Assembly: GCA_946535985.1 (NCBI GenBank)
Contig: CAMNDY010000001.1
Location: forward strand, 1-64,000
DNA: 64,000 bases
Origin: an uncultured Treponema sp.
Lineage (GTDB): Bacteria; Spirochaetota; Spirochaetia; Treponematales; Treponemataceae
Reading direction: 5' to 3'
Shown: positions 1-64,000 of the stretch, in pieces
Layout: every line of letters starts with the position of its first letter
How positions within the stretch are numbered: position 1 is the first letter of the stretch
Translations under genes and position numbers: made by a program
The notes under the pieces: generated by a model
Database searches by the model: none
What the model was told of the DNA's origin: nothing
The model's input: only the letters and a program-made list of their open reading frames with translations

Positions 1-66
1 CCTCTCTCTGTTCTCAACTGTTTAATTCTTTCGTTTAACAAAATCCGCCATCCGTCTAAGAAACTT

Positions 67-95
67 TGTCATTGTCGGGCATGACCCGACAATCT
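67..95. repeat. Palindromic GTCGGG repeat, single unit
   Basis: One unit of the palindrome family whose arms read ATTGTCGGG and CCCGACAAT, flanked by TGTC and CT. The same unit recurs near 13.98, 26.1, 48.2 and 50.3 kb, always between genes. It could fold as a hairpin in RNA but lacks a T tract here. Confidence 0.75.
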
Positions 96-146
96 CTTTC
101 TACCAATATGTGTGTCAACTAATTTAATACTATTGTATTTTATTAT

Positions 147-175
147 TTGACAAATCTTAAATACTAAAGTATTGT
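147..175 (+). promoter_or_regulatory. Sigma70-type promoter for the first lipoprotein gene
   Basis: TTGACA at 147-152, a 17-nt spacer and TATTGT at 170-175. It is followed by a leader of about 35 nt carrying a GAGAGGTG ribosome-binding site before the ATG at 216. A small palindrome ACAATAATATTGT (184-196) lies in the leader. Confidence 0.6.
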
Positions 176-215
176 AATAATAGACAATAATATTGTTATT
201 TTTGAGAGGTGATTT

Positions 216-2663
216 ATGAAAAAAGCATTTTTAAGGTTTCTTTCTATTTTTGTAATAGGATGTTTGTTCTTTTCTTGTAATCCTTCAACAGGGGATAATT
301 ATGAGGATGATGAACAACAGGAAAAGGAACAGGGGATTGTTGTAAATGGTAATATTGATGTTAAGTTTGATTTTTCTGGTGCTCAAGCTCTTGCAAAATT
401 GGAAGCAAAACAGGATGGTTCTCGCGCTGTAACGAATGCAGATGATCTTGGTGATTTAGTAAAAATCCTTGCCGATGGTTCAATGAAAAATGCAATTACT
501 GTAGGAGAAAACTGCTACCTTAGTGATATCGTCGCAATTTACAAATCTCCCTTGGAAGATTCAAAAGATATTTTCATTGTATTTAATGGTGAAAGTACTC
601 TTGGTTATAAAGAAGTTGAAAAACAATATGAGTGGGGTGATAAATATATAGAACGCAAGGAAATCAGGGTAGGCCAGTTAATTTGTTTGCACGAAGACGG
701 TTCCATCGCTGATATTCTTAAAAAAGAAGAGACGACAGATTCTTGGAATAATCACGTTTCTTTAAAAACAGATAGCGTGACATTTGATGCAGCTGGCAAT
801 GTCTATTTTATTTCCAGCGATAATGGGGATATGATTTATCAATACAATCCAAAAACAAGTGTTCTCGCTAAAATGGTAGCTGCAGTAGAGGGAACAAACT
901 ATCAAAAAATGCAGATTGATGATGCAGGGCAGTGGATTTTTGTTTCGGGAAGCAGATATGTTTCTAGTAGTTCGTATTTCTTGCGGGCTATTCCTATTAG
1001 CAATCCTAATGGATTTGTTAATATTTATTATTCATCAAATAACAATATTGGAACAGAGCAATGGACCTATGATAATAGAAATGAGATTATGTACTTTATT
1101 GTAAATGATGGTAGTAATGAAGGTCTTTTTACAGCGTCAAAAAATGCAGGTTTTAAAACAAAGGAATTTATTGGTAGCAAAACTAAGATTTGGCGAGAGT
1201 TTAATAATCCGATAGGAATATTTAACATGTTTATCTCTTATTATTCAGATTATGAATGGCTTTATGTTGATGAAGAAAGTAATTTTTCACCAAGTTACAA
1301 TGTTGATGTGATACTTAATTGTTTTAGTCATTTTTTTTATGGTTATAAAAGTGAGTCTCATGATTATGATACTATTTCTCTAACACGTGATGAGGTAGAT
1401 ATTCGTTTTGATTCTTTTTCTGAAAAAACTGGACAATTTAAACTTCTTTATAACCTTACAAAAGGAAAAAAGAATGAAGAACTCTTTGAGGCTTTGAATT
1501 GTTGGGAAGGAAAGGCTGCTATGTATGAGATTTGTTATGATGTATATTATAGAACTACGAAGTCTGCTCTAGACAGAGGTTTTATACATAATTTTTTAGC
1601 TGATATTGTATATGTTAAAGATACTGATATTTTATTGTGTGATTATGATGAGGTTATCCTTTCATATTATGACAAATGGGATTATCTTCGCGATGATAAC
1701 GGGAACATTGTCTATGATGAAAACGGAAATGATGTTTGGACACAAATTGGTTTGCATGAAATAAAAGGAAAAGATTTTTTTCCAAAAAATGAATTTGGAA
1801 GTTATATGGATATGTCTTATCTTTCTTTCGTAGGGGCTACTAATGGTAATCATCCTAATATAGTTTGTTACGACTGTGAAAAAACGCCGTCTGAACTTTT
1901 GAACTATTATTTTGATTTTTGTAATGTAGATGGAAAGAAAGAATTTCGTCTAACTGCTTTCGAAAATGATGAACAATATAGTGCACTTTATTCTCCCCTA
2001 ACTAATGAAGAAGCCTTAGAATGGATTTTTGCTGATGTGGAGCGGTTGTCTTTATTAGCTATGGCAATGACGTTTGATAATGAAAAAGGCTGTTTTGACG
2101 ACGATATATTTATTAGATTTCTTTCCAAAACCTGTTTTATTGAAGGCTCTAATAATCAAGCAATAACTATGAAATCATTTTCTGATTTTTGTATTGGTTA
2201 TTACCCTTATAGTTGTTCTCTCTTTGTAAATCCTACCGGCGTTTACTATGAATACACAGACAACAGTACTTATTACTATCTGGTTCAGGTTTCAGATGAA
2301 AGTGGACGTATTATTGAAAAAATCAAAAAAGTTGATTTACCAACTGGAAAGGTTGTTCGTTCTGAAAGAAATAATGAACGTCTTGTGTTGCAATATTCAA
2401 TAATGGATTCAAACGGTGCAGAACTTGGATATCATCATATCTATGCTGTAGACTTGGAATCTGGCCAAGTTACCAACTGCTTCGACAACGTCCCTAACCG
2501 CAATTCTCTAGAGGTAGTATCTTTCAACTCTGCCGGCGACTTACTCTACTACAGTGCTGTCCGCGGAACCTCTGTTGAAAACGGAATTGTAAACATCGTA
2601 ACCAACGAATACAATCCACTAACCGTCCAGCGTAAGATGGTTGCAGTTTATACGTTTAATTAA
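216..2663 (+). CDS. Large putative lipoprotein of unknown function
   Basis: 815 aa. The N-terminus is a lipoprotein signal peptide: a basic start, a hydrophobic stretch and a lipobox ending LFFSC, with the acylated Cys near residue 21, so it should be membrane-anchored and exported. An acidic linker (EDDEQQEKEQ) follows. The rest is rich in aromatic and acidic residues with recurring phrases of the type 'D..GNVYFIS..NG', suggesting a beta-propeller-like or repeat-based extracytoplasmic domain; this is only an impression. The ATG has a good GAGAGGTG site. The gene is monocistronic and convergent with the toxin island. I do not recognise the family. Confidence 0.85.
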   Translation: MKKAFLRFLSIFVIGCLFFSCNPSTGDNYEDDEQQEKEQGIVVNGNIDVKFDFSGAQALAKLEAKQDGSRAVTNADDLGDLVKILADGSMKNAITVGENCYLSDIVAIYKSPLEDSKDIFIVFNGESTLGYKEVEKQYEWGDKYIERKEIRVGQLICLHEDGSIADILKKEETTDSWNNHVSLKTDSVTFDAAGNVYFISSDNGDMIYQYNPKTSVLAKMVAAVEGTNYQKMQIDDAGQWIFVSGSRYVSSSSYFLRAIPISNPNGFVNIYYSSNNNIGTEQWTYDNRNEIMYFIVNDGSNEGLFTASKNAGFKTKEFIGSKTKIWREFNNPIGIFNMFISYYSDYEWLYVDEESNFSPSYNVDVILNCFSHFFYGYKSESHDYDTISLTRDEVDIRFDSFSEKTGQFKLLYNLTKGKKNEELFEALNCWEGKAAMYEICYDVYYRTTKSALDRGFIHNFLADIVYVKDTDILLCDYDEVILSYYDKWDYLRDDNGNIVYDENGNDVWTQIGLHEIKGKDFFPKNEFGSYMDMSYLSFVGATNGNHPNIVCYDCEKTPSELLNYYFDFCNVDGKKEFRLTAFENDEQYSALYSPLTNEEALEWIFADVERLSLLAMAMTFDNEKGCFDDDIFIRFLSKTCFIEGSNNQAITMKSFSDFCIGYYPYSCSLFVNPTGVYYEYTDNSTYYYLVQVSDESGRIIEKIKKVDLPTGKVVRSERNNERLVLQYSIMDSNGAELGYHHIYAVDLESGQVTNCFDNVPNRNSLEVVSFNSAGDLLYYSAVRGTSVENGIVNIVTNEYNPLTVQRKMVAVYTFN

Positions 2664-2680
2664 CTAAGTTTACAAAAAAA

Positions 2681-2704
2681 ATACCGCCCCTAAAAAGGCG
2701 GTAT
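2681..2704. terminator. Intrinsic terminator between convergent genes
   Basis: A perfect 8-bp stem, ATACCGCC/GGCGGTAT, with an 8-nt loop. On the minus strand it is followed by eight T, making a strong terminator for the minus-strand toxin genes. On the plus strand the downstream sequence is AT-rich (TATAAAAAATTT) and may also stop transcription of the lipoprotein gene. Confidence 0.75.
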
Positions 2705-2710
2705 TATAAA

Positions 2711-2788
2711 AAATTTGGATGGGCGGCGTATCCATCATATCAGGTTCCCTTTCGGGAGCGCAGGGTGCCTTTCCTGCTCGTCAAATTT
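2711..2788. other. Predicted multi-branched RNA-like element
   Basis: A closing stem AAATTTG/CAAATTT encloses three hairpins: GATGG/CCATC with a 9-nt loop, TTCCC/GGGA(G) with a TTTC tetraloop, and CAGG/CCTG with an 8-nt loop. Read on the minus strand the middle hairpin carries a GAAA tetraloop. The element sits between two convergent genes, downstream of both. It does not match tRNA, SRP RNA or tmRNA as I know them. It could be a small RNA, a 3'-UTR structure or a repeat unit. Confidence 0.4.
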
Positions 2789-2821
2789 CAATTACATTAT
2801 TACAATGAAATATCAGTTTTG

Positions 2822-3190
2822 TCAAGATTTGGAAAATTTCTTTAATCTTCCTGACTTGCAGTAATAATCGATTTTGGCTTGATTAACATCAAAAATCGTT
2901 GAGACATAATAAATCCCTTTTGTTTTATCAAGTTTTATACTCAAAAAAATATTATCATTAAAACATTTAATAAGTTCAATTTGTTCATCCCTTATCCCTG
3001 CATAATCAGGATTTGTAATTATTTCAGAGAGGGAATCAATATACTTTGCAGCTTTGTAATGTTTTCGTTTTAACAAGTGTGTCAAAAGACCTTTAGAACG
3101 ATAGACAGAGATTCTCTGACTCTGTATATTCAGAAAGGTCTTAAGAGAAGTATTAAGTTCAGCTAAAAATACTAATTTATCTGTTGGCAT
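2822..3190 (-). CDS. PBECR-type (phage Barnase-EndoU-ColicinE5/D-RelE-like) domain protein
   Basis: 122 aa, ATG start. The C-terminal 80 residues have the layout I associate with PBECR3-type domains: a central His (KRKHYKAAKY), an 'I.NPDYAG' turn, a strand 'IFLSIKLDKTKGIYYVSTIFDV' and a basic tail (SGRLKKF). Proteins of this superfamily are predicted RNases or toxin-like nucleases, often on mobile elements. It lies 22 nt downstream of the PIN toxin gene and is probably co-transcribed with it, as a third member of that operon. No strong Shine-Dalgarno is seen. Family assignment is from pattern memory only. Confidence 0.6.
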   Translation of the reverse strand: MPTDKLVFLAELNTSLKTFLNIQSQRISVYRSKGLLTHLLKRKHYKAAKYIDSLSEIITNPDYAGIRDEQIELIKCFNDNIFLSIKLDKTKGIYYVSTIFDVNQAKIDYYCKSGRLKKFSKS

Positions 3191-3212
3191 ACTTGAATAT
3201 TTGTCTTGATCT

Positions 3213-3617
3213 TTACTCCCACATCAGCTGCAGCCCGTTTTCTTCATACTGTTGGAACTTTTCGTCTTTACTGATTAGCACAAGGTTGTTTCGGATTGCC
3301 TGCTGAATGAGCATTCTGTCAAAAGGGTCGTGATGATTTTCTTTTTTAGGAATCTGGCCTATTGCCAGATAATCATAGGGGTCTGGATTTAGTATGGAAA
3401 AATCATATTGTTCTGCAATATGCGGAAGGTGTAGAATATTAATTTTTCCAAGGTTAAGTTTTTTGTTCTGATATTTTATTGCCATTTCCCAAAAACTTAT
3501 GGGACTCATGTATATTTGACTTTCATCATTGCAGAGAATCTTCATTACTTTTTTAGCAATTTTTTCTGGCTCCATTATAAACCAAAGAAAAACATGGGTA
3601 TCAATTAAGTATTTCAT
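3213..3617 (-). CDS. PIN-domain toxin (VapC-like ribonuclease)
   Basis: 134 aa. It starts MKYLIDTHVFLWF, placing the first metal-binding Asp at residue 6. The middle shows SFWEMAIK (Glu of the acidic site) and DPFDRMLIQQA (the conserved DPFDR.L..QA signature), followed by LVLISKDEKF. These are the hallmarks of the PIN family that cleaves RNA with Mg2+ or Mn2+. A strong GGGGGAG ribosome-binding site precedes the ATG. The gene follows its presumed antitoxin by 19 nt, the usual order for a type II toxin-antitoxin operon. Confidence 0.88.
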   Translation of the reverse strand: MKYLIDTHVFLWFIMEPEKIAKKVMKILCNDESQIYMSPISFWEMAIKYQNKKLNLGKINILHLPHIAEQYDFSILNPDPYDYLAIGQIPKKENHHDPFDRMLIQQAIRNNLVLISKDEKFQQYEENGLQLMWE

Positions 3618-3636
3618 TATTTCTCCCCCAAGTTGC

Positions 3637-3891
3637 TTACATTAAATCATCCATATTATCAAAAAGCCATTCAGGAGTTATTTCAAAATTTTCATCTTCC
3701 CAATATGGTCCATAATCTTTATAAAGTCCGGGAATACGTTTTTTTTTCTTGGGTTTTTCCATAATCTGCGTAAGCTGTGCCACAGGCTTTTTTGCACGGC
3801 CATAAAGAATCTGAACTTCTTCACCCTGCATAACCTTATCCAAAACCGAGGAAAACTGTGCTTTAAATTCACCTACTGTCATTTGTATCAT
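3637..3891 (-). CDS. Phd/YefM-family antitoxin
   Basis: 84 aa. The N-terminus (TVGEFKAQFSSVLDKVMQGEEV) is the Phd/YefM DNA-binding fold; residues 30-45 read 'YGRAKKPVAQL' as in many family members. The C-terminal half, including a run of Lys and a 'W...NMDDL' tail, would wrap the PIN toxin. The ATG is only 6 nt past a near-consensus -10 box and lacks a Shine-Dalgarno, so the mRNA is probably leaderless. A palindrome in the promoter spacer is a plausible autoregulatory operator. Confidence 0.85.
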   Translation of the reverse strand: MIQMTVGEFKAQFSSVLDKVMQGEEVQILYGRAKKPVAQLTQIMEKPKKKKRIPGLYKDYGPYWEDENFEITPEWLFDNMDDLM

Positions 3892-3897
3892 AAGATT

Positions 3898-3926
3898 ATG
3901 ATATGATTAACTTGTCAAGTTGTCAA
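3898..3926 (-). promoter_or_regulatory. Promoter and operator of the Phd/PIN operon
   Basis: On the minus strand: TTGACA (3926-3921), exactly 17 nt, TATCAT (3903-3898), then 6 nt and the ATG. The spacer holds the perfect palindrome AACTTGTCAAGTT (3909-3921), placed where an antitoxin operator would block RNA polymerase. Confidence 0.75.
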
Positions 3927-3955
3927 GAAAAGAAGCTTGCAATGTTCGTTTTTTC

Positions 3956-3985
3956 TTGACAAAAGTACTTCTGTAGAAGTATATT
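3956..3985 (+). promoter_or_regulatory. Promoter and operator of the ADP-ribosyltransferase/HTH pair
   Basis: TTGACA (3956-3961), an 18-nt spacer and TATATT (3980-3985). The GTG start follows 7 nt later, so transcript start and translation start nearly coincide. The inverted repeat TACTTC-TGTA-GAAGTA (3966-3981) spans the spacer and touches the -10. It is a good candidate site for the HTH protein encoded by the second gene. Confidence 0.7.
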
Positions 3986-3992
3986 TTTAATT

Positions 3993-4670
3993 GTGTCAAA
4001 GCTCACTTTATATCATGGATCAAATAAAATTGTCTCAAATCCGGTTTTTGGAAAAGGTAAAAGCTATAACGATTATGGGTTAGGATTTTACTGTACTCAG
4101 AGTAATGAACTTGCAAAAGAATGGGCATGCCCGACTCTTGATGACGGTTTTTCAAATTGTTATGAGCTTGAGACAGAAGGGCTTTCTGTTTTGGATTTAC
4201 AGTCCGAACAATTTTGTACGCTTCATTGGCTTGCTGTTCTGATTACAAACAGGCGTTTTGATCTGGATACTCCGGTTATGCGTCAGGGGGCAAATTATCT
4301 CAAGACAAATTTTCTTCCTCAACTTTCTGATTATGATTTAATCAGAGGATATAGGGCGGATGATTCTTATTTTGCTTTTGCGCAGGCATTTCTTTCGAAT
4401 CAGATTTCTTATGACCAGCTTAGAAAGGCAATGAAGCTTGGAAAACTTGGTGAACAGATAGTTCTTAAAAGTAAAAAGGCTTTTGATTTGATTGAGTTTA
4501 AAAACTATGAAATTGCTCAGGGACAAACATATTATAAATTACGTTTGAATCGCATGGAAAAAGCAAAGTCGGATTATAAAAAGTCACTGGAAGAAGCGGA
4601 TATTTCGGGGCTTTTTATTCGTGATTTAATTTTAGGAGATATAAAAAATGATGACCCGCGCTTACGATAA
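3993..4670 (+). CDS. DUF3990-type putative ADP-ribosyltransferase toxin
   Basis: 225 aa with a GTG start. The N-terminus LTLYHGS and then GLGFYCTQS with ELAKEWA match the DUF3990 pattern, in which the His of YHGS and the Tyr of GFYCT correspond to the NAD-binding His and Tyr of the ADP-ribosyltransferase fold. A Glu in GEQIVLKSKKAF is a candidate for the third catalytic residue. The last 80 residues are charged and helical. The gene overlaps the downstream HTH gene by 23 nt, so the two are translationally coupled. DUF3990 proteins are commonly paired with small HTH partners as suspected toxin-antitoxin modules; the target here is unknown. Confidence 0.72.
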   Translation: MSKLTLYHGSNKIVSNPVFGKGKSYNDYGLGFYCTQSNELAKEWACPTLDDGFSNCYELETEGLSVLDLQSEQFCTLHWLAVLITNRRFDLDTPVMRQGANYLKTNFLPQLSDYDLIRGYRADDSYFAFAQAFLSNQISYDQLRKAMKLGKLGEQIVLKSKKAFDLIEFKNYEIAQGQTYYKLRLNRMEKAKSDYKKSLEEADISGLFIRDLILGDIKNDDPRLR

Positions 4671-5307
4671 ATTCTTTCTTCCTGGTGTAATGAAAAATCT
4701 AGGCTTCGCAGTTGATTTTGCGGTTAATGGTTGTGGACTTGCTGCCGATTCCTTTTATGATTTTTTTATTGCTTCAAAGGTTGCAAAAGGAATTGAAGAA
4801 GGATCTCCTCTTTTTGTATGTGGCTGTTCAGGAACGGAGCTTGCACTTTCGGTTTTTGAACGTGTCGGATTTTCTGGGAACATAGCTTCTGCAGATTCCT
4901 TTGTTCGTTTTGAGCGTTCCCCGGAATATTGGGCCGGCTGGATTCTGGCATTTTATCAGTGGGAAACAAATTTTTCATTTTTAAAAATCAGGGATTTTGT
5001 TTCGTTTTCGCAGATTATAAATATGTACGAGCCTCTTCACGAAGCACCGCAGGAAAAGTTTTTAGATGTTATGAATGACCTTATAAGGCAAAAAGATTTT
5101 GAAAAAAAGACAAACCTGCATAACCTTAGAAAAGCTTCGGGACTTACACAGAAAGAACTTTCAGAATTGACCGGCGTGAACCTCAGAACATTGCAGCAAT
5201 ATGAAATAGGTTCAAAGGATATAAACAAAGCAAGTGGCCAGACAATTAACTCTTTAGCCCGTGCATTGCACTGTAATTTCTATGATGTTATGGAGCTGTC
5301 GTTATAG
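4648..5307 (+). CDS. Fusion of unknown domain with C-terminal XRE-type HTH; likely antitoxin of the ART pair
   Basis: 219 aa. Residues 1-145 form an uncharacterised domain with 'SPEYWAGWILAFYQWETNFSF' and 'MYEPLHEAPQEKF'. Residues 152-215 are a clear XRE HTH: LRKASGLTQKEL, SELTGVNLRTLQQYE, and a closing 'INSLARALHCNFYDVME'. It starts inside the toxin gene. The expected role is neutralising the ADP-ribosyltransferase and repressing the shared promoter through the HTH. The N-terminal domain is longer than a typical Xre-family antitoxin. Confidence 0.75.
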   Translation: MMTRAYDKFFLPGVMKNLGFAVDFAVNGCGLAADSFYDFFIASKVAKGIEEGSPLFVCGCSGTELALSVFERVGFSGNIASADSFVRFERSPEYWAGWILAFYQWETNFSFLKIRDFVSFSQIINMYEPLHEAPQEKFLDVMNDLIRQKDFEKKTNLHNLRKASGLTQKELSELTGVNLRTLQQYEIGSKDINKASGQTINSLARALHCNFYDVMELSL

Positions 5308-5323
5308 TAGATTTGAGCAAGTT

Positions 5324-6358
5324 TTAACAATGCCAAACCAGTGTAGCCAGCTTATTTGAAAAGGGTTGTGGCCGTCTGAAATCGGGCAGCCAGCTGGTGT
5401 CGTCGGTGAGTTCCTGGTAGAAAAGATATTCAAAGTCGTAGGCTTCTATTAAGTCTTGGATGTCGGCGTCTTCCTGTGGAGTGACCAGTCGGTTTTCTAA
5501 AGAGGCAAGTGCTTTTTTGCGGGCAGCCAGGCGATCGGCTTCTTCTTCAAAAGGCACTGGCGTATATTGATTCATAAGCGAGATGATTGCGCGGCCGTCG
5601 GCATTTTCTTTGAGCCATTGCAGAACATCGGCGGTCTGTTCAAATTTTCCTGGCATAAAAAGATGACGGATTATTACTCCAGACATCATTTTGTCGCGGG
5701 GTTGACCTGCTTGAGCCCATTCTGCGGGTTTTGCGTTAGGAGGCTCCGGAATGCTTACAATTTCAAGCGGATTATTTTCTATCATCCAGCGGATTGCGGC
5801 AGTGGCAGATTTGGGATAGTCAGGTGCGGCAAACAAAGATTTTGAAAGTGAAGAATCCAGTGTTTTTAAATCCGGCAGCCAGATTGTAACGAGGCCTTTC
5901 AAAAGCTCAAGCATTTCAACATTTTCATATGCAGAAGAATTCCAGCAAAAAGGCACAGTAACTCCGCCATCCCGTGCGGCTCGTAAAAACTCTGCTATTT
6001 TTGGAATGTGGTGACTTCCTGTAACAAGGTTTATATTTTCTGCCCCGGCAGCCTGCAGTTTCAGGCAGATGTCAACAAACTCAAGCTTATCTACAGATCG
6101 TCCCAGTCCATCTTGACTAATCTGATAATTCTGGCAAAAGGCACAGCGTAAGGTACAGCCTGTAAAAAAGATTGTTCCGCTGCCACCAAAAACTGTTACA
6201 AGAGGTTCCTCGCCAAAGTGAAGGCCTGCAAATGCAATGCGGAGGTCTGCGGGTTCTTTGCAAAAGCCTGGCCCTTCGACAAGCTCAGGGACCACACGGT
6301 TTACCCCGCACTTTCTGGGGCACTGGCGGCACTCGCGATAAAAATCCTCGCAGTCCAA
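5324..6358 (-). CDS. PflX-like radical SAM iron-sulfur protein (COG1313 type)
   Basis: 344 aa. The N-terminal Cys-rich stretch (CRQCPRKCGVNR...GFC) and the CTLRCAFCQNYQIS motif (CxxxCxxC for the 4Fe-4S cluster binding S-adenosylmethionine) identify the PflA-like activase group annotated as PflX. Substrate is unknown. A copy of the genome repeat is read in frame as VVPELVEGP between CGVNR and GFC, two elements that are normally close together. It begins a minus-strand run with the next two genes and sits 2 nt after the upstream stop. Confidence 0.82.
   Translation of the reverse strand: MDCEDFYRECRQCPRKCGVNRVVPELVEGPGFCKEPADLRIAFAGLHFGEEPLVTVFGGSGTIFFTGCTLRCAFCQNYQISQDGLGRSVDKLEFVDICLKLQAAGAENINLVTGSHHIPKIAEFLRAARDGGVTVPFCWNSSAYENVEMLELLKGLVTIWLPDLKTLDSSLSKSLFAAPDYPKSATAAIRWMIENNPLEIVSIPEPPNAKPAEWAQAGQPRDKMMSGVIIRHLFMPGKFEQTADVLQWLKENADGRAIISLMNQYTPVPFEEEADRLAARKKALASLENRLVTPQEDADIQDLIEAYDFEYLFYQELTDDTSWLPDFRRPQPFSNKLATLVWHC
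6272..6296 (-). repeat. CCTTCGAC-family repeat inside the PflX-like gene
   Basis: Near-consensus copy with A instead of G in the 'aagctc' portion, translated as VVPELVEGP in the Cys-rich N-terminal region. Confidence 0.85.
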
Positions 6359-6360
6359 AA

Positions 6361-6765
6361 TTAATATGCTCCCTTAGAAACCAGCACCATCATAAGCTCC
6401 TGCAAAATATTTACAGGCAAATCCTCTGCTTCGTAATTTACAAGGCGGCCAATTTCCTGCCAGTCTTGGTCTGTAATCAAATCCTGGTCTTCGTCGCTGT
6501 TATTTAAAAAGGCCAGCATTGCGGCAAGCTTTCCTGTGTTTTCATCACTTGGTTCGTAGGTTAAATCTGAACTGTTAAAGACATAAGTGTTTTCCCAGTA
6601 TTCATAAATTGAACCTGGAAGTCCCATAGGGCAGGAGGTTGCCCGCTCAAAAAGATTCCTTATTTCATCGCGAATATCATTGTAGCCCGAAAAACCAGGC
6701 TTGTTATTGCGGGCGTGTTTTTTTACCTTTTCAACATCACTTAAAAATTTTCCGATATCTGTCAT
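6361..6765 (-). CDS. Small soluble protein of unknown function
   Basis: 134 aa, acidic, no signal peptide or membrane segment. It contains 'GYNDIRDEIRNLFERA' and 'DQDWQEIGRLVNYEAEDLPVNILQELM', predicted helices. Its ATG abuts the TAG of the upstream membrane protein, so it is probably the middle gene of a three-gene operon. I do not recognise it. Confidence 0.7.
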   Translation of the reverse strand: MTDIGKFLSDVEKVKKHARNNKPGFSGYNDIRDEIRNLFERATSCPMGLPGSIYEYWENTYVFNSSDLTYEPSDENTGKLAAMLAFLNNSDEDQDLITDQDWQEIGRLVNYEAEDLPVNILQELMMVLVSKGAY

Positions 6766-7638
6766 CTACAACATCCTTGTATTTTTTTTATATTCTTCAA
6801 AGCCTGACTTGCGGGCTTGATGTTTGTCGGCCATTGGGATGCTTACAAAAAGGAACATGAGTGTGTTTACAGCAGCTCCTGCTAAAAGCAAGCAGGGGCC
6901 ACCTGTTGCAATCACGCTTGCAAATCCAATTCCCCACCACATGAGAATTTCGCAGGCATAGTTTGGATGGCGCGATTTTTTCCAAAGACCTGTCTGAATA
7001 AAACCTCCGGCTCCTGAGTTTCTGAAACGGTGCATCTGAATATCTGCAAGACCCTGAAAAACGGTTGCTGTAAAACACAAGGCAATAAAGGCCAGACAGA
7101 GAGGTTTGAAGGCGGCTCCCTGAACAATAGCTGTAACAGCCGGAAGCACACATAAATACACTACCAAAGTTGGAAACATGTGTATGCCAAGAAAATTAAT
7201 CAGCGGGTATGCGGGGCCGGTTTTTTCTTTGAGCATCAAATAGCGCCAGTCCTGATATTCAAAGCTTTTAAAATTGTAAATCCAGTTGCCTGTGAGTCTT
7301 AGTGCCCAGAAAAGCACTGCCGCAAAAAGAAGCCAGCCTAGTAAAGTTACGCCTGTTCCGTTTGCATTCATTTTTGAAATTGCAAGGGCAAGAATAACAG
7401 GTGGCTGAACACTCCAATATGGATCATAAACCGAAGCATTGCGGAAAATCAAACTAAAGATGAAAACTAAAATTGTAGCAGCAATATCGGCAAGAAGAAG
7501 TGAAAGCCGGAAAGAAGACTGTCCCTCGCCGGCAGAAAATTTTCCCTCAAAAAAATCATAAGTAAAAAGGCCGCATAAAACTGCAAGGACGTAAATAAAA
7601 ATAATTACAGCAAGAGCTGCATACCTGTTCTTTATCAT
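6766..7638 (-). CDS. DUF1295 / steroid 5-alpha-reductase-like membrane protein
   Basis: 290 aa with about seven hydrophobic segments. Family features are 'VYDPYWSVQPPVI' and 'LRLTGNWIYNFKSFEYQDWRY' in the first half, and 'HRFRNSGAGGFIQTGLWKKSRHPNYACEILMWWGIG' in the second. The latter resembles the NADPH-binding end of 5-alpha-reductase and ICMT-like enzymes. The natural substrate of DUF1295 proteins is not established. The ATG is 6 nt from a -10 box shared in mirror image with tatD and has no Shine-Dalgarno. Confidence 0.83.
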   Translation of the reverse strand: MIKNRYAALAVIIFIYVLAVLCGLFTYDFFEGKFSAGEGQSSFRLSLLLADIAATILVFIFSLIFRNASVYDPYWSVQPPVILALAISKMNANGTGVTLLGWLLFAAVLFWALRLTGNWIYNFKSFEYQDWRYLMLKEKTGPAYPLINFLGIHMFPTLVVYLCVLPAVTAIVQGAAFKPLCLAFIALCFTATVFQGLADIQMHRFRNSGAGGFIQTGLWKKSRHPNYACEILMWWGIGFASVIATGGPCLLLAGAAVNTLMFLFVSIPMADKHQARKSGFEEYKKNTRML

Positions 7639-7644
7639 AGAAGT

Positions 7645-7684
7645 ATGCTATCAGATTGAAACTTATTTTTCAATCTGATAGCAT
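7645..7684. promoter_or_regulatory. Symmetrical bidirectional promoter (40-bp palindrome)
   Basis: Perfect 17-bp arms (ATGCTATCAGATTGAAA and its complement) around the 6-nt loop CTTATT. Each strand reads TTGAAA, 17 nt, TAGCAT, and then exactly 6 nt to an ATG: 7691 on the plus strand and 7638 on the minus strand. One palindrome therefore supplies complete, overlapping promoters for two divergent leaderless genes. Confidence 0.8.
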
Positions 7685-7690
7685 TGCTTT

Positions 7691-8578
7691 ATGTTTTCGG
7701 ATACACACTTTCACTTTAAGATGATGACAGAAGAACGCGGAGTCGATGGTGTTGATACTCTTTCAACAATGGCCACCCGCAATTGCTTTTTTGGACTTGA
7801 TATTGGAACTAAGGCCGGGGACCTTGCAGGCCGTCAGCTTGCTGTAGAAAAATGCATTGCAGCAATTTCTGATTCCCGCCTTGCAGACAAAGTCCGCAGT
7901 TTTATGTATTTTACCGCCGGAATCTGGCCCGATGTAGAAAGTATTAAAGACCGTGAAAATCAGATGAAAATCCTGCGGGAATCTGTCCTTGCTGCTGCAA
8001 AGGACCAAGATCAGGACACTCTGCATCGCCGTGTAATTGCAATTGGTGAGTGTGGACTGGACCATCACTGGAATCCTTCTGGTGCCGACGGCCGCTGTGA
8101 AGATGATTTTGACGAGCAGATTTTTCGTGGAGAACGAGAACTTTTCCAGGCACAGATTGAACTTGCCCGTGAGCTTAATCTTCCTGTAATTGTTCACAGC
8201 CGTGATGCCTACGAAGACACCCTGGACTGTATAAAAAACTGCGGCTACGACAAGGGGATTATTCACTGCTACAGTTACGGAATTGAAGAAGCCCGAAGCT
8301 TCCTTGACCGCGGTTGGTACATTGCCCTTGGCGGCGGCATAACCTACACAAAAAAATCAAAACTGGAAGCAATGGAAGAACTTATCCGCTTTATTCCTCA
8401 AGACCGCCTGCTCACAGAAACAGATGCTCCATACCTGGCACCGGTTCCTTTCCGCGGACAAGCCAACACCCCGGTTTTAGTAGAGCATGTATTTAATTAC
8501 CTTGCAAAGGTCAGAGGACTTTCGCTAGAGGCTTTAAACTCTCTTGTTGATGAAAATATAAAGAGGCTTTTTTTCTAA
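7691..8578 (+). CDS. tatD: TatD-family metal-dependent deoxyribonuclease
   Basis: 295 aa. The metallo-hydrolase motifs are in order: DTHFHF at the N-terminus (HxH), IGECGLDHHW, PVIVHSRDA, GIIHCYSYG, and TETDAPYLAPVPFRG near the C-terminus. Family members are 3'-5' DNA/RNA exonucleases or quality-control hydrolases in the cytosol. Residues 12-75 carry more sequence than the common 260-aa form ('TEERGVDGVDTLSTMATRN'). Translation appears to start at the first nucleotides of the transcript. Confidence 0.9.
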   Translation: MFSDTHFHFKMMTEERGVDGVDTLSTMATRNCFFGLDIGTKAGDLAGRQLAVEKCIAAISDSRLADKVRSFMYFTAGIWPDVESIKDRENQMKILRESVLAAAKDQDQDTLHRRVIAIGECGLDHHWNPSGADGRCEDDFDEQIFRGERELFQAQIELARELNLPVIVHSRDAYEDTLDCIKNCGYDKGIIHCYSYGIEEARSFLDRGWYIALGGGITYTKKSKLEAMEELIRFIPQDRLLTETDAPYLAPVPFRGQANTPVLVEHVFNYLAKVRGLSLEALNSLVDENIKRLFF

Positions 8579-8605
8579 AACAGTCTGCCTTTTAAAAGTC
8601 AGAAA

Positions 8606-9199
8606 TTATTCATTCCCGGTAACTCGAGGCAAAATCATAATGCCGTGAACTGCTTCTTCACTGCCTGCAGGCATGCTTACAAAGAACATTCCTGTTGCAA
8701 CTGCTTTGGCTGCTGTTTTAACAGTATCCTTTGCAGCCTCTTCAGCGCTTTTTTCTTCTTTTGAGTTTTCGTGGGAATCAATAAAATCCTTTATAATTTC
8801 ATAGGCGCGGTCGTAATCAGAAATCAGGATAAAAACCTTTATAGAAAAACTTGAGGCACCACCCAGCGCGTTTAAAGAATACATTCTGTTTACATGTTCG
8901 TTTTCTGTATAAGTCGGAATATTTTCTGCTGCAAGAAGACTTCTCAAGAATGAGCATACACTAAAGCTGCCAACAGCTAAAAATTGCTGGCTTTGCTCAC
9001 CCTGACGTATTCGTTCAAAATATCCTTTTTCGTAAGCTTCGGCATCGGCAATAGCTTTGTCATGTTCTTCTTCATCTGTATAAAAATCCGAAAGTGCCTG
9101 ACTTGAACGGATTTCTTTAATTTTGCGAACTCCGGAAATGATAAACCAGAGACACATTCCTCCAAAAAGGACGTAAATAATAACACTAATAATAACCAT
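8606..9199 (-). CDS. Membrane-anchored DUF2007-like protein
   Basis: 197 aa from the ATG at 9199. The ORF track starts at a TTG at 9217, but that would lie inside the promoter: TACAAT ends 6 nt before this ATG. An N-terminal TM segment (MVIISVIIYVLFGGMCLWFIISGV) is followed by a charged region. Then comes 'AVGSFSVCSFLRSLLAAENIPTYTENEH...FILISDYDRAYEIIKDFID', which resembles the DUF2007 putative signal-transducing domain. The tail is Lys/Glu-rich and ends in a hydrophobic patch. Function unknown. Confidence 0.72.
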   Translation of the reverse strand: MVIISVIIYVLFGGMCLWFIISGVRKIKEIRSSQALSDFYTDEEEHDKAIADAEAYEKGYFERIRQGEQSQQFLAVGSFSVCSFLRSLLAAENIPTYTENEHVNRMYSLNALGGASSFSIKVFILISDYDRAYEIIKDFIDSHENSKEEKSAEEAAKDTVKTAAKAVATGMFFVSMPAGSEEAVHGIMILPRVTGNE

Positions 9200-9205
9200 A
9201 ACTTT

Positions 9206-9234
9206 ATTGTACTTCAAACTAATAAAAATCTCAA
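9206..9234 (-). promoter_or_regulatory. Leaderless promoter of the DUF2007-like gene
   Basis: Minus strand: TTGAGA (9234-9229), 17 nt, TACAAT (9211-9206), then 6 nt and the ATG at 9199. No Shine-Dalgarno is possible in so short a leader. Confidence 0.7.
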
Positions 9235-9309
9235 ATGAATGTTTTTTTATAACTAATTTTTTATTCTTGTGATATAATTTAAAAAAACATAAATTCAGGA
9301 GAAAGTGCT

Positions 9310-9588
9310 ATGCAAACAGCAGCATTAGTTTTAGGAATTATTTCTCTGGTTATCGCCATTGGTGGTGGTGCCGCAGGATTAGGTTGGGTTGGCTCCGTTT
9401 GTGGTGTCCTTGCCATTGTTTTTGGTGCCCTGGGTATGAAAGCCGGTGGAGCTCAGAAAAAGACCGCAAAAACAGGTTTGATTCTTGGTATTATCTCTCT
9501 TTGCTGGGGAGTTATTGTTACAATTGCCTGTATTGCCTGTATTGGAACAGGAGCAGGAATAGGAGCAAGCTTAGGTCTCTTTGACTAA
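9310..9588 (+). CDS. Small DUF4190-like membrane protein
   Basis: 92 aa, Gly/Ala/Ile-rich, with two or three hydrophobic segments (AALVLGIISLVIAIGGGAAG; GVLAIVFGALGM; TGLILGIISLCWGVIVTIACIACIG). The 'LGIISLV...GALGM.....' layout repeated in the second half resembles DUF4190-type proteins of unknown role. A strong AGGAGAAAG site lies upstream of the ATG. Confidence 0.75.
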   Translation: MQTAALVLGIISLVIAIGGGAAGLGWVGSVCGVLAIVFGALGMKAGGAQKKTAKTGLILGIISLCWGVIVTIACIACIGTGAGIGASLGLFD

Positions 9589-9605
9589 TTTCAGGGAGCC
9601 GGTTT

Positions 9606-10412
9606 ACGTTCCCTTTTATAAATCTTGGTTTTATAAAGATTCCTCTTTACGGTCTTATGATTGTAACTGGTATTCTGAGCGGAGGCGCAATCTGCAAGAA
9701 ATTATGCTTCCTTCAGAATATCAATTTTTATGATTTTATAATTATTTCTGCACTTGCAGGCAGTCTTGGCTTTGCGGGTGCAAAACTTTTTTTTCTTTTT
9801 GATTATTACGGAGCTGCAAACTTTTTTAAGGTCCTGGGCCAGATGCTTTTTCATCCAAAAACTTCGGGGCTGATTTCCGGAGGTTTTGTTTTTTATGGCG
9901 GCTTGCTTGGAGGATTTGCCGGATATTTTATAGGAGTAAAAATTGCCCGTACAGGACTGACTACTTTTTTAAATACCTTTGCTTTTGCAATTCCATATGT
10001 TCATGCTTTTGGGCGCATAGGATGTTTTTGTGCCGGCTGCTGTTATGGTATAGAGCATCATGGAGGATTTTCTATTGCGGGGCGCTTTCCTGTTCAGCTG
10101 CTGGAGGCATTTTTCTTGTTTGTATTTGCCTTTGTGGTTTTAGCCTTGATCTGGAGGAGGCCCCTTCGACAGGCTCAGGGACCACAGACATCTTTATTTT
10201 TACTTTACATAATCTTTTATTCTATGATTCGCTTTTTTCTGGAGTTTCTTCGAGGCGATGAAGCCAGAGGAAGAATTTCTTTTGCAAATGGACTTTCCTT
10301 TTCAACTTCACAAATCCTCAGTCTGATTTTATTTATGGCAGATCTGACTTTCATTATTATTCTTTTGATTAAAAAAGCTAAAAACGATAAAGTAGAAGTT
10401 AAGGATATTTAA
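9606..10412 (+). CDS. Lgt-like prolipoprotein diacylglyceryl transferase family protein, apparent non-ATG start
   Basis: About seven TM segments. HAFGRIGCFCAGCCYG corresponds to the Lgt signature HxxGRxGNFxxGxxxG, and RFFLEFLRGDEARG to its C-terminal Arg/Glu block. Lgt attaches diacylglycerol to lipobox cysteines at the membrane. The track ORF starts at ATG 9657, but homologous sequence continues upstream as FPFINLGFIKIPLYGLM, and 'YGLM' is normally about 20 residues in. No ATG, GTG or TTG occurs in frame. An ACG at 9606 lies 7 nt after GGGAG and is the likeliest start. A genome repeat is translated as RPLRQAQGP in a loop. Cys replaces the usual Asn in the signature, so it may be a paralogue rather than the main Lgt. 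Confidence 0.7.
   Translation, partial: TFPFINLGFIKIPLYGLMIVTGILSGGAICKKLCFLQNINFYDFIIISALAGSLGFAGAKLFFLFDYYGAANFFKVLGQMLFHPKTSGLISGGFVFYGGLLGGFAGYFIGVKIARTGLTTFLNTFAFAIPYVHAFGRIGCFCAGCCYGIEHHGGFSIAGRFPVQLLEAFFLFVFAFVVLALIWRRPLRQAQGPQTSLFLLYIIFYSMIRFFLEFLRGDEARGRISFANGLSFSTSQILSLILFMADLTFIIILLIKKAKNDKVEVKDI
10161..10186 (+). repeat. CCTTCGAC-family repeat inside the Lgt-like gene
   Basis: Consensus copy in the opposite orientation to most, translated as LRQAQGPQ in a predicted loop between TM segments. Confidence 0.85.
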
Positions 10413-10413
10413 A

Positions 10414-10905
10414 ATGCTCAACACGACGCTATGTTATATAGAAAAAAACAATTCATATCTTATGCTGCATCGTACAAAAAAAGAAAAGGATGTTAACAAA
10501 GATAAATGGATTGGAATTGGCGGAAAGTTTGAAGAAGGAGAAAGTCCTTTTGACTGTATAAAGCGGGAGGTAAAGGAGGAAACCGGTTTTATCTTGAACA
10601 AGGTAGAATACCGTGGTCTTGTCACATTTGTTTCCCGTACAAGCGATGGGGCAGAGCCTTACTACGAACTCATGCATCTTTTCTGGTCTGATGATTTTTC
10701 AAAAGCAGACTCACCTGATTCTCTGGAATTACCGGAATGCGATGAAGGCGAACTGGAATGGGTCCCAAAAGAAAAAATGAATGATCTTCCTCATTGGGAA
10801 AGCGATGAACTTTTCTTAAAACTTATAGATGAGCGATCCCCATTTTTTTCTATTAAAGTCGAATACTTAGATGGAAAAATGACAAAAGCCCTTCAGGAGC
10901 AATAA
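10414..10905 (+). CDS. Nudix hydrolase (MutT/8-oxo-dGTPase type)
   Basis: 163 aa. The Nudix box is intact: GGKFEEGESPFDCIKREVKEETGFI fits GX5EX7REUXEEXGU. The flanking 'YLMLHRTKKEKDVNKDKWIGIGGK' resembles the 8-oxo-dGTP diphosphatase subgroup. It begins one nucleotide after the stop of the Lgt-like gene and one nucleotide precedes the acyltransferase, so the three form an operon. It probably hydrolyses oxidised or other nucleoside diphosphate-linked substrates in the cytosol. Confidence 0.88.
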   Translation: MLNTTLCYIEKNNSYLMLHRTKKEKDVNKDKWIGIGGKFEEGESPFDCIKREVKEETGFILNKVEYRGLVTFVSRTSDGAEPYYELMHLFWSDDFSKADSPDSLELPECDEGELEWVPKEKMNDLPHWESDELFLKLIDERSPFFSIKVEYLDGKMTKALQEQ

Positions 10906-10906
10906 A

Positions 10907-12157
10907 ATGAAAACTGTAGTAAAAGAACTTTCATACGAAAAGGTCCTTGCCCTTAAACCCCAAAAACTGCAGAAGCCTGTAAAACCCGGACTTTTCTGGC
11001 GCTGGCTTATGCGTCTGCTTGGCAAGGGAGAGTTAAAGGCAACTAACTTTAAAGCAAATTATATTGGCATGGAAAAACTTGGGGCGCATGAACCCTGCCT
11101 TATTCTTATGAATCATTCCTGCTTTACAGATTTACTGATTGCAGAAACTGTTTTTGCCCGCCGTCCTTTTAATATTGTCTGCACCAGCGACGGCTTTGTA
11201 GGAAAGAACTGGCTCATGCGTCATCTGGGCTGCATTCCAACAAATAAGTTTGTTACAGATTTTGTCCTTGTTCGAAACATGAAATACGCTTTTGAAAAAC
11301 TGGGCACTTCTGTTCTTATGTATCCGGAAGCCAGCTACTCTTTTGACGGTACTGCAACTCCGCTTCCTGCAACTCTTGGAAAATGTCTTAAGCTTTTTAA
11401 TGTTCCGGTTGTAATGGTCCGTACTTACGGGGCCTTTGCACGTGATCCTCTTTATAATAATTTACAGAAACGCAAAGTCGACATCTCGGCAGATATAAAA
11501 TATCTTTTGTCTTGCGAGGATATTCAGAATAAATCGACCGATGAACTTAATGAAATTTTAGCCCGCGAGTTTACCTTTGATAACTGGAAATGGCAGAAGG
11601 AAAACAATGTCAAAATTACAGAACCTTTCCGCGCAGATTACCTGAACCGGGTTTTATACAAATGCAGCAGCTGTGGCGCAGAAGGAAAAATGTTTGGAAA
11701 AGGCATTCACCTTACATGCAGCGCCTGCAATACTGAGTGGACACTTTTAGAAGATGGTAGGCTGGATCCTGCAAAACCATATTCTTCTGTACCCGACTGG
11801 TTCCGCTGGGAACGCGAGCAGGTCCGCAAGGAATTAATTGACGGTACCTACAAACTCGAAAGTCCTGTAGAAATCTACATGCTGGTAAATACAAAAGCAA
11901 TTTACCATGTAGGGCAGGGCACTCTCAAACACGATAACAAGGGGTTTGTGCTTGACGGCTGCGAGGGAAAGTTACATTACGAACAGGGGCCGCGCGCCAG
12001 CTACAGCCTTTATTCCGATTACTTCTGGTACGAGCTTGGCGATATGATTTGTATTGGAGACATGAAAACCTTGTATTACTGCTTCCCAAAACAGGCTGGT
12101 GATATTGTAGCAAAAGCAAGAATTGCCACAGAAGAATTGTATAAACTGCAAAAATAA
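10907..12157 (+). CDS. 1-acyl-glycerol-3-phosphate acyltransferase-like protein with a zinc ribbon
   Basis: 416 aa. Residues 60-170 form the PlsC fold: NHSCFTDLL (H-x4-D catalytic motif) and MYPEASYSFDG, equivalent to the glycerol-phosphate binding block. Residues 248-275 carry two CxxC pairs (CSSCGAEG...CSACNTEW), a probable zinc ribbon absent from standard PlsC. The C-terminal 130 aa are unassigned. It probably acylates lysophospholipid at the membrane; the ribbon suggests an extra regulatory or binding role. Confidence 0.78.
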   Translation: MKTVVKELSYEKVLALKPQKLQKPVKPGLFWRWLMRLLGKGELKATNFKANYIGMEKLGAHEPCLILMNHSCFTDLLIAETVFARRPFNIVCTSDGFVGKNWLMRHLGCIPTNKFVTDFVLVRNMKYAFEKLGTSVLMYPEASYSFDGTATPLPATLGKCLKLFNVPVVMVRTYGAFARDPLYNNLQKRKVDISADIKYLLSCEDIQNKSTDELNEILAREFTFDNWKWQKENNVKITEPFRADYLNRVLYKCSSCGAEGKMFGKGIHLTCSACNTEWTLLEDGRLDPAKPYSSVPDWFRWEREQVRKELIDGTYKLESPVEIYMLVNTKAIYHVGQGTLKHDNKGFVLDGCEGKLHYEQGPRASYSLYSDYFWYELGDMICIGDMKTLYYCFPKQAGDIVAKARIATEELYKLQK

Positions 12158-12178
12158 TGTAAACTACTCATAGTTTCT

Positions 12179-12252
12179 GGGGAATTAGCTCAGTTGGCTA
12201 GAGCATCGGCTTTGCAAGCCGAGGGTCAGGGGTTCGAGCCCCCTATTCTCCA
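12179..12252 (+). tRNA. tRNA-Ala (anticodon TGC)
   Basis: A complete cloverleaf: acceptor GGGGAAT/ATTCTCC (one G-U), D-arm with AGCTCAGTTGG, anticodon stem TCGGC/GCCGA with loop TTTGCAA, and T-arm AGGGG-TTCGAGC-CCCCT. Discriminator A at 12252. The CCA end is not encoded. It stands alone between the acyltransferase and gpmI genes. Confidence 0.96.
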
Positions 12253-12282
12253 TTATCTTAATTAAAATCAAGGAAAATTATT

Positions 12283-13947
12283 ATGGCTGACACAATGCAC
12301 GTTTTGGAAAAGAACCCAAACTGGAAGGGTCGTCGTGGTCCTGTCGTTCTTGTAATTATGGACGGTGTAGGATATGGAAAATTCGAAGAAGGTGATGCTG
12401 TAAAAGCTGCCCGCATGAAATATCTGGACTGGTTTACTGCAAACTGTCCTCATACAAAGCTTAAGGCCCACGGAACTGCTGTTGGTCTTCCAAGTGATGA
12501 TGATATGGGTAACTCCGAAGTAGGTCACAATGCAATGGGTTGCGGACGTGTATTTGCTCAGGGTGCCAAGCTTGTAGGTGAATCAATTGCAAACGGTTCT
12601 ATGTTTTCTGCCGACACCTGGAAAAAGCTTGTAAAAAATGTAAACGACAAAAACTCAACACTTCATTTTATTGGTCTTGTTTCTGACGGAAACGTTCACT
12701 CACACATTGACCATCTTAAAGCAATGATTACACAGGCAAGTAAGGATGGAGTTAAAAAGCTCCGCGTACACGCACTTCTCGACGGTCGTGACGTAGATCC
12801 AACTTCTGCCTTAAATTATATTACTCCACTCGAAGAGTTCCTTGCAGGATTTGCCGGCTTTGATTATCAGATTGCTTCTGGTGGTGGCCGTATGTACATG
12901 ACAATGGACCGCTACAATGCAGACTGGTCTATGGTAGAGCGCGGATGGAAAGCCCACGTTCTTGGAGAAGGCCGCAAGTTTGAATCTGCAACTAAGGCTA
13001 TTGAAACTTACCGTGCCGAAGTTCCGGGCGTTCTCGACCAGGATATGCACGAGTTTGTAATTGAAAAAGATGGCAAGCCTGTCGGAACAATCGAAGACGG
13101 CGACAGCGTAATTTACTTTAACTTCCGCGGTGACCGTGCCCTTGAAATGACACGCGCTTTTGAAACTCCAAAGGGTGGCGACCTGCCATTTGACCGTGTT
13201 CGCGTTCCAGCTGTTGAGTACGCTGGTATGATGGAATACGACGGAGACGCTCATGTTCCTGCTCAGTACCTTGTAAACCCACCAAGCATCGACCGCACAA
13301 TGGGTGAATATCTTACAAAGACAGGCGTAAAGCTGTTGGCAATTAGTGAAACTCAGAAGTATGGTCACGTAACATACTTCTTCAACGGAAACAAGCAGGG
13401 CAAGTTTGACGAAAAGCTTGAAGACTATATTGAAGTTCCATCTGACGTAGTTCCATTTGAACAGCGTCCATGGATGAAGTGTGCCGAAATTACAGACAAA
13501 GTTATTGAAGCAATCAAGAGCGGTAAGTATGACCACATCCGCCTGAACTTCCCTAATGGAGACATGGTTGGACACACAGGTGTATTCAACGCAGTAGTTT
13601 GTTCTATGGAAGGAATGGACCTTCAGCTTGGACGTCTTAAGGCAGCAATTGAAGAAGCCGGCGGTATCTTGTGTTTGACTGCTGACCACGGAAACTCAGA
13701 CGATATGTATGAGCATGCAAAAGACGGCAGCGTAAAGAAGGATGCAGACGGTGAGCCAAAAGCAAAAACTTCTCACTCCCTCAACCCTGTTCCAGGAATT
13801 ATCTACGACCCTGAATATAAGGGTGAGTACGACAATACAAAACTTAACGAAGGTCTTGGAATAAGCTCTTGGCCAGCAACACTCATGACTCTTATGGGTT
13901 ACGTGCCTCCTGCTGATTATGACAAGTCTATTATTAATTTGAAGTAA
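12283..13947 (+). CDS. gpmI: 2,3-bisphosphoglycerate-independent phosphoglycerate mutase
   Basis: 554 aa. It interconverts 3- and 2-phosphoglycerate in glycolysis in the cytosol. Metal and catalytic motifs are VLVIMDGVGYG at the start, DMGNSEVGHNAMG (catalytic Ser), DGRDVDPTSALNYI, FPNGDMVGHTG and CLTADHGNSDDM. It is about 40 residues longer than the common 510-aa form, with a longer N-terminus and an added 'HAKDGSVKKDADGEPKA' loop near the active site. AAGGAAAA precedes the ATG. Codon use is more biased than in its neighbours, as expected for a highly expressed gene. Confidence 0.96.
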   Translation: MADTMHVLEKNPNWKGRRGPVVLVIMDGVGYGKFEEGDAVKAARMKYLDWFTANCPHTKLKAHGTAVGLPSDDDMGNSEVGHNAMGCGRVFAQGAKLVGESIANGSMFSADTWKKLVKNVNDKNSTLHFIGLVSDGNVHSHIDHLKAMITQASKDGVKKLRVHALLDGRDVDPTSALNYITPLEEFLAGFAGFDYQIASGGGRMYMTMDRYNADWSMVERGWKAHVLGEGRKFESATKAIETYRAEVPGVLDQDMHEFVIEKDGKPVGTIEDGDSVIYFNFRGDRALEMTRAFETPKGGDLPFDRVRVPAVEYAGMMEYDGDAHVPAQYLVNPPSIDRTMGEYLTKTGVKLLAISETQKYGHVTYFFNGNKQGKFDEKLEDYIEVPSDVVPFEQRPWMKCAEITDKVIEAIKSGKYDHIRLNFPNGDMVGHTGVFNAVVCSMEGMDLQLGRLKAAIEEAGGILCLTADHGNSDDMYEHAKDGSVKKDADGEPKAKTSHSLNPVPGIIYDPEYKGEYDNTKLNEGLGISSWPATLMTLMGYVPPADYDKSIINLK

Positions 13948-13948
13948 T

Positions 13949-14006
13949 AGATTCCCGGGTCAAGCCCGGGAATGACATGTCATTGTCGGGCTTGACCCGA
14001 CAATCT
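13949..14006. repeat. Head-to-head pair of palindromic repeat units
   Basis: Unit 1 (13949-13977) has arms ATTCCCGGG/CCCGGGAAT; unit 2 (13978-14006), in reverse orientation, has arms ATTGTCGGG/CCCGACAAT. The pair directly follows gpmI and ends just before the methyltransferase gene. It may serve as a transcript-end structure. Confidence 0.8.
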
Positions 14007-14023
14007 CAATGCGCGAAGACACA

Positions 14024-14992
14024 ATGGAAAAAATCCGTGCCCAAAGAAACAGGACAATCACTCTTACAGAAGAAGAAAAAAAAGAACTTCGTAACTCCAT
14101 TGTGGTCCTTGACCGAAGTGTGATCCCTGAGCCTGTCGAAGGGCAACTAAGTAAATACATAGACAAAACAATAAATGCCAGCCTGCTCGACGCCCTTCCT
14201 TTCCTCCCGGACGCCTTTGCAGACCTCATTATCATAGACCCTCCCTACAACCTTACAAAAGATTTCAACGGAAATAAATTCAATGCCCGCAGTGAAGAGG
14301 CTTACGACGAATATCTTGCAAGCTGGTTTCCTCAAGTGTGTAAAAAGCTTAAACCAAAGGGCTCTCTTTATTTATGCGGCGACTGGAAATGTACATCATC
14401 CCTTCAGCGGGCAATGGAAAAAGAGCTTACAGTTTTAAACCGCATAACCTGGCAGCGCGAAAAGGGTAGGGGTGCAAAAGCCAACTGGAAAAACGGTATG
14501 GAAGATATCTGGTTTGGGGTGAAAAATCCTGACGACTATTATTTTGATGTAGAAGCAGTAAAGCAGAAGCGCCGTGTAATTGCCCCCTACAAAGTTGACG
14601 GAAAACCAAAAGACTGGGAAGAAAGCGATGACGGAAACTACCGCCTTACTTATCCTTCAAACTTCTGGGATGACATAAGCGTACCCTTCTGGTCTATGCC
14701 GGAGAACACTGACCATCCGACCCAAAAGCCTGAAAAACTTTATGCAAAGTTAATCCTTGCTTCAAGCCGTCCAGGGGACCTTGTATTTGACCCCTTTTTA
14801 GGAAGCGGGACTGCAAGTGTTGTTGCAAAAAAACTTGGACGCCATTACTGCGGAATAGAAATGAACGAAGAATACTGCCTGCTTGCCCAAAAGCGGCTTG
14901 CAATGGCAGAAAAAGATAAATCAATTCAGGGTTACTCAGACGGAGTTTTCTGGGAACGCAACACAGCCCAATTTCAGAAAAAGCAGGGCTAA
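14024..14992 (+). CDS. Site-specific DNA methyltransferase (N6-adenine or N4-cytosine), orphan
   Basis: 322 aa from ATG 14024; the ORF track uses ATG 14009, which directly abuts the repeat. The catalytic motif DPPYNLTKDFNG comes first and the AdoMet-binding DPFLGSGTASVVAKKLGRHYCGIE comes near the C-terminus, the order of beta-class enzymes. 'HPTQKPEKLYAKLI' and 'FWSMPENTDHPTQKP' are typical. The recognition region is 'QREKGRGAKANWKNGMEDIWFG'. No restriction nuclease gene is adjacent, so an orphan epigenetic methylase is likely. The repeat is read in frame as VIPEPVEGQ near residue 30. Confidence 0.88.
   Translation: MEKIRAQRNRTITLTEEEKKELRNSIVVLDRSVIPEPVEGQLSKYIDKTINASLLDALPFLPDAFADLIIIDPPYNLTKDFNGNKFNARSEEAYDEYLASWFPQVCKKLKPKGSLYLCGDWKCTSSLQRAMEKELTVLNRITWQREKGRGAKANWKNGMEDIWFGVKNPDDYYFDVEAVKQKRRVIAPYKVDGKPKDWEESDDGNYRLTYPSNFWDDISVPFWSMPENTDHPTQKPEKLYAKLILASSRPGDLVFDPFLGSGTASVVAKKLGRHYCGIEMNEEYCLLAQKRLAMAEKDKSIQGYSDGVFWERNTAQFQKKQG
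14121..14143 (-). repeat. CCTTCGAC-family repeat inside the DNA methyltransferase gene
   Basis: Copy translated as VIPEPVEGQ. An adjacent TGTGGTCCTTGACCGAAG (14101-14118) looks like a decayed second copy. Confidence 0.75.
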
Positions 14993-14993
14993 G

Positions 14994-15677
14994 ATGGCAG
15001 AAATATATTTGATGATGAATAAGCCTGCCGGCTATGTTTGTTCTGCTGCCTCCGATTCTCACAAAACAGTTTATGAACTTTTACCCCCGGAATTACAGGA
15101 CCTTGTAAAAAACGCAAAACGAGGTCACCGCCTGCACACAATAGGCCGCCTTGACGCCGCCACCACCGGTCTGCTGCTCTTTACAACAGACGGAATGTTC
15201 TCTCACACAATTGCCAGCGGTGCCTCTGATTCAGTCCCTGCAGTACCAGAACTAGCCCCTGCGGCACCTGAGCCAGTCCCCACGGTCCCAGTGCCAGCTC
15301 TTGCGGTCCCTGAGCCTGTCGAAGGGCCCTGCAAAAATCTCCTGATCACAAAAACCTATCTTGCCAATTTAAAAAATCCTGTAAATAATGAACTTCAAAA
15401 AGAAAATATTTCAAAAGCTGCTGCCGGCCTTATTCTTCCCCCGGAAAAAAAAGCTCCGGAACAAGAAGCCGCTCCTGCTGAACTTTCTTTTATAAACGAA
15501 AGGACTTGCCAGATTAAGGTCTGTGAAGGAAAGTTTCACGAAGTTCGCAGGATTTTTCGTGCACTTGGAAACGAGGTTATAGAATTAAAACGTATTGCAA
15601 TAGGAAGCCTTATTCTTCCTGATTCTTTGAAGCCTGGGGAATACACAAGCTTTTCTCCTGACCAAATACTTTTTTGA
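14994..15677 (+). CDS. RsuA/RluE-family rRNA pseudouridine synthase lacking the S4 domain
   Basis: 227 aa from ATG 14994, one nucleotide after the methyltransferase stop; the track's earlier start lies inside that gene. The catalytic signature is GRLDAATTGLLLFT, with YLMMNKPAGYVCS before it and FHEVRRIFRALGNEVIELKRIAIG after it. The N-terminal S4 RNA-binding domain of RsuA is absent. Between the catalytic block and KTYLANL lies a roughly 45-residue Pro/Val/Ala/Glu insert ending VPEPVEGP, apparently grown from the genome repeat. It isomerises a uridine in rRNA; the exact site is unknown. Confidence 0.82.
   Translation: MAEIYLMMNKPAGYVCSAASDSHKTVYELLPPELQDLVKNAKRGHRLHTIGRLDAATTGLLLFTTDGMFSHTIASGASDSVPAVPELAPAAPEPVPTVPVPALAVPEPVEGPCKNLLITKTYLANLKNPVNNELQKENISKAAAGLILPPEKKAPEQEAAPAELSFINERTCQIKVCEGKFHEVRRIFRALGNEVIELKRIAIGSLILPDSLKPGEYTSFSPDQILF
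15303..15327 (-). repeat. CCTTCGAC-family repeat inside the pseudouridine synthase gene
   Basis: Near-perfect copy translated as AVPEPVEGP. Sequence from about 15227 to 15302 contains several degraded GTNCC(TA)GAGCC-like echoes, translated as VPELAPAAPEPVPTVPVPAL. Confidence 0.82.
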
Positions 15678-15794
15678 CATATAATTTTTAATGCGTTATA
15701 ATATTAGAATATAAAAATTAAGTCTTATCAAAAAAGTTCTTCAGGCAAGCCTTGTGCAAAGCCGGTGATAATATATTTTGTTTGGAGATTTCTT

Positions 15795-16340
15795 ATGAAG
15801 AGAATTTGTAAAATTTTTGTAGGGTTGATTGTTTTAGCTGGTATTGTAATGACAACAGGCTGTAACTTATTTGATCAGGCGAAAGAAGCTGTAGAAAGTA
15901 CTTATGATACCTGGTATCTTTATACAGGTGATCAGACTATTAGTATTCCTTTAGGTTCCAATGCAGATGATGAAGATGGAGATTCTACAAAATCTTTGGA
16001 TAATGTAGAATTCTATGTATATTATGATGAAGATGATGGGCTTAAAATTGCTGTTCAGGCAGAAACAGAGCAGAATGTTGCTTTGCTTGGAGGATTAGCA
16101 GAAAAGAAAATAACAACATATACTGGTGGAACAAAACAATATTCAAAGGATGATTTTAAACCATATAAATGGGCTGGTATGATATCAACACTTCCTTTTG
16201 AAGAAGCAGATGAACCAGAAGTTTCTGCTCATCCAGATAGATGTATTATTCTTGCAGGTGACGAAGCTGGTGATTTGAAGATCCAATGGAAAAAGGTATT
16301 AAAACAAAAACTTATAGAGGCCCTTCTTGGCGAAGACTAA
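15795..16340 (+). CDS. Small putative lipoprotein
   Basis: 181 aa from ATG 15795, which has a TTTGGAGA site; the track's start 30 nt upstream has none. The signal peptide ends in a lipobox MTTGC. The mature part is acidic (DDEDGDSTKSLDNVEFYVYYDEDD) and beta-rich, with no recognised domain. It is probably exported and lipid-anchored. It is followed by a strong terminator. Confidence 0.75.
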   Translation: MKRICKIFVGLIVLAGIVMTTGCNLFDQAKEAVESTYDTWYLYTGDQTISIPLGSNADDEDGDSTKSLDNVEFYVYYDEDDGLKIAVQAETEQNVALLGGLAEKKITTYTGGTKQYSKDDFKPYKWAGMISTLPFEEADEPEVSAHPDRCIILAGDEAGDLKIQWKKVLKQKLIEALLGED

Positions 16341-16346
16341 TTCCTC

Positions 16347-16428
16347 CGGGGTCTTAGGGGCAGAGCCCCTAGGCGAAGGGGTAGAGAGCAACGCAGTGCG
16401 AACGAGGGGGAGACTTCCCCCTTTTTTT
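16347..16428. repeat. 80-bp GC-rich repeat, copy 1
   Basis: Shares an ordered series with 51591-51670: CGGGGTNTTAGGGGCAGAG, CCCCTAGG, 'GGGTAG', 'GCAACG.AGTGCG', and GGGGGAGACTTCCCCC. It contains two hairpins (AGGGGCAGAGCCCCT and GGGGGA/TCCCCC) and is more GC-rich than its surroundings. Confidence 0.8.
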
Positions 16429-16429
16429 T
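16406..16429 (+). terminator. Intrinsic terminator formed by the end of the 80-bp repeat
   Basis: Stem GGGGGA/TCCCCC with a GACT loop followed by eight T. It ends the transcript of the small lipoprotein gene. Confidence 0.8.
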
Positions 16430-16456
16430 GCCCTTCGACTGGCTCAGGGACCACAA
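16430..16456 (+). repeat. CCTTCGAC-family repeat, intergenic copy
   Basis: Consensus copy (one T for A) between the terminator and the cheR promoter. Confidence 0.85.
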
Positions 16457-16465
16457 TCTTTTTGT

Positions 16466-16494
16466 TTGTAAATTCATTTCAACGGGTGTATAAT
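16466..16494 (+). promoter_or_regulatory. Promoter of cheR-cheB
   Basis: TTGTAA (16466-16471), 17 nt, TATAAT (16489-16494), then 8 nt to the ATG at 16503. The expected transcript start is within a nucleotide or two of the start codon, and there is no Shine-Dalgarno. Confidence 0.68.
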
Positions 16495-16502
16495 ATAATA
16501 TC

Positions 16503-17318
16503 ATGCTAGAAATACTTAATGATCAGGATTATGAAAAATTCCGTAAGGTTATTTATGACCAGTGTGGAATTACTTTCTCGGCAACAAACAGGTCTATTCT
16601 GGATAGTCGTATAAAGGATTTGCTACGTAAAAAGAATATTGCAACTCCGGGCGAATATCTGGACATTGTTTTAAAGAATTCCGAAGAAATGAAGCTCATG
16701 CTCGACTCGGTTACTACAAACCTTACACGTTTTTTCCGTAATCAGCCTCATTTTGATGCTTTTACTAATTATGTAATTCCTGCTGTTATTGAACAGAAAA
16801 AAAAGACCGGCGATAGAATTATCCGTATCTGGAGTGCCGGCTGTTCTACCGGAGAAGAGCCTTACACTATTGCAATGATTATGAAGGAAATCTGTCCTCT
16901 TGGTTTTGATTTTAAAATTACGGCTTCTGATATTTCCCTTAAATCTCTTATGGTTGGTCAGCAGGGATTTTATGGTGATAACAAGGTTGACGGTATTCCT
17001 GCTGATTATCTTACAAAGTATTTTACAAAGGTTGAGGGAGGCTATCAGGTAAAGAAGGAACTTCAGGATAAAATTCATTTCGACTACCATAACCTTATGA
17101 ACGATTCTGGTGCCCGAAATCTTGATGTTGTTTTTTGCCGAAACGTTCTGATTTATTTTGATGAACCTGCTCAGCTTACTGTAATCAACCGCTTCTGGGA
17201 TTCTATGGCAGCACAGTCTTATTTGTTTATTGGTCACTCTGAATCTTTGTTTGGTATGAAGACTCAGTTTGAATTCTTGAAAACTGAATGGGCGTGTTTA
17301 TATAAGAAGAACAGGTAA
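16503..17318 (+). CDS. cheR: Chemotaxis protein methyltransferase CheR
   Basis: 271 aa. It methylates glutamates on chemoreceptors using AdoMet, setting adaptation. The N-terminal helical domain holds SVTTNLTRFFRNQPHFDAF; the AdoMet-binding domain has IRIWSAGCSTGEEPYTIAM, ITASDISLKSL and DVVFCRNVLIYFDEPAQ. Length is normal. It is followed 6 nt later by cheB, forming a two-gene adaptation operon; the other che genes are not in this window. Confidence 0.95.
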   Translation: MLEILNDQDYEKFRKVIYDQCGITFSATNRSILDSRIKDLLRKKNIATPGEYLDIVLKNSEEMKLMLDSVTTNLTRFFRNQPHFDAFTNYVIPAVIEQKKKTGDRIIRIWSAGCSTGEEPYTIAMIMKEICPLGFDFKITASDISLKSLMVGQQGFYGDNKVDGIPADYLTKYFTKVEGGYQVKKELQDKIHFDYHNLMNDSGARNLDVVFCRNVLIYFDEPAQLTVINRFWDSMAAQSYLFIGHSESLFGMKTQFEFLKTEWACLYKKNR

Positions 17319-17324
17319 GTTGTT

Positions 17325-18527
17325 ATGGATAAAATTTCGGTAATGATTTGTGATGATTCTGCGCTCATGCGGAATCTGATTGGTCGTATTATTGCTGATT
17401 ATGATGGACTCGAAGTTGTAGCAAAAGCAGAAAACGGTCAGGATTTGCTCGATAAAATTCCTGTTTACAAACCTGATGTTATCCTTCTTGATATTGAAAT
17501 GCCTGTTATGACGGGCCTTCAGTTCCTTGAACAAAGAAAGCTCCGTCACATTGATATTCCTGTTATTATTCTTTCAAGTATTGCCACCGAAGGCGCCTCT
17601 GTTACCATGCGCTGTCTTGAGCTTGGTGCTGCAGATTTTATTACTAAGCCTGGTGGATCTTCTGTTTCTTTAAAAATTACCGATGTTTCTGATGAAATTA
17701 TAGAATATGTTTCAAGTTACGGTGCTTCTTATGCTGCCCTGCATGGTAAACATGTTCCTGATCCTGATTATTTCAGTCACATTATTAAGCTAAAGGCTGC
17801 GACTCGTTTTGTTGCCCAGAAAAAGGGTGAGGATGCTGCTAAGCTTGCGACTATTTCTAAAACAGAGTTTACTCCTCCTGCTTCCTGGTCTGCTCCTAAA
17901 AATAAAGAGCCTGTTGTCATTACTCCGGAGCGTGAAGGTGGCCGCATAGAAATTATTGCTATTGGTATTTCTACCGGTGGTCCAAATGCTTTGCGTGAGG
18001 TGCTTGCAAAAATAGATCCTAACTTAAAGCAGCCTATTCTTATTGTTCAGCATATGCCTGCCGGTTTTACAACTGAATTTGCCGAAAGCTTAAATCATAT
18101 ATGTCCGCTTGAAGTTTCCGAAGCTAAAAACGGAGAACCTGTTCTTGGCGGTCATGTTTACATTGCACCTGGGAACTATCATCTTCTGGTAGAAAAGCGT
18201 CCGCTTAATGCAATTATAAAGCTTACACAGGATGATTTGCGTAACGGACACAGGCCTTCTGCCGACTGGCTCTTTGAATCTGTTGCCCAGCAATATGGAA
18301 ACAAAGCTCTTGGTGTTATTATGACTGGTATGGGCCGCGATGGTGCTGCTCAACTTGCCGAAATGCGTAAAAAAGGTGCCTGGACTTTGGGTCAGGATCA
18401 GGCTTCATGCATTGTTTATGGAATGCCAAAGGTTGCCTGGGAAATGGGTGGAGTTCAGCGTCAGGTTCCATTACAGTGCCTTGCCGATGAAATAAGCCAT
18501 CTTGCCAACGCGCATATTAATTCTTAA
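17325..18527 (+). CDS. cheB: Chemotaxis methylesterase/deamidase CheB
   Basis: 400 aa. The N-terminal receiver has the acidic pair DDSALMR, the phospho-acceptor Asp in ILLDIEMPVMTG and the Thr/Lys region ending ITKPGG. A roughly 90-residue linker follows. The C-terminal methylesterase has IGISTGGPNALREV (catalytic Ser), VQHMPAGFTTEFA (His) and MTGMGRDGAAQL (Asp). It removes receptor methyl groups when phosphorylated by CheA. The linker is longer than in E. coli CheB. The 3' end overlaps the convergent TPR gene by 11 nt. Confidence 0.95.
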   Translation: MDKISVMICDDSALMRNLIGRIIADYDGLEVVAKAENGQDLLDKIPVYKPDVILLDIEMPVMTGLQFLEQRKLRHIDIPVIILSSIATEGASVTMRCLELGAADFITKPGGSSVSLKITDVSDEIIEYVSSYGASYAALHGKHVPDPDYFSHIIKLKAATRFVAQKKGEDAAKLATISKTEFTPPASWSAPKNKEPVVITPEREGGRIEIIAIGISTGGPNALREVLAKIDPNLKQPILIVQHMPAGFTTEFAESLNHICPLEVSEAKNGEPVLGGHVYIAPGNYHLLVEKRPLNAIIKLTQDDLRNGHRPSADWLFESVAQQYGNKALGVIMTGMGRDGAAQLAEMRKKGAWTLGQDQASCIVYGMPKVAWEMGGVQRQVPLQCLADEISHLANAHINS

Positions 18528-19041
18528 TTCCAAGTTCTTTTAGTCTTTTTTCGCACTCTTTTGCTCCAACATGATTGTGGAGTTCCTCGTAGGTGTCGCG
18601 CAGATTATAGAGTGCATTAGCGTCATAAGGGTTAAAGCAAAGAGCACGTTCAAAGTGTTCACAGGCTAAGTCGAATTTTTCCATGTTAAAAAGTGCAACT
18701 CCGGCAATGTTCCATAAGGATGAGTTGTCTGGCGCAAGGTCAATTCCATCCTGACTGTAGGCAAGGGCGGCTTCGTAATCTTCATCATTTATGCAGAGGG
18801 TGCTGAGGGTATCAATAACATCAAGGCGTTCAGGTGCTATGTGAAGTGCCTTTTCGAGCGAGAGACGTGCATTTTTGATGTCGCCAGAGTCTCTGTATGT
18901 CAGTCCCAGGTTGTACCACAAAAGGTAATTATTCTGCTCAATTGTTAAGGCTCTTTTAAAACAGGCAATAGCTTCGTAATAGTCACCACCGTTTGCGAGA
19001 ATTATTGCCTGGTTATTAAGTTTATCTGGTCTTTCTGTCAT
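18517..19041 (-). CDS. TPR-repeat protein
   Basis: 174 aa made almost wholly of four to five tetratricopeptide repeats, recognised by 'W.NLG..Y...GD...A...LEKAL.I.P' (for example 'LLWYNLGLTYRDSGDIKNARLSLEKA'). Such proteins are protein-protein scaffolds. It lies 12 nt downstream of the polyprenyl synthase gene with an AAAGG site, so it is probably co-transcribed. Partner unknown. Confidence 0.85.
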   Translation of the reverse strand: MTERPDKLNNQAIILANGGDYYEAIACFKRALTIEQNNYLLWYNLGLTYRDSGDIKNARLSLEKALHIAPERLDVIDTLSTLCINDEDYEAALAYSQDGIDLAPDNSSLWNIAGVALFNMEKFDLACEHFERALCFNPYDANALYNLRDTYEELHNHVGAKECEKRLKELGIKN

Positions 19042-19053
19042 AGCTGTATACCT

Positions 19054-20124
19054 TTAAGATAAGTCTTTTGGAACCATTGAGTCAAATAATTCTGTTATAA
19101 GAGGATTTTCTGCAAACTTAGCGCAGTTTTTGTGTATAAGAAGGCTGCCTTCTTCTGCGGCATGTTTAATACAGTTGCTTTTTTGCAGAAGTTCAATACA
19201 CTTTTCTACTGCAGGGGAGTTTATGCCTTCTTTTGCAGCCTGGGCCATGAGCTTACTGATTTTTGTTTTGTCCTGCGGAAACTTCTGAATATGAAGAAGA
19301 ACCGGCAGGGATTTTTTTCCTTCTACAATATCGTCTCCGCGTTTTTTTCCGGGGTTTCCTTTTGTAAGGTTTATTACGTCATCGATTATCTGAAAGCCAA
19401 CGCCAATTTGAGCGGCGATTTTTCCATAGGCTGCAGCCTGTTTTTCTGTGGCACCTCCAGCCATAAAACCAACCTGGGCGGCAAGGGATGCGAGAGTTCC
19501 TGTTTTATTCTGCACCATGGCAAGGTATTCGTCTATGGTAGGATAATGGTCTTTCTCTTTATGCCAGTAAATGTCCATGGCCTGCCCAAGGTGAAGACGG
19601 CGTAGTTCATTGGTGTAGAGCTTGTAAAAGGCAAGTTTTTGATTTTCTGTGAGCTTAGCAGTTTCAAGACAGACAGGTGCTTCAAAATAAAGCCAGCTGG
19701 CACTGTTTAAAGCGTGGTCAATTCCATATTTAATATGAGCAGCAGGTTTTCCCCGGCGCAGGTCGGCACTGTCTTCAATATCATCGTGGATAAGGCTTGC
19801 AGTATGAACAAACTCTACAAGTGGTGTGAGTGCGAGAGCTGTTTTTTCTGTTAGGGGCTGGGCCTGGGGCGACTTTTCTCCTGTTTGCTTCTTTGCCATC
19901 TGATAGCAGAGCATAAGAAAGAGGGGTCTCCATCTTTTGCCGCCAAGCTTTATAAGGTCAATATTTGGTTCAATAAGCTTACTTATAAAAGCCTTATTTT
20001 GACTTATAGCATCCGGCAGTTCCCCAAAGGAAGCCTTTTGCCATTTAGAATCAAAGTCATATAAAATAGCCTTAGACAAGGCCTCTTCAATCTTTTCAAG
20101 AAGGGTTATTAGTTTTGGATTCAT
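19054..20124 (-). CDS. Polyprenyl (isoprenyl) diphosphate synthase
   Basis: 356 aa. First Asp-rich motif: SLIHDDIEDSADLRRGKPAAH (DDxxD plus RRG). Second: FQIIDDVINLTKG, where the usual final Asp of DDxxD is Asn, a variant also seen in some geranylgeranyl synthases. Also present are GGKRWRP near the N-terminus and KKRGDDIVEGKKSLP. It condenses isopentenyl diphosphate onto allylic primers to supply quinone, undecaprenyl or other prenyl chains; product length cannot be read reliably. Transcription and translation appear to start together. Confidence 0.9.
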   Translation of the reverse strand: MNPKLITLLEKIEEALSKAILYDFDSKWQKASFGELPDAISQNKAFISKLIEPNIDLIKLGGKRWRPLFLMLCYQMAKKQTGEKSPQAQPLTEKTALALTPLVEFVHTASLIHDDIEDSADLRRGKPAAHIKYGIDHALNSASWLYFEAPVCLETAKLTENQKLAFYKLYTNELRRLHLGQAMDIYWHKEKDHYPTIDEYLAMVQNKTGTLASLAAQVGFMAGGATEKQAAAYGKIAAQIGVGFQIIDDVINLTKGNPGKKRGDDIVEGKKSLPVLLHIQKFPQDKTKISKLMAQAAKEGINSPAVEKCIELLQKSNCIKHAAEEGSLLIHKNCAKFAENPLITELFDSMVPKDLS

Positions 20125-20131
20125 GGTTACT

Positions 20132-20159
20132 ATTATATAGTAAAATCATTTTTTCGCAA
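20132..20159 (-). promoter_or_regulatory. Leaderless promoter of the polyprenyl synthase gene
   Basis: Minus strand: TTGCGA, 16 nt, perfect TATAAT (20137-20132), then 7 nt and the ATG. No ribosome-binding site. Confidence 0.65.
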
Positions 20160-20223
20160 TGATTACACGCCGGGACAGGTGATATAGGCATGAAGAGGGA
20201 AATTAATATCCCAGATTGCCTGT

Positions 20224-20454
20224 AAAAAATAGCGCAGGGTTTCCGCATTATAAATATTAAAATAAAATCTAGTGGCGCGAAGGAACAAAACGGAGGGCAA
20301 AATGACTCTGACTGTTGATGCCGCGGGAGCGGCATTTAATAGTTCCACTACAACAGTCAGCGGCAAGCGGCTAGCCGCGGTTTTGACCTCCGTTTTGTGA
20401 CTGGGAGCCACTATAATAGTGATATTTTATTTATAATGCGGAAGCTATTTTTTT
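20224..20454. repeat. Roughly 230-bp nested imperfect inverted repeat
   Basis: Matching arms from outside in: AAAAAATAGC (20224) with GCTATTTTTT; TTCCGCATTATAAATA (20241-20256) with its exact complement at 20428-20443; AGTGGC with GCCACT; ACAAAACGGAGG with CCTCCGTTTTGT; CTGACTGTTG with CAACAGTCAG. A small GCCGC/GCGGC hairpin lies in the left half, just inside the CTGACTGTTG arm. No transposase is encoded. It resembles a MITE or a very large cruciform. It fills the gene-free stretch just upstream of the polyprenyl synthase promoter. Confidence 0.72.
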
Positions 20455-20493
20455 ATACCAATACCAGTATATTGATTTCCCTGTTCATGCCTG

Positions 20494-20797
20494 TGTGGAA
20501 AGTCACCAATATATTCACGCCTTGTCCACAAGTTATCCACATTTTTGACGACTGTGGTGGATAAAAATGACACACCTTTATTATTCCAAGTCAAATATTC
20601 TTGCAGATACAATGTTAGAATAAATACAAAAATATCAGTTAAATCGTTATAATATAAGGAATTAGCAAATAAGTGATATAATGTTGCTTAAAAAACTACA
20701 TTTTTATGTATCGCACTATGTGGTAGCTGACCAGGGTTTTTAACTAAAAAGCACTAGAATGCAAGTTTAGCACCGACTTTTCCACAAGTTTTCCACC
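20494..20797. other. Cluster of DnaA-box-like sites flanking an AT-rich stretch
   Basis: Sites resembling TTATCCACA: CTTTCCACA (minus, 20494-20502), TTGTCCACA (20522-20530), TTATCCACA (perfect, 20533-20541), TTATCCACC (minus, 20556-20564), TTTTCCACA (20778-20786) and TTTTCCACC (20789-20797). Two same-strand pairs are spaced exactly 11 bp apart. Between 20580 and 20710 the sequence is very AT-rich. This is the make-up of a replication origin, but neither dnaA nor dnaN is nearby, so another DnaA-binding locus is possible. The rest of 20455-20829 shows no gene. Confidence 0.5.
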
Positions 20798-20829
20798 TGT
20801 CGGCAGAACCCCATGGAGCCTGCCAAAGC

Positions 20830-20860
20830 AAAAAAAAATCCGGCCTGAAAAGACCGGATT
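20830..20860 (-). terminator. Intrinsic terminator of the STAS/zinc-ribbon gene
   Basis: Minus strand: stem AATCCGG/CCGGATT with a 10-nt loop followed by a run of eight or more T. It lies just past the stop of the gene at 20881. Confidence 0.85.
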
Positions 20861-20880
20861 GCATTATTCATAATTATTGT

Positions 20881-21432
20881 TTAGCCGAGTGAAACTTCAC
20901 CGCGTTCGTTGATTGCAAGAATAGACTTGCAGCCTGAACAGCGGAAACGTCCGGCTTTTGTAGCTCTAAGCTTCTTACTGCAAACAGGGCATTCAATAAC
21001 AAGAGGGAATACCGAAGAAGTAGTTGGTCCTCCTTCAGAGAAGAAACTGATTGCTTCTTCTGTAGAGTTCTTGATGTTGAAGAACTGTGAGAATCCAAGT
21101 AACTGGAATACTTCATAAACCTTAGGCTGGATTTCAAGAAGAACTACATCTCCACCCTTTGGTTTTACCATTTTTAAGAAAACTGTAAACGATCCAATTC
21201 CTGTTGATGAAACATAGTTAAGAGCTGCGCAGTTGAAAATGAGGTTTACAAATCCTGCTTCAATTACTTGTGTAATCTTTTTTTGAAAATAAGTTGAATT
21301 ATATGTGTCGATATATCCTGTAAGGTAAATAATCAATCCGTTTGGCACGTTGAAAGATTTATCAAGCCTGATCTGCAGACTGTCATCTTTATCAGCGTCA
21401 AATCCAGGAATAATCACATTATTAGCATCCAT
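20881..21432 (-). CDS. STAS-domain anti-anti-sigma-like protein with C-terminal zinc ribbon
   Basis: 183 aa. Residues 18-115 are a STAS domain; the phospho-acceptor region reads NYVSSTGIGSF, matching the D/S-S-S/T-G-x-G core of anti-sigma factor antagonists. Residues 145-175 hold two CxxC pairs (CPVCSKKL...CSGCKS), a probable zinc ribbon. The protein should switch a kinase-type anti-sigma partner by phosphorylation; the ribbon is an unusual addition. GGAG precedes the ATG. The SpoIIE phosphatases at 51.8-55.9 kb are possible partners. Confidence 0.82.
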   Translation of the reverse strand: MDANNVIIPGFDADKDDSLQIRLDKSFNVPNGLIIYLTGYIDTYNSTYFQKKITQVIEAGFVNLIFNCAALNYVSSTGIGSFTVFLKMVKPKGGDVVLLEIQPKVYEVFQLLGFSQFFNIKNSTEEAISFFSEGGPTTSSVFPLVIECPVCSKKLRATKAGRFRCSGCKSILAINERGEVSLG

Positions 21433-21514
21433 TGAAAACTACTCCACGCTTTTTGTTTTTACAATTATACAACTTATATTTTACTATATAAATGGGAATA
21501 ATGTCAAATTATTT

Positions 21515-21543
21515 TTGCTTACTATAGAAAAATAGTATATAAT
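21515..21543 (+). promoter_or_regulatory. Promoter for the two-gene membrane protein operon
   Basis: TTGCTT (21515-21520), 17 nt, perfect TATAAT (21538-21543). The spacer contains an ACTAT/ATAGT inverted repeat. The ATG of the first gene is about 48 nt downstream, with a weak TAGGT site. Confidence 0.55.
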
Positions 21544-21590
21544 TGAATAAAACTTTCTGCCGATATTTAAATGGGTAGGTTTTTATTTTT

Positions 21591-22547
21591 ATGAAAAAAG
21601 CGTTTGGACTTGTTCTCACTTATTTTCTATTTCTCATAATTGGAACTGCAGTCGGCATGTTCTTTTATTATGTTTATTTGAATATTCAGTCTGCAGTTGC
21701 AGGTATTCCTTTTGAATTTTTTAAGAAGGAAGATCTGCTTAGAGTGCTTTTTTATGTACTTGGATGTCTGCTCCTCTTTGTGTGTCCCGCAATGGTTTAT
21801 GTGCGAATAAGTAATAAAGGTGGAATTCTGCACTTTATCTTCTTTATAATCCTTTCTGCCCTTACATGGGTTTTGTTTCTTCCATTATTAGGTCATTTTG
21901 AGAATAAAGCTTTATATAAAACAAAGGACAGTTCCCGCTTCCTTACCCAGGGATACTTCCGTCAAAATGGTGATAAAATCTACTATTTTACTAACGATTA
22001 CAACAAAAATCCCTATCTTGATACAACTGCAATTGTAATTGATACAAGTCCAGAAGGAAGTGTAGAGATAGAAAAGATTAAACCTTCCCGCGATTTTATT
22101 CTTTTCCGTGATTCTGCCCCTTATAACGATATTCTTATTAAAAAGGCCTTTGATCAGTCAGAATCTCAGCCAATTATTTCTTTTGCAATGATTCTTGAAA
22201 GGGCAAGAAATTCCTTTACAAAGGGTTGGACTTTCTTTCTTGCATTCCTTTCTCTTGGACTGGTTCTTGCAACTCTTTATGGTACAGCCGATTTATTCCG
22301 CTGGAGACTTTTAAATACGGGATTTTTAATGATAATGACCTTCGGCATTCTGGCTGCCCATACTCTTTATTATTATCCTGCTTTTACTTCTTTTAGACGT
22401 CAGTTTATTAATAATAAGGGATTTTTTATTTTCCTTTCAAAATTTATGGATGAACCACTGCTTGTTCTGGCAAATGTAACGCTTAGTCTTGTGTTTATAA
22501 TTATTGGAATTGTGCGTTTTGCAACAAGAAATAAGAGGGGCCTGTAG
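21591..22547 (+). CDS. Six-TM membrane protein of unknown function
   Basis: 318 aa. Three TM segments lie in residues 1-105 and three in residues 210-315, separated by a soluble stretch of about 100 residues ('YFRQNGDKIYYFTNDYNKNPYLDTTAIVIDT'). The gene is 17 nt upstream of another membrane protein gene of similar topology, so the two probably form a complex. Their style of paired loop domains recalls subunits of membrane exporters, but I do not recognise the family. Confidence 0.7.
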   Translation: MKKAFGLVLTYFLFLIIGTAVGMFFYYVYLNIQSAVAGIPFEFFKKEDLLRVLFYVLGCLLLFVCPAMVYVRISNKGGILHFIFFIILSALTWVLFLPLLGHFENKALYKTKDSSRFLTQGYFRQNGDKIYYFTNDYNKNPYLDTTAIVIDTSPEGSVEIEKIKPSRDFILFRDSAPYNDILIKKAFDQSESQPIISFAMILERARNSFTKGWTFFLAFLSLGLVLATLYGTADLFRWRLLNTGFLMIMTFGILAAHTLYYYPAFTSFRRQFINNKGFFIFLSKFMDEPLLVLANVTLSLVFIIIGIVRFATRNKRGL

Positions 22548-22564
22548 GCGGATAAGGTGATAAT

Positions 22565-24394
22565 ATGAAAAAGATTTTTGTTATTTTATCTGTTTTTTTA
22601 GGCCTGGGATTTGTAGTTTGCTTTGCAGCAGGTATGTTTGGGCTTGTGCCTCAGGAAGTGCCTGCCAATGGAAACTTTCTTTATAAATTCTGCATTGGAA
22701 TTGAATATTTTGCCCGTTTTCTTCCTGCAATGGCAATTTCGGGCTTTGTAATCTCTCTTTCTGTTTATTTTGGTCATAATTCGCAGGGATCTACTCAGGG
22801 ATTTTCTCAGGCAATGGGTGAGCGCTTTAAGCTTGTAATTATTTCCGGACTTGTATGTACCTTCCTTGTTACTATTACAAATGAAACTTTCCTCTTGTGG
22901 TCAAAGCAGAAGCGTACTGAACTTGTAAACAAGACTAAAATCATAAAAGAATATATTGATGTTGGAAATCTTTTGCTTGATAACGGTGTAAATGAACGTG
23001 CCCTTGTTTATGCAAATGCAGCCCTTAAGCTTAATCCAAATTCTCAGGAAGCACGCGATCTTAAAAGCCGTGCAGATATGGAAATTAACAGAATCTATAC
23101 AAGCGGGCTCAAGTTTGACCTTACAAGCGCCCAGCCTCTGGAGAAAAAAGATAATTCCCTTATTATGAATGTGGATCAAATTAATGATTCTTATAAATGT
23201 CTGCTCCAGGCAAAATCGGCCTTTGATAATGAACAGTGGTTCAACGCACATTATTATGCAGAGCTTGGCTTAAAGCTTACCGATCCTAAAAATCCAAATA
23301 TCGATGAATTAAAGACAATTTCGGCTCAGTCCTGGAATAATATCACCCAGCTTCATAAGGCAGTTTCCGGCGAAGAATATGAAATTTATGATCAGAAATA
23401 CAAGGGATATCTTGCTCTTGTAAATAAGAATGATCTTGAAGCCTATTATATTTTCCGCGGACTTTATGAAAATTATGATGATCTCAAGCGCGATTCTGAT
23501 GTTCTTTTCTATCTTGATGTTGCAACAAACCGCATTGAGCAGGAATACTTCTTTGTAGACGAAACCCTGGAACTTCAATCTTTTGAAAGTGCAAATGATG
23601 TATATTTTTCTTATAAACATCCAAACGGTGCACGGGAAATCGTTTATTTTAAGGGTGTAACTTCTGTTCAGTCTACAGGTCAGTCTATTCAGTATCTGCG
23701 CGATTTGACAATTGTAAGTCTTAGCAGTTACGGACGGGTTACAAGAAAGCTTACTGTTCCTTATGCAAAAATGATGCCTGTAAGTGTAAAAAATCTTACT
23801 GCCGCTACAAAAGAAATGCTTCAGATTGAAGAAAAAACAGACTTTGTTCCATATATATTGCTTAAGGCTGTAGGTCGTGATGATCCGGATATTCAGTTTG
23901 GGCCAACCTATTCTTACCCGGATGGCACCATAGCAACCACTCCGGAATATCTGATTTTCCCAATGAAATATTCTGAATTTCTTTTGCTCGAAGAGTCTCC
24001 AAGTAATCCGGAAAATACATCTTTGTTCTTCCTCTTTAAATTTATAAAACATGCCGATGATTTTGGATTTGCACGCGAACAGTATCTGCAGACTATGCTA
24101 AACAGACTTTTGTTCCCTCTTTACTTTCTTATACTTTTTATTCTGCTTGCAAGTTTTGCCTGGAACAATCGCGTTGGCGGAAACCAGATGTTCAGATTTG
24201 TCTGGGTTTTCAGCTTCCCATTCCTGATTGTTATAAGTGCATTCTTCTATAAGTTTGCATACATCCTCTTTAAGCTTGTAAATTATACAATTTTGTGTAT
24301 TGCTTCCGGAGCGGGTGCCCTGGTTCTTGGTGCAGTTGCCTACATTGTGCTTATGGTCATCTTCTCAATTTCATTCATGGCAAAGCATACTTGA
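22565..24394 (+). CDS. Membrane protein with internal TPR-like region, unknown function
   Basis: 609 aa. Three TM segments within residues 1-105, a TPR-like helical pair (residues about 125-170, 'ERALVYANAALKLNPNSQEARDLKSRADME'), a long soluble middle, and three or more TM segments at the C-terminus (500-605). It mirrors the layout of the preceding gene product and is presumably its partner. It could be part of an envelope assembly; no catalytic motif is visible. Confidence 0.7.
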   Translation: MKKIFVILSVFLGLGFVVCFAAGMFGLVPQEVPANGNFLYKFCIGIEYFARFLPAMAISGFVISLSVYFGHNSQGSTQGFSQAMGERFKLVIISGLVCTFLVTITNETFLLWSKQKRTELVNKTKIIKEYIDVGNLLLDNGVNERALVYANAALKLNPNSQEARDLKSRADMEINRIYTSGLKFDLTSAQPLEKKDNSLIMNVDQINDSYKCLLQAKSAFDNEQWFNAHYYAELGLKLTDPKNPNIDELKTISAQSWNNITQLHKAVSGEEYEIYDQKYKGYLALVNKNDLEAYYIFRGLYENYDDLKRDSDVLFYLDVATNRIEQEYFFVDETLELQSFESANDVYFSYKHPNGAREIVYFKGVTSVQSTGQSIQYLRDLTIVSLSSYGRVTRKLTVPYAKMMPVSVKNLTAATKEMLQIEEKTDFVPYILLKAVGRDDPDIQFGPTYSYPDGTIATTPEYLIFPMKYSEFLLLEESPSNPENTSLFFLFKFIKHADDFGFAREQYLQTMLNRLLFPLYFLILFILLASFAWNNRVGGNQMFRFVWVFSFPFLIVISAFFYKFAYILFKLVNYTILCIASGAGALVLGAVAYIVLMVIFSISFMAKHT

Positions 24395-24453
24395 TGTAAA
24401 ACCTGCATAGTATTAAAATATCTCATAATCTTTTTTTTCTGAAGGTATTTTCT

Positions 24454-24987
24454 ATGATGAATCTTGAGATGCTCGATAAGGCAGTGCGCCGTGTTCCCGA
24501 TTTTCCAAAACCAGGAATTCTTTTTTATGATATTACAGGTGTTCTTGTAAACCCAGAAGCTCTCAAATTCTGTATAGACCAGATGGTAGAAAAATTTAAG
24601 GATTCTAAGGTAGACGCTGTTGCTGCTGTAGAAAGCCGCGGTTTTATTTTTGCCGCTCCCTTTGCAGAACGTCTTGGAATCCCTCTTGTTTTAATCCGCA
24701 AAAAAGGAAAGCTCCCTGGCGATACTTATGAATGTAGTTATGCCCTTGAATATGGAACAGCAACTGTAGAAGTTCACAAGTCTGATGTAAAAGCAGGACA
24801 GAAGTTCTTAGTTGTTGATGATTTGATTGCAACTGGTGGTACGCTCGCAGCCGCCAAAAATCTGATTGAGCAGGGAGGCGGGGAAGTTACTGATTTCTTC
24901 GGAGTAATCGGCCTTCCCGATTTAAATTATCAGTCCGTGCTCGCACCATGTAAGGTGACTACTTTAATTAACTATCACGGAGAATAA
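24454..24987 (+). CDS. apt: Adenine phosphoribosyltransferase
   Basis: 177 aa. It salvages adenine with PRPP to AMP in the cytosol. The PRPP-binding motif is VVDDLIATGGTLAAA; FPKPGILFYDITGVL and AVESRGFIFAAPFAERL are typical of Apt. GAAGG lies 8 nt before the first ATG. It precedes asnA by 2 nt, so the two are co-transcribed. Confidence 0.95.
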   Translation: MMNLEMLDKAVRRVPDFPKPGILFYDITGVLVNPEALKFCIDQMVEKFKDSKVDAVAAVESRGFIFAAPFAERLGIPLVLIRKKGKLPGDTYECSYALEYGTATVEVHKSDVKAGQKFLVVDDLIATGGTLAAAKNLIEQGGGEVTDFFGVIGLPDLNYQSVLAPCKVTTLINYHGE

Positions 24988-24989
24988 TT

Positions 24990-26021
24990 ATGATTAAATT
25001 ACCATCAAAATATAAATCAATTCTTAGCACACGCGAAACAGAACACGCGATTGTTGCAATAAAAGACTTTTTTCAGCTGGCTTTGAGTACAGAACTCAAT
25101 CTTTACAGAGTAACAGCTCCTCTTTTTGTAGGTGCTGGAACAGGAATTAACGACGACCTTAACGGTGTTGAGCGTCCTGTAAGCTTTCCTGTAAAAGCCT
25201 TGAACGAAAGCCGCATGGAGATTGTTCAGTCTCTTGCTAAATGGAAGCGTCTTAAGATTACTTCCCTTGGGCTTGAACCAGGCTTTGGTATTTACACAGA
25301 TATGAATGCTCTTCGCCCGGATGAAGACCTTGACCCTATTCATTCGATTTATGTAGATCAGTGGGACTGGGAAATGGCAATTGATCCAAAGGACCGCACT
25401 GTATTCTTCCTTCACGAAATTGTAAAGAAGGTTTACCGTTGTATTCAGCGTACAGAATTCTTTATTTACGATCGCTATCCTGCAATTAAGCCTGTGCTTC
25501 CAAAAGAAATCAAAATTTTGTATGCAGACGATTTGCAGAAAAAATATCCTAAGCTTACTCCAAAAGAGCGCGAAGATAAAGTTGCAAAGGAATATGGTGC
25601 AGTTTTTATTACAGGTATTGGCGGCAAGCTTCCTGATGGAAGTATTCATGACGGACGTGCCCCTGACTATGATGACTGGATTACAGAATGTGGAGACGGT
25701 CACCGTGGTTTGAACGGAGATATTCTTGTATGGAACCCTGTTCTGGACAGTGCCTTTGAACTTTCTTCAATGGGTATTCGCGTAAGCCCTGAAAGTCTTA
25801 AAGCTCAGCTTGCAGAAAGAGGCTGCCAGGAACGTGCTAAGTTTGAATTCCATTCTAAGCTTCTTAAAGGTCAGCTTACACAGACTCTTGGTGGCGGTAT
25901 TGGCCAGTCTCGTCTTTGCATGTTCCTTTTGCGCAAGGCACACATTGGCGAAACTCAGGTTAGCATCTGGACTGATGCAATCAAGGCCGACTGCAAGAAG
26001 CGTGGAATCTTTTTATTGTAA
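24990..26021 (+). CDS. asnA: Aspartate--ammonia ligase (asparagine synthetase A)
   Basis: 343 aa. It makes asparagine from aspartate, ammonia and ATP. The fold is class II aminoacyl-tRNA synthetase-like: 'LYRVTAPLFVGAGTGINDDLNGVERPVSF', 'SIYVDQWDWE' and the C-terminal 'GGGIGQSRLCMFLLRKAHIGETQVS' (motif 3-like Arg). Length is normal for AsnA. It partners apt in a two-gene operon. The palindromic repeats follow the stop directly. Confidence 0.95.
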   Translation: MIKLPSKYKSILSTRETEHAIVAIKDFFQLALSTELNLYRVTAPLFVGAGTGINDDLNGVERPVSFPVKALNESRMEIVQSLAKWKRLKITSLGLEPGFGIYTDMNALRPDEDLDPIHSIYVDQWDWEMAIDPKDRTVFFLHEIVKKVYRCIQRTEFFIYDRYPAIKPVLPKEIKILYADDLQKKYPKLTPKEREDKVAKEYGAVFITGIGGKLPDGSIHDGRAPDYDDWITECGDGHRGLNGDILVWNPVLDSAFELSSMGIRVSPESLKAQLAERGCQERAKFEFHSKLLKGQLTQTLGGGIGQSRLCMFLLRKAHIGETQVSIWTDAIKADCKKRGIFLL

Positions 26022-26022
26022 G

Positions 26023-26118
26023 AGATTCCCGGGTCAAGCCCGGGAATGACAAGGCTGTAGTGTCATTGTCGGGCTTGACAAAAGTAGGGTGTCATTGTCG
26101 GGCTTGACCCGACAATCT
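26023..26118. repeat. Array of palindromic repeat units, one truncated
   Basis: Unit 1 (GATTCCCGGG...CCCGGGAATGACA), a truncated unit (TGTCATTGTCGGGCTTGACA with no right arm), then a full unit TGTCATTGTCGGG...CCCGACAATCT. The array fills the whole gap between asnA and the next gene. Confidence 0.82.
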
Positions 26119-26123
26119 ATTTT

Positions 26124-27116
26124 ATGAATAAAGAATACAAATTTACATCATCAGAACTCGAATCTCAGATTGCTACTCTTCAGGAGAAGGGCATAACTGA
26201 GTTTTCAATTCACGATGCGTCCCTTGCAAAAGATAAGCGTCGGGTTCTAAAAATAATCAACCTGATTGCGCAGTATGCACCGGACCTTTTTGTTTCTATT
26301 CTTGCCGATGCCTCTGTTATAGACCGCGAAGTTGCCGCTGCTGCTACACAGATTTTCTGCTCTTTTGATATTCCTCTTGAAGTTCAGTCAAAAGGCGGTA
26401 AGATTCTTTTTGATAAAAAGTTTTATTCTGCAAAGGCAAGGCTGCTTAATGATTTTGGTCTTGTATTCGGTTTTCAACTTACTTATGCCCAGGTAGCCGG
26501 CGATTCACTCAAATTGTTTTTAGACCGGCTGGATTTTGCTGTTCAGCAGTATCCTAATCATATTGATTTTGCACAGACAATGAATAGCGAAGAAGAAAAA
26601 ACTGCAAAAGTAACAGGCTTTTTTTCTGCCCAGGATATCCGTTATGCACGAGACCTTGCTTTTTCCTGCAGGACTTTTTATAGCTCCGGCCGTGCAGTTC
26701 CCTGGTTTTTGTCTGTACTAAAGCCTTTGCGCATATATGCTTCCCGTTTTTTCGCAGATTTTGCAGAATGGCAGCGTTGTAACAACTGTGACTATCGCAG
26801 CGGTTTTGTTCCGGAAGCAGTGCCCCATAAAGAAATTGAAAAAATGCAGATACTCTTTCTGGAGCAGAAATATGAAGAAAAAGGTCAGCATTCACTGATT
26901 ATGCTTGTAAAGGATATTGTTGCAATTAATGGTGCAATGTCCAGAGTGGCGGGCGAAGGTGAAGAAAGTACAATTGTAACCTCATATAATCCGGATGATT
27001 TATTAAGTGAAGAGGCCTTTGACCTTGCAGCCTTCTGCGAAAATGTATGTATGGAAGAATGTAAGGTTCGCATTTTTGCGGATGAAGAAGGCCCTTCGTA
27101 TGAGGTAGTTGAATGA
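26124..27116 (+). CDS. Unknown protein, possibly a radical-SAM-like barrel without the Cys motif
   Basis: 330 aa, soluble. The order of helices and strands, with 'DLFVSILADASVIDREVAAAATQIFCSFDIPLEVQSKGGKI', 'NDFGLVFGFQLTYAQ' and 'YPNHIDFAQTM', recalls the C-terminal half of the barrel in B12-binding radical SAM proteins. No CxxxCxxC is present, and the lone 'CNNCDY' pair is late. No Shine-Dalgarno is visible and the start follows a repeat by 5 nt. It overlaps the DUF4349 gene by 4 nt. Function unknown. Confidence 0.6.
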   Translation: MNKEYKFTSSELESQIATLQEKGITEFSIHDASLAKDKRRVLKIINLIAQYAPDLFVSILADASVIDREVAAAATQIFCSFDIPLEVQSKGGKILFDKKFYSAKARLLNDFGLVFGFQLTYAQVAGDSLKLFLDRLDFAVQQYPNHIDFAQTMNSEEEKTAKVTGFFSAQDIRYARDLAFSCRTFYSSGRAVPWFLSVLKPLRIYASRFFADFAEWQRCNNCDYRSGFVPEAVPHKEIEKMQILFLEQKYEEKGQHSLIMLVKDIVAINGAMSRVAGEGEESTIVTSYNPDDLLSEEAFDLAAFCENVCMEECKVRIFADEEGPSYEVVE

Positions 27117-28042
27117 AAATTAATTTTGTAAAAATCACAAAAGCTTTTGCCTGTATTGCACTTGCAGCCAGTTTGCTTACAGTTTGTAGTTGTGACGGTA
27201 AAAAAAGCAGTCCACAAGCTGCTTATGGAACAAACAGTTCTGCAAAGCTTGCAATGAAAAGCATGGCCATGACCGACAGCGTTTCTTTTGATAATGCAGA
27301 GTATGAAATGGTGGAAGAAGACGCAATGGCTCCAAGAGAAGCAGGACCACAAGAAGAAATCTTCGAACGAAAACTCATCCGCACAGGAAATGTTTCTTTA
27401 GAAGTACAGTCCCTTTCCGATGCCGAAGAAAAAATTGCAGCGTGGGCAAAATCCCTTGGCGGTTATGTTACAAATGCAAACACCTGGGAAATGGGTGCCG
27501 GCTTTACTGTCCGCATTCCTTCTGAACGTTTTGACCAGGCAATGGCAGAGGCCGGGAACTTTGGACGCATTACAAACAGAAGCATTAATAGTCAGGATGT
27601 AAGCGACAATTATTACGATATAAAATCACGCCTGGAAACAAAATATATTCTGCGCGACAAGCTTTCTAATTATTTAAGTCAGGCAAAGGATATAAAAGAT
27701 CTTCTCGAAATTGAACGTCAGCTCAACTCTGTAATAGAAGATATTGAAAGCACAGAGAGCCGTTTCAAAAGACTTTCGAACCAGATTGATTATTCTACAA
27801 TTTATATAGATATGCATTTTGCCCACGGAAAAGACGAAGGTGGAATAATTCTTCCTGATGTAAAAGAATCCTGGAACACTTTTATTTCTAATATAATTGC
27901 TTTCTTCTGGGGATTGCTAAAAGTCCTTTTCTATATTGTGATTTTTGGTATTCCTCTTATTGCCCTTGCAGCCTTCTTCTTCTGGCTTTTGTTTGGAAAA
28001 GTAGGCCTTCTGGTAAAACTGTTTAAGAAGCTTAAGAAGTAG
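27113..28042 (+). CDS. DUF4349 lipoprotein with C-terminal TM segment
   Basis: 309 aa. Signal peptide with a lipobox around LLTVCSC. The DUF4349 region is 'RKLIRTGNVSLEVQSLSDAEEKIAAWAKSLGGYV' with 'FTVRIPSERFDQAM', then a coiled-coil 'YDIKSRLETKYILRDKLSNYL...LEIERQLNSVIEDIES', then a TM helix (residues 265-295) and a basic tail. Proteins of this kind are envelope-associated with unknown roles. The start overlaps the previous gene by ATGA. Confidence 0.82.
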   Translation: MKINFVKITKAFACIALAASLLTVCSCDGKKSSPQAAYGTNSSAKLAMKSMAMTDSVSFDNAEYEMVEEDAMAPREAGPQEEIFERKLIRTGNVSLEVQSLSDAEEKIAAWAKSLGGYVTNANTWEMGAGFTVRIPSERFDQAMAEAGNFGRITNRSINSQDVSDNYYDIKSRLETKYILRDKLSNYLSQAKDIKDLLEIERQLNSVIEDIESTESRFKRLSNQIDYSTIYIDMHFAHGKDEGGIILPDVKESWNTFISNIIAFFWGLLKVLFYIVIFGIPLIALAAFFFWLLFGKVGLLVKLFKKLKK

Positions 28043-28048
28043 GTCTTT

Positions 28049-28750
28049 ATGAAGTTTTCTCATCTGCTTTTTGATATGGACAATACTCTTTATCCTTCGA
28101 GTTCCGATATGGATAAGGGTATTACACGCCGAATGCTTGAATGTGTTGCTGATTTTTTTAAGTGCGATATTCAAAAGGCAGCTGAACTTAGGGCAGAACG
28201 TATAGTTCATTATTCTACAACGCTTGAATGGCTGCGGGCCGAAGGCATGGCTGATGTAGAAGGCTTTCTGCTTCATGTACATCCCGATAACGAAGCTGAT
28301 GAACTTATGCCTCAGTCTGGTTTGCGCGACTTTCTGCTTTCTTTAGATTATCCAAAATCTATTCTTACAAATGCACCTCATGAACATGCAGACCGGGTTC
28401 TTGGAAAATTACAGATTGCCGATTTATTTGAAGCTGTTACAGATATCCGCGATGCTGATTTTTACGGAAAACCTTACCCCAATGCATACAAGGCTGCCTT
28501 GAATAAAGTTGGGGCCACTCTTGAAAATACACTCTTTCTTGATGACATGCAAAAATACACCGACGGCTGGACAGCCATGGGCGGAATTGCAATTCTTGTA
28601 GGATATCCAAACGGAAAGCCTCTTTCTGCTGATGCCGAGCCTATGCTTCGTGCAAGAGCGGAAAACCAGGGCAGGGGACCGGGAAAAACAATCAGGCTTA
28701 ATTCAATTTATGAGCTTCCAGAGCTTTTGAAAAAAATGGAAGACGAATAA
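28049..28750 (+). CDS. HAD-family hydrolase, pyrimidine 5'-nucleotidase type
   Basis: 233 aa. HAD motif I is FDMDNTLYP (nucleophile Asp), motif II SILTNAP, and motif III/IV KPYPNAYKAAL with FLDDMQKYTDG. The cap between motif I and II resembles the SSM1/pyrimidine 5'-nucleotidase group. It probably dephosphorylates a small phosphorylated metabolite in the cytosol. It is tightly linked to the RluA-type gene that begins 1 nt after its stop. Confidence 0.87.
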   Translation: MKFSHLLFDMDNTLYPSSSDMDKGITRRMLECVADFFKCDIQKAAELRAERIVHYSTTLEWLRAEGMADVEGFLLHVHPDNEADELMPQSGLRDFLLSLDYPKSILTNAPHEHADRVLGKLQIADLFEAVTDIRDADFYGKPYPNAYKAALNKVGATLENTLFLDDMQKYTDGWTAMGGIAILVGYPNGKPLSADAEPMLRARAENQGRGPGKTIRLNSIYELPELLKKMEDE

Positions 28751-28751
28751 G

Positions 28752-29672
28752 ATGGCCGAAAAACTGCATTTTTATAATGAAAGTAAAATCCGCCTTGATG
28801 AACTTTTGCGAAAAGAACTTCCTGCACATTATAAGAGCGATTTTTCCAATTCAAAAATCCGCCGCCTGATTATTGCGGGTGCTGTAAGTGTAAATGGTCG
28901 TGTTATTACAAGGCCTGCCTTTTTCCTTAATCCTCGTTCTGACATTTGTGTGATTTTTGATAGAGAAAAGTTTCTGTATGAAAAACAGCCTGATGATATT
29001 AAGTTTGAAGTAACTTCTGATTCTGTTTTGTACGAGGATGACAATTATATTTTTATAAACAAGCCGGTCTTTTTTCCAGTTGAACAGACAATCACCGGTA
29101 ACCGCGACAATCTTCATGATGCTGTGGTGAGATATTTGTGGAGTAAAAATCCGTCACTTCGAAATCCGCCCTATGTTGGCATAATGCATCGCCTTGACCG
29201 TGAAACAAGCGGAGTGATTCTTTTTACAAAAAACCGCCAGGTAAACAAAGAAGTTTCTGAGATTTTTCAAAGCCATTCCTTTACAAAAAAATATTACGCT
29301 GTGGTGGAGGCGGGGCAGGAAAAACTTTCTCCCGGCCAGACCTTCAGTGTAGAAATGTACATGGCCCGTATTTCTTCTAAAAGTCAGGCCGCCAAATGGG
29401 GCAGGGTAGCTCAAAGCTCAAAAGACGCCCAATATTCCCGCACCGATTTCACAGTCCTGCGCCCAATTACAATAGAAAATCACAAATGCCTTTTGTTAGA
29501 ATGCACCCTCTACACCGGCCGCACCCACCAGATCCGCGTCCACCTTTCTTCCCAGGGCCTCCCCATCCTTGGAGATACACTCTATGGTGGAACTCCTGCA
29601 AAAAGAATTTATCTTCATTCTTCCGAACTCTCCTGTAAACTCTTTACCGTAAAATCCGATTTTCCGTGGTAA
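28752..29672 (+). CDS. RluA-family pseudouridine synthase with S4 domain
   Basis: 306 aa. N-terminal S4-like RNA-binding part (residues 11-60, 'SKIRRLIIAGAVSVNGRVI'), then the RluA catalytic core: DNYIFINKPVFFPV, MHRLDRETSGVILFTK (catalytic Asp) and 'LYTGRTHQIRVHLSSQGLPILGDTLYG'. It modifies uridines in rRNA or tRNA; the specific target cannot be told. It ends just before the 29.7-kb palindrome. Confidence 0.9.
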   Translation: MAEKLHFYNESKIRLDELLRKELPAHYKSDFSNSKIRRLIIAGAVSVNGRVITRPAFFLNPRSDICVIFDREKFLYEKQPDDIKFEVTSDSVLYEDDNYIFINKPVFFPVEQTITGNRDNLHDAVVRYLWSKNPSLRNPPYVGIMHRLDRETSGVILFTKNRQVNKEVSEIFQSHSFTKKYYAVVEAGQEKLSPGQTFSVEMYMARISSKSQAAKWGRVAQSSKDAQYSRTDFTVLRPITIENHKCLLLECTLYTGRTHQIRVHLSSQGLPILGDTLYGGTPAKRIYLHSSELSCKLFTVKSDFPW

Positions 29673-29685
29673 CTAAAAAGCACTT

Positions 29686-29788
29686 TGCATATGAAAAAAT
29701 GCGGAGCGTGATTTTGTGTTTTGCGGAACGTCCTCTTCCCTTAGTGGAGCAAAACACAAAATCACACGGGAGCATTTTTTCATATGCA
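29686..29788. repeat. 103-bp two-step palindrome
   Basis: Outer arms TGCATATGAAAAAATGC (29686-29702) and its exact complement (29772-29788). Inner arms GTGATTTTGTGTTTTGC (29708-29724) and its exact complement (29749-29765). The arms are separated by 5- and 6-nt bulges around a 24-nt loop. There is no T tract and no ORF. Like the element at 20.2 kb, it is a large intergenic hairpin. Confidence 0.85.
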
Positions 29789-29855
29789 CACATGATTATT
29801 TATTCCTTGCAAAATCCCGATAATAGGGTAAAATGAATATATTGGGAGAAAAAAA

Positions 29856-30854
29856 ATGAAAAAACTTCTTATCCTTGTGGCAGCCCTGGCTGTAACACTC
29901 GTTGGCTGTAGCGGCAATTCGCTCAGTTTTGAAAATCCAGACAGTAAAAAAGATGTAATCGCTTCTGGCGTAGCTCCTGCTGATATTGCAGCATGGGAAA
30001 GCGAAGTAGATGCAGACTTTGCCGCTGTTATTGAAGCTCTTGGAAAAGACGGCGACCTCAAAGCCCTTGAAGCTTTTGATTCCAAGTATGGAACAGACAT
30101 GGCCGAAACAGGTGCTCGTTTTGCAGCAGCCCGTGCCGCCCGTTCAGGTTCAAGCAGTTCAAGCTCAAGCAGCTATCCTGCTATGCCAAACATGCCTTTC
30201 AACAGAGATGGTGCTGTTTATGTTTCTGGTGGAACAGATGACCTTATTGGTACTGTTGTAGACTGGGTTTCTCCAAAAACTCTTCCCGGTTCATACTATC
30301 ACGCAGCAGTTCTTGATTTAGACAAATACGATCCAAATAACGAAAACGTATACTGCCTCGAAACTGCAATCTCTAAAGGTGCAGGTTACGAATCGGCTTA
30401 TAACTGGAGAACAAAGGTAAATGCCTGCGTTCTTAATCCAAAATACTCTCTTACAAAATCTAAGCTCGACTCAGCACAGGCTTATATGGATTACTACTGT
30501 GATATGAACAACACAAATATGGAATACGGTTTCTTTAAGAATACTGTAAACATCTTTAATGTTGTTACTAAAGCAGATACCTACACCTGGTATTGTACAA
30601 AGGTTGTATGGTGGGTTTACAACAAATATGGCTGGGATATTGACTCTAACTCAAGCCTCATCGACTGGACAACATCCGGCCTTTACACACTTGTAAAAGA
30701 CTACTACTACGTACGCTATTTCTACTCTTCTTCTAAGAGAAAGGCTGCAATTAATGATTATATTAATTCTGCCCGCAGTAACATTGTTCTTGCAGAAGAA
30801 ATTATGCTTTCTCCATACTTTACAAAGGTATTTGAGAACATAAGGGAGTACTAA
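29856..30854 (+). CDS. Lipoprotein with YiiX/NlpC-like permuted papain-fold domain
   Basis: 332 aa. Lipobox LVGC near residue 19. A Ser/Gly linker (SGSSSSSSSS) separates a helical N-terminal part from a catalytic-looking domain that begins 'GAVYVSGGTDDLIGTVVDWVS'. That domain has a His in GSYYHAAVLDLD and a Cys in TYTWYCTKVVWWVYN, the order (His then Cys) of YiiX-type circularly permuted NlpC/P60 hydrolases. It may cleave peptidoglycan peptides or lipid-linked amides at the cell surface. A GGGAG site precedes the ATG. Confidence 0.78.
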   Translation: MKKLLILVAALAVTLVGCSGNSLSFENPDSKKDVIASGVAPADIAAWESEVDADFAAVIEALGKDGDLKALEAFDSKYGTDMAETGARFAAARAARSGSSSSSSSSYPAMPNMPFNRDGAVYVSGGTDDLIGTVVDWVSPKTLPGSYYHAAVLDLDKYDPNNENVYCLETAISKGAGYESAYNWRTKVNACVLNPKYSLTKSKLDSAQAYMDYYCDMNNTNMEYGFFKNTVNIFNVVTKADTYTWYCTKVVWWVYNKYGWDIDSNSSLIDWTTSGLYTLVKDYYYVRYFYSSSKRKAAINDYINSARSNIVLAEEIMLSPYFTKVFENIREY

Positions 30855-31969
30855 TGAGTTTTCTGTCCAATGCATTTGCAAAGGGCAGAAGATATACCGC
30901 AGGTTGCACAAAACTTGCGGTATTTTTTTTATGCTGCCTGCCTTTCTTTACTGCTTGTCCTCTTAATGCTTCCGGAGGAGATTCCGGAGCTTTTCCATAT
31001 GTGGTAAACGGAAAATTATGCTCCTTTACGCCGGATTCTCAAGAAGAAATTGCAGACGGTTATACACAAGGTTCTGTTGCCCCTTCTAAAAAAGACGGTT
31101 ATATTCTGGCCTGGAATCAGAAAAAACAAAGGCTTTACCATTTTGCGGGGCAAAAGGCAGTTTCAAACCTTGAATTAAAGGCTTCTTTTGTTTATGCAGG
31201 AGCTGATTATCTTCTTGCTCAATCTTCTTCTTTTGCAGATAACAAAGGCTTTTCTTTTACATTATATTCTATTAAATACTGTTCGAATAAACGAAAAATC
31301 AAGCTTCGTTCTATATGGACCGGCTATATAGACTGCTTTGTGGCTGATTTCTTTTTTACAGAGGATGGAATCTGTATTGCGGGAGGCACCCGTGATGATG
31401 AAAAAAATAATGTCTTTTATATTACTGGTAAGGGTATACACAAGAGTTTTAGCACAAAAAAGGAGTCTGATTTTTTAAGACTAATACAGACTTCTGATCC
31501 ACAGAAAGCAGTTGCCTTTGTAAGTACCCGCGATAAATCTGACCGGGAAGCAATTATCTATTCTTTTGATATAAATGAAGCGCCGGAAGATGCAGAAGAA
31601 ATCAATTTAAGCAAAGATCCTCTTCTTCCCCCTGATTTTAAGTGCTTTTTCGGCTATGGCTTTTCTCCAATTCCTGCAGCCCATTCGGTCCCTGTGGTCC
31701 CTGAGCTCGTCGAAGGGGTCGAAGGGGTCGAAGGGGGCAAAAGGGTAATCCTTCCTGCCAGTCTGAATGGTATAATCAATTTTATCTGTTATGACCTTGC
31801 TGCCGGCAAAATCACCGCAATTATTCCAGACGCAGTTGGTTGTGTAGCAGCTCTTTCTACAACTCCGGAAGGCACTTATTACCTTGCCCGTGACCCATTA
31901 CTAGAAGCTTCCTGGTATGGAATTGCTCTTTTTAATGGAAGGCAATGCATAAAAATCAAAGCATTTTAA
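30854..31969 (+). CDS. Putative lipoprotein of unknown function
   Basis: 371 aa. The start overlaps the previous stop by 1 nt. The signal peptide is atypically long (a 20-residue basic n-region) and ends in lipobox FFTAC near residue 34. An intrinsic terminator lies within the codons for residues 14-26. The mature part has 'KDGYILAWNQKKQRLYHFAG' and similar phrases, suggesting a beta-propeller-like fold. The genome repeat is read as VPVVPELVEGVEGVEGG. No known domain. Confidence 0.7.
   Translation: MSFLSNAFAKGRRYTAGCTKLAVFFLCCLPFFTACPLNASGGDSGAFPYVVNGKLCSFTPDSQEEIADGYTQGSVAPSKKDGYILAWNQKKQRLYHFAGQKAVSNLELKASFVYAGADYLLAQSSSFADNKGFSFTLYSIKYCSNKRKIKLRSIWTGYIDCFVADFFFTEDGICIAGGTRDDEKNNVFYITGKGIHKSFSTKKESDFLRLIQTSDPQKAVAFVSTRDKSDREAIIYSFDINEAPEDAEEINLSKDPLLPPDFKCFFGYGFSPIPAAHSVPVVPELVEGVEGVEGGKRVILPASLNGIINFICYDLAAGKITAIIPDAVGCVAALSTTPEGTYYLARDPLLEASWYGIALFNGRQCIKIKAF
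30894..30930 (+). terminator. Intrinsic terminator inside the coding region of the following lipoprotein
   Basis: A 12-bp stem, ATACCGCAGGTT/AACTTGCGGTAT (one G-U), a 6-nt loop and eight T. It would end most transcripts from the YiiX-like gene about 70 nt after the next start codon, leaving the downstream lipoprotein dependent on read-through or its own promoter. Confidence 0.8.
31685..31736 (-). repeat. CCTTCGAC-family repeat with internal tandem extension
   Basis: One full unit (GTGGTCCCTGAGCTCGTCGAAGGGG) followed by two extra GTCGAAGGG(G) steps, read in frame as VVPELVEGVEGVEGG. Confidence 0.82.
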
Positions 31970-32010
31970 GAATTCTCAGGATTGTAATTTATTTTACTCT
32001 TTTTTTATAA

Positions 32011-32039
32011 TTTACAACTTAAAAAAACCGTGTTATAAT
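32011..32039 (+). promoter_or_regulatory. Promoter of the tubulin-like/Hsp70-like operon
   Basis: TTTACA (32011-32016), 17 nt, perfect TATAAT (32034-32039). It is the only strong promoter I see ahead of the nine-gene run and leaves a leader of about 135 nt. Confidence 0.65.
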
Positions 32040-32071
32040 ATTAGAACGCAAAAAAGAGAGGAGAAAAAGTT

Positions 32072-32116
32072 TTGCAGGCCACTTGCATCAATAAAATGCG
32101 CTTACATTTTTTATAA
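32072..32116 (+). CDS. Possible leader peptide (uORF) ahead of the operon
   Basis: AGGAG (32059-32063), 8 nt, TTG, then 14 codons (MQATCINKMRLHFL) and TAA. The Shine-Dalgarno is better than that of many genes here, though the start is TTG. It may be a regulatory leader or chance. Confidence 0.25.
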   Translation: MQATCINKMRLHFL

Positions 32117-32182
32117 CCATTACATAGCTATTATTCTCAACCAATATAGATTAGATTCTTGTAGATAAGAGAGGTTCTTTTT

Positions 32183-32725
32183 ATGAAAAAATTGATTATA
32201 TCTGTCCTTGTGGGCTTATTGACTGCTTTTGCTTATATTGGCGTTATGCTGCTTATAAGTGCACCTTTTATGCTCTTAATCAAAATGGGACTTTTAGGAA
32301 TCGTTTCGGGCGAATCGACAGTTGCGGCTGTCGTTTCAAATCTTACCGGAAGTTTGAAGGGTATTACAGGTAAAATTGGTAATGTAGCGCTTGCTATTAT
32401 TATTATTCAGTCTGTGCTTTTCCTTATTATGTGTATCGTTTCTTTTGTGTTTATGACAAAAGTCATGGAAGTGTATCTTAAGGAAGATCGTTACTTCAGA
32501 CGTCTCTACAATGCAGTTTTCTTTGTTGTAATGATTATCCCTGAAATTCTGATTATTTTGTCTTTGTTCTTTGGCTTTTCTGTTTCAATTGCCATTTATA
32601 TTTTGCTTGGGCTTACTGGAATTGTTACAACTTTTGCTACAATTATGGCTACAAAAGTCCTTCCAGACTTAATGAAGAATACAAATAGAAGATACCTTTT
32701 GAATACTGGTATTAAAGATAAATAA
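32183..32725 (+). CDS. Four-TM membrane protein, first gene of the tubulin-like operon
   Basis: 180 aa. Hydrophobic segments at residues 3-35, 70-95, 110-130 and 132-155, small basic tail (NTNRRYLLNTGIKDK). No motif for catalysis. It is followed 12 nt later by the vWA protein gene. By position it could be a membrane anchor for the assembly encoded downstream. Family not recognised. Confidence 0.72.
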   Translation: MKKLIISVLVGLLTAFAYIGVMLLISAPFMLLIKMGLLGIVSGESTVAAVVSNLTGSLKGITGKIGNVALAIIIIQSVLFLIMCIVSFVFMTKVMEVYLKEDRYFRRLYNAVFFVVMIIPEILIILSLFFGFSVSIAIYILLGLTGIVTTFATIMATKVLPDLMKNTNRRYLLNTGIKDK

Positions 32726-32737
32726 AAGAAGGTTTAT

Positions 32738-34309
32738 ATGAATAGAAAATCAGTAAAGAAAACATCTATATTATTAGTCTTATTGTTTTTGTTCTGCGGT
32801 TCATTCATGTTTGCGGCAGACAAGGGAAAAAGTGTTGTTGCTCCGGAAGATGAGGCAGCTGCTACTCCTCAGGGAAGAATTATTGTTCTTGTTGTTGATA
32901 TTTCGCAGAGTATTAAAGGTCAGCTTGATGCTATTATTGACGGTCTTTGCGAAGAAATTGTTGAAAAACGCCTTCAGTCCGGTGATTACTGTGTAGTAGT
33001 TCCTCTTGGAGATTCAACAAATTCAGACAAGGCAGATTCTTTTGGCGTAAAATTCAGCAATGATAAAGAAAAGATTCAGAATTACCTTCATCAGATTAAA
33101 AGCTGGATGCCTTCAAACCTTAATACAGATCTTGGCGCTGCCATGAAAAAGGCTTTCTTCTATATAAATATGATTAATGAAGAAAATAATGGCGATATGT
33201 ATGAGCCTCTTGTATTGTTTATTACAGATGGAGAAATTTATCAGAGTCCTAACAGCAAGGCACCTTTCAGCTATCCAACACCTGATAGTATTTTCAGCGA
33301 TACTGTAATGGATCCTGCCCTTAATTCTTATGACAACTGGTGGTTCCTTGGAATTGAAAATGAAGGAGTTCCTCTGGAGCATATTAAAACAATTGCCCAG
33401 AGAGTAGGTGCATATCCGGATCGTTATGAAACTTTGAATGATATGGACCAGTTTGGAATGCTTTTTGATTTATGGCTTTCTAACATTCCGGATCCTGCTC
33501 CAAAAGATAAGGGAAATATTACCTTTGCTAATGTTAAATTTGATGGAAAGAGTTTAAGTACAAAAGATTCTAAATATACGGTTGTTTCTAATAAGGCAAA
33601 TAAACTTTCATGGGTAATGAAAAGTTCATATCAGCGAAACAAGGTTATTATGACATTTAAGAGTGTAACCGCAACTTTCCAGAATGAAACAACAGGAAAA
33701 ACAACTCGTTTTGAACTTGTTCCGGAAGCTGGTAACATTGAGTTTGCTCCAAAATCTCAGAGAGATTCAAGCCTTAATGTTTCTTTACCTGATATTCTTG
33801 GAAAAGGAAAACTTAAACTTGATGTAAAAACTGAATTAAATACAGCTAACCGCTCTTCTGATGATGAAATTCCGGAATATCTTTTCTATGTAGAATTTAA
33901 GACTCCACAGCAGATTTTGCTGGGAAAAATAATTCCTCCTGTAGCAATAGTAATTCTTATAATCCTTATTATCATCATTATGAAGATTATAAAGGCTAAT
34001 GCTCCAATTAAGGTTAAGATGGAAATTGTTGGAAAGGGTAAATCAAAGACAGTTTCTATTAAGAACCATGCAAAGAAAGATTTTGGTTCAAAGCCTTCGG
34101 TTGCATTCAAACTGGAAGGTTCTAACTATGCACCTGTAATTGGTAGTCTTGAAAGAACCGGAAAACAAACATGGAAAATCAATCAGTTAGACAGCGCTTC
34201 TTTTGAAAACGAGCAGGGTAATCTTTCTAACTACAAACTTGGAACAGGTATTAAGATTACTCTTAGAGATGGAAGCACAGTTACTGTAAAGTTTACTAAG
34301 GCAAGATAG
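32738..34309 (+). CDS. Membrane-anchored von Willebrand factor A domain protein
   Basis: 523 aa. A signal peptide (LLVLLFLFCGSFMFAAD) is followed by a vWA domain at residues about 45-230 with an intact MIDAS: DISQS, Thr in SNLNTDLG, and ITDGE. A beta-rich region follows, then one TM helix near 390-412 (VAIVILIILIIIIMKII) and a C-terminal domain of about 110 residues. The expected topology puts the vWA domain outside and the C-terminal domain in the cytoplasm, able to contact the tubulin-like or Hsp70-like proteins. vWA domains bind partners through a metal ion. Confidence 0.85.
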   Translation: MNRKSVKKTSILLVLLFLFCGSFMFAADKGKSVVAPEDEAAATPQGRIIVLVVDISQSIKGQLDAIIDGLCEEIVEKRLQSGDYCVVVPLGDSTNSDKADSFGVKFSNDKEKIQNYLHQIKSWMPSNLNTDLGAAMKKAFFYINMINEENNGDMYEPLVLFITDGEIYQSPNSKAPFSYPTPDSIFSDTVMDPALNSYDNWWFLGIENEGVPLEHIKTIAQRVGAYPDRYETLNDMDQFGMLFDLWLSNIPDPAPKDKGNITFANVKFDGKSLSTKDSKYTVVSNKANKLSWVMKSSYQRNKVIMTFKSVTATFQNETTGKTTRFELVPEAGNIEFAPKSQRDSSLNVSLPDILGKGKLKLDVKTELNTANRSSDDEIPEYLFYVEFKTPQQILLGKIIPPVAIVILIILIIIIMKIIKANAPIKVKMEIVGKGKSKTVSIKNHAKKDFGSKPSVAFKLEGSNYAPVIGSLERTGKQTWKINQLDSASFENEQGNLSNYKLGTGIKITLRDGSTVTVKFTKAR

Positions 34310-34318
34310 GAGTTTTAT

Positions 34319-35182
34319 ATGGGACTTATGCAGGGATTAATAGTTTGGGGAATTGTAGTTGTTGTTGCAGCTATTCTTCTGTTTTTGTTCTGGAAATTCT
34401 TCCTTTGTACACGAACCGGTTATGAAAGTAAAAAATCGGTTATGGCCTGGGGTATTGGTGTAATGCTTTCTGTAATTGCGGCAGTTTTATTTATTCCGCT
34501 TATGATTACACAGGCAGATGTTGCAATAGAAGATGTAATGAGAGGTTTGCAGAACTCTATTGTTGAAGATGCCGGAAAACTTTTTGAGCCTCATGCAAAA
34601 GAAGAACTTACAAAGGTTTTTGATAATATTCTTTCAAACAAACAGATGGAATTGTCTCCTGAACTTGAAGAATTAAAAAATAATGCAATTGAAAACGGCA
34701 TAAAATATGCAAAGAATAAGCCTTTCTATAATAAGATTGAAACAGCCTTAAAAACATTTAAGTTTGATGATCAGCCTGTTTTGAATGTTGATTCTTCAGA
34801 AATAGGGGCTATGATTCCTGATATTATTGCTCCTTATGGCAAAACTGCTATAAAAAATGCAGTTAAAATGAAGCTTATGAAACCCTTTACAAAAAATATT
34901 GCAAATACAACTTCATTTGCTCCAATTACCGGAATTGAAATGCCGGAGCTTGTATCTGCCGGTACAAAGGCAATTACAAAAAGACTGTCAAAATTCTTTA
35001 TTATTCTTGGTTCAATTTGCGCCGCAGCTATTTGTGTGGTAATTCTTATTATCCTTCTTTTGCTTAAAGATCCAAAAGAAAAGGATGATGACCTTGAAGA
35101 ACGCAGATGGCTTTTTGAGTTTGACAGAAGAAATAAAAACACAGGTAAAAAGATTTCTGAAGAAATCAATCAATATAACTAA
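34319..35182 (+). CDS. Membrane protein of the tubulin-like operon
   Basis: 287 aa. Two N-terminal TM segments (residues 5-27 and 40-62), a helical middle with 'VDSSEIGAMIPDIIAPYGKTAIKNAV', one TM near 222-246, and a charged cytoplasmic tail (EKDDDLEERRWLFEFDRRNKNTGKK). The middle part would lie outside. Family not recognised; it is flanked by the vWA and tubulin-like genes. Confidence 0.72.
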   Translation: MGLMQGLIVWGIVVVVAAILLFLFWKFFLCTRTGYESKKSVMAWGIGVMLSVIAAVLFIPLMITQADVAIEDVMRGLQNSIVEDAGKLFEPHAKEELTKVFDNILSNKQMELSPELEELKNNAIENGIKYAKNKPFYNKIETALKTFKFDDQPVLNVDSSEIGAMIPDIIAPYGKTAIKNAVKMKLMKPFTKNIANTTSFAPITGIEMPELVSAGTKAITKRLSKFFIILGSICAAAICVVILIILLLLKDPKEKDDDLEERRWLFEFDRRNKNTGKKISEEINQYN

Positions 35183-35209
35183 AGGAAAAAAACAAGAGAG
35201 GTAAATATT

Positions 35210-38200
35210 ATGGCTAAAATTTTCCAACCAACAGTAGTAATTGGCGTAGGTGGTACAGGTAAGGGTATTATTCTTGCACTCAAAAAAATGATTGCAGAGA
35301 ACTCCCCAAAAGGAATGGGTGACTATCCTCTTTTAAGATTCCTGAGTGTAGATACAGATGTTACAACAGCTCCTGTTAGTACTTCTATTCAGACAATTAA
35401 ACCTTCTGAACTTGAATTAAATAGATCTAAAGAGACTTTTTCTCTGCATGCAGACTTTAATATTGTTCCTGATTTGAAGGACTTTCCGGATATTGCTGCA
35501 TGGTATCCACTTTCTCAAAAACATTATCTTACTCCATCTGAACTTGAAAAAGGCGCCGGTCAGCGTAAGCCAATCGGTCGTTTTTCTTTTGCCTGGAATG
35601 CAGATACTTTAAGACCAAGAATCGAACAGCTTCTTAGAAATCCTGTTGATACAGATGTTGCTAAGCAGAACGGAATCGGGGAATCAAACCTTGCAAAGTT
35701 CACAAACGTATTTATTTGTGGTTCTATTTGTGGTGGTACAGGTGCAGGAACCTTCCTTGATATGGCTTACCTTGTTCGCAATGTTGCAAGCCATATTTCA
35801 AACAGAAGTATTTATATTTATGGTATGCTTGGACTCGCTTCGCTTTTTGAAGGCATTCAGGGAGATGCAAATATCAAACCTAACTGTTATGCTTCTTTAG
35901 TAGAATTGGATCACTTTATGAATCCTTTTACTTACCAGAATGAATACCGCAGATTCTTCCCTGCATATAAGAATATTGGACCTAAGCAGTGGGATTATTC
36001 AAAGTCTGCCGAAAACGGTCCCTTCGACTTCCCATTCCTTTTTGATAAAACAAACAGTGCAGGTTTCTCTCTAAGTTCTGGCGCTGCCTTCAGCGAAATG
36101 GTAGCTAGATTTATTTATCTTTTGACAGGTCACGAAGTTGCACAGGAATGGCAGTCAATGGATAACAACATTCGTAAGAATCTTGATACAACTTATCTTT
36201 ATCAGAAATTCCAAAAGCCAAATAATTACCGCTCTATGGGTACTTTCTCTGTAATGTTCCCTAGACGTATGGCAATTCAAATTTGTGCTTACAAGCTTGC
36301 TGATGTTTATCTTGAGAAAATCCTTGACGATTCATATAACCCTCAGGAAATAACTAATCTTGTTGAAAGATTCATGCAGGATACAAAGTTCAATCCAACA
36401 AGCGATTTGCTCAAGAACATGTTTGATAAGTATACTTCTGATGAAGCAGGTTCTGACAGTTTTACTTCATATATCGAGAACCAGAAGGATGATCTCCTTT
36501 CTTCCTGCGAGGATTGCGACAAAAAAGAAATTGTCCAGAAGGTAAGAGAATGGAAGGATCAAATGGAGAAGAAAGTAATAGAATTCAAACAGCAGAATTC
36601 TGTTACTGCAAGAAGTCTCAGAGAACAGTTCCTTGACGCCCTCTCTAAACGCATTTCAGACTTTGTAGATCTTACTTTGCGTAAGGATGAAGCAAATAAA
36701 GTTAGTGGTGAACCTAGAGCAGTAAGAGGCTCTATTGTAAGAGCTTTCAAATTTACAAAAAATCTGCTCAGTATTTATACAGATGCGGCAGAAACTTTTA
36801 GAAAACAAAAGGATTCAACCGCTGATGTAATTAAAGATAACGAATCTGATTACAAGAGTAAGCTTGATGACCTTGAAAAGACTATAGATTCTCTTCTTTC
36901 TACAAAGAAAAAGATTGCAGAAGACCTCGATGGTACTCTTAGTGCTTGTGTTTCATATCTCAATACTAAACGTGAAAATCTTATTGCAGAATGGGCTTAT
37001 GAATTATTAACTGGTATCAAAGAGCTTGGTATTGTAAAATACAATGGTCTTATTGCAGAACTCGAAGCCGAAGCTCAAGTGCTTGATAGAGGCGTTACAG
37101 AGTTTAAGAAGATTCAGGAAGAGGTTAAGAAGTATCTTTTTGAAAATAAAAATTATGAATCAAATTATCTTTGTGATATTTTGTTTGATTATAAAGATGA
37201 TGTTGAAGGTGTTTATCAGGCATTAATCGCAGAAAAAGGTGAGGATTATATTTTCCAGAGCCTTTCTCAATCTTTAAAAGATAAAGAAAATGCTTTTGGT
37301 AACTCTTACGAAAATCTTAAAGACTTAATTCGTTCTCAGATGCTCATTTGTATTTTAAGAGCTACAGAAGAGTACTTTAAGGAGCCTATAGAAAAAATTA
37401 ACATCACAGATAAATTGTTAAAGAATGAAGAAAAACTTAATCTTCTTCTTAATGGAAACTATTATAATAATGCCAGTGTTTATCTTGGACTCGATGGTGG
37501 TCAGCTTTCACAGGTTGGTCTTAACCTTGACAGTTCAACCTTCTTTGCCATTACAATTCCGGATGTTTATGAGGGTAAACCATGCCGTGCAATCAAGGGT
37601 GTTAATGGGCTTGGCAAACGTTGTCCTGTTGATGAGGATGAAGAAAACTTCAAGGGCGATAATGCATGTCCATTCTATCCAAACTGTCTTAAGAAGAGAA
37701 TCCTTGATAATGGACGCACAAATCTTGCAATTGTTCCAACTTCTGAGACTGCAGAAATTAATATTGTTACAACAGTTGCCGGTTATCCTTTGCATGCTGT
37801 TTCAACTGCAATTCATGATTGTAAGCCTATTTATGAGCAGCAGAAACGTAAGAATGCCGAAGAAACAATGGCCCGCAATATTCAGGAAGAAAGACTTCAT
37901 ATGTTTGGACCAATCACTTTTGACGATTTGACTGAACGTTCAGAAGATCCTCTTGTTCTTATGAAGCCATTCAAGAAGACTGTAATGTTTGCACTTGCTT
38001 TAGGTCGTCTTGTTATAAGACCTGTTTCTGTGGACTTTATTACAAAACGAGACCTTGATGCCGGTAGACGCGATAATCCTAGCTTACATCTTGGCGAAAG
38101 TGTTGCAGATATATACAAGAGCTTCCAGAGCACAAGAACAGAAGACCAGAATGCAATTAAACAGCTTTCTGATGAAATGAAGTATGTAAAGGATATGGCT

Positions 38201-38380
38201 GCCAACAGTGACGATATAAAGAAGAGTCTTGGAGAAAAACTAAAGGCTTCTTTTGAAGAATTAAATAAAAATCCTCCGGCTGGTATTGCTCCTGCAGACA
38301 TTGACCTTATTGATGAGATTTCAAGAGAACTTTGTGGTCTTGAACTTGTTGAAAAACCAAAAGATGGTGGTCTGTGGTAA
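35210..38380 (+). CDS. Large tubulin/FtsZ-like GTPase (Tubulin_2 type)
   Basis: 1056 aa. Residues 8-30 read PTVVIGVGGTGKGIILALKKM (first Gly-rich loop), followed by FLSVDTD. CGSICGGTGAGTFLDMAYLVR near 170-190 is the tubulin signature (GGGTGS/T-G). These match the 'tubulin-like' family found mostly in bacteria with vWA and membrane partners. Residues 400-700 are helical with coiled-coil. A Cys cluster (CPVDEDEE...CPFYPNCLKK, around 800-830) may bind zinc. It is far larger than FtsZ (about 380 aa). It probably forms GTP-dependent polymers or ring-like assemblies at the membrane. Confidence 0.82.
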   Translation: MAKIFQPTVVIGVGGTGKGIILALKKMIAENSPKGMGDYPLLRFLSVDTDVTTAPVSTSIQTIKPSELELNRSKETFSLHADFNIVPDLKDFPDIAAWYPLSQKHYLTPSELEKGAGQRKPIGRFSFAWNADTLRPRIEQLLRNPVDTDVAKQNGIGESNLAKFTNVFICGSICGGTGAGTFLDMAYLVRNVASHISNRSIYIYGMLGLASLFEGIQGDANIKPNCYASLVELDHFMNPFTYQNEYRRFFPAYKNIGPKQWDYSKSAENGPFDFPFLFDKTNSAGFSLSSGAAFSEMVARFIYLLTGHEVAQEWQSMDNNIRKNLDTTYLYQKFQKPNNYRSMGTFSVMFPRRMAIQICAYKLADVYLEKILDDSYNPQEITNLVERFMQDTKFNPTSDLLKNMFDKYTSDEAGSDSFTSYIENQKDDLLSSCEDCDKKEIVQKVREWKDQMEKKVIEFKQQNSVTARSLREQFLDALSKRISDFVDLTLRKDEANKVSGEPRAVRGSIVRAFKFTKNLLSIYTDAAETFRKQKDSTADVIKDNESDYKSKLDDLEKTIDSLLSTKKKIAEDLDGTLSACVSYLNTKRENLIAEWAYELLTGIKELGIVKYNGLIAELEAEAQVLDRGVTEFKKIQEEVKKYLFENKNYESNYLCDILFDYKDDVEGVYQALIAEKGEDYIFQSLSQSLKDKENAFGNSYENLKDLIRSQMLICILRATEEYFKEPIEKINITDKLLKNEEKLNLLLNGNYYNNASVYLGLDGGQLSQVGLNLDSSTFFAITIPDVYEGKPCRAIKGVNGLGKRCPVDEDEENFKGDNACPFYPNCLKKRILDNGRTNLAIVPTSETAEINIVTTVAGYPLHAVSTAIHDCKPIYEQQKRKNAEETMARNIQEERLHMFGPITFDDLTERSEDPLVLMKPFKKTVMFALALGRLVIRPVSVDFITKRDLDAGRRDNPSLHLGESVADIYKSFQSTRTEDQNAIKQLSDEMKYVKDMAANSDDIKKSLGEKLKASFEELNKNPPAGIAPADIDLIDEISRELCGLELVEKPKDGGLW

Positions 38381-38409
38381 GCTTGTGAAAATTTTCAAAG
38401 GATGTAATT

Positions 38410-41010
38410 ATGGAAATAGAAGAGCGTGATGTAATTCTTGTTGGATTGGGTGATTTTGGAAGCAAAACTGTTAAACTTTTTAACAGTTTTCTCGAAGAAC
38501 GAAAACACCAGATAAAACCGGAAGTTCTTAAAAAAACAAATGTGTATCCTATTGAGTTCCAGACAAAAGGGCCTTTTAGTTATACATATTTGTCAGAAAG
38601 AATTGATGATCTTGTAAAAGAGAGTCAGGCAAAGAAGTTTAACGGACAGTTTTCATATATTTTTGTTGGAGACCTTTATGATCAGGGAACTTCTTTGTAC
38701 GCGGTGGACTTTGGTTATTTGCCATGGACAATTGAAAGAGCAGGTTCTTTAAAGAAAAAGGATGTATTGGGCTTCTTTACTTTTGCAGATGCCTACGGTG
38801 CTACTGTAAAAGCAGATAACAGTTCAATGGTTTCAATCCTTAATTTCTTTAAGAGAATGAATGATATTGACTATGCAAATGAATACATTCCTCCTTACAA
38901 AGATCCTAATGGACATGACTTTGGTTCAATCAGTAGTCCTACAGGTCCTTTTGACAGGAATTATGTATTGGTAACTCCTGGAAATCAGGAAGCAGTTGAT
39001 AGAGATACATCACAAATTTTTGCAGAAAGAATTTTCTATGAGTTGTTCTATTTGTCTTCAACCTTTGACAGAATTGAAATTGAAAAGCATGGTGAACGAG
39101 ATAGAAATTCCGGAAAACTGTTTTCAAGCTTCTCTATGATTCAAATTTCTCGTCTTGAGGATTTGCAGCATTACTTCTTAAAGTACACAAGAGAAGATCA
39201 GATTTCTGAATATCTTCTTGCTGATTCTATTAAAGGTACAGACCTTGATTATTATCAGCAGCAGTTCTTTAATTTAATTGATATTCCAAAGGATAAAGAA
39301 TTCCCAATTGGTCGTGCTGTAAATCTCTTTATTAATGAAAATAAACCTGCCTTGTCGCAGCTTCTTGATGTATATCAGAGCAAGCAGAATGAGGACTTTT
39401 CAGATTACATTAATACTTGTAAATCTAAAATTGAATTTAAACTTCAGGAACTAACTCCAAAATATACAGAGTTTACAAGATTTCAGATTGACCATATGCT
39501 CGAAACCTTTGAGCAGGGGTATCAGCAGCTTTTTAATATAAATCGTCTTACCGGTAATATTAATACATATATTCTTTATGTTGAAAAGCTTTCTGAACGC
39601 CTGAACTATTGGGAAGCAAGCTTAAGAAGAATTCTTGAAGAAACTCGAGATTTGTCTATGGAGGCAGATTATAAAGCCGCTGAAAATAAAATTAATAAAA
39701 TTCAAAAAAGCTTTATTTATAAAATTCCTTTGTTTGTTCCAATCAGAAGAAAATTAATTGAAAGCATTATTCTTAGTCTTCCTCTAGAAAAATATCTTCG
39801 TGAAAATATTAAGAAAAATCTTGCTCAGTCCTTCCTTGATCAATGGGAAGATAAGTCAACTTCTTCAAGAAATCCTGTAAGCGATTGTGAAGAATTGATT
39901 GCTGCCCTGAAGAAAATGAAGGATCTTATGACAAAAAAGAAGGAATTGATTAAGCAGAAGATTAATTACATATCAAATATGCCTTCTTACTACTATGTTA
40001 TTTCTCAAAAAGAGCAGGAAGAATATTCAGAATTGCTTAACCAGATAAGAAGTGAATACTTTGGTACTGCAAAAAAATCTGCTCTTGAAGAACAGGCAAA
40101 AGAATTCTTTAAGACCTGGACCGAAGGTAAGAGCAGACAGAAAATTACAAATTCTTCTGAATTTATAAAGCACTTTGATTCCTTTATTGAAAGTAAGACT
40201 GTTGTGTCAATGGACAATGCTTATTCTGGAGCAAATGCAGATGAGTTTGGTGCCTGGGCTGATGATGCAGTTAGAAGCATGGAAAAAAGAACTGAGCAGC
40301 TTACTCATAAATCATTTAAGTCCGATTCTAAAAAGATTGGAGAAACAAGAATCCTGCTTAATCCGGACAGAAAACTTGATCAGCTTTCGGAAAAGGTAAA
40401 AGAAAGATTTGATGATTCAATGGGAATGGAAAAACTTGTAATTCCACGAGAATTCACTTTGGGTTCTGTTGTATACTTCCAGGACTGGTTATGGATGGAT
40501 AAGGACGAATTCCAGCAATACAATAATTTGTTGAAATATGAAAAAGATTCTGCTCCGCTTCCAAAGTATGCTTCTTCAAGTGATGCTGCAAAAACAGCTC
40601 CTGCAGCTGCGCCTAAGACCGAGCCTGCTGTTACAAGTTCAAGTGCTTCTACAGTAACCGCAGCTCCGTCTGTATCTGCAGCAAATGAAGCTTCTTCTAA
40701 TAGTGGAGAATATCCAACAGAAGAAGAAATGACTTTTATGGATCAGAACGTAAGATCTATTCTGCTTGATTTCTGTGAACCATGGGTTAGATTGGCCTGG
40801 TATAAAGGTAAGTTTGATGAAGAAAAAGAAACTTTAACAGATGAACAGGTACGAAAACTTGCAAAAGCCATAGATATCAGCGATCTTCTTCAGAGTCTTG
40901 AAGATAAGCAGCTTCATGATTATGCAAAAGAAATCGGTTGTCCTTTGAGTCCAATAAAGGATAGACAGATTGATATGATTATTAAGTTTATCAGAAAAAA
41001 TAACGGCTAA
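38410..41010 (+). CDS. 866-aa partner with Gly-rich N-terminus, possibly a second divergent tubulin-like protein
   Basis: Residues 7-25 read RDVILVGLGDFGSKTVKLFN, similar in position and style to the Gly-rich loop of the tubulin-like neighbour. 'FSYIFVGDLYDQGTSLYAVDFGYLP' lies where the signature loop would be expected but lacks GGTG. Long helical and coiled-coil regions (320-620) follow, then a Pro/Ala/Ser linker (about 715-755). The C-terminal 100 aa end 'LEDKQLHDYAKEIGCPLSPIKDRQIDMIIKFIRKN'. AAAGGATG precedes the ATG. It may be a non-GTP-binding co-polymer or adaptor. No confident family. Confidence 0.65.
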   Translation: MEIEERDVILVGLGDFGSKTVKLFNSFLEERKHQIKPEVLKKTNVYPIEFQTKGPFSYTYLSERIDDLVKESQAKKFNGQFSYIFVGDLYDQGTSLYAVDFGYLPWTIERAGSLKKKDVLGFFTFADAYGATVKADNSSMVSILNFFKRMNDIDYANEYIPPYKDPNGHDFGSISSPTGPFDRNYVLVTPGNQEAVDRDTSQIFAERIFYELFYLSSTFDRIEIEKHGERDRNSGKLFSSFSMIQISRLEDLQHYFLKYTREDQISEYLLADSIKGTDLDYYQQQFFNLIDIPKDKEFPIGRAVNLFINENKPALSQLLDVYQSKQNEDFSDYINTCKSKIEFKLQELTPKYTEFTRFQIDHMLETFEQGYQQLFNINRLTGNINTYILYVEKLSERLNYWEASLRRILEETRDLSMEADYKAAENKINKIQKSFIYKIPLFVPIRRKLIESIILSLPLEKYLRENIKKNLAQSFLDQWEDKSTSSRNPVSDCEELIAALKKMKDLMTKKKELIKQKINYISNMPSYYYVISQKEQEEYSELLNQIRSEYFGTAKKSALEEQAKEFFKTWTEGKSRQKITNSSEFIKHFDSFIESKTVVSMDNAYSGANADEFGAWADDAVRSMEKRTEQLTHKSFKSDSKKIGETRILLNPDRKLDQLSEKVKERFDDSMGMEKLVIPREFTLGSVVYFQDWLWMDKDEFQQYNNLLKYEKDSAPLPKYASSSDAAKTAPAAAPKTEPAVTSSSASTVTAAPSVSAANEASSNSGEYPTEEEMTFMDQNVRSILLDFCEPWVRLAWYKGKFDEEKETLTDEQVRKLAKAIDISDLLQSLEDKQLHDYAKEIGCPLSPIKDRQIDMIIKFIRKNNG

Positions 41011-41031
41011 ATAAAATAAACGAGGAATGAA

Positions 41032-42717
41032 ATGAGTGTATTACTTGGTATTGATTTAGGTACAACAAACTGCAGTGTTACTGCAATTGATGAAAACGGA
41101 AACACCACAATTGTAAAAAACAGGGATAATGAATATATAACTCCATCTGCAGTGTATTTTAATACGATTCCAAATAATTACATTATTGGTAAACGTGCCA
41201 AAGAAAAGGCTTCTACAGATCCAAAAAACCTTGTTACTCTTGTAAAAAGAGAAATGGGAAAGGTTAAGGAAGAAGTTCGTTTCAACAGATATGACAGAAA
41301 ATTTCATCCTTATATTTACTGGGGAAGAACCTTTTCTCCGGAAGAAGTATCTTCAAAGATCCTCAATCAATTAAAGCAGGATGCACAGGCTGCTTTGAAT
41401 TGCGAGATTACAAAGGCTGTTATTACTTGTCCTGCATATTTTGGTCAGAATGAAAAAGAAGCAACCCGTCTTGCCGGAGAACTTGCAGGTCTTGAAGTTT
41501 TAGAGGTTATTCCGGAACCTACTGCTGCCTGTCTGCAGTATGGAACAATGTCAAAAAAGGATAATGAACGCATTTTTGTTTTTGACCTTGGTGGTGGTAC
41601 CTTTGATATTACAATCGTAGATGTTACAAGCGGAAGCTCTGGAAAAAAGATTGATGTAAAATGCTGCGGTGGGGACTCTAAGCTTGGTGGAGCAGACTGG
41701 GACTACTATATGCTCGATTACATGCTTAATCGTTTTGACCGCGAGTATCATGTTGACCTGGCTTTTGAAGAAGGCACCGAAAAAGATATTACTTACGGAA
41801 AACTTACTCTTGATGTAGAAAGAGCAAAAAAAGAGTTATCAAAGCCTGATGTAACAGAAACTAAAATTGTAATGGAATATGGTGGTGCTAAGCTTGAAGA
41901 AGTAATTACAAGAAAGAAATACGCCGAAATTACAGATCAGCTTACAGAACAATGCAAAACCTACTGTCAGAATCTTTTGCTTGATAATAATCTTACCTGG
42001 GATGACATTGATACAATTTTGATGGTTGGCAGTATGAGTAACTGTCTTTTTATTCAGGAAGCACTTGCCCAGTGGAGTGGTAAGCCTGTTAATTTTGGTA
42101 TTGTTAATCCAAAAACCTGTGTTTCAGAAGGTGCTGCTATCCGCGCTTATTCAAAGCTTTGTGCTTCGGAAGGCCGCCAGACTGTTGTAAAGACTCATGC
42201 TCAAACCTTTAAATATGATTCTGAAGATCCGGAAGCTATTGCAAAAATTGAAGAAGAGACCAGCGAAGCCGAAAGAGTTTCTACTGTTATTGAATCTGCA
42301 ACAAGTGTTCTTCCTGCCTCTATTTGTCTTAAGCTTCTTAGAAAGGGCGAAGACTATGCATATAAAATGCTCAAACAAAATCAGCCTTATCCGTGTTCAT
42401 TTGTTAAAGAATTTCCTTTAAGCAAAGACGATATGGATGAAGTTACTTTGACAGTTCTGGAAGGTGAAAAAGAAGATCCTTCTTATTGTGTAGAACTTGG
42501 AAGTGCTGTTTTGCCATTGGAAGGAAGTCACTCAAAGGGTGATAAGGTTTCTGTTTCATTTAATGTTGATGAAAACGGAATCATTCAGGTTTCAGGAATT
42601 GACCTTAAAACTAATAAATCTGTAAAAGCAGAAATACGACGAAAAAATACACTTTCATCAGACGATATCGCAAAAGCAAAAGAAGATGTTGATAATGATG
42701 AATTTGAATTACCATAA
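41032..42717 (+). CDS. Divergent Hsp70/DnaK-like protein
   Basis: 561 aa against about 640 for DnaK. The ATPase domain is clear: [11 protein letters not shown] (phosphate 1), [17 protein letters not shown] (phosphate 2) and EPTAACLQYG. The adenosine motif is altered: MVGSMSNCLFIQEAL instead of [11 protein letters not shown]. The conserved DnaK interdomain linker ([13 protein letters not shown]) is missing, replaced by a charged insert 'EETSEAERVSTVIESATS'. The substrate-binding beta part is short and there is no C-terminal lid. ATP-driven conformational control of operon partners is more likely than general folding. The true dnaK is 6 kb downstream. Confidence 0.88.
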   Translation: MSVLLGIDLGTTNCSVTAIDENGNTTIVKNRDNEYITPSAVYFNTIPNNYIIGKRAKEKASTDPKNLVTLVKREMGKVKEEVRFNRYDRKFHPYIYWGRTFSPEEVSSKILNQLKQDAQAALNCEITKAVITCPAYFGQNEKEATRLAGELAGLEVLEVIPEPTAACLQYGTMSKKDNERIFVFDLGGGTFDITIVDVTSGSSGKKIDVKCCGGDSKLGGADWDYYMLDYMLNRFDREYHVDLAFEEGTEKDITYGKLTLDVERAKKELSKPDVTETKIVMEYGGAKLEEVITRKKYAEITDQLTEQCKTYCQNLLLDNNLTWDDIDTILMVGSMSNCLFIQEALAQWSGKPVNFGIVNPKTCVSEGAAIRAYSKLCASEGRQTVVKTHAQTFKYDSEDPEAIAKIEEETSEAERVSTVIESATSVLPASICLKLLRKGEDYAYKMLKQNQPYPCSFVKEFPLSKDDMDEVTLTVLEGEKEDPSYCVELGSAVLPLEGSHSKGDKVSVSFNVDENGIIQVSGIDLKTNKSVKAEIRRKNTLSSDDIAKAKEDVDNDEFELP

Positions 42718-42728
42718 GGGGAAGAATA

Positions 42729-45620
42729 ATGAGTAAATCGAAGAATAAAAACAAAAATTCCAGCCAGAATATTGAAACAGATGATGAGGAATTTTCTTTA
42801 GGAGAGTCTGACGATTTTGCTCTTGGAGAGTCCGATGATTTGTCCCTTGGAGACTCAGAGGATGATTCTTCCCAGGCCAATGAAAAACAGGGATCTGATA
42901 CAAGTGTAGATATTGATGAGTTTTACAGAAAATTTGTTGAAGCCTATGTTAATTCAAATTACCGCGAAAAGGAATATGAAGATTTTATTCTTCAGGGAAA
43001 CTTAAACTCTAAGTCAATATACGAATATTTTGGATTAAAACCTTTTCAAATTCCAAATGATGATGATAAAGAAAGAATAACTGATTATTGTGCAAAGCTT
43101 TCTGCTAAAGCCGAAGATTATCAGAGAACAGACCAGGCCAAACGAGATACTTTAATTGACTGTATTGGTGTATTAAAAGCTTTCTTTACTACAAACAAGA
43201 GTACTCTTATTAAGGAGCGTCTCGAAACTCTTGAATGGAATAAGTTTGAAACTACAATTGATGAAAAATGTGAAGACAAAATTGTAGAAATTGATGAAAT
43301 GCAGAACCTTTTCAAGAATGGTCTGCGATTAGGTCTTTTCTACGATAAAGAAACTCAAAATTCTTTCAGAGAAAAACTTAATGAAGAAATAAAAGAAAGA
43401 GATGCAAAAATAGAATCTCTTGAAGATGCCTTTAAAAACTGGTTCCAGAATTATTCTATACAAAATCCAAAGGGTGTTCAAAATACAATTGGTAATAAAA
43501 TTATAATTGCAAAAGCTTATAAGAGATACAATAAGGCTCTTGCATTTATTAATGCCGAAGAAGACAACACTACAGACCAGGAATATATTGATAAAATAGA
43601 AGAAATTCTTAAAGATTTCGGCTTTGAACTTACAAGTCCATTAAAACTTCTTGAAGAATATATTGATGATTATGTTTCTAAGCATAATCTTGATATAACT
43701 CAGCTTTCTGAAGGTGATTACAATTCCTTCAAGAACAAAGCAACTGATGATTATGCTATCTCAGAAAATGACTGGGAAAAATTTGTCAAAGAAAAGAATA
43801 TTGGTTATATTTCAAACGAATCCCTGACTCAACAATTAGTACTCACCAAAACAGACGAAGAAAAGCAAAAGCTTACACAGGAAGTTGCAAATAAAGTTCT
43901 TGAACTACTTCCTCAGATTAAAGAAGTTTTAAATAACCGCACATCAGATATAAAAATTGTAAACCGGCTTATTAACGAAGCTTCAAAGTGGATTGGAAAA
44001 GATGTCTATACAGACAGAATTAACAATTACAAGGAGTTTACAGATAAGGTTGCTAAATTGCATGAGCACAAGCAGCATTTACAGGCAAGCCTTGCAGATG
44101 TTAATAAGCAAAAACGAAAGAAGGGCTTTAAAGCTTTGTTAATTCTTATCATCCTGGGCCTTTTGGGAGGCGGTGGCTTCTTTGGTTATAAATATATACA
44201 AAGCGATGCCGGCCAGGAAAAATTAGCACAGATAAAGGCTCGTATTCAGACTGCAAAAGAAAATAGAGCAATAAAAAAACTTGAAAAACAGCTTGCTAAA
44301 ATGGCCGGTATGGGTTTAGAAGATTTTGTTCCGGTAGAAGGTGGAACTTTCCGAATGGGAAGTTCTACCGGAGATGATGATGAGCGTCCGCTTCATAACG
44401 TTACCCTTGACAGCTTCTATATTTGTAAGCACGAAGTAACTCAGGCAGAATGGAAAGAAGTAATGGGAACAAATCCTTCTGCCTTCCCTGTAGACAATCA
44501 TCCTGTAGAACAGGTTAGTTGGATTGATGCGGTAGAGTATTGTAATAAACTCAGCCAAAAATTAGGCCTTACACCATGTTACAAATTTGACTCTCAAGCT
44601 GGAGACTATGTTTGCGATTTTACTGCAAATGGTTACAGGCTTCCAACCGAAGCTGAATGGGAATATGCTGCCCGTGGCGGTAAAGAAAGTAATGCTTATT
44701 CTTATAGCGGTGGAAATGCTATGTCTTCTTTAGGCTGGTACAAAGAGAATGCCACTACAACAAACGAAGTAATGACAAAATCTGCTAATGAGCTTGGCAT
44801 TTATGATATGAGCGGAAATGTCTGGGAATGGTGCTGGGACTGGTATGCAAATTATACTTCTGAAGATGTAACAAATCCTCGAGGGGCATCATATATTTCT
44901 TCCCGAATTTTCAGAGGTGGCAGCTGGTATAGCGAAGAAACTGCCTGTACCCCAACTTATCGTGGCAGCAGAGCTCCGGAAACTAAAGGAACTTATCTTG
45001 GTTTCCGTGTAGTTCGTTCAAATGTAGCTTTTAAAGGACTTGCTGTTACCGGCGCAGCAGATAATGCTTCTGGTGAAATCAGCGAAACACAGTCTAGTAT
45101 AGAACAGATGAGATCTCAGCTGGAAAAAGAAGAAGCTATGCAACAGGCTCAGAAAGCACAGGCAAAAGAAGCTAAACGTGTAGCAAGACAGCAGAGAAAT
45201 GAGTATAGAACAAGAAATATAAGAAACTTTTTCTACCAATTGACAGGTTTTGAAAGAATAGCCCTTATTCTTAGCGGAATATATTTTGTTATTATGCTCC
45301 TTATTGCATTGGCTACAAAGAAGTTTGGTGCCTGTGCTTTATATTTCTTCCTGCCTGTAATAGGTTTAATAGGAGGAGCCTTTCTGGGCGCTTTCCTTCA
45401 GGGAAAAGTTAATAGAGAGACCTTTGCAATAGTTCTCGCTGTTATAGGTGGAATAATAGGTCTGGTCGGTGGTTTTGTCGGTCTTCTTATTGGTGCCGTC
45501 GTAGGAGCCCTCATTGGTTATTTATTGAGTGCTATAGTCTTTATAATTATCCCGATTGTTTTTGTGGTAGGGCTTGCTTTTTTGGCTTTCTTTATAGTAG
45601 ATAGTAATTATCTATGGTAA
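42729..45620 (+). CDS. Membrane protein with FSLGE repeats, helical domain and FGE/sulfatase-modifying-like domain
   Basis: 963 aa. Residues 15-50 are acidic, with three copies of an F/L-S/A-LGES/D motif (EEFSLGES, DDFALGES, DDLSLGDS). Residues 60-460 are helical and paralogous to the next gene. A TM helix lies at 470-490. An FGE-sulfatase-type domain spans about 530-765 (EDFVPVEGGTFRMGSS, YICKHEVTQAEWKEVMG, YRLPTEAEWEYAARGG, FRGGSWYSEE). Only the second of the two catalytic cysteines of formylglycine-generating enzymes is kept (GGSWYSEETAC), so it is probably a binding domain. Four or so C-terminal TM segments follow. Confidence 0.82.
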   Translation: MSKSKNKNKNSSQNIETDDEEFSLGESDDFALGESDDLSLGDSEDDSSQANEKQGSDTSVDIDEFYRKFVEAYVNSNYREKEYEDFILQGNLNSKSIYEYFGLKPFQIPNDDDKERITDYCAKLSAKAEDYQRTDQAKRDTLIDCIGVLKAFFTTNKSTLIKERLETLEWNKFETTIDEKCEDKIVEIDEMQNLFKNGLRLGLFYDKETQNSFREKLNEEIKERDAKIESLEDAFKNWFQNYSIQNPKGVQNTIGNKIIIAKAYKRYNKALAFINAEEDNTTDQEYIDKIEEILKDFGFELTSPLKLLEEYIDDYVSKHNLDITQLSEGDYNSFKNKATDDYAISENDWEKFVKEKNIGYISNESLTQQLVLTKTDEEKQKLTQEVANKVLELLPQIKEVLNNRTSDIKIVNRLINEASKWIGKDVYTDRINNYKEFTDKVAKLHEHKQHLQASLADVNKQKRKKGFKALLILIILGLLGGGGFFGYKYIQSDAGQEKLAQIKARIQTAKENRAIKKLEKQLAKMAGMGLEDFVPVEGGTFRMGSSTGDDDERPLHNVTLDSFYICKHEVTQAEWKEVMGTNPSAFPVDNHPVEQVSWIDAVEYCNKLSQKLGLTPCYKFDSQAGDYVCDFTANGYRLPTEAEWEYAARGGKESNAYSYSGGNAMSSLGWYKENATTTNEVMTKSANELGIYDMSGNVWEWCWDWYANYTSEDVTNPRGASYISSRIFRGGSWYSEETACTPTYRGSRAPETKGTYLGFRVVRSNVAFKGLAVTGAADNASGEISETQSSIEQMRSQLEKEEAMQQAQKAQAKEAKRVARQQRNEYRTRNIRNFFYQLTGFERIALILSGIYFVIMLLIALATKKFGACALYFFLPVIGLIGGAFLGAFLQGKVNRETFAIVLAVIGGIIGLVGGFVGLLIGAVVGALIGYLLSAIVFIIIPIVFVVGLAFLAFFIVDSNYLW

Positions 45621-45635
45621 ATGGTAGAGGTATAT

Positions 45636-47036
45636 ATGAGTGACGAAGAGTTTTCTTTAGGAGAAAAAGAAGAAGTAATTAGTTCTACAGAAACAGGTCT
45701 TTCTGATTCTGATGTTAAAGATGACAATAGAATTTCAATTGATGATTTTTATGATTTAATGGTCAAAGATTGGCGTGAGGGTAGGCGTGCTTCTTATGAC
45801 GTATATCTTCAGCAAGGAAATATAGCAGGTGTTACAATATACCAGATTATGGGTATGGAACCATTTGCCGAATTGTCTGATGATGACATAAAACGAATAG
45901 ACAGTTGGAAAAATGCCTGGGCAAAGGAAGCCGAAAAGTTTCAGAAAACGGATCTTAGTAAAAAAGAAGACCTTGTTGATGCAATTGGTACTCTGTGTGC
46001 ATACTTTTTAAATAAAAAACGAAACGAAGAATTCAGGGAAGTTATAAAAAATGCTACCTGGGCTCAATTATCAGCTTTGATTGCAGATAAATGTTCAGAC
46101 AAAATTGTTGAGTTATATGAATTTGCATCAATTCTGAATGCCGCAGCTGAATATGGCTTACTTTCTGATGAACTTAGGGCACAAACAATAGAAACAATAA
46201 AAGAACAAATCAAAGACAGCGAGTCATCACTTCAAAATATTGATGAAGCCTTCCTTGAATATTTTAAGAAATACACAAGTCAGAATTCTAAGAATATTAT
46301 TGATAATGAAACAAATAACAAGAACCTTATGGAAAAATATAAGGAATTAAAGTTGTTTGATAACCAGATTAATAATATAGAAAAAGAAATCTCTGATGCT
46401 CAGTTAGGAAAAGATTATAAGGTATTCTTAAAGAAGCTCAATATTTCTTTGAGACCTGCTGAAGATGTATTTATAGAAGAATACTTTAATGAATTTAAGA
46501 ATTCGCATGATTTGTCTCAGCCATTATCTGCACAGGATTATGCAAACCTGAGTATTATGGCAAAAGTTTCATACGGATTTTCAGACGAGCAGTGGAAGCG
46601 GTTTGAATCCGAGAATGGGATTCTTGTAGATAAGGGAGTTTCGCAGGAACAGTTCGATACTATTTTGAATGAGGAACGTGAAGCTCAGCAAAATGAAATT
46701 CAGGATTTGAAGTTAGAAATTGAACGTCTTAAACGCGAAAATGAACTTAATAAACAGCCGGCAGTGAAAGTATCTTCTGTTGTTCCTTCAAGACCAAGAC
46801 CTGTCGTTACAAGGCCAAAAGTATCTGAAAAAAAGAGAAGTGTAGCTTTACTCTTATGTTTATTTTTAGGCGGATTAGGAGCACATAAATTTTATACAGG
46901 CAGAATAAAAGCTGGTATTTTTACATGCCTTGCTTGTTGTATTTATATTGGATGGCTTTTTGTATTAATTGATTTTATCAAAATACTTGGCGGTACATTT
47001 AAAGATAGTAAAGAATTACCATTAAAGAATTGGTAA
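45636..47036 (+). CDS. FSLGE-motif paralogue ending in a TM2 domain
   Basis: 466 aa from the ATG at 45636 (AGAGG site); the track start 15 nt upstream abuts the previous stop. It begins MSDEEFSLGEKEE. The helical domain matches the previous protein along its length: IDDFYDLMV..., DVYLQQGN, YQIMGMEPF, FQKTDLSKKEDLVDAIG, DKCSDKIVELYE. It then has coiled-coil and a Pro/Arg linker. The C-terminal 65 residues are a TM2 domain: KRSVALLLCLFLGGLGAHKFYTGR...GWLFVLIDFIKIL. The two paralogues probably bind a common partner through the shared motif. Confidence 0.8.
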   Translation: MSDEEFSLGEKEEVISSTETGLSDSDVKDDNRISIDDFYDLMVKDWREGRRASYDVYLQQGNIAGVTIYQIMGMEPFAELSDDDIKRIDSWKNAWAKEAEKFQKTDLSKKEDLVDAIGTLCAYFLNKKRNEEFREVIKNATWAQLSALIADKCSDKIVELYEFASILNAAAEYGLLSDELRAQTIETIKEQIKDSESSLQNIDEAFLEYFKKYTSQNSKNIIDNETNNKNLMEKYKELKLFDNQINNIEKEISDAQLGKDYKVFLKKLNISLRPAEDVFIEEYFNEFKNSHDLSQPLSAQDYANLSIMAKVSYGFSDEQWKRFESENGILVDKGVSQEQFDTILNEEREAQQNEIQDLKLEIERLKRENELNKQPAVKVSSVVPSRPRPVVTRPKVSEKKRSVALLLCLFLGGLGAHKFYTGRIKAGIFTCLACCIYIGWLFVLIDFIKILGGTFKDSKELPLKNW

Positions 47037-47054
47037 TTTTGAGGACTTTCCGAT

Positions 47055-47411
47055 ATGAAAAGAGTGATTTTTGCTTTTACATTATTAATGCTTTTGTGTT
47101 CAATGCTGCTTGTTTCTTGTGATTCAAGTGATAAATTCCTTGCTGATTATGAAAAATTTGCCCAGAGAATTGAAGAGGCTGCAGAAAACGAAGAAACAAA
47201 TCAGTATGCATATTTTGAAAAAGAAATGCTCAAATATGATGCAAGGGTTGTAAAAATCAAGCAGTCCGGAAAATGGTCTAAGAGTGATGAAACTGATTAC
47301 AACATAATATCCGGAAGAATCACTCTGGCAATGGCTAAGCTTGGATTATATAAAACTACCGATGGTATTCTTAATACTCTAAAGGGTATTGGCGAAAGAC
47401 TGTCTAATTAA
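47055..47411 (+). CDS. Small lipoprotein, last gene of the tubulin-like operon
   Basis: 118 aa. The signal peptide ends in lipobox LLVSC near residue 22. The mature part is about 95 residues of charged helix (EKFAQRIEEAAENEETNQYAYFEKE, then 'SGKWSKSDETDYNIISGRITLAMAKLGL'). It could anchor or sense at the outer face for the membrane proteins upstream. Family not recognised. Confidence 0.72.
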   Translation: MKRVIFAFTLLMLLCSMLLVSCDSSDKFLADYEKFAQRIEEAAENEETNQYAYFEKEMLKYDARVVKIKQSGKWSKSDETDYNIISGRITLAMAKLGLYKTTDGILNTLKGIGERLSN

Positions 47412-47522
47412 CCTCAAAAATCTATAAAAATTCTGTAAAATTCTCAAAATTTAGTTGACGATTGCACTCTTAAATTATTAATTTTAAAGATAACAATAAT
47501 TTTTTACTTTGTGAGAAGTGTA

Positions 47523-48140
47523 ATGTCAGACAAAGAAAACGAAACTAAAGAAGAAGAAAAGGTAGACGCTGCAACAGACTCTTCGACAGGTTCAGAAACC
47601 CAGGAAGGCGCAGATACAGCAGCTGCTGCAGACTCACAGGCTCAGGATCAGGCTTCTGAAGAAAAGGAGCTTTCTCCCGAAGAAAAGATTGCTGCCCTTG
47701 AAAAAGAAATTGCAGATCTTAAGACTCAGGCACTTTACAAGGCTGCCGAAAACGACAACTGGCGTAAGCGCATGATGCAGCAGAAAGACGAAGCTGTTGC
47801 TTATGCAAATGCATCTCTTTTGGGCGATTTGCTCGATAGTCTGGACAACTTTGACCGTACTCTTGATGCTGCAAAAGATGCAAAGGATGCAAAATCAATT
47901 GCAGACGGCATTAAGATGATTAACAAGTCGCTTGTTAAGATGCTCGAAGATAAATATGGTCTTGTAAGCTACGGAAAAGAAGGCGATGAGTTTAATCCAG
48001 AAGAGCACGAAGCAATCGGCCGTCAGGAAGACGAAAAAGCAAAGAAAGAAACTCTGGCTCAGGTATATCTTAAGGGATATAAACTGAAGGATAAGGTAAT
48101 AAGACATGCTAAGGTAATGGTTAAGGTACCGAAGGCATAA
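47523..48140 (+). CDS. grpE: GrpE nucleotide exchange factor
   Basis: 205 aa from the ATG at 47523 (GAGAAGTG site); the track starts at a GTG 12 nt upstream. An acidic, Ala/Glu-rich N-terminus precedes a coiled-coil (EEKIAALEKEIADLKTQALYKAAENDNWRKRM) and the beta domain (YGKEGDEFNPEEHEAIG...LKDKVIRHAKVMVKVPK). It promotes ADP release from DnaK. It is the first gene of the canonical chaperone set. Upstream there is a TTGACG and one TTGCACTC half-site but no full CIRCE element. Confidence 0.93.
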   Translation: MSDKENETKEEEKVDAATDSSTGSETQEGADTAAAADSQAQDQASEEKELSPEEKIAALEKEIADLKTQALYKAAENDNWRKRMMQQKDEAVAYANASLLGDLLDSLDNFDRTLDAAKDAKDAKSIADGIKMINKSLVKMLEDKYGLVSYGKEGDEFNPEEHEAIGRQEDEKAKKETLAQVYLKGYKLKDKVIRHAKVMVKVPKA

Positions 48141-48208
48141 GTCATCCTCGGGCTTGACCCGGGGATCTCAATAAAAAATAGATTGTCGGGTCAAGCCCGA
48201 CAATGACA
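48141..48208. repeat. Two palindromic repeat units between grpE and dnaK
   Basis: Unit 1 (48141-48169) is degenerate (GTCATCCTCGGG...CCCGGGGATCT). Unit 2 (48180-48208) is a clean GATTGTCGGG...CCCGACAATGACA in the opposite orientation. They lie within what should be a chaperone operon. Confidence 0.82.
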
Positions 48209-48232
48209 TAGGTATAAAGCGAGGTAAATAAA

Positions 48233-50215
48233 ATGGGAAAGATCATTGGTATTGACTTGGGAACAACAAACTCTTGTGTTGCCGTAATGGAAAACGGTGA
48301 ACCGGTTGTAATTCAGAATGCAGAAGGTGGAAGAACAACTCCTTCTATTGTAGGTTTCACATCTAAAGGAGACCGCATTGTTGGTGCTCCTGCTAAAAAC
48401 CAGATGGTAACAAACCCTAAGAACACTGTATATTCTGTAAAACGTCTTATCGGACACAGATTCAGTGAACTTCAGGGAGAAGCAACAAAGCTTCCATATA
48501 AAGTAATTGATAACGGATCAGACTGCCGTGTAGAAGTAGAAGAGGCCGGAACTACAAAACAGTATTCACCTCAGGAAATCTCTGCTTTTATTCTTCAGAA
48601 AATGAAGAAAACTGCAGAAGACTATCTTGGAGAGCCTGTAACAGAAGCTGTTATTACAGTACCTGCTTACTTCAATGACTCTCAGCGCCAGGCAACAAAA
48701 GATGCCGGTAAGATTGCAGGTCTTGATGTAAAGCGTATCATCAACGAACCTACAGCAGCTTCTCTTGCTTTTGGTTTCAACAAGGATCAGGACAAGGAAA
48801 AGACAATTGCTGTATACGACCTTGGTGGTGGTACATTTGATATTTCTATTCTTGAACTTGGTGACGGTGTATTCGAAGTTAAGTCTACAAACGGTGATAC
48901 TCACCTTGGTGGCGATGACTGGGACCGTGTAATCATCAACTGGCTGGTAGATCAGTTTAAGGCAGATACAGGCATTGACCTTTCTAAAGACCCTATGGCT
49001 ATGCAGCGTCTTCGTGAAGCTGCTGAAAATGCAAAAATCAGCCTTTCAAGCCAGACAACAACAGATATCAACCTTCCATTTATTACTGCTGATGCAACAG
49101 GTCCAAAGCACTTGCAGAAGTCTTTGACACGTGCTCAGTTTGAACAGATGACAGACAGCCTTTATGAACGCACAAAGGAACCTTGCCGCAAGGCTCTTGC
49201 CGATGCAGGTATTTCTGCAAGTGACATTGATGAGGTTCTCCTTGTTGGTGGTTCATCTCGTATGCCAAAGGTTCAGGAAGTTGTAAAACAGATTTTTGGT
49301 AAAGAGGGTAGCCGTGCAGTAAACCCTGATGAAGCTGTAGCAGTTGGTGCTGCAATTCAGGGTGGTGTACTTGGTGGAGACGTTAAGGACGTTCTTCTTC
49401 TTGATGTAACTCCTCTTTCACTTGGTATTGAAACAATGGGTGGTGTAATGACAAAGCTCATTGCCCGCAATACAACAATTCCTACAAAGAAGAGCCAGAT
49501 CTTCTCTACTGCTGCCGATGGACAGACTGCTGTATCTATTCACGTACTTCAGGGTGAACGCGAAATGGCAGATCAGAACCGTACACTTGGCCGCTTTGAC
49601 TTAGTAGGTATTCCAGCCGCTCCTCGTGGTGTTCCACAGATTGAAGTAACTTTTGATATCGATGCTAACGGTATTGTTCACGTATCTGCAAAGGATTTGG
49701 GAACAGGCAAGGAACAGCACATCCAGATTACTTCTTCTTCTGGTCTTAGCGACGAAGAAATTGAAAAGATGGTTAAGGATGCCGAAGCAAATGCTGCAGC
49801 AGATAAGGCTAAGCGTGAATGTGTAGATGCCCGCAACGAAGCAGACAGCCTCATCTATGCTACAGAAAAATCTATCAAAGACCTTGGCGACAAGATTAAC
49901 GGTGCAGAAAAGGAAAAGGTTGAAGCTGCAATTGCTGCCCTTAAACAGGCTTTGCAGGGTGACAATGTAGAAGAAATTAAAGCTAAGACCGAAGAACTTA
50001 AACAGTCTTCTTACAAGATTGCCGAAGAACTCTATAAGCAGCAGGGTGCCGCAGGAGCCCAGCCAGGTGCAGAAGGTGGAGCCGCAGGTGGTAATGCCGG
50101 AGCAGCCGGAGACGCTGGTGCCAATGCAGGAGCCGAAGGCGGAGAAAAGAAGTCCGGCTTTGACAAAGGCTCTGCAGATGATGTAGAGTATGAGGTAAAG
50201 GACGAAGATAAATAA
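48233..50215 (+). CDS. dnaK: Chaperone DnaK (Hsp70)
   Basis: 660 aa. All signatures are standard: [48 protein letters not shown], linker [16 protein letters not shown], and the substrate-binding domain with [15 protein letters not shown]. The C-terminal tail is extended and Gly/Ala-rich (about 45 residues) before the typical acidic end [10 protein letters not shown]. An ATP-driven general chaperone working with the adjacent GrpE and DnaJ. Codon use is strongly biased, consistent with high expression. Confidence 0.98.
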
Positions 50216-50221
50216 AAACAC

Positions 50222-50338
50222 TGTCATTCCCGTGCTTGACACGGGAATCTCTTTTAAAGTAGAGATTGTGTCGCAGGTAACCCTGCTTACCGAGTTTTCG
50301 TAACACGAAAACTCGCGGGGTCAAGCCCGACAATGACA
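50222..50338. repeat. Palindromic repeats between dnaK and dnaJ, one split by an insert
   Basis: Unit 1 (50222-50250) TGTCATTCCCGTG...CACGGGAATCT is intact. Unit 2 begins AGATTGT at 50263 and resumes GGGTCAAGCCCGACAATGACA at about 50318; the roughly 50 nt between contain two further hairpins (GGTAA/TTACC and GAGTTTTCG/CGAAAACTC). Confidence 0.78.
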
Positions 50339-50359
50339 GAATGTGATAAAGGTATCAAA

Positions 50360-51517
50360 ATGGCAAAACGCGACTATTATGAAGTATTAGGTGTTGATAA
50401 ATCTGCAGATCAGGAGGCAATTAAAAAGGCTTACCGTAAGCTTGCCGTAAAATACCATCCGGACAGAAATCCTGGAGACAAGGTGGCCGAAGAAAAATTC
50501 AAGGAAGCAACAGAAGCCTACGAAATTCTGTCTGATGAAGAAAAACGCCCTATTTATGATCAGTACGGTTTTGCCGGCCTTGAAGGAATGGGAGGCGGCG
50601 GTGCTGGCGGTGCCCAGTATTCACATGCCTTCCACGATTTCTCAGACCTCTTTGGTGGAGCCGGTGGCGGCTTCTCCGATATTTTTGACAGCATCTTTGG
50701 AGGAGGCTTTGGTGGCGGAGCCCGCGGTGGCAGACGTTCAAGCGGGCCTGCTGCAGGTTCATCTCTCCGCTATGACCTTCATATTCAGTTTAAGGATGCT
50801 GTTTACGGAACTTCTGCAGATATCCATTTTAAACATAATGAAGCCTGTACAGCCTGTCATGGAACTGGTGGAGCAGCCGGTGCTTCTAAAAAAACTTGTC
50901 CAACCTGTAACGGAATGGGCCAGGTTCGTCAGGGCAACGGTTTCTTTACTATTCAGCAGACATGTCCTACCTGCCGTGGTAAGGGCGTAACTATAGATAA
51001 GCCTTGTCCAAGCTGCCGTGGAACTGGTATTCAGGAAAGAAATAAGATGATGTCTCTTAAGATTCCTGCAGGTTCAGACAACGGTAAGCGCATTGTAATT
51101 CCTGGTCAGGGTGATGCAGGAGAAAACGGCGGACCAGCAGGCGACCTTGTAGTAGTATTGCACGTAGATTCTCATCCATTGTTTGAACGCGATGGTCTGG
51201 ATTTGTACTGTGCAGTTCCTGTTTCTATGGCTCAGGCTGCTCTTGGCTGTGATATCACAATCAAATCTCTTGATAACAAGAAAGTAACTATAAAAATCCC
51301 TTCTGGAACTTCAAATGGAAAGCTTTTACGCATAAAAGGCGAGGGTGTTCCTCTTGGCGGAAGCAGCAAAAAAGGCGATCTCTACGTTAAAATCATGGTA
51401 CAAATCCCTCAACGCCTCTCCGGCAAACAAAAAGAACTCCTCCAGGCCTATCTGAACCTCGAAAATCCTCCAGAAACTCCAGATTTAATGCCACTGTCTA
51501 AACTCGAGGGTGTGTAA
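50360..51517 (+). CDS. dnaJ: Chaperone DnaJ (Hsp40)
   Basis: 385 aa from ATG 50360 (AAAGG site), giving the standard start [11 protein letters not shown]; the track's earlier start lies in the repeat. J domain with HPD (KYHPDRNPG), Gly-rich linker, and four zinc motifs CxxCxGxG ([36 protein letters not shown]), then the C-terminal substrate domains. It stimulates DnaK ATPase and delivers substrates. Confidence 0.97.
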
Positions 51518-51527
51518 GGCCGCTGGC
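51512..51527 (+). repeat. 16-bp direct repeat, left copy
   Basis: GTGTAAGGCCGCTGGC, overlapping the dnaJ stop. It is identical to 55857-55872; the two copies bracket the SpoIIE phosphatase genes. Confidence 0.7.
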
Positions 51528-51590
51528 GGCCGGTGTTTTATAGCAAACCGTTAAAAAAATTGCGAAAGCAATTTTTAGGTTTACTTCTTT

Positions 51591-51670
51591 ACGGGGTTTT
51601 AGGGGCAGAGCCCCTAGGAGAGAGGGTAGGACGCAACGAAGTGCGGCCGCAGGGGGAGACTTCCCCCTCC
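51591..51670. repeat. 80-bp GC-rich repeat, copy 2
   Basis: Second copy of the element at 16347-16428, sharing AGGGGCAGAGCCCCTAGG and AGGGGGAGACTTCCCCC. It lacks the T tract of copy 1. The gap 51518-51841 otherwise holds a hairpin (AAAAATTGC/GCAATTTTT, 51555-51577) and several ATAGCTAATAGCTAA-like short repeats, but no gene. Confidence 0.78.
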
Positions 51671-51709
51671 TAAAGGCTAATAGCTAATAGCTAACTGCTT
51701 TTTCAGCAG

Positions 51710-51733
51710 GCCCTTCGAGAGCCTCAGGGATCC
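51710..51733 (+). repeat. CCTTCGAC-family repeat, intergenic copy
   Basis: Diverged copy (GCCCTTCGAGAGCCTCAGGGATCCC) upstream of the first SpoIIE gene. Confidence 0.72.
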
Positions 51734-51841
51734 CATACTATTCCCTATCCCCTATATACTATTCCCTAACTTTTTATACGATTTTTTCCCAAATTTGCCG
51801 ATAATATGATAGAATAGTAGTACTATAAATTTGAGGTGATT

Positions 51842-53236
51842 ATGTATAAGACGCGGAAAAAAATCCTGACTATAAGTGTTTATACACTCGCAGTTGTGTT
51901 ATTTATAGGCATTGGCATTTTATTAATTCCAGAAAAAGAAACAGAAACTCCTTCTATTTATTCCTTGCTCTCTGTTGCTGCTTTTTTCTGTGCCATTGTA
52001 TTCCTTTTTGTAAGGTTAAAGACTGCACTTTTAGCAAAAGTTCGCCATGATACGCTGGAAAAAGGCGAAACTGTGATTCTTAAGAAATTCATCGACAGCC
52101 TCAGATTCAGTTATACTCTCGATGATTTTTATGTGGCAATCGGTGATTATCTTGAACGACGCGGTGACTGTGCTGTTCTTCTTATTGACCGCACAAAAAA
52201 CTATATCCTCTATAACAGTCCTAACAGAATTACCTCTTCTGATTCAATCCGCGAAAAAATGTGTCAGAACTTTGAAGAAAACTGGAAGGATGGTTACTAC
52301 TACTTTGACCGCCACTTTGGTGTAACTTCCCGCCTCAAAAAATCCCGAGGTTTCTTCCTTTGTTCAGAAAAACAGCATATGTTCGTATTCTGTAATTATA
52401 CCAGACTTTTTGATAATTCTATTTATGAACAGCTTTTTGAAGAGTACAAGCGATTTATTACCCGTACTCATACAATTTCTCAGCTTTCGGAAATTGCGGC
52501 TACTACAAAAGAGTGGCAGCAGCTTGCCGAAACTCAGCAGTCATTCCTTCCTCAGAAGATTCCAAATATCCACAATCTTAAGATTGCTACATATTTCCGT
52601 CCTCTTGTAAACGTATCGGGTGACTACTTTTCAATTCTTCCTATTGATAAACATAAGACTCTGCTCATGCTTGGTGACGTATCTGGTAAAGGTCTTCCTG
52701 CGGCTCTTATCATGGGTTTGGTAATGAACACTGTAAAGATTATTGAAGATAAAGAAGACCTGGTTGGTGTAATTAAAGCCATTGATAAAGCTATTAAGGG
52801 CATGCACCTTCAGGATAAATATACTGTATTGTTCCTTAGTATTGTTGATACCGAAAAAATGAAAATCCGCTACATCAATGCTTCCATGTCTGACCCAATC
52901 ATTCTTTCACCTTCACCTGATGGTTACCGTATTAAGCCTCTTACTTCAAATGCTTCGCTTGTCGGAATTCTTGATATGGGTGATGTTACTGTTGCCGAAA
53001 AACGTCTCTTCCGCGGAGACACCATTCTTATGGCAACTGACGGTGTTTCTGAAGTTATGGATGACAGTGGTGTTGAGCTTGGAGATACTGATATTTATAA
53101 AAAGACACTCATTGCCGGTGCTTCAAAATCTCCTCAAGAATTTGTTGATGATATTGTAGATTTAATCTGGAAATATAATGGCGATAAAAAGCTTCATGAT
53201 GACGTTACAATGATGATCGCTAAGGTAGGTTACTGA
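51842..53236 (+). CDS. Membrane-bound SpoIIE/PP2C-type serine phosphatase
   Basis: 464 aa from ATG 51842 (GAGGTG site). Two N-terminal TM segments (residues 7-28 and 38-60), a GAF-like middle, and a SpoIIE/PP2C domain from about residue 215: 'FLPQKIPNIHNLKIATYFRPLVNVSGDYFSILP', 'LMLGDVSGKGLPAALIMG' and 'MATDGVSEVMDDSG', which hold the metal-binding Asp residues. Such enzymes dephosphorylate STAS proteins to release a sigma factor or other output. It precedes a larger phosphatase by 1 nt. Confidence 0.9.
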   Translation: MYKTRKKILTISVYTLAVVLFIGIGILLIPEKETETPSIYSLLSVAAFFCAIVFLFVRLKTALLAKVRHDTLEKGETVILKKFIDSLRFSYTLDDFYVAIGDYLERRGDCAVLLIDRTKNYILYNSPNRITSSDSIREKMCQNFEENWKDGYYYFDRHFGVTSRLKKSRGFFLCSEKQHMFVFCNYTRLFDNSIYEQLFEEYKRFITRTHTISQLSEIAATTKEWQQLAETQQSFLPQKIPNIHNLKIATYFRPLVNVSGDYFSILPIDKHKTLLMLGDVSGKGLPAALIMGLVMNTVKIIEDKEDLVGVIKAIDKAIKGMHLQDKYTVLFLSIVDTEKMKIRYINASMSDPIILSPSPDGYRIKPLTSNASLVGILDMGDVTVAEKRLFRGDTILMATDGVSEVMDDSGVELGDTDIYKKTLIAGASKSPQEFVDDIVDLIWKYNGDKKLHDDVTMMIAKVGY

Positions 53237-53237
53237 T

Positions 53238-55853
53238 ATGGTATTTATTCTCTTAAACTGCGCTTTATTACTTTGCTTTATATTTCTCACCTATTATATA
53301 GACAAAAAGAATACTTTCATGGGTAATACCGGAAGTACTCTTGTTGTTCCGCTTTTATTTGCCTGCATTGAATTGTTTCTTTATATACTTGTAATGATTT
53401 TTAAAGACAAGTGGATTGAATCTTTTGTTATTCAGCTTGTAAGAATCATTTTCTGTCTTGATGGAATTTTCTTTGTTTCATTCAGTTTTGGACTTGTTGG
53501 TGTAGGCCATAAGATTACAAAGTTTACACCAAAACTCTTCCAATGGCTTTTATATGCCTTTGTAATTTATATTGTATTCTTCCAGTTTGTTGATATTTCG
53601 GTAGATGAATCTTTAAGTATGAATATTGGTTCGGGAAGACTTTTCTCAAACCCTGATGTTCAAAAGTATTTCCCTTGGGACTGGGTTTTCCTTTATAACT
53701 CAATTTATAAATATCTTCTTCCTGGTACTGCTTTCCTCTTCCTTATGGTTTATCAGGAAAGAAAGGGCAGCCAGCTGCAGAAGTATCAGTGTCTTGTTAT
53801 TGCCGAAGGTATTGCCCTTATGTGGGTCCTCAAGTACTTCTTCCAGTTCCTGGGTACTGCAAATCCTGCTTTTGGTTCTCTTTATATGTATGCTTATGTT
53901 GCAATGTATGTGCTGGTTGTAATTGGTCTTAATAAGACTTCTGTTCCTTCGACCAAGGCTTATATTGCTACATTGTTTAAAAATATGATTTCATATGTAC
54001 TTCCAGCTGCAGCAATAGGTCTTGTTGTAATGTTTACACAGCCTGTTGGAAAAGTTCTTACAGCCGGATTTATTTCTTTGTTTGTATTCGTTTCAATTAT
54101 TGCCGTATTGTTCGCACTTATGATTTCGGATCTTCTTACTAATAATTCAAAGCTTTATACTTCGGATTATGGTCCTGCACTCGAAAAACAGCTTGCTACA
54201 ATTGATTATTCCGGCGAAATGGATGCAATTACAAACCGAATGTATGAAATCTTCCGCAGAAACGTAGAAGCATCTTCTGTAAATGTTTACATTTTGAACA
54301 ATAAGAACATGCTCGAAACTGCTTATACATCAAACGGCTTTACAACTACAATTCCGGTTAATACTACAATGTTTGAAACCCTGCTTAACATCAACCGTTC
54401 TGTTGTTTGTTTTTCACAGGTAGGAAACGTTCACGATCTTTCTCCGATTGATGCACAGCTTACAAAATTCTTTGAAGAAACTAAGTCTGATGCTATGTTC
54501 ATTTTGAACGAAGGTCACAATATTCTTGGTTTGATTACTCTGGGCAAAAAAATCTCTGGAGATCACTACAAAGACTATGACTACAATACCTTCCTTAAGT
54601 TGTATTCATACTTCTTCGTATTCGGATACTACATGCGTAACATTTCTAACAAGGAAATTATCTCTGTAGTAAACCGCGAAATTAAGATGTCTTCTCAGAT
54701 TATTACATCTATTCAGGAAAACATTGACCATGTAAAGAATCCTAAAATTGATACCGGTTATCTCATGGTTCCTGCCCGAAACATTGGTGGTGAATTTATT
54801 GATATGATTCGTCTTACCGATACCCGTCACCTCTTTGTAGTTGGTGATATGTCCGGTAAAGGTATTGCGGCTTCTATGAACATGGTTATCTTAAAGTCTA
54901 TTATTCGTACTTACCTTGCCGAAACACATGACTTTAAGGATCTGGTTATTAAGATTAACTCCTTTATTCGTGATTCTTTGAATAAGGGTACAATCTTTGC
55001 CGGTCTTTTTGCTTTGATTGATTTTGAAACAGATACAATGTACTACATCAACTGTGGTATTCCGGCCTTGATGCTTTATACCCAGGTGTATAACAACGTT
55101 ATTGAGATTCAGGGTTCCGGACACATTCTTGGATTCGTAAAAGATATTTCTCCATATATCAGCGTTAAGACAACAAAGCTTAATCGTGGTGACGTTATTC
55201 TTGCCTGTACAGATGGTCTTGTTCAATCACACTCACTTCGTGGTGAACAGTTTGGTAAGGAACGTATTCAGCAGTGTATTCTTGATAACTCAACTTATCC
55301 GGCTCAGCGTATGACTCAGTTTACATTTGACAGCCTGATTAAGTTTATGTCAAAGGAAATGGAAGACGACGTTTCTATTCTTGTATTGAAGTACGAAACT
55401 TCAAGAGCCTTTGATAAGGATGCTGCCGACCAAGAAGAAGTTGCAGAAGAAAATGCTGAGGTTGTTGAGGAGACTGCACCAGCTGAAGAGGCTGTGCCTG
55501 CTGAAGAGACAGTTCCTTCAGAAGAGCCTGCAGTTCCTGAAGAGGAAGCCGTGGTGCCTGAGCCTGTCGAAGGCCCTGCAGAAGAAAGTGTGCCTACAGA
55601 AGAAAGTGCACCCGTAGAAGAGTCTGTGGTTCCTGAAGAGGAGATTGTGGTTCCTGAGCCTGTCGAAGGACCAGCAGAAGAGCCTGCAAGCTCTGAAACA
55701 GAGACTGCGGAGCCAGAAGCAGCCGCTGCCCCTGCCGAAGAACCCCCAGCTGCTGAAGATGATTTTTTCATCAATAAGAATGTTCTGCCGGATGATCCAG
55801 ATATTCCGGATTTAAGCAATCTTGACGAAATGATTAAAATGGCCGGATTGTAA
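53238..55853 (+). CDS. Polytopic SpoIIE-type phosphatase with GAF-like domain and acidic tail
   Basis: 871 aa. About seven or eight TM segments in residues 1-310, a GAF-like sensor (about 320-475), and a SpoIIE phosphatase domain (about 490-715: 'YLMVPARNIGGEFIDMIRL', 'VVGDMSGKGIAASMNMV' and 'LACTDGLVQSHS'). A Glu/Pro/Ala/Val tail (720-835) twice contains VVPEPVEGPAEE from the genome repeat and ends in a conserved-looking 'DPDIPDLSNLDEMIKMAG'. The membrane part probably senses an external or envelope signal. Confidence 0.88.
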   Translation: MVFILLNCALLLCFIFLTYYIDKKNTFMGNTGSTLVVPLLFACIELFLYILVMIFKDKWIESFVIQLVRIIFCLDGIFFVSFSFGLVGVGHKITKFTPKLFQWLLYAFVIYIVFFQFVDISVDESLSMNIGSGRLFSNPDVQKYFPWDWVFLYNSIYKYLLPGTAFLFLMVYQERKGSQLQKYQCLVIAEGIALMWVLKYFFQFLGTANPAFGSLYMYAYVAMYVLVVIGLNKTSVPSTKAYIATLFKNMISYVLPAAAIGLVVMFTQPVGKVLTAGFISLFVFVSIIAVLFALMISDLLTNNSKLYTSDYGPALEKQLATIDYSGEMDAITNRMYEIFRRNVEASSVNVYILNNKNMLETAYTSNGFTTTIPVNTTMFETLLNINRSVVCFSQVGNVHDLSPIDAQLTKFFEETKSDAMFILNEGHNILGLITLGKKISGDHYKDYDYNTFLKLYSYFFVFGYYMRNISNKEIISVVNREIKMSSQIITSIQENIDHVKNPKIDTGYLMVPARNIGGEFIDMIRLTDTRHLFVVGDMSGKGIAASMNMVILKSIIRTYLAETHDFKDLVIKINSFIRDSLNKGTIFAGLFALIDFETDTMYYINCGIPALMLYTQVYNNVIEIQGSGHILGFVKDISPYISVKTTKLNRGDVILACTDGLVQSHSLRGEQFGKERIQQCILDNSTYPAQRMTQFTFDSLIKFMSKEMEDDVSILVLKYETSRAFDKDAADQEEVAEENAEVVEETAPAEEAVPAEETVPSEEPAVPEEEAVVPEPVEGPAEESVPTEESAPVEESVVPEEEIVVPEPVEGPAEEPASSETETAEPEAAAAPAEEPPAAEDDFFINKNVLPDDPDIPDLSNLDEMIKMAGL
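55550..55575 (-). repeat. CCTTCGAC-family repeat in the SpoIIE tail, copy 1
   Basis: Read as VVPEPVEGPAEE. Surrounding codons (GAAGAG, CCTGCT) form a low-complexity tail that may have grown around the repeat. Confidence 0.85.
55646..55671 (-). repeat. CCTTCGAC-family repeat in the SpoIIE tail, copy 2
   Basis: Second in-frame copy, again VVPEPVEGPAEE. A stretch before each copy is also similar (VPEEEAVVPEP and VPEEEIVVPEP), so the tail segment has duplicated. Confidence 0.85.
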
Positions 55854-55856
55854 TTT

Positions 55857-55872
55857 GTGTAAGGCCGCTGGC
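55857..55872 (+). repeat. 16-bp direct repeat, right copy
   Basis: GTGTAAGGCCGCTGGC, identical to 51512-51527. It starts 3 nt after the stop of the second phosphatase gene. Confidence 0.7.
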
Positions 55873-55890
55873 ATGAAATAGGAGAAAATT

Positions 55891-56217
55891 ATGGAACAAA
55901 TTGCTATTACAGAAAAAGACGGTGCAAACTATCACTTATATGAACTCGAAGGCGCTTTGAATGCCTATACACTTGGTGAATTTCAGGATACTTTGTATGA
56001 TGCTGTTCAAAAGAACAATGTTGTACTTGATATGTCACGACTTATAGAACTTGATGCTTCGGGCATAGGCCTTTTGATGGCAGCCTTTAATGATTCTGAA
56101 GAAGCAGGACACAAGCTCTACTTTATGACCATGTCAAACGAAGCCGATAAAGCTATAGCGGCCACGGGCTTTAAGTATGTCTTTAATTTGATTAACTCTG
56201 TAACGGAAGTAAAATAG
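55891..56217 (+). CDS. STAS-domain anti-sigma factor antagonist
   Basis: 108 aa, a single STAS domain. The phosphorylation site is LDASGIGLLM, matching the D-(S/A)-S-G-x-G-L motif of SpoIIAA/RsbV proteins. AGGAGAAAA precedes the ATG. Placed after two SpoIIE phosphatases, it is their most likely substrate; the kinase/anti-sigma partner is not in the window. A terminator follows at once. Confidence 0.9.
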   Translation: MEQIAITEKDGANYHLYELEGALNAYTLGEFQDTLYDAVQKNNVVLDMSRLIELDASGIGLLMAAFNDSEEAGHKLYFMTMSNEADKAIAATGFKYVFNLINSVTEVK

Positions 56218-56220
56218 TAT

Positions 56221-56259
56221 AAAAAAAGGCTCCGACTAAAAATCGGGGCCTTTTCTTTT
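56221..56259. terminator. Bidirectional intrinsic terminator
   Basis: Stem GGCTCCGA/TCGGGGCC (one G-T) with a 7-nt loop, TTTTCTTTT on the plus side and seven T on the minus side. It separates the STAS gene from convergent leuS. Confidence 0.88.
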
Positions 56260-56261
56260 GC

Positions 56262-56294
56262 TCGTCATTGCGAGCGAAGCGTGGCAATCCACGT
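56262..56294. repeat. CGTCATTGCGAGCG-type repeat
   Basis: Contains GCTCGTCATTGCGAGC and CGTGG/CCACG, two small hairpins. This wording (CATTGCGAGCGAAGCGTGGC) is a common type of short intergenic repeat in bacterial genomes. Single copy here. Confidence 0.6.
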
Positions 56295-56305
56295 TTATGA
56301 ATACA

Positions 56306-58858
56306 TTACTTCACAACAATATTCACTAACTTATTAGGAACGACAATTGTTTTAACAACCTCATGTCCATCTGTAAACTTCTTTACGCCGTCAAGGGTAA
56401 AGGCTTTTGATTTAAGTTCTTCCTGGTCGGTGTTAGGGGCTGCCATAAACTTGTCGCGGAGCTTACCGTTTACCATAACTACAATCTGAACTTCATCGTC
56501 CTTTGCAAAGTCGGCGTTTACTGTCGGCCATGGTTCGTAAGCGATTGTCTTCTTGTTGCCAAGCTTCTGCCAGAGCTCTTCGCCAAGGTGTGGTGCGTAA
56601 GGGCTGAGTACCTTTACAAAGTCTGCCCACATGCTCTTTGGAACTTCAGGCAGCTTGCTTACTTCGTTGATGAAAATCATCATCTGGCTTATAGCAGTGT
56701 TGAAGTTTAATGTTGCTGTATCATCAGTTACCTTTTTGATTGTCTGAGCAAATGTTTTGCGTGCAGAAATCAAAGCTTTGTTGTCGAGTTTTCCTGTAAT
56801 ATCAATGTCGCTCATTGGCTTTTCGCTTACAGCCCAAACCTTTTCCAAAAAGCGGTGAATACCAACAATTCCCTGGGTTGACCAAGGCTTAGACATTGTA
56901 AGTGGTCCCATGAACATTTCGTACATGCGCACAGAGTCTGCACCGTAGGCTTTAATTTCATCATCAGGGTTTACAACGTTTTTCAAAGACTTAGACATCT
57001 TTGCAACAATCTGCTCAAGCTCTTCTCCTGTGGCTTTTTCGTAGTATTTACCGTCTTCGCGCTGTTCAACTTCATCAACAGGAACAAGAGTCTTGTTTTT
57101 GCGCTGGAAAGCAAAAGAAGTAATCATACCCTGGTTGATAAGGCGCTGGAAAGGTTCTTTTGTGCTTACAACACCAATATCATAAAGAACCTTGTGCCAG
57201 AAGCGGGCGTAGAGAAGGTGGAGTACTGCGTGTTCAGCACCACCAATGTAAAGGTCTACTGGCATCCAGTACTTTTCTTTTTCAGGAGCACAGAACTGTT
57301 TGTCATTGTGAGGATCCAGATAGCGGAGGTAATACCAACAGCTTCCGCCCCACTGAGGCATTGTATTTGTTTCGCGTTTAGCAGCCCCTCCACACTTAGG
57401 ACACTTGCAGTTTACCCAGGAATCAATTGCAGCAAGTGGAGACTCACCGGTTCCTGTCGGCTGGTAAGATTTTACATCCGGCAGGGTAAGAGGGAGTTCT
57501 TCTTCCGGTACAGGCACTGTACCACAAGTTGGACAGTGTACTAAAGGAATTGGTTCTCCCCAGTAACGCTGACGGCTGTAAATCCAGTCGCGGAGTTTAT
57601 AGTTGATTGCTTTTTTACCAACTCCTTTTTCTGCAAGCCATTCAAGCATTTTGTTGATGGCATCCTGCTTGTTTAAACCGTCAAGGAATTCAGAATTAAC
57701 GTGGATTCCGTCTTCTGTCCAGGCCTGAGTCTGAACATCAACTTCGCTCTTCAAAACTTCAATAATCGGCAGGTTGAATTTCTTTGCAAATTCCCAGTCG
57801 CGGTCATCGTGGGCAGGTACAGCCATAATTGCACCTGTTCCGTAAGAAATCAAAACGTAATCTGCAATCCAGATTGGAATGAGTTTTCCGTTTACAGGGT
57901 TTATTGCATAGCTTCCACTGAATACACCGGTTTTATCTTTTGCAAGGTCTGTACGTTCAAGATCAGACTTTTTTGCAGCCTCTTCCTGATATTTCTTTAC
58001 GGCCTCTGCCTGCTCAGGAGTTGTGATTTCCGGGATAATTTTGTGTTCTGGAGAAACAACCATGTAAGTTGCACCAAACAAAGTATCACAACGTGTTGTA
58101 TAAACTGTGAGTTTGTTGTCTGTAGGCTTTCCGTCCTTGTCAGCAACAGTGAAAACAACTTCGGCACCTGTAGATTTTCCAATCCAGTTATGCTGCATTG
58201 CTTTTACGCTTTCAGGCCAGTCAAGCTCATCAAGGTCGTTATCCAGGCGGTCTGCATATTCTGTAATTTTCAAAATCCACTGGCGGATTGTTTTGTGAGT
58301 AACTTCTGCACCACAGCGGTCACACTTTCCGTCTTTAACTTCCTCGTTTGCAAGACCAGTCATACAAGAAGGACACCAGTTGATTGGAGTCTGTGCTTCG
58401 TAGGCCAGCCCCTTTTTGTAGAGCTGCAGGAAAATCCACTGGGTCCATTTGTAATAATCCGGTTCGCAGGTCGAAACGCAGCGGTCCCAGTCATAAGAGA
58501 AGCCCAGAGACTTAATCTGCTGGGTAAAATGTTCAATATTTGCGTTAGTTGTTGTTTTTGGGTGTGTACCTGTCTTAATTGCATAGTTTTCTGCAGGAAG
58601 ACCAAAGGCATCATAGCCCATAGGGTGAAGAACGTTATATCCGTTCATACGTAGGTAGCGGCAGTAAATATCTGTTGCAGTATAACCTTCGGGATGTCCA
58701 ACATGAAGGCCTGCAGCACTTGGATAAGGGAACATGTCCAATACATACATGCGTTTTTCGGCCGGAAAAGATTCATCCTCGGTTACCTTAAAAGTTTTGT
58801 TTTCGTCCCAATACTTCTGCCATTTTGGTTCGATTTGTTCAAATGGATACTTACTCAT
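56306..58858 (-). CDS. leuS: Leucyl-tRNA synthetase
   Basis: 850 aa. Class I motifs: HIGH-like [20 protein letters not shown] near residue 45 and KMSKS in [14 protein letters not shown] near 630. A zinc-binding pair set (CPSCMTG...CDRCGAE; CPTCGT...CPKCGG) and the editing domain ([20 protein letters not shown] lies after it) are present. Length is normal. GAGGTAG lies upstream of the ATG, with a TATAAT about 40 nt upstream. Confidence 0.97.
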
Positions 58859-58896
58859 TTTGCTACCTCATATTAAAAAATATTAAAATATTATAG

Positions 58897-58925
58897 TAGA
58901 AAAAAGTTTCTTATGGAAGTATTAT
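58897..58925 (+). promoter_or_regulatory. Leaderless promoter of ybaK
   Basis: TAGAAA (weak -35, 58897-58902), 17 nt, TATTAT (58920-58925), then 6 nt and the ATG at 58932. No Shine-Dalgarno. Confidence 0.55.
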
Positions 58926-58931
58926 GCTAAT

Positions 58932-59414
58932 ATGAAAAAGACAAACGCAATGAGAATCCTTGACGGATTAAATATAAACTACGAAGCTCAGGAATACGAA
59001 GACGACGGCGAACACGAGCTTGCCAAGGGTGCTGCCTTAAGAATGAGCGAAAAACTTGGCGTTGCACCCGAAACAGTTTTTAAAACAATAGTCATGCGAA
59101 CAGAAACAAAAGAAATCTGCGTCTTCTGCCAGTGTGCTACAGATGAAATAAATTTAAAAAAAGCTCGTCAGGCTGCCGGCTGCAAAGAAATCAATCCAGT
59201 ACGGCCGGAAGAACTTTTAGCCCTTACTGGATATGTTCGTGGTGGCTGTACTCCAATCGGGATGAAGAAAAAGTTCCGCACCTTTATTGATGAGCAGATT
59301 ATCCTTCATGAAAAAGTCTGCATCAGTGGAGGTCAACGCGGGGTTCAGATTAAAATTGCCCCGGATGATTTAATAAAAGCTACCGAAGCCACAGTTTGTG
59401 ATTTGTGTCTGTAA
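58932..59414 (+). CDS. ybaK: YbaK/EbsC-family Cys-tRNA(Pro) deacylase
   Basis: 160 aa. The YbaK/ProX fold: 'FKTIVMRTETKEICVFCQCATDEINLKKARQAAGCKEI', the conserved Lys-containing strand, and 'GYVRGGCTPIGMKKKFRTFIDE', which is the GxxxGGxSPxG signature with Cys for Ser. It hydrolyses Cys-tRNA(Pro) formed by mischarging. Divergent from leuS, making a small translation-fidelity cluster. Confidence 0.93.
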   Translation: MKKTNAMRILDGLNINYEAQEYEDDGEHELAKGAALRMSEKLGVAPETVFKTIVMRTETKEICVFCQCATDEINLKKARQAAGCKEINPVRPEELLALTGYVRGGCTPIGMKKKFRTFIDEQIILHEKVCISGGQRGVQIKIAPDDLIKATEATVCDLCL

Positions 59415-59431
59415 AATACTTGTGTTATAAT
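59403..59431 (+). promoter_or_regulatory. Promoter of the 1129-aa protein gene, overlapping the ybaK 3' end
   Basis: TTGTGT (59403-59408), 17 nt, perfect TATAAT (59426-59431), then TGAGGC and the ATG. The 6-nt spacing matches the leaderless genes, though TGAGG could act as a ribosome site if transcription starts upstream. Confidence 0.6.
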
Positions 59432-59437
59432 TGAGGC

Positions 59438-62400
59438 ATGAAGAACAGCTATAAAGAAGTAAAAGGATTTTTTACAGAGTTAGAGTATGCCTCGCTGCAG
59501 GAAAACGAGCTTTACTATAAGATTGAAAACTTCGATTGCATGGATGATTTTTTCATGACAATTACAAGCTCATCCGATATCTGGAATTTCTGCTGGGCAC
59601 AAGGTGGACTTACTGCCGGACGCATAGACAGTAATCATGCAATTTTCCCTTATTACACTGCAGATAAAGTTAGTGATGACAAATCTTATACAGGCCCCTA
59701 TACTGCAATTTTAGTGCATAAAGATTCTTCTGGTTTTGAACCGACACTTTGGGAACCTTTTGCCTCCATGTATTCAAGTCCTGCAATCCGTCTGCAGGTA
59801 GAAAAAGGTATAAGAAGAAATATTTATAAAAACACAAGTGGAACCGAAGTCTGGTTTGAAGAAATCAATTATGATTTAGGACTGATTTTCAGATATGCCT
59901 GGACTTCTTCTGCAAGATTCGGACTGGTACGAAAAGTTCAGATTATTAACATCAGTTATGAAGCTGTAAAAGTTGAGGTTCTTGATGGCTGCCGTAATAT
60001 TCTTCCTGCCTGTGTAACTTCCGATTTTCAAAATAACAACAGCGTTCTTCTAGATGCCTATAAAAAAACAGATTTAGACAAAGTATCAAAGCTTGCTCTT
60101 TTTGCAGTTTCGTCAATAGTTACCGATAAAGCCGAACCAAGCGAAGGACTTTTTGCAAATACCTGCTGGTTCAACTGTAAAGATGATCTGCTCATAAGTC
60201 CGGATGCTGCTGAACAATTTGCATGCACAGGAAGGGTAGAGCCTTTAGACCTTGTAAAAGGAAAACGCCCTGGCGCTTATGTACTGCGTTCCCTTGAATT
60301 AAAAGATCCATATAGTCCTGCAATATGGTATCAGGTTTTTGATACAGGTCTTGATATTGCAAGAATCACAGAACTCAAGAAACTGCTTTCTAATAGAAGC
60401 GGAATAACTCAGATGCTGGAAGCCGATATAAAGCTGGGTAAAAAGCTGATGAAAGAATATATTGCTCAGGCCGATGGTGAAGAAAAAACAGCAGAAACAA
60501 TGACTTGTGTGCATCATTCGCAAAATGTAATGTTCAATATTATGCGGGGCGGATTTTTTGCAAATAATGGAAAAATTGGTCTTGCAGATTTTGAAAAGTT
60601 TATTAGTCAGCGAAACAAAGCTCAGTTGCCTAAATTTAAAAAAATCCTTACAGCATTAAAAGCTGGTGCAGACAAAGAAGGACTTATTTCTTATAAAGAT
60701 TTTGAAGGCGCTGTTCTGGCTAAAAAAAATCCCCAGCTGACAAGACTTTTTTATGAGTATATGCCGCTTACCTTTAGCCGAAGACACGGAGACCCAAGTC
60801 GTCCCTGGAATAAATTCAGCATTAATCTTAGAGACGGTGACAATAATCCAATTTTGAATTACGAAGGAAACTGGCGTGATATTTTCCAGAACTGGGAAGC
60901 CCTTGCCTGGTCTTATCCGAATTATATAAAAAATATGACTTTAAAGTTTTTGAATGCAATGACTATTGAAGGCTTTAATCCTTACAGAATCTCGCGCGAA
61001 GGAATAGACTGGGAAATTCCAGATCCTGATAATCCCTGGGCCCAGATTGGATTTTGGGGAGACCATCAGGTAATCTATCTGCAAAAGCTTTTAGAGTTGT
61101 ATGCAAAGCTTGATAGGCAGGGTTTGATTGATGAACTTTGCGAGGAAGTTTTTGCAAGTTCAAACGTTCCTTATCGTATAAAATCATATGTCGATATTCT
61201 CGAAAATCCAAGAAGCACAATTTTATTTGACCGCCAGCTTAGTGACAGCCTTAAAGCAAATGCTGCAAAAAATGGTTCAGATGAAAAGCTTGTAAAATCA
61301 GGCGAAGAGGTTGCTCTTGTTAATCTTACAACAAAGCTTTTACAGATTATAATTGCCAAAATGTCTAACTTTATTCCGGGGGGAGGAATCTGGCTTAATA
61401 CTCAGCGTCCCGAATGGAATGATGCAAACAATGCACTTGCAGGCTATGGACTTTCGATGGTAACGCTTTATTATTTGTATCGTTTTGTAAAATTTACAAA
61501 GGAGCTTTTAACGCAGTCGACCACAAAGGCATTTAAAATTCCAAAGGCTGTTGCAAAATGTTTTAAAGAACTTGGAGGACTCTTTATTAAAGTAGAGCCA
61601 AAAGATGCTGCTACAAATGCTTGTGCGAGAAAAGACTTTGCAGATTGTGCAGGTAAGGCTTTTGAAAAAGAACGCAAGTCCTTATACAAAAATGATTATG
61701 GAAGCCCGGATGAATATGCGGATTTTCCTAGAACTGAGATTGTAAAGGCTCTTGAAGCAATCTTAAATCACATAAGTTATACAATTAAACTCAACCGCAG
61801 AAAAGACGGCCTTTATCATGCCTATAACACGCTGAAAATTTCAGGCGATAAAATGCAGATTGAATATCTTCAGGAAATGCTTGAAGGTCAGGTTGCAGTT
61901 TTATCTGCAGGCATTCTTTCGCCGCAGCAGGCCCTTGATGTTATTAATGCATTAAAGAAAAGCCGCATGTACGAAGAGAGACAAAAATCTTATATGCTTT
62001 ATCCGAATAAAGAGCTTCTGCCTTTTGAGAAAAAGAACTGTATTTCAAAGGCTGCAATGAAAGATGTTCTGCCAAAGCTTGAAGGCCTTTTGGAACGCAC
62101 AGGAAATAAAATTCTTAAAAAGGACTCCAAGGGCATTTATCACTTTAACGGCGAGTTCAGGAATGTTGAATTTCTTCGAAACTTTTGCGCAGATCTGGCT
62201 TCTAAAAAAGAGCTTGCCCTGCTTGAAGAGCTTTATGAAAAAACCTTTAATCACCAGAGCTTTACAGGCCGCAGTGGTACCTTCTATGCATACGAAGGCC
62301 TTGGAAGTATTTACTGGCACATGGTTTCTAAGCTTATGCTCGCAGTTCAGGAAAATCTTTTTGCGGCAATTAATAGCGGTGCCGATGAAGAGATTGTTAC

Positions 62401-62827
62401 TGGGCTTACAACGGCCTATTATGATGTAAGAGCCGGAATTGGTTTTAATAAAAGTCCTGAACTTTACGGGGCCTTTCCTGCTGACCCATATTCTCATACT
62501 CCGGAAGGTCAGGGTGCAAAACAACCTGGAATGACCGGGCAGGTAAAAGAAGAAATCCTTACAAGATGGGGTGAGCTTGGTGTAAATATCAAGGATGGTT
62601 GTGCAGTGTTTGAACCAAAGATTTTGAAGGCTGAGGAATATTCTTCAAGCGGTATTCTGCGCTTTACCTGGTGCGGCACAAAGGTTGTGTATAAGCGTGG
62701 TAAAAAACAGCATATCGTAATTAACGGTAAAGTTGTTCGCGACGGAAATTCTCTCACTGCTGGGGAAAGTGCCGACTTGTTTGCACGCAATGGTAAAATC
62801 ACAGAAATTGTAGTAGAAGTAATTTAA
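59438..62827 (+). CDS. Very large cytosolic protein, possibly GH94/cellobiose-phosphorylase-like
   Basis: 1129 aa, no signal peptide. An N-terminal beta-rich part (residues 20-290, 'YTADKVSDDKSYTGPYTAILVHKD' and 'GLVRKVQIINISYEAVKVEVLDGCRNILP') is followed by helical regions. Segments such as NYEGNWRDIFQNWEALAWSYPNYI, 'NPYRISREGIDWEIPDPDNPWAQIGFWGDHQVIYL' and 'LNTQRPEWNDANNALAGYG' resemble the acidic motifs of (alpha/alpha)6-barrel glycoside phosphorylases. The GDWND-type motif becomes RPEWND. It may act on oligosaccharides. Assignment uncertain. Confidence 0.6.
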   Translation: MKNSYKEVKGFFTELEYASLQENELYYKIENFDCMDDFFMTITSSSDIWNFCWAQGGLTAGRIDSNHAIFPYYTADKVSDDKSYTGPYTAILVHKDSSGFEPTLWEPFASMYSSPAIRLQVEKGIRRNIYKNTSGTEVWFEEINYDLGLIFRYAWTSSARFGLVRKVQIINISYEAVKVEVLDGCRNILPACVTSDFQNNNSVLLDAYKKTDLDKVSKLALFAVSSIVTDKAEPSEGLFANTCWFNCKDDLLISPDAAEQFACTGRVEPLDLVKGKRPGAYVLRSLELKDPYSPAIWYQVFDTGLDIARITELKKLLSNRSGITQMLEADIKLGKKLMKEYIAQADGEEKTAETMTCVHHSQNVMFNIMRGGFFANNGKIGLADFEKFISQRNKAQLPKFKKILTALKAGADKEGLISYKDFEGAVLAKKNPQLTRLFYEYMPLTFSRRHGDPSRPWNKFSINLRDGDNNPILNYEGNWRDIFQNWEALAWSYPNYIKNMTLKFLNAMTIEGFNPYRISREGIDWEIPDPDNPWAQIGFWGDHQVIYLQKLLELYAKLDRQGLIDELCEEVFASSNVPYRIKSYVDILENPRSTILFDRQLSDSLKANAAKNGSDEKLVKSGEEVALVNLTTKLLQIIIAKMSNFIPGGGIWLNTQRPEWNDANNALAGYGLSMVTLYYLYRFVKFTKELLTQSTTKAFKIPKAVAKCFKELGGLFIKVEPKDAATNACARKDFADCAGKAFEKERKSLYKNDYGSPDEYADFPRTEIVKALEAILNHISYTIKLNRRKDGLYHAYNTLKISGDKMQIEYLQEMLEGQVAVLSAGILSPQQALDVINALKKSRMYEERQKSYMLYPNKELLPFEKKNCISKAAMKDVLPKLEGLLERTGNKILKKDSKGIYHFNGEFRNVEFLRNFCADLASKKELALLEELYEKTFNHQSFTGRSGTFYAYEGLGSIYWHMVSKLMLAVQENLFAAINSGADEEIVTGLTTAYYDVRAGIGFNKSPELYGAFPADPYSHTPEGQGAKQPGMTGQVKEEILTRWGELGVNIKDGCAVFEPKILKAEEYSSSGILRFTWCGTKVVYKRGKKQHIVINGKVVRDGNSLTAGESADLFARNGKITEIVVEVI

Positions 62828-62833
62828 AATTTT

Positions 62834-63586
62834 ATGGAAGAGATAGATACTTTATTAAACGGAAACAAAATTATGCAGGACACGAAGGGCTTTATGTTTG
62901 GAATAGATGCCGTTCTTCTTGCGCATTTTGCTTTAGGTCAGATTAAAAAAAATGACAGGGTAATAGATTTGTGTACGGGCACAGGTGTTGTTCCTTTGCT
63001 GCAGGAAAAAGCTGTTTCTTCTACTGTTACCTTTACCGGTCTTGAGCTTCAACAAAAATATGCCGACCTTGCGCATAAGAGCGTAGAACTAAATGGACTT
63101 ACAGAAAAAATAAAAATCCTTCAGGGTGATGTTAAAAATGTGGAGCAGCTTTTTGATAAACATAGCTTTAATATAATTACCTGTAATCCGCCATATATGC
63201 TTGCTGAGCAGGGAATGACAAATCCCAATGATGAAAAGGCAATAGCAAGACATGAAATTTGCTGTACTCTTGCTGATGTTTGTAATGCGGCAGATTTTCT
63301 TTTACATACCCACGGAAGCTTTTTTATGATTCACAAGGCCGCCCGCCTGCCCGAAATTTTTGCCTGCCTTTTAGAGCATAAAATGGAGCCAAAACGTTTG
63401 CAGCTTATCCATCCCTTTGAAGGGGAAGATGCAAATCTGGTTCTTGTTGAAGCCCGAAAAAATGCAAGTAAGGGATTAACTGTCTGCCCGCCGATTATTG
63501 TAAGGCAGAGCCAGGGGCCGCAGAAAAATGAATACACTGCTCAAGTGCAGGCAATTTATAAAAGAATGTCAGAAGCAAGAATGTAA
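62834..63586 (+). CDS. TrmN6-like tRNA1(Val) (adenine37-N6)-methyltransferase
   Basis: 250 aa. AdoMet motif VIDLCTGTGVVPLL; catalytic NPPY in IITCNPPYMLAEQG; the N-terminal 'DTKGFMFGIDAVLLAHFA' is typical of TrmN6/YfiC. It methylates A37 of tRNA-Val in the cytosol. It begins 6 nt after the large enzyme gene. The 3' end overlaps the convergent minus-strand gene by about 30 nt. Confidence 0.88.
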   Translation: MEEIDTLLNGNKIMQDTKGFMFGIDAVLLAHFALGQIKKNDRVIDLCTGTGVVPLLQEKAVSSTVTFTGLELQQKYADLAHKSVELNGLTEKIKILQGDVKNVEQLFDKHSFNIITCNPPYMLAEQGMTNPNDEKAIARHEICCTLADVCNAADFLLHTHGSFFMIHKAARLPEIFACLLEHKMEPKRLQLIHPFEGEDANLVLVEARKNASKGLTVCPPIIVRQSQGPQKNEYTAQVQAIYKRMSEARM

Positions 63587-64000
63587 CTGTAAGAAACTCC
63601 GTCTTCTTCTGTGACTATATATTTTCCGATTATTGTAATTTCCTGGTCCTGCTTTGGATAATCCTGTGGCCATTTGTGATTGCCTGTCCATACAAAATCA
63701 ATTCCTTCCTGACAGCACATTGTTACATCATTTATGATTACCGAAAAATATGGAAGCCCTTCCGGCGTAAGTTCATTTGTTGACGCCTGGAACTTTCCTT
63801 TGATTTTAAAAACTTTATTTTCATAAGTTGGCGTATCTATAAGCATTTGAAAAAAGAAAGACGAAATCATTGTAAAATTCATTCTTGAAAGATCGTAATC
63901 TACCTTTGTTTTGGGACTTGCCGCGGGAAGTGGGGCGGTTAAAAGAAGGAGTATGAGAAGGCCCTTCGACAGGCTCAGGGACCGCAGTGAACTTAGCTTT
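63556..64000 (-). CDS. 3' part of a putative exported protein, start outside the window
   Basis: The track starts at ATG 63882, but the frame stays open to the window edge. The upstream codons read ...LRSLSLSKGLLILLLLTAPLPAASP, a convincing signal peptide whose basic n-region is supplied by the genome repeat. The true start is therefore beyond 64000. The mature part is small and beta-rich, with 'YFSVIINDVTMCCQEGIDFVWTG' (a CC pair) and 'DQEITIIGKYIVTEEDGVSYSYI', suggesting an OB-like fold. I cannot name a family with confidence. Confidence 0.65.
   Translation of the reverse strand, partial: KLSSLRSLSLSKGLLILLLLTAPLPAASPKTKVDYDLSRMNFTMISSFFFQMLIDTPTYENKVFKIKGKFQASTNELTPEGLPYFSVIINDVTMCCQEGIDFVWTGNHKWPQDYPKQDQEITIIGKYIVTEEDGVSYSYILASDILL
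63960..63985 (+). repeat. CCTTCGAC-family repeat inside a signal-peptide coding region
   Basis: Consensus copy. In the minus-strand gene it is read as RSLSLSKG, a different frame from the VPEPVEG copies. Confidence 0.85.

Follow-up and report, generated by a model that had tools for sequence, protein, structure and literature searches.

Two divergent genes of an uncultured Treponema species (assembly GCA_946535985.1) are separated by a perfect dyad that reads as a complete sigma-70-type promoter on each strand, and symmetry of this kind recurs, with different letters, at one gene pair in other Treponema lineages. Two things are unusual here: the promoters are complete and mirror each other perfectly, and such symmetry recurs at a single pair. 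We lean towards the explanation that the two genes have overlapping leaderless promoters, that such promoters have repeatedly been made alike within the genus by inverted copying, and that a gene for a DUF1295 membrane protein was inserted at this locus. The dyad lies within the first 64,000 nucleotides of contig CAMNDY010000001.1 (hereafter, the window; Table 1). The source genome is that of a gut Treponema close to T. bryantii, and the named relatives come from ruminant and other gut samples; the genomes compared were mostly metagenome bins.

Table 1. Features of the locus and other elements of the window
Feature	Position	Strand	Remarks
Rfam skipping-rope RNA	2710-2789	-	RF02924, 61 bits
Candidate toxin-antitoxin pair	3213-3891	-	134-aa PIN/VapC-like protein (weak NCBIfam match, below cut-off), 84-aa gene upstream
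p134, Treponema protein, 134 aa	6361-6765	-	Usual divergent partner of tatD
DUF1295 membrane protein, 290 aa	6766-7638	-	PF06966, E 2.2e-37; leaderless start predicted
Perfect dyad, 40 bp	7645-7684		17-bp arms ATGCTATCAGATTGAAA / TTTCAATCTGATAGCAT flank the 6-nt loop CTTATT
Leftward promoter (predicted)	7645-7673	-	TTGAAA (7673-7668), 17 nt, TGA-TAGCAT (7650-7645)
Rightward promoter (predicted)	7656-7684	+	TTGAAA (7656-7661), 17 nt, TGA-TAGCAT (7679-7684)
tatD, TatD-family metal-dependent nuclease, 295 aa	7691-8578	+	PF01026, E 7.4e-54; leaderless start predicted
Dispersed hairpin repeat TGTCATTGTCGGGCTTGACCCGACAAT	13949-14006; 26033-26079; 48138-48210
Stem-repeat family (GCGAGATTTTGCCTTTTGC-like)	29708-29765		Near-perfect 17-19 bp stems, 24-26 nt loops; also at C3:13772-13833 and C3:51273-51334

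RESULTS

A perfect dyad between two divergent genes

The initial annotation, which was made from the letters of the window, described a 40-bp palindrome with 17-bp arms that reads TTGAAA-N17-TAGCAT on both strands, with each ATG exactly 6 nt past the -10 element. The palindrome is exact to the base, a promoter scan found this motif on the + and - strands, with a TG at the extended -10 position in both, and the 6-nt distance is correct on each side. From left to right, positions 7636 to 7693 consist of CAT (7636-7638), AGAAGT, ATGCTATCAGATTGAAA (7645-7661), CTTATT, TTTCAATCTGATAGCAT (7668-7684), TGCTTT and ATG (7691-7693). The arms are 100% complementary, and each comprises one promoter's -10 and the opposite promoter's -35. 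Two properly spaced -35/-10 pairs on opposite strands, as in overlapping divergent sigma-70 promoters, are accommodated in 40 bp, although the -10 hexamer TAGCAT agrees with the consensus at only four of six positions.

The -10 elements would place +1 on the start codon on both sides, and a Shine-Dalgarno-like site was found between the -10 and the ATG on neither. From the 6-nt spacing, the +1 positions are predicted to be the A of the tatD ATG for the rightward promoter and the A of the DUF1295 ATG for the leftward promoter; these predicted starts are 53 bp apart, and 28 bp lie between the two separate -10 hexamers. The start codons are credible, since the N-termini match those of relatives: MFSDTH is present in all eight aligned TatD relatives, and the DUF1295 protein begins with MIKNR/MIKKR, as it does in relatives in which its gene has a Shine-Dalgarno start of its own.

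The symmetry of the dyad is far above the chance level. When the 52-nt intergenic region was shuffled 5000 times, the longest perfect inverted repeat was 12 bp and a 17-bp repeat never appeared. A repeat search placed the dyad within a 26-nt inverted repeat (85% complementary) that extends from ATG to ATG, and single-strand DNA folding was very stable (z = -7.5; 0 of 200 shuffles equally good). Such a hairpin could chiefly be a terminator, an insulator or a cruciform element in which the promoter matches are incidental, and a scan did flag a terminator-like stem on the + strand. The hairpin, however, lies upstream of both genes and would consequently be in neither mRNA; its T-tract is weak (TGCTTT), the distance from -10 to ATG fits the leaderless norm on both sides, and the same promoters are present in relatives that lack the hairpin. 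We regard this reading as very improbable. An Rfam search gave no match at the dyad.

Perfect 17-bp arms around a 6-nt centre also resemble the site of a dimeric regulator, and operators frequently overlap divergent promoters. The palindrome could then be an operator, with embedded promoters, at which both genes are jointly repressed or activated. An operator should either be conserved from one orthologous locus to the next or have further copies in the genome, but the arms differ in all relatives except the sister genome G026, varying even among close relatives that keep the gene pair (TTTCAATCTGATAGCAT, AAATCTGATATACT, TTTCTATAAT), and many relatives lack the dyad. In this genome's assembly, the 17-mer occurs once and every other match has 3 mismatches; a regulon operator was rejected for lack of a second site. 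The arms, moreover, end at the -10 hexamers and are accounted for by the core promoter elements plus 5 nt, and no regulator gene was found adjoining the dyad. An operator is thus an unlikely explanation.

Predicted leaderless starts in the genome and the genus

Leaderless (TA-led) genes of bacteria have a TANNNT motif approximately 12 bp before the start codon and no Shine-Dalgarno sequence, and Spirochaetes are listed among the phyla with such genes, at an average of 3.9% (range 1.8-6.9) (Zheng et al. 2011, PMC3160421). We sampled approximately 417 kb of this genome as stretches and, taking the first ATG as the start codon by rule, examined 309 ORFs. A Shine-Dalgarno sequence alone was present in 172, a -10 element alone at 4-9 nt in 54, and both in 1; the spacing of the 54 was 6 nt in 25 and 7 nt in 13. 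This nearly exclusive division, together with the peak at 6-7 nt, is what would be expected of true leaderless genes. In contrast to the published survey, a -10 lies 4-9 nt before the first ATG (most commonly 6 nt) in approximately 17% of the sampled genes by our cruder test, and two leaderless starts are predicted on one dyad.

Across the genus, a TATAAT-like hexamer precedes the tatD ATG by 5-10 nt in 63 of 80 Treponema TatD loci (by 6 or 7 nt in 56), and p134, for which no Pfam or NCBIfam family match was found, is predicted to be leaderless in most of the genus loci read, regardless of its neighbour. The prediction for both genes holds whether or not the two adjoin. Leaderless starts are accordingly predicted to be ordinary in this genome; for tatD and p134, the same is predicted through a large part of the genus. 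The initial annotation had taken both starts beside the dyad for leaderless, and their 6-nt spacing, which is the mode of the genome, and the lack of a Shine-Dalgarno sequence give them that appearance. Its further proposal, that a single dyad sets both promoters and both translation starts, agrees with the presence of two full overlapping promoters; yet since leaderless spacing is common genome-wide, the 6-nt distance is the usual value and not a property of the dyad, and the promoters look like ordinary leaderless promoters turned into mirror copies. A literature search returned nothing on leaderless promoters in Treponema and nothing on symmetrical leaderless divergent promoters.

Symmetry of the promoter pair among relatives

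The comparison covered 21 loci from different Treponema genomes; tatD directly adjoins a divergent p134 at these loci, except in the window, where the two genes flank the same promoter. We aligned the promoter pairs of these intergenic regions at the -10 elements and scored 16 nt of one arm against the other. The arms matched at 16 positions in the window (and G026) and in T. bryantii XBD1002, at 14 in G136a and G008, and at 13 in G173, whereas the remaining loci scored 6-11. Mean matching was 9.7 of 16 within a locus versus 8.0 of 16 across loci, and partner-shuffling permutation over the 21 loci gave P of about 0.0002 (P ≤ 0.0032 after dropping any single palindromic locus). With the comparison restricted to 10 nt upstream of the -10, the arms were still matched within loci (21 loci, P = 0.0005). 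In the 19-locus set without T. bryantii XBD1002, matching was significant for intergenic regions of up to 70 nt (P = 0.001) but not for longer ones (P = 0.36). Two consensus promoters that had converged by chance in a short A+T-rich spacer would show a certain likeness, the promoter consensus alone yielding about 8 of 16 matches between unrelated arms; 13 matches or more, however, were reached by 1.9% of cross-species pairings as against 5 of the 21 loci, and the permutation test and the shuffles described above likewise disfavour chance, so that we give this account very little credence.

The arms differ by lineage (TTTCAATCTGATAGCAT, AAATCTGATATACT, TTTCTATAAT, CTGCTATAAT, TCTAAAATCATTATACT), and the symmetrical state requires at least three changes on the TatD tree. 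The permutation tests and the tree together give the pattern of inverted-arm homogenization, in which arms are alike within a lineage and unlike between lineages. The initial annotation had proposed a comparison of the palindrome in related genomes, and had taken its decay there, with both genes still expressed, as a refutation. Symmetry does recur in relatives, but the letters differ, and many relatives with the same pair are unsymmetrical; in many, the palindrome is degraded in sequence while both predicted promoters persist, and symmetry is therefore not required for the arrangement.

G136a (L164) has a symmetrical pair of its own, TAGAAA-17-TATAAT on both strands over a span of 33 bp. Set against the p134 arms of G136b, G132 and G019, its tatD arm is the same at 12-13 of 16 positions, with no exact parent sequence among those compared, and the tatD arms of the latter three genomes (TTACAATAGACT) are quite unlike it. 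A tatD arm that resembles the p134 arms of its neighbours is what would be expected had it been copied from p134. The bin concerned (MAG RGIG9695; L164, L167) contains two tatD/p134 versions, one palindromic and the other not, which are either paralogues or the product of a mixed bin.

In T. bryantii XBD1002, the 17-mer TCTAAAATCATTATACT precedes both tatD and p134 and was found nowhere else with fewer than two mismatches. The tatD/p134 spacer of this strain (L232; 263 nt upstream of the TatD start at 2501) forms an imperfect inverted repeat over its whole length; the arms are approximately 107 nt long and end at both predicted leaderless promoters, with TCTAAAATCATTATACT at their outer ends. 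Since 249 bp separate the symmetrical arms, symmetry in this case does not imply overlap. The length of the repeat and an outer 17-mer confined to this spacer point to a local inverted duplication, not a dispersed element; a mobile hairpin element at the spacer is less probable. The dispersed hairpin repeat listed in Table 1 has also entered the tatD/p134 spacers of L167, L168 and L169, where it separates the two promoters.

We further considered that the symmetry might be held by selection for equal output of both genes, through point mutations only and with no inverted copying. Both genes appear to retain leaderless promoters, and within-locus arm matching would also be expected from balance. 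The matching nevertheless reaches positions between the -10 and the -35 without a known role, as the 10-nt comparison indicates, the inverted similarity in XBD1002 spans approximately 107 nt, and the promoters are unmatched in most relatives that have the pair, which argues that equality is not generally required. We consider this explanation improbable in its pure form, if slightly less so than an operator, and selection for balanced output is still a serious alternative or a contributing factor.

Self-complementarity beyond that of shuffled sequences was found in 9 of 21 tatD/p134 regions versus 3 of 26 other divergent regions (P = 0.02), a weak comparison in which species are mixed and some long regions contain hairpin repeats. 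Within this genome, inverted repeats were not enriched in divergent regions (4/27) compared with co-directional ones (12/65), and the process is accordingly documented for one gene pair. One more candidate is a second divergent pair of the same genome (C4:43366-43466), which has near-perfect inverted arms (ATTATACTATATTTTCGG / CCGATAATATAGTATAAT; 1 mismatch in 18) and ordinary leaders.

Gene order and history of the locus

In the window and in the sister genome G026, p134 is separated from the dyad by the DUF1295 gene, which uses the side of the promoter that belongs to p134. Leftward from the dyad, the window has DUF1295, p134 and a radical-SAM activase-like gene. There, the DUF1295 stop codon (TAG) directly abuts the p134 ATG, and an AAGG-type site within the DUF1295 gene probably serves for the translation of p134. 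G136a (L075/L164), the p134 and TatD of which are 95.5% and 88% identical to those of the window, is without DUF1295. In other genomes DUF1295 is found in a different gene setting, and its closest relatives beyond the sister genome mostly carry Shine-Dalgarno leaders of the GGAGTT type upstream (four with a readable start, L053-L056). Judging from this gene order, DUF1295 appears to have taken over the promoter and leaderless start of p134, which became the downstream gene.

The dyad spacer is identical to that of G026 at 52 of 52 positions; this was rejected as a sign of selection, since conservation of the neighbouring spacers is almost as high (27/27, 67/68 and 105/110). In G008 (L165/L084), TatD is 86% but p134 just 63% identical to the window protein, indicating that the two flanks of the palindrome differ in history. 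Recombination has probably broken the locus at or close to the dyad, the same place at which DUF1295 entered in the lineage of the window.

DISCUSSION

According to the explanation that we favour, two housekeeping-type (sigma-70-like, extended -10) promoters would stand back to back and overlap completely, each -35 lying within the spacer of the opposite promoter, and RNA polymerase would occupy one direction at a time. Complete overlap of this kind suggests, from its geometry and by analogy with published systems (PMC12825309, PMC5333194), that the polymerases should exclude each other. Transcription would start at the A of each ATG and produce two leaderless mRNAs. The core promoters would be of equal strength, and the balance between the genes would be set by occupancy with no repressor.

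Promoters that are mirror copies would have arisen when an inverted copy of one replaced the other; the most plausible route is template switching by the polymerase between imperfectly matched inverted repeats, and such copying would have recurred between tatD and its divergent partner within Treponema. A single template-switch (quasipalindrome) mutation homogenizes the two arms of a short inverted repeat (PMC8604942, PMC7202029, PMC8794818), and this process would be expected to leave arms that are alike in each lineage but unlike from one lineage to another (PMC8604942). The published cases concern coding DNA, RNA hairpins or reporters, whereas the arms here would be two divergent promoters. 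We infer this mechanism, and the direction and timing of the copying, from the comparison of relatives. In the common ancestor of G026 and the window species, DUF1295 would have come to lie between the dyad and p134, adopting the promoter and its leaderless start, and p134 would then have become the second gene of a DUF1295 operon.

The bidirectional promoters described by Warman et al. have one -10 that is read on both strands, with starts 7-25 bp apart, commonly 18, 10 or 23 (PMC12825309; PMC10268837). The dyad is comparable in its symmetrical DNA, its divergent transcription, which can yield two mRNAs, and the exclusion of one polymerase by the binding of the other, the last two being predicted here. 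It differs in having two -10 elements, -35 elements inside the opposite promoter and more widely spaced predicted starts, and its symmetry is exact across the 17-bp arms where theirs is pseudo-symmetrical; it is thus not a bidirectional promoter in their sense. The basal activity of natural bidirectional promoters was reported by these authors to be too low for competition unless one side was strengthened, and competition at the dyad may accordingly count only at high activity. The EcoRV restriction-modification promoters resemble the dyad in that two full promoters point in opposite directions and their RNA polymerase sites overlap; their transcription is coupled and controlled by the C protein, the transcript of which is not leaderless (PMC5333194). 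Unlike in that system, no controller gene was found adjoining the dyad.

A broader proposal, which we put forward tentatively and hold with less than even confidence, is that divergent promoter pairs evolve in concert: template switching would repeatedly overwrite one promoter with the inverted other, a gene newly set next to a leaderless promoter could gain a promoter and a start in one step, and equal strength would be obtained without a regulator. If this is right, symmetry of divergent promoters can stem from mutational copying without being an operator or a selected design, and the same copying step could supply a promoter to a newly arrived gene. The tatD/p134 locus forms a natural series of symmetrical, partly symmetrical and unsymmetrical forms of one pair, and this series is suited to the direct measurement of polymerase competition at two identical promoters.
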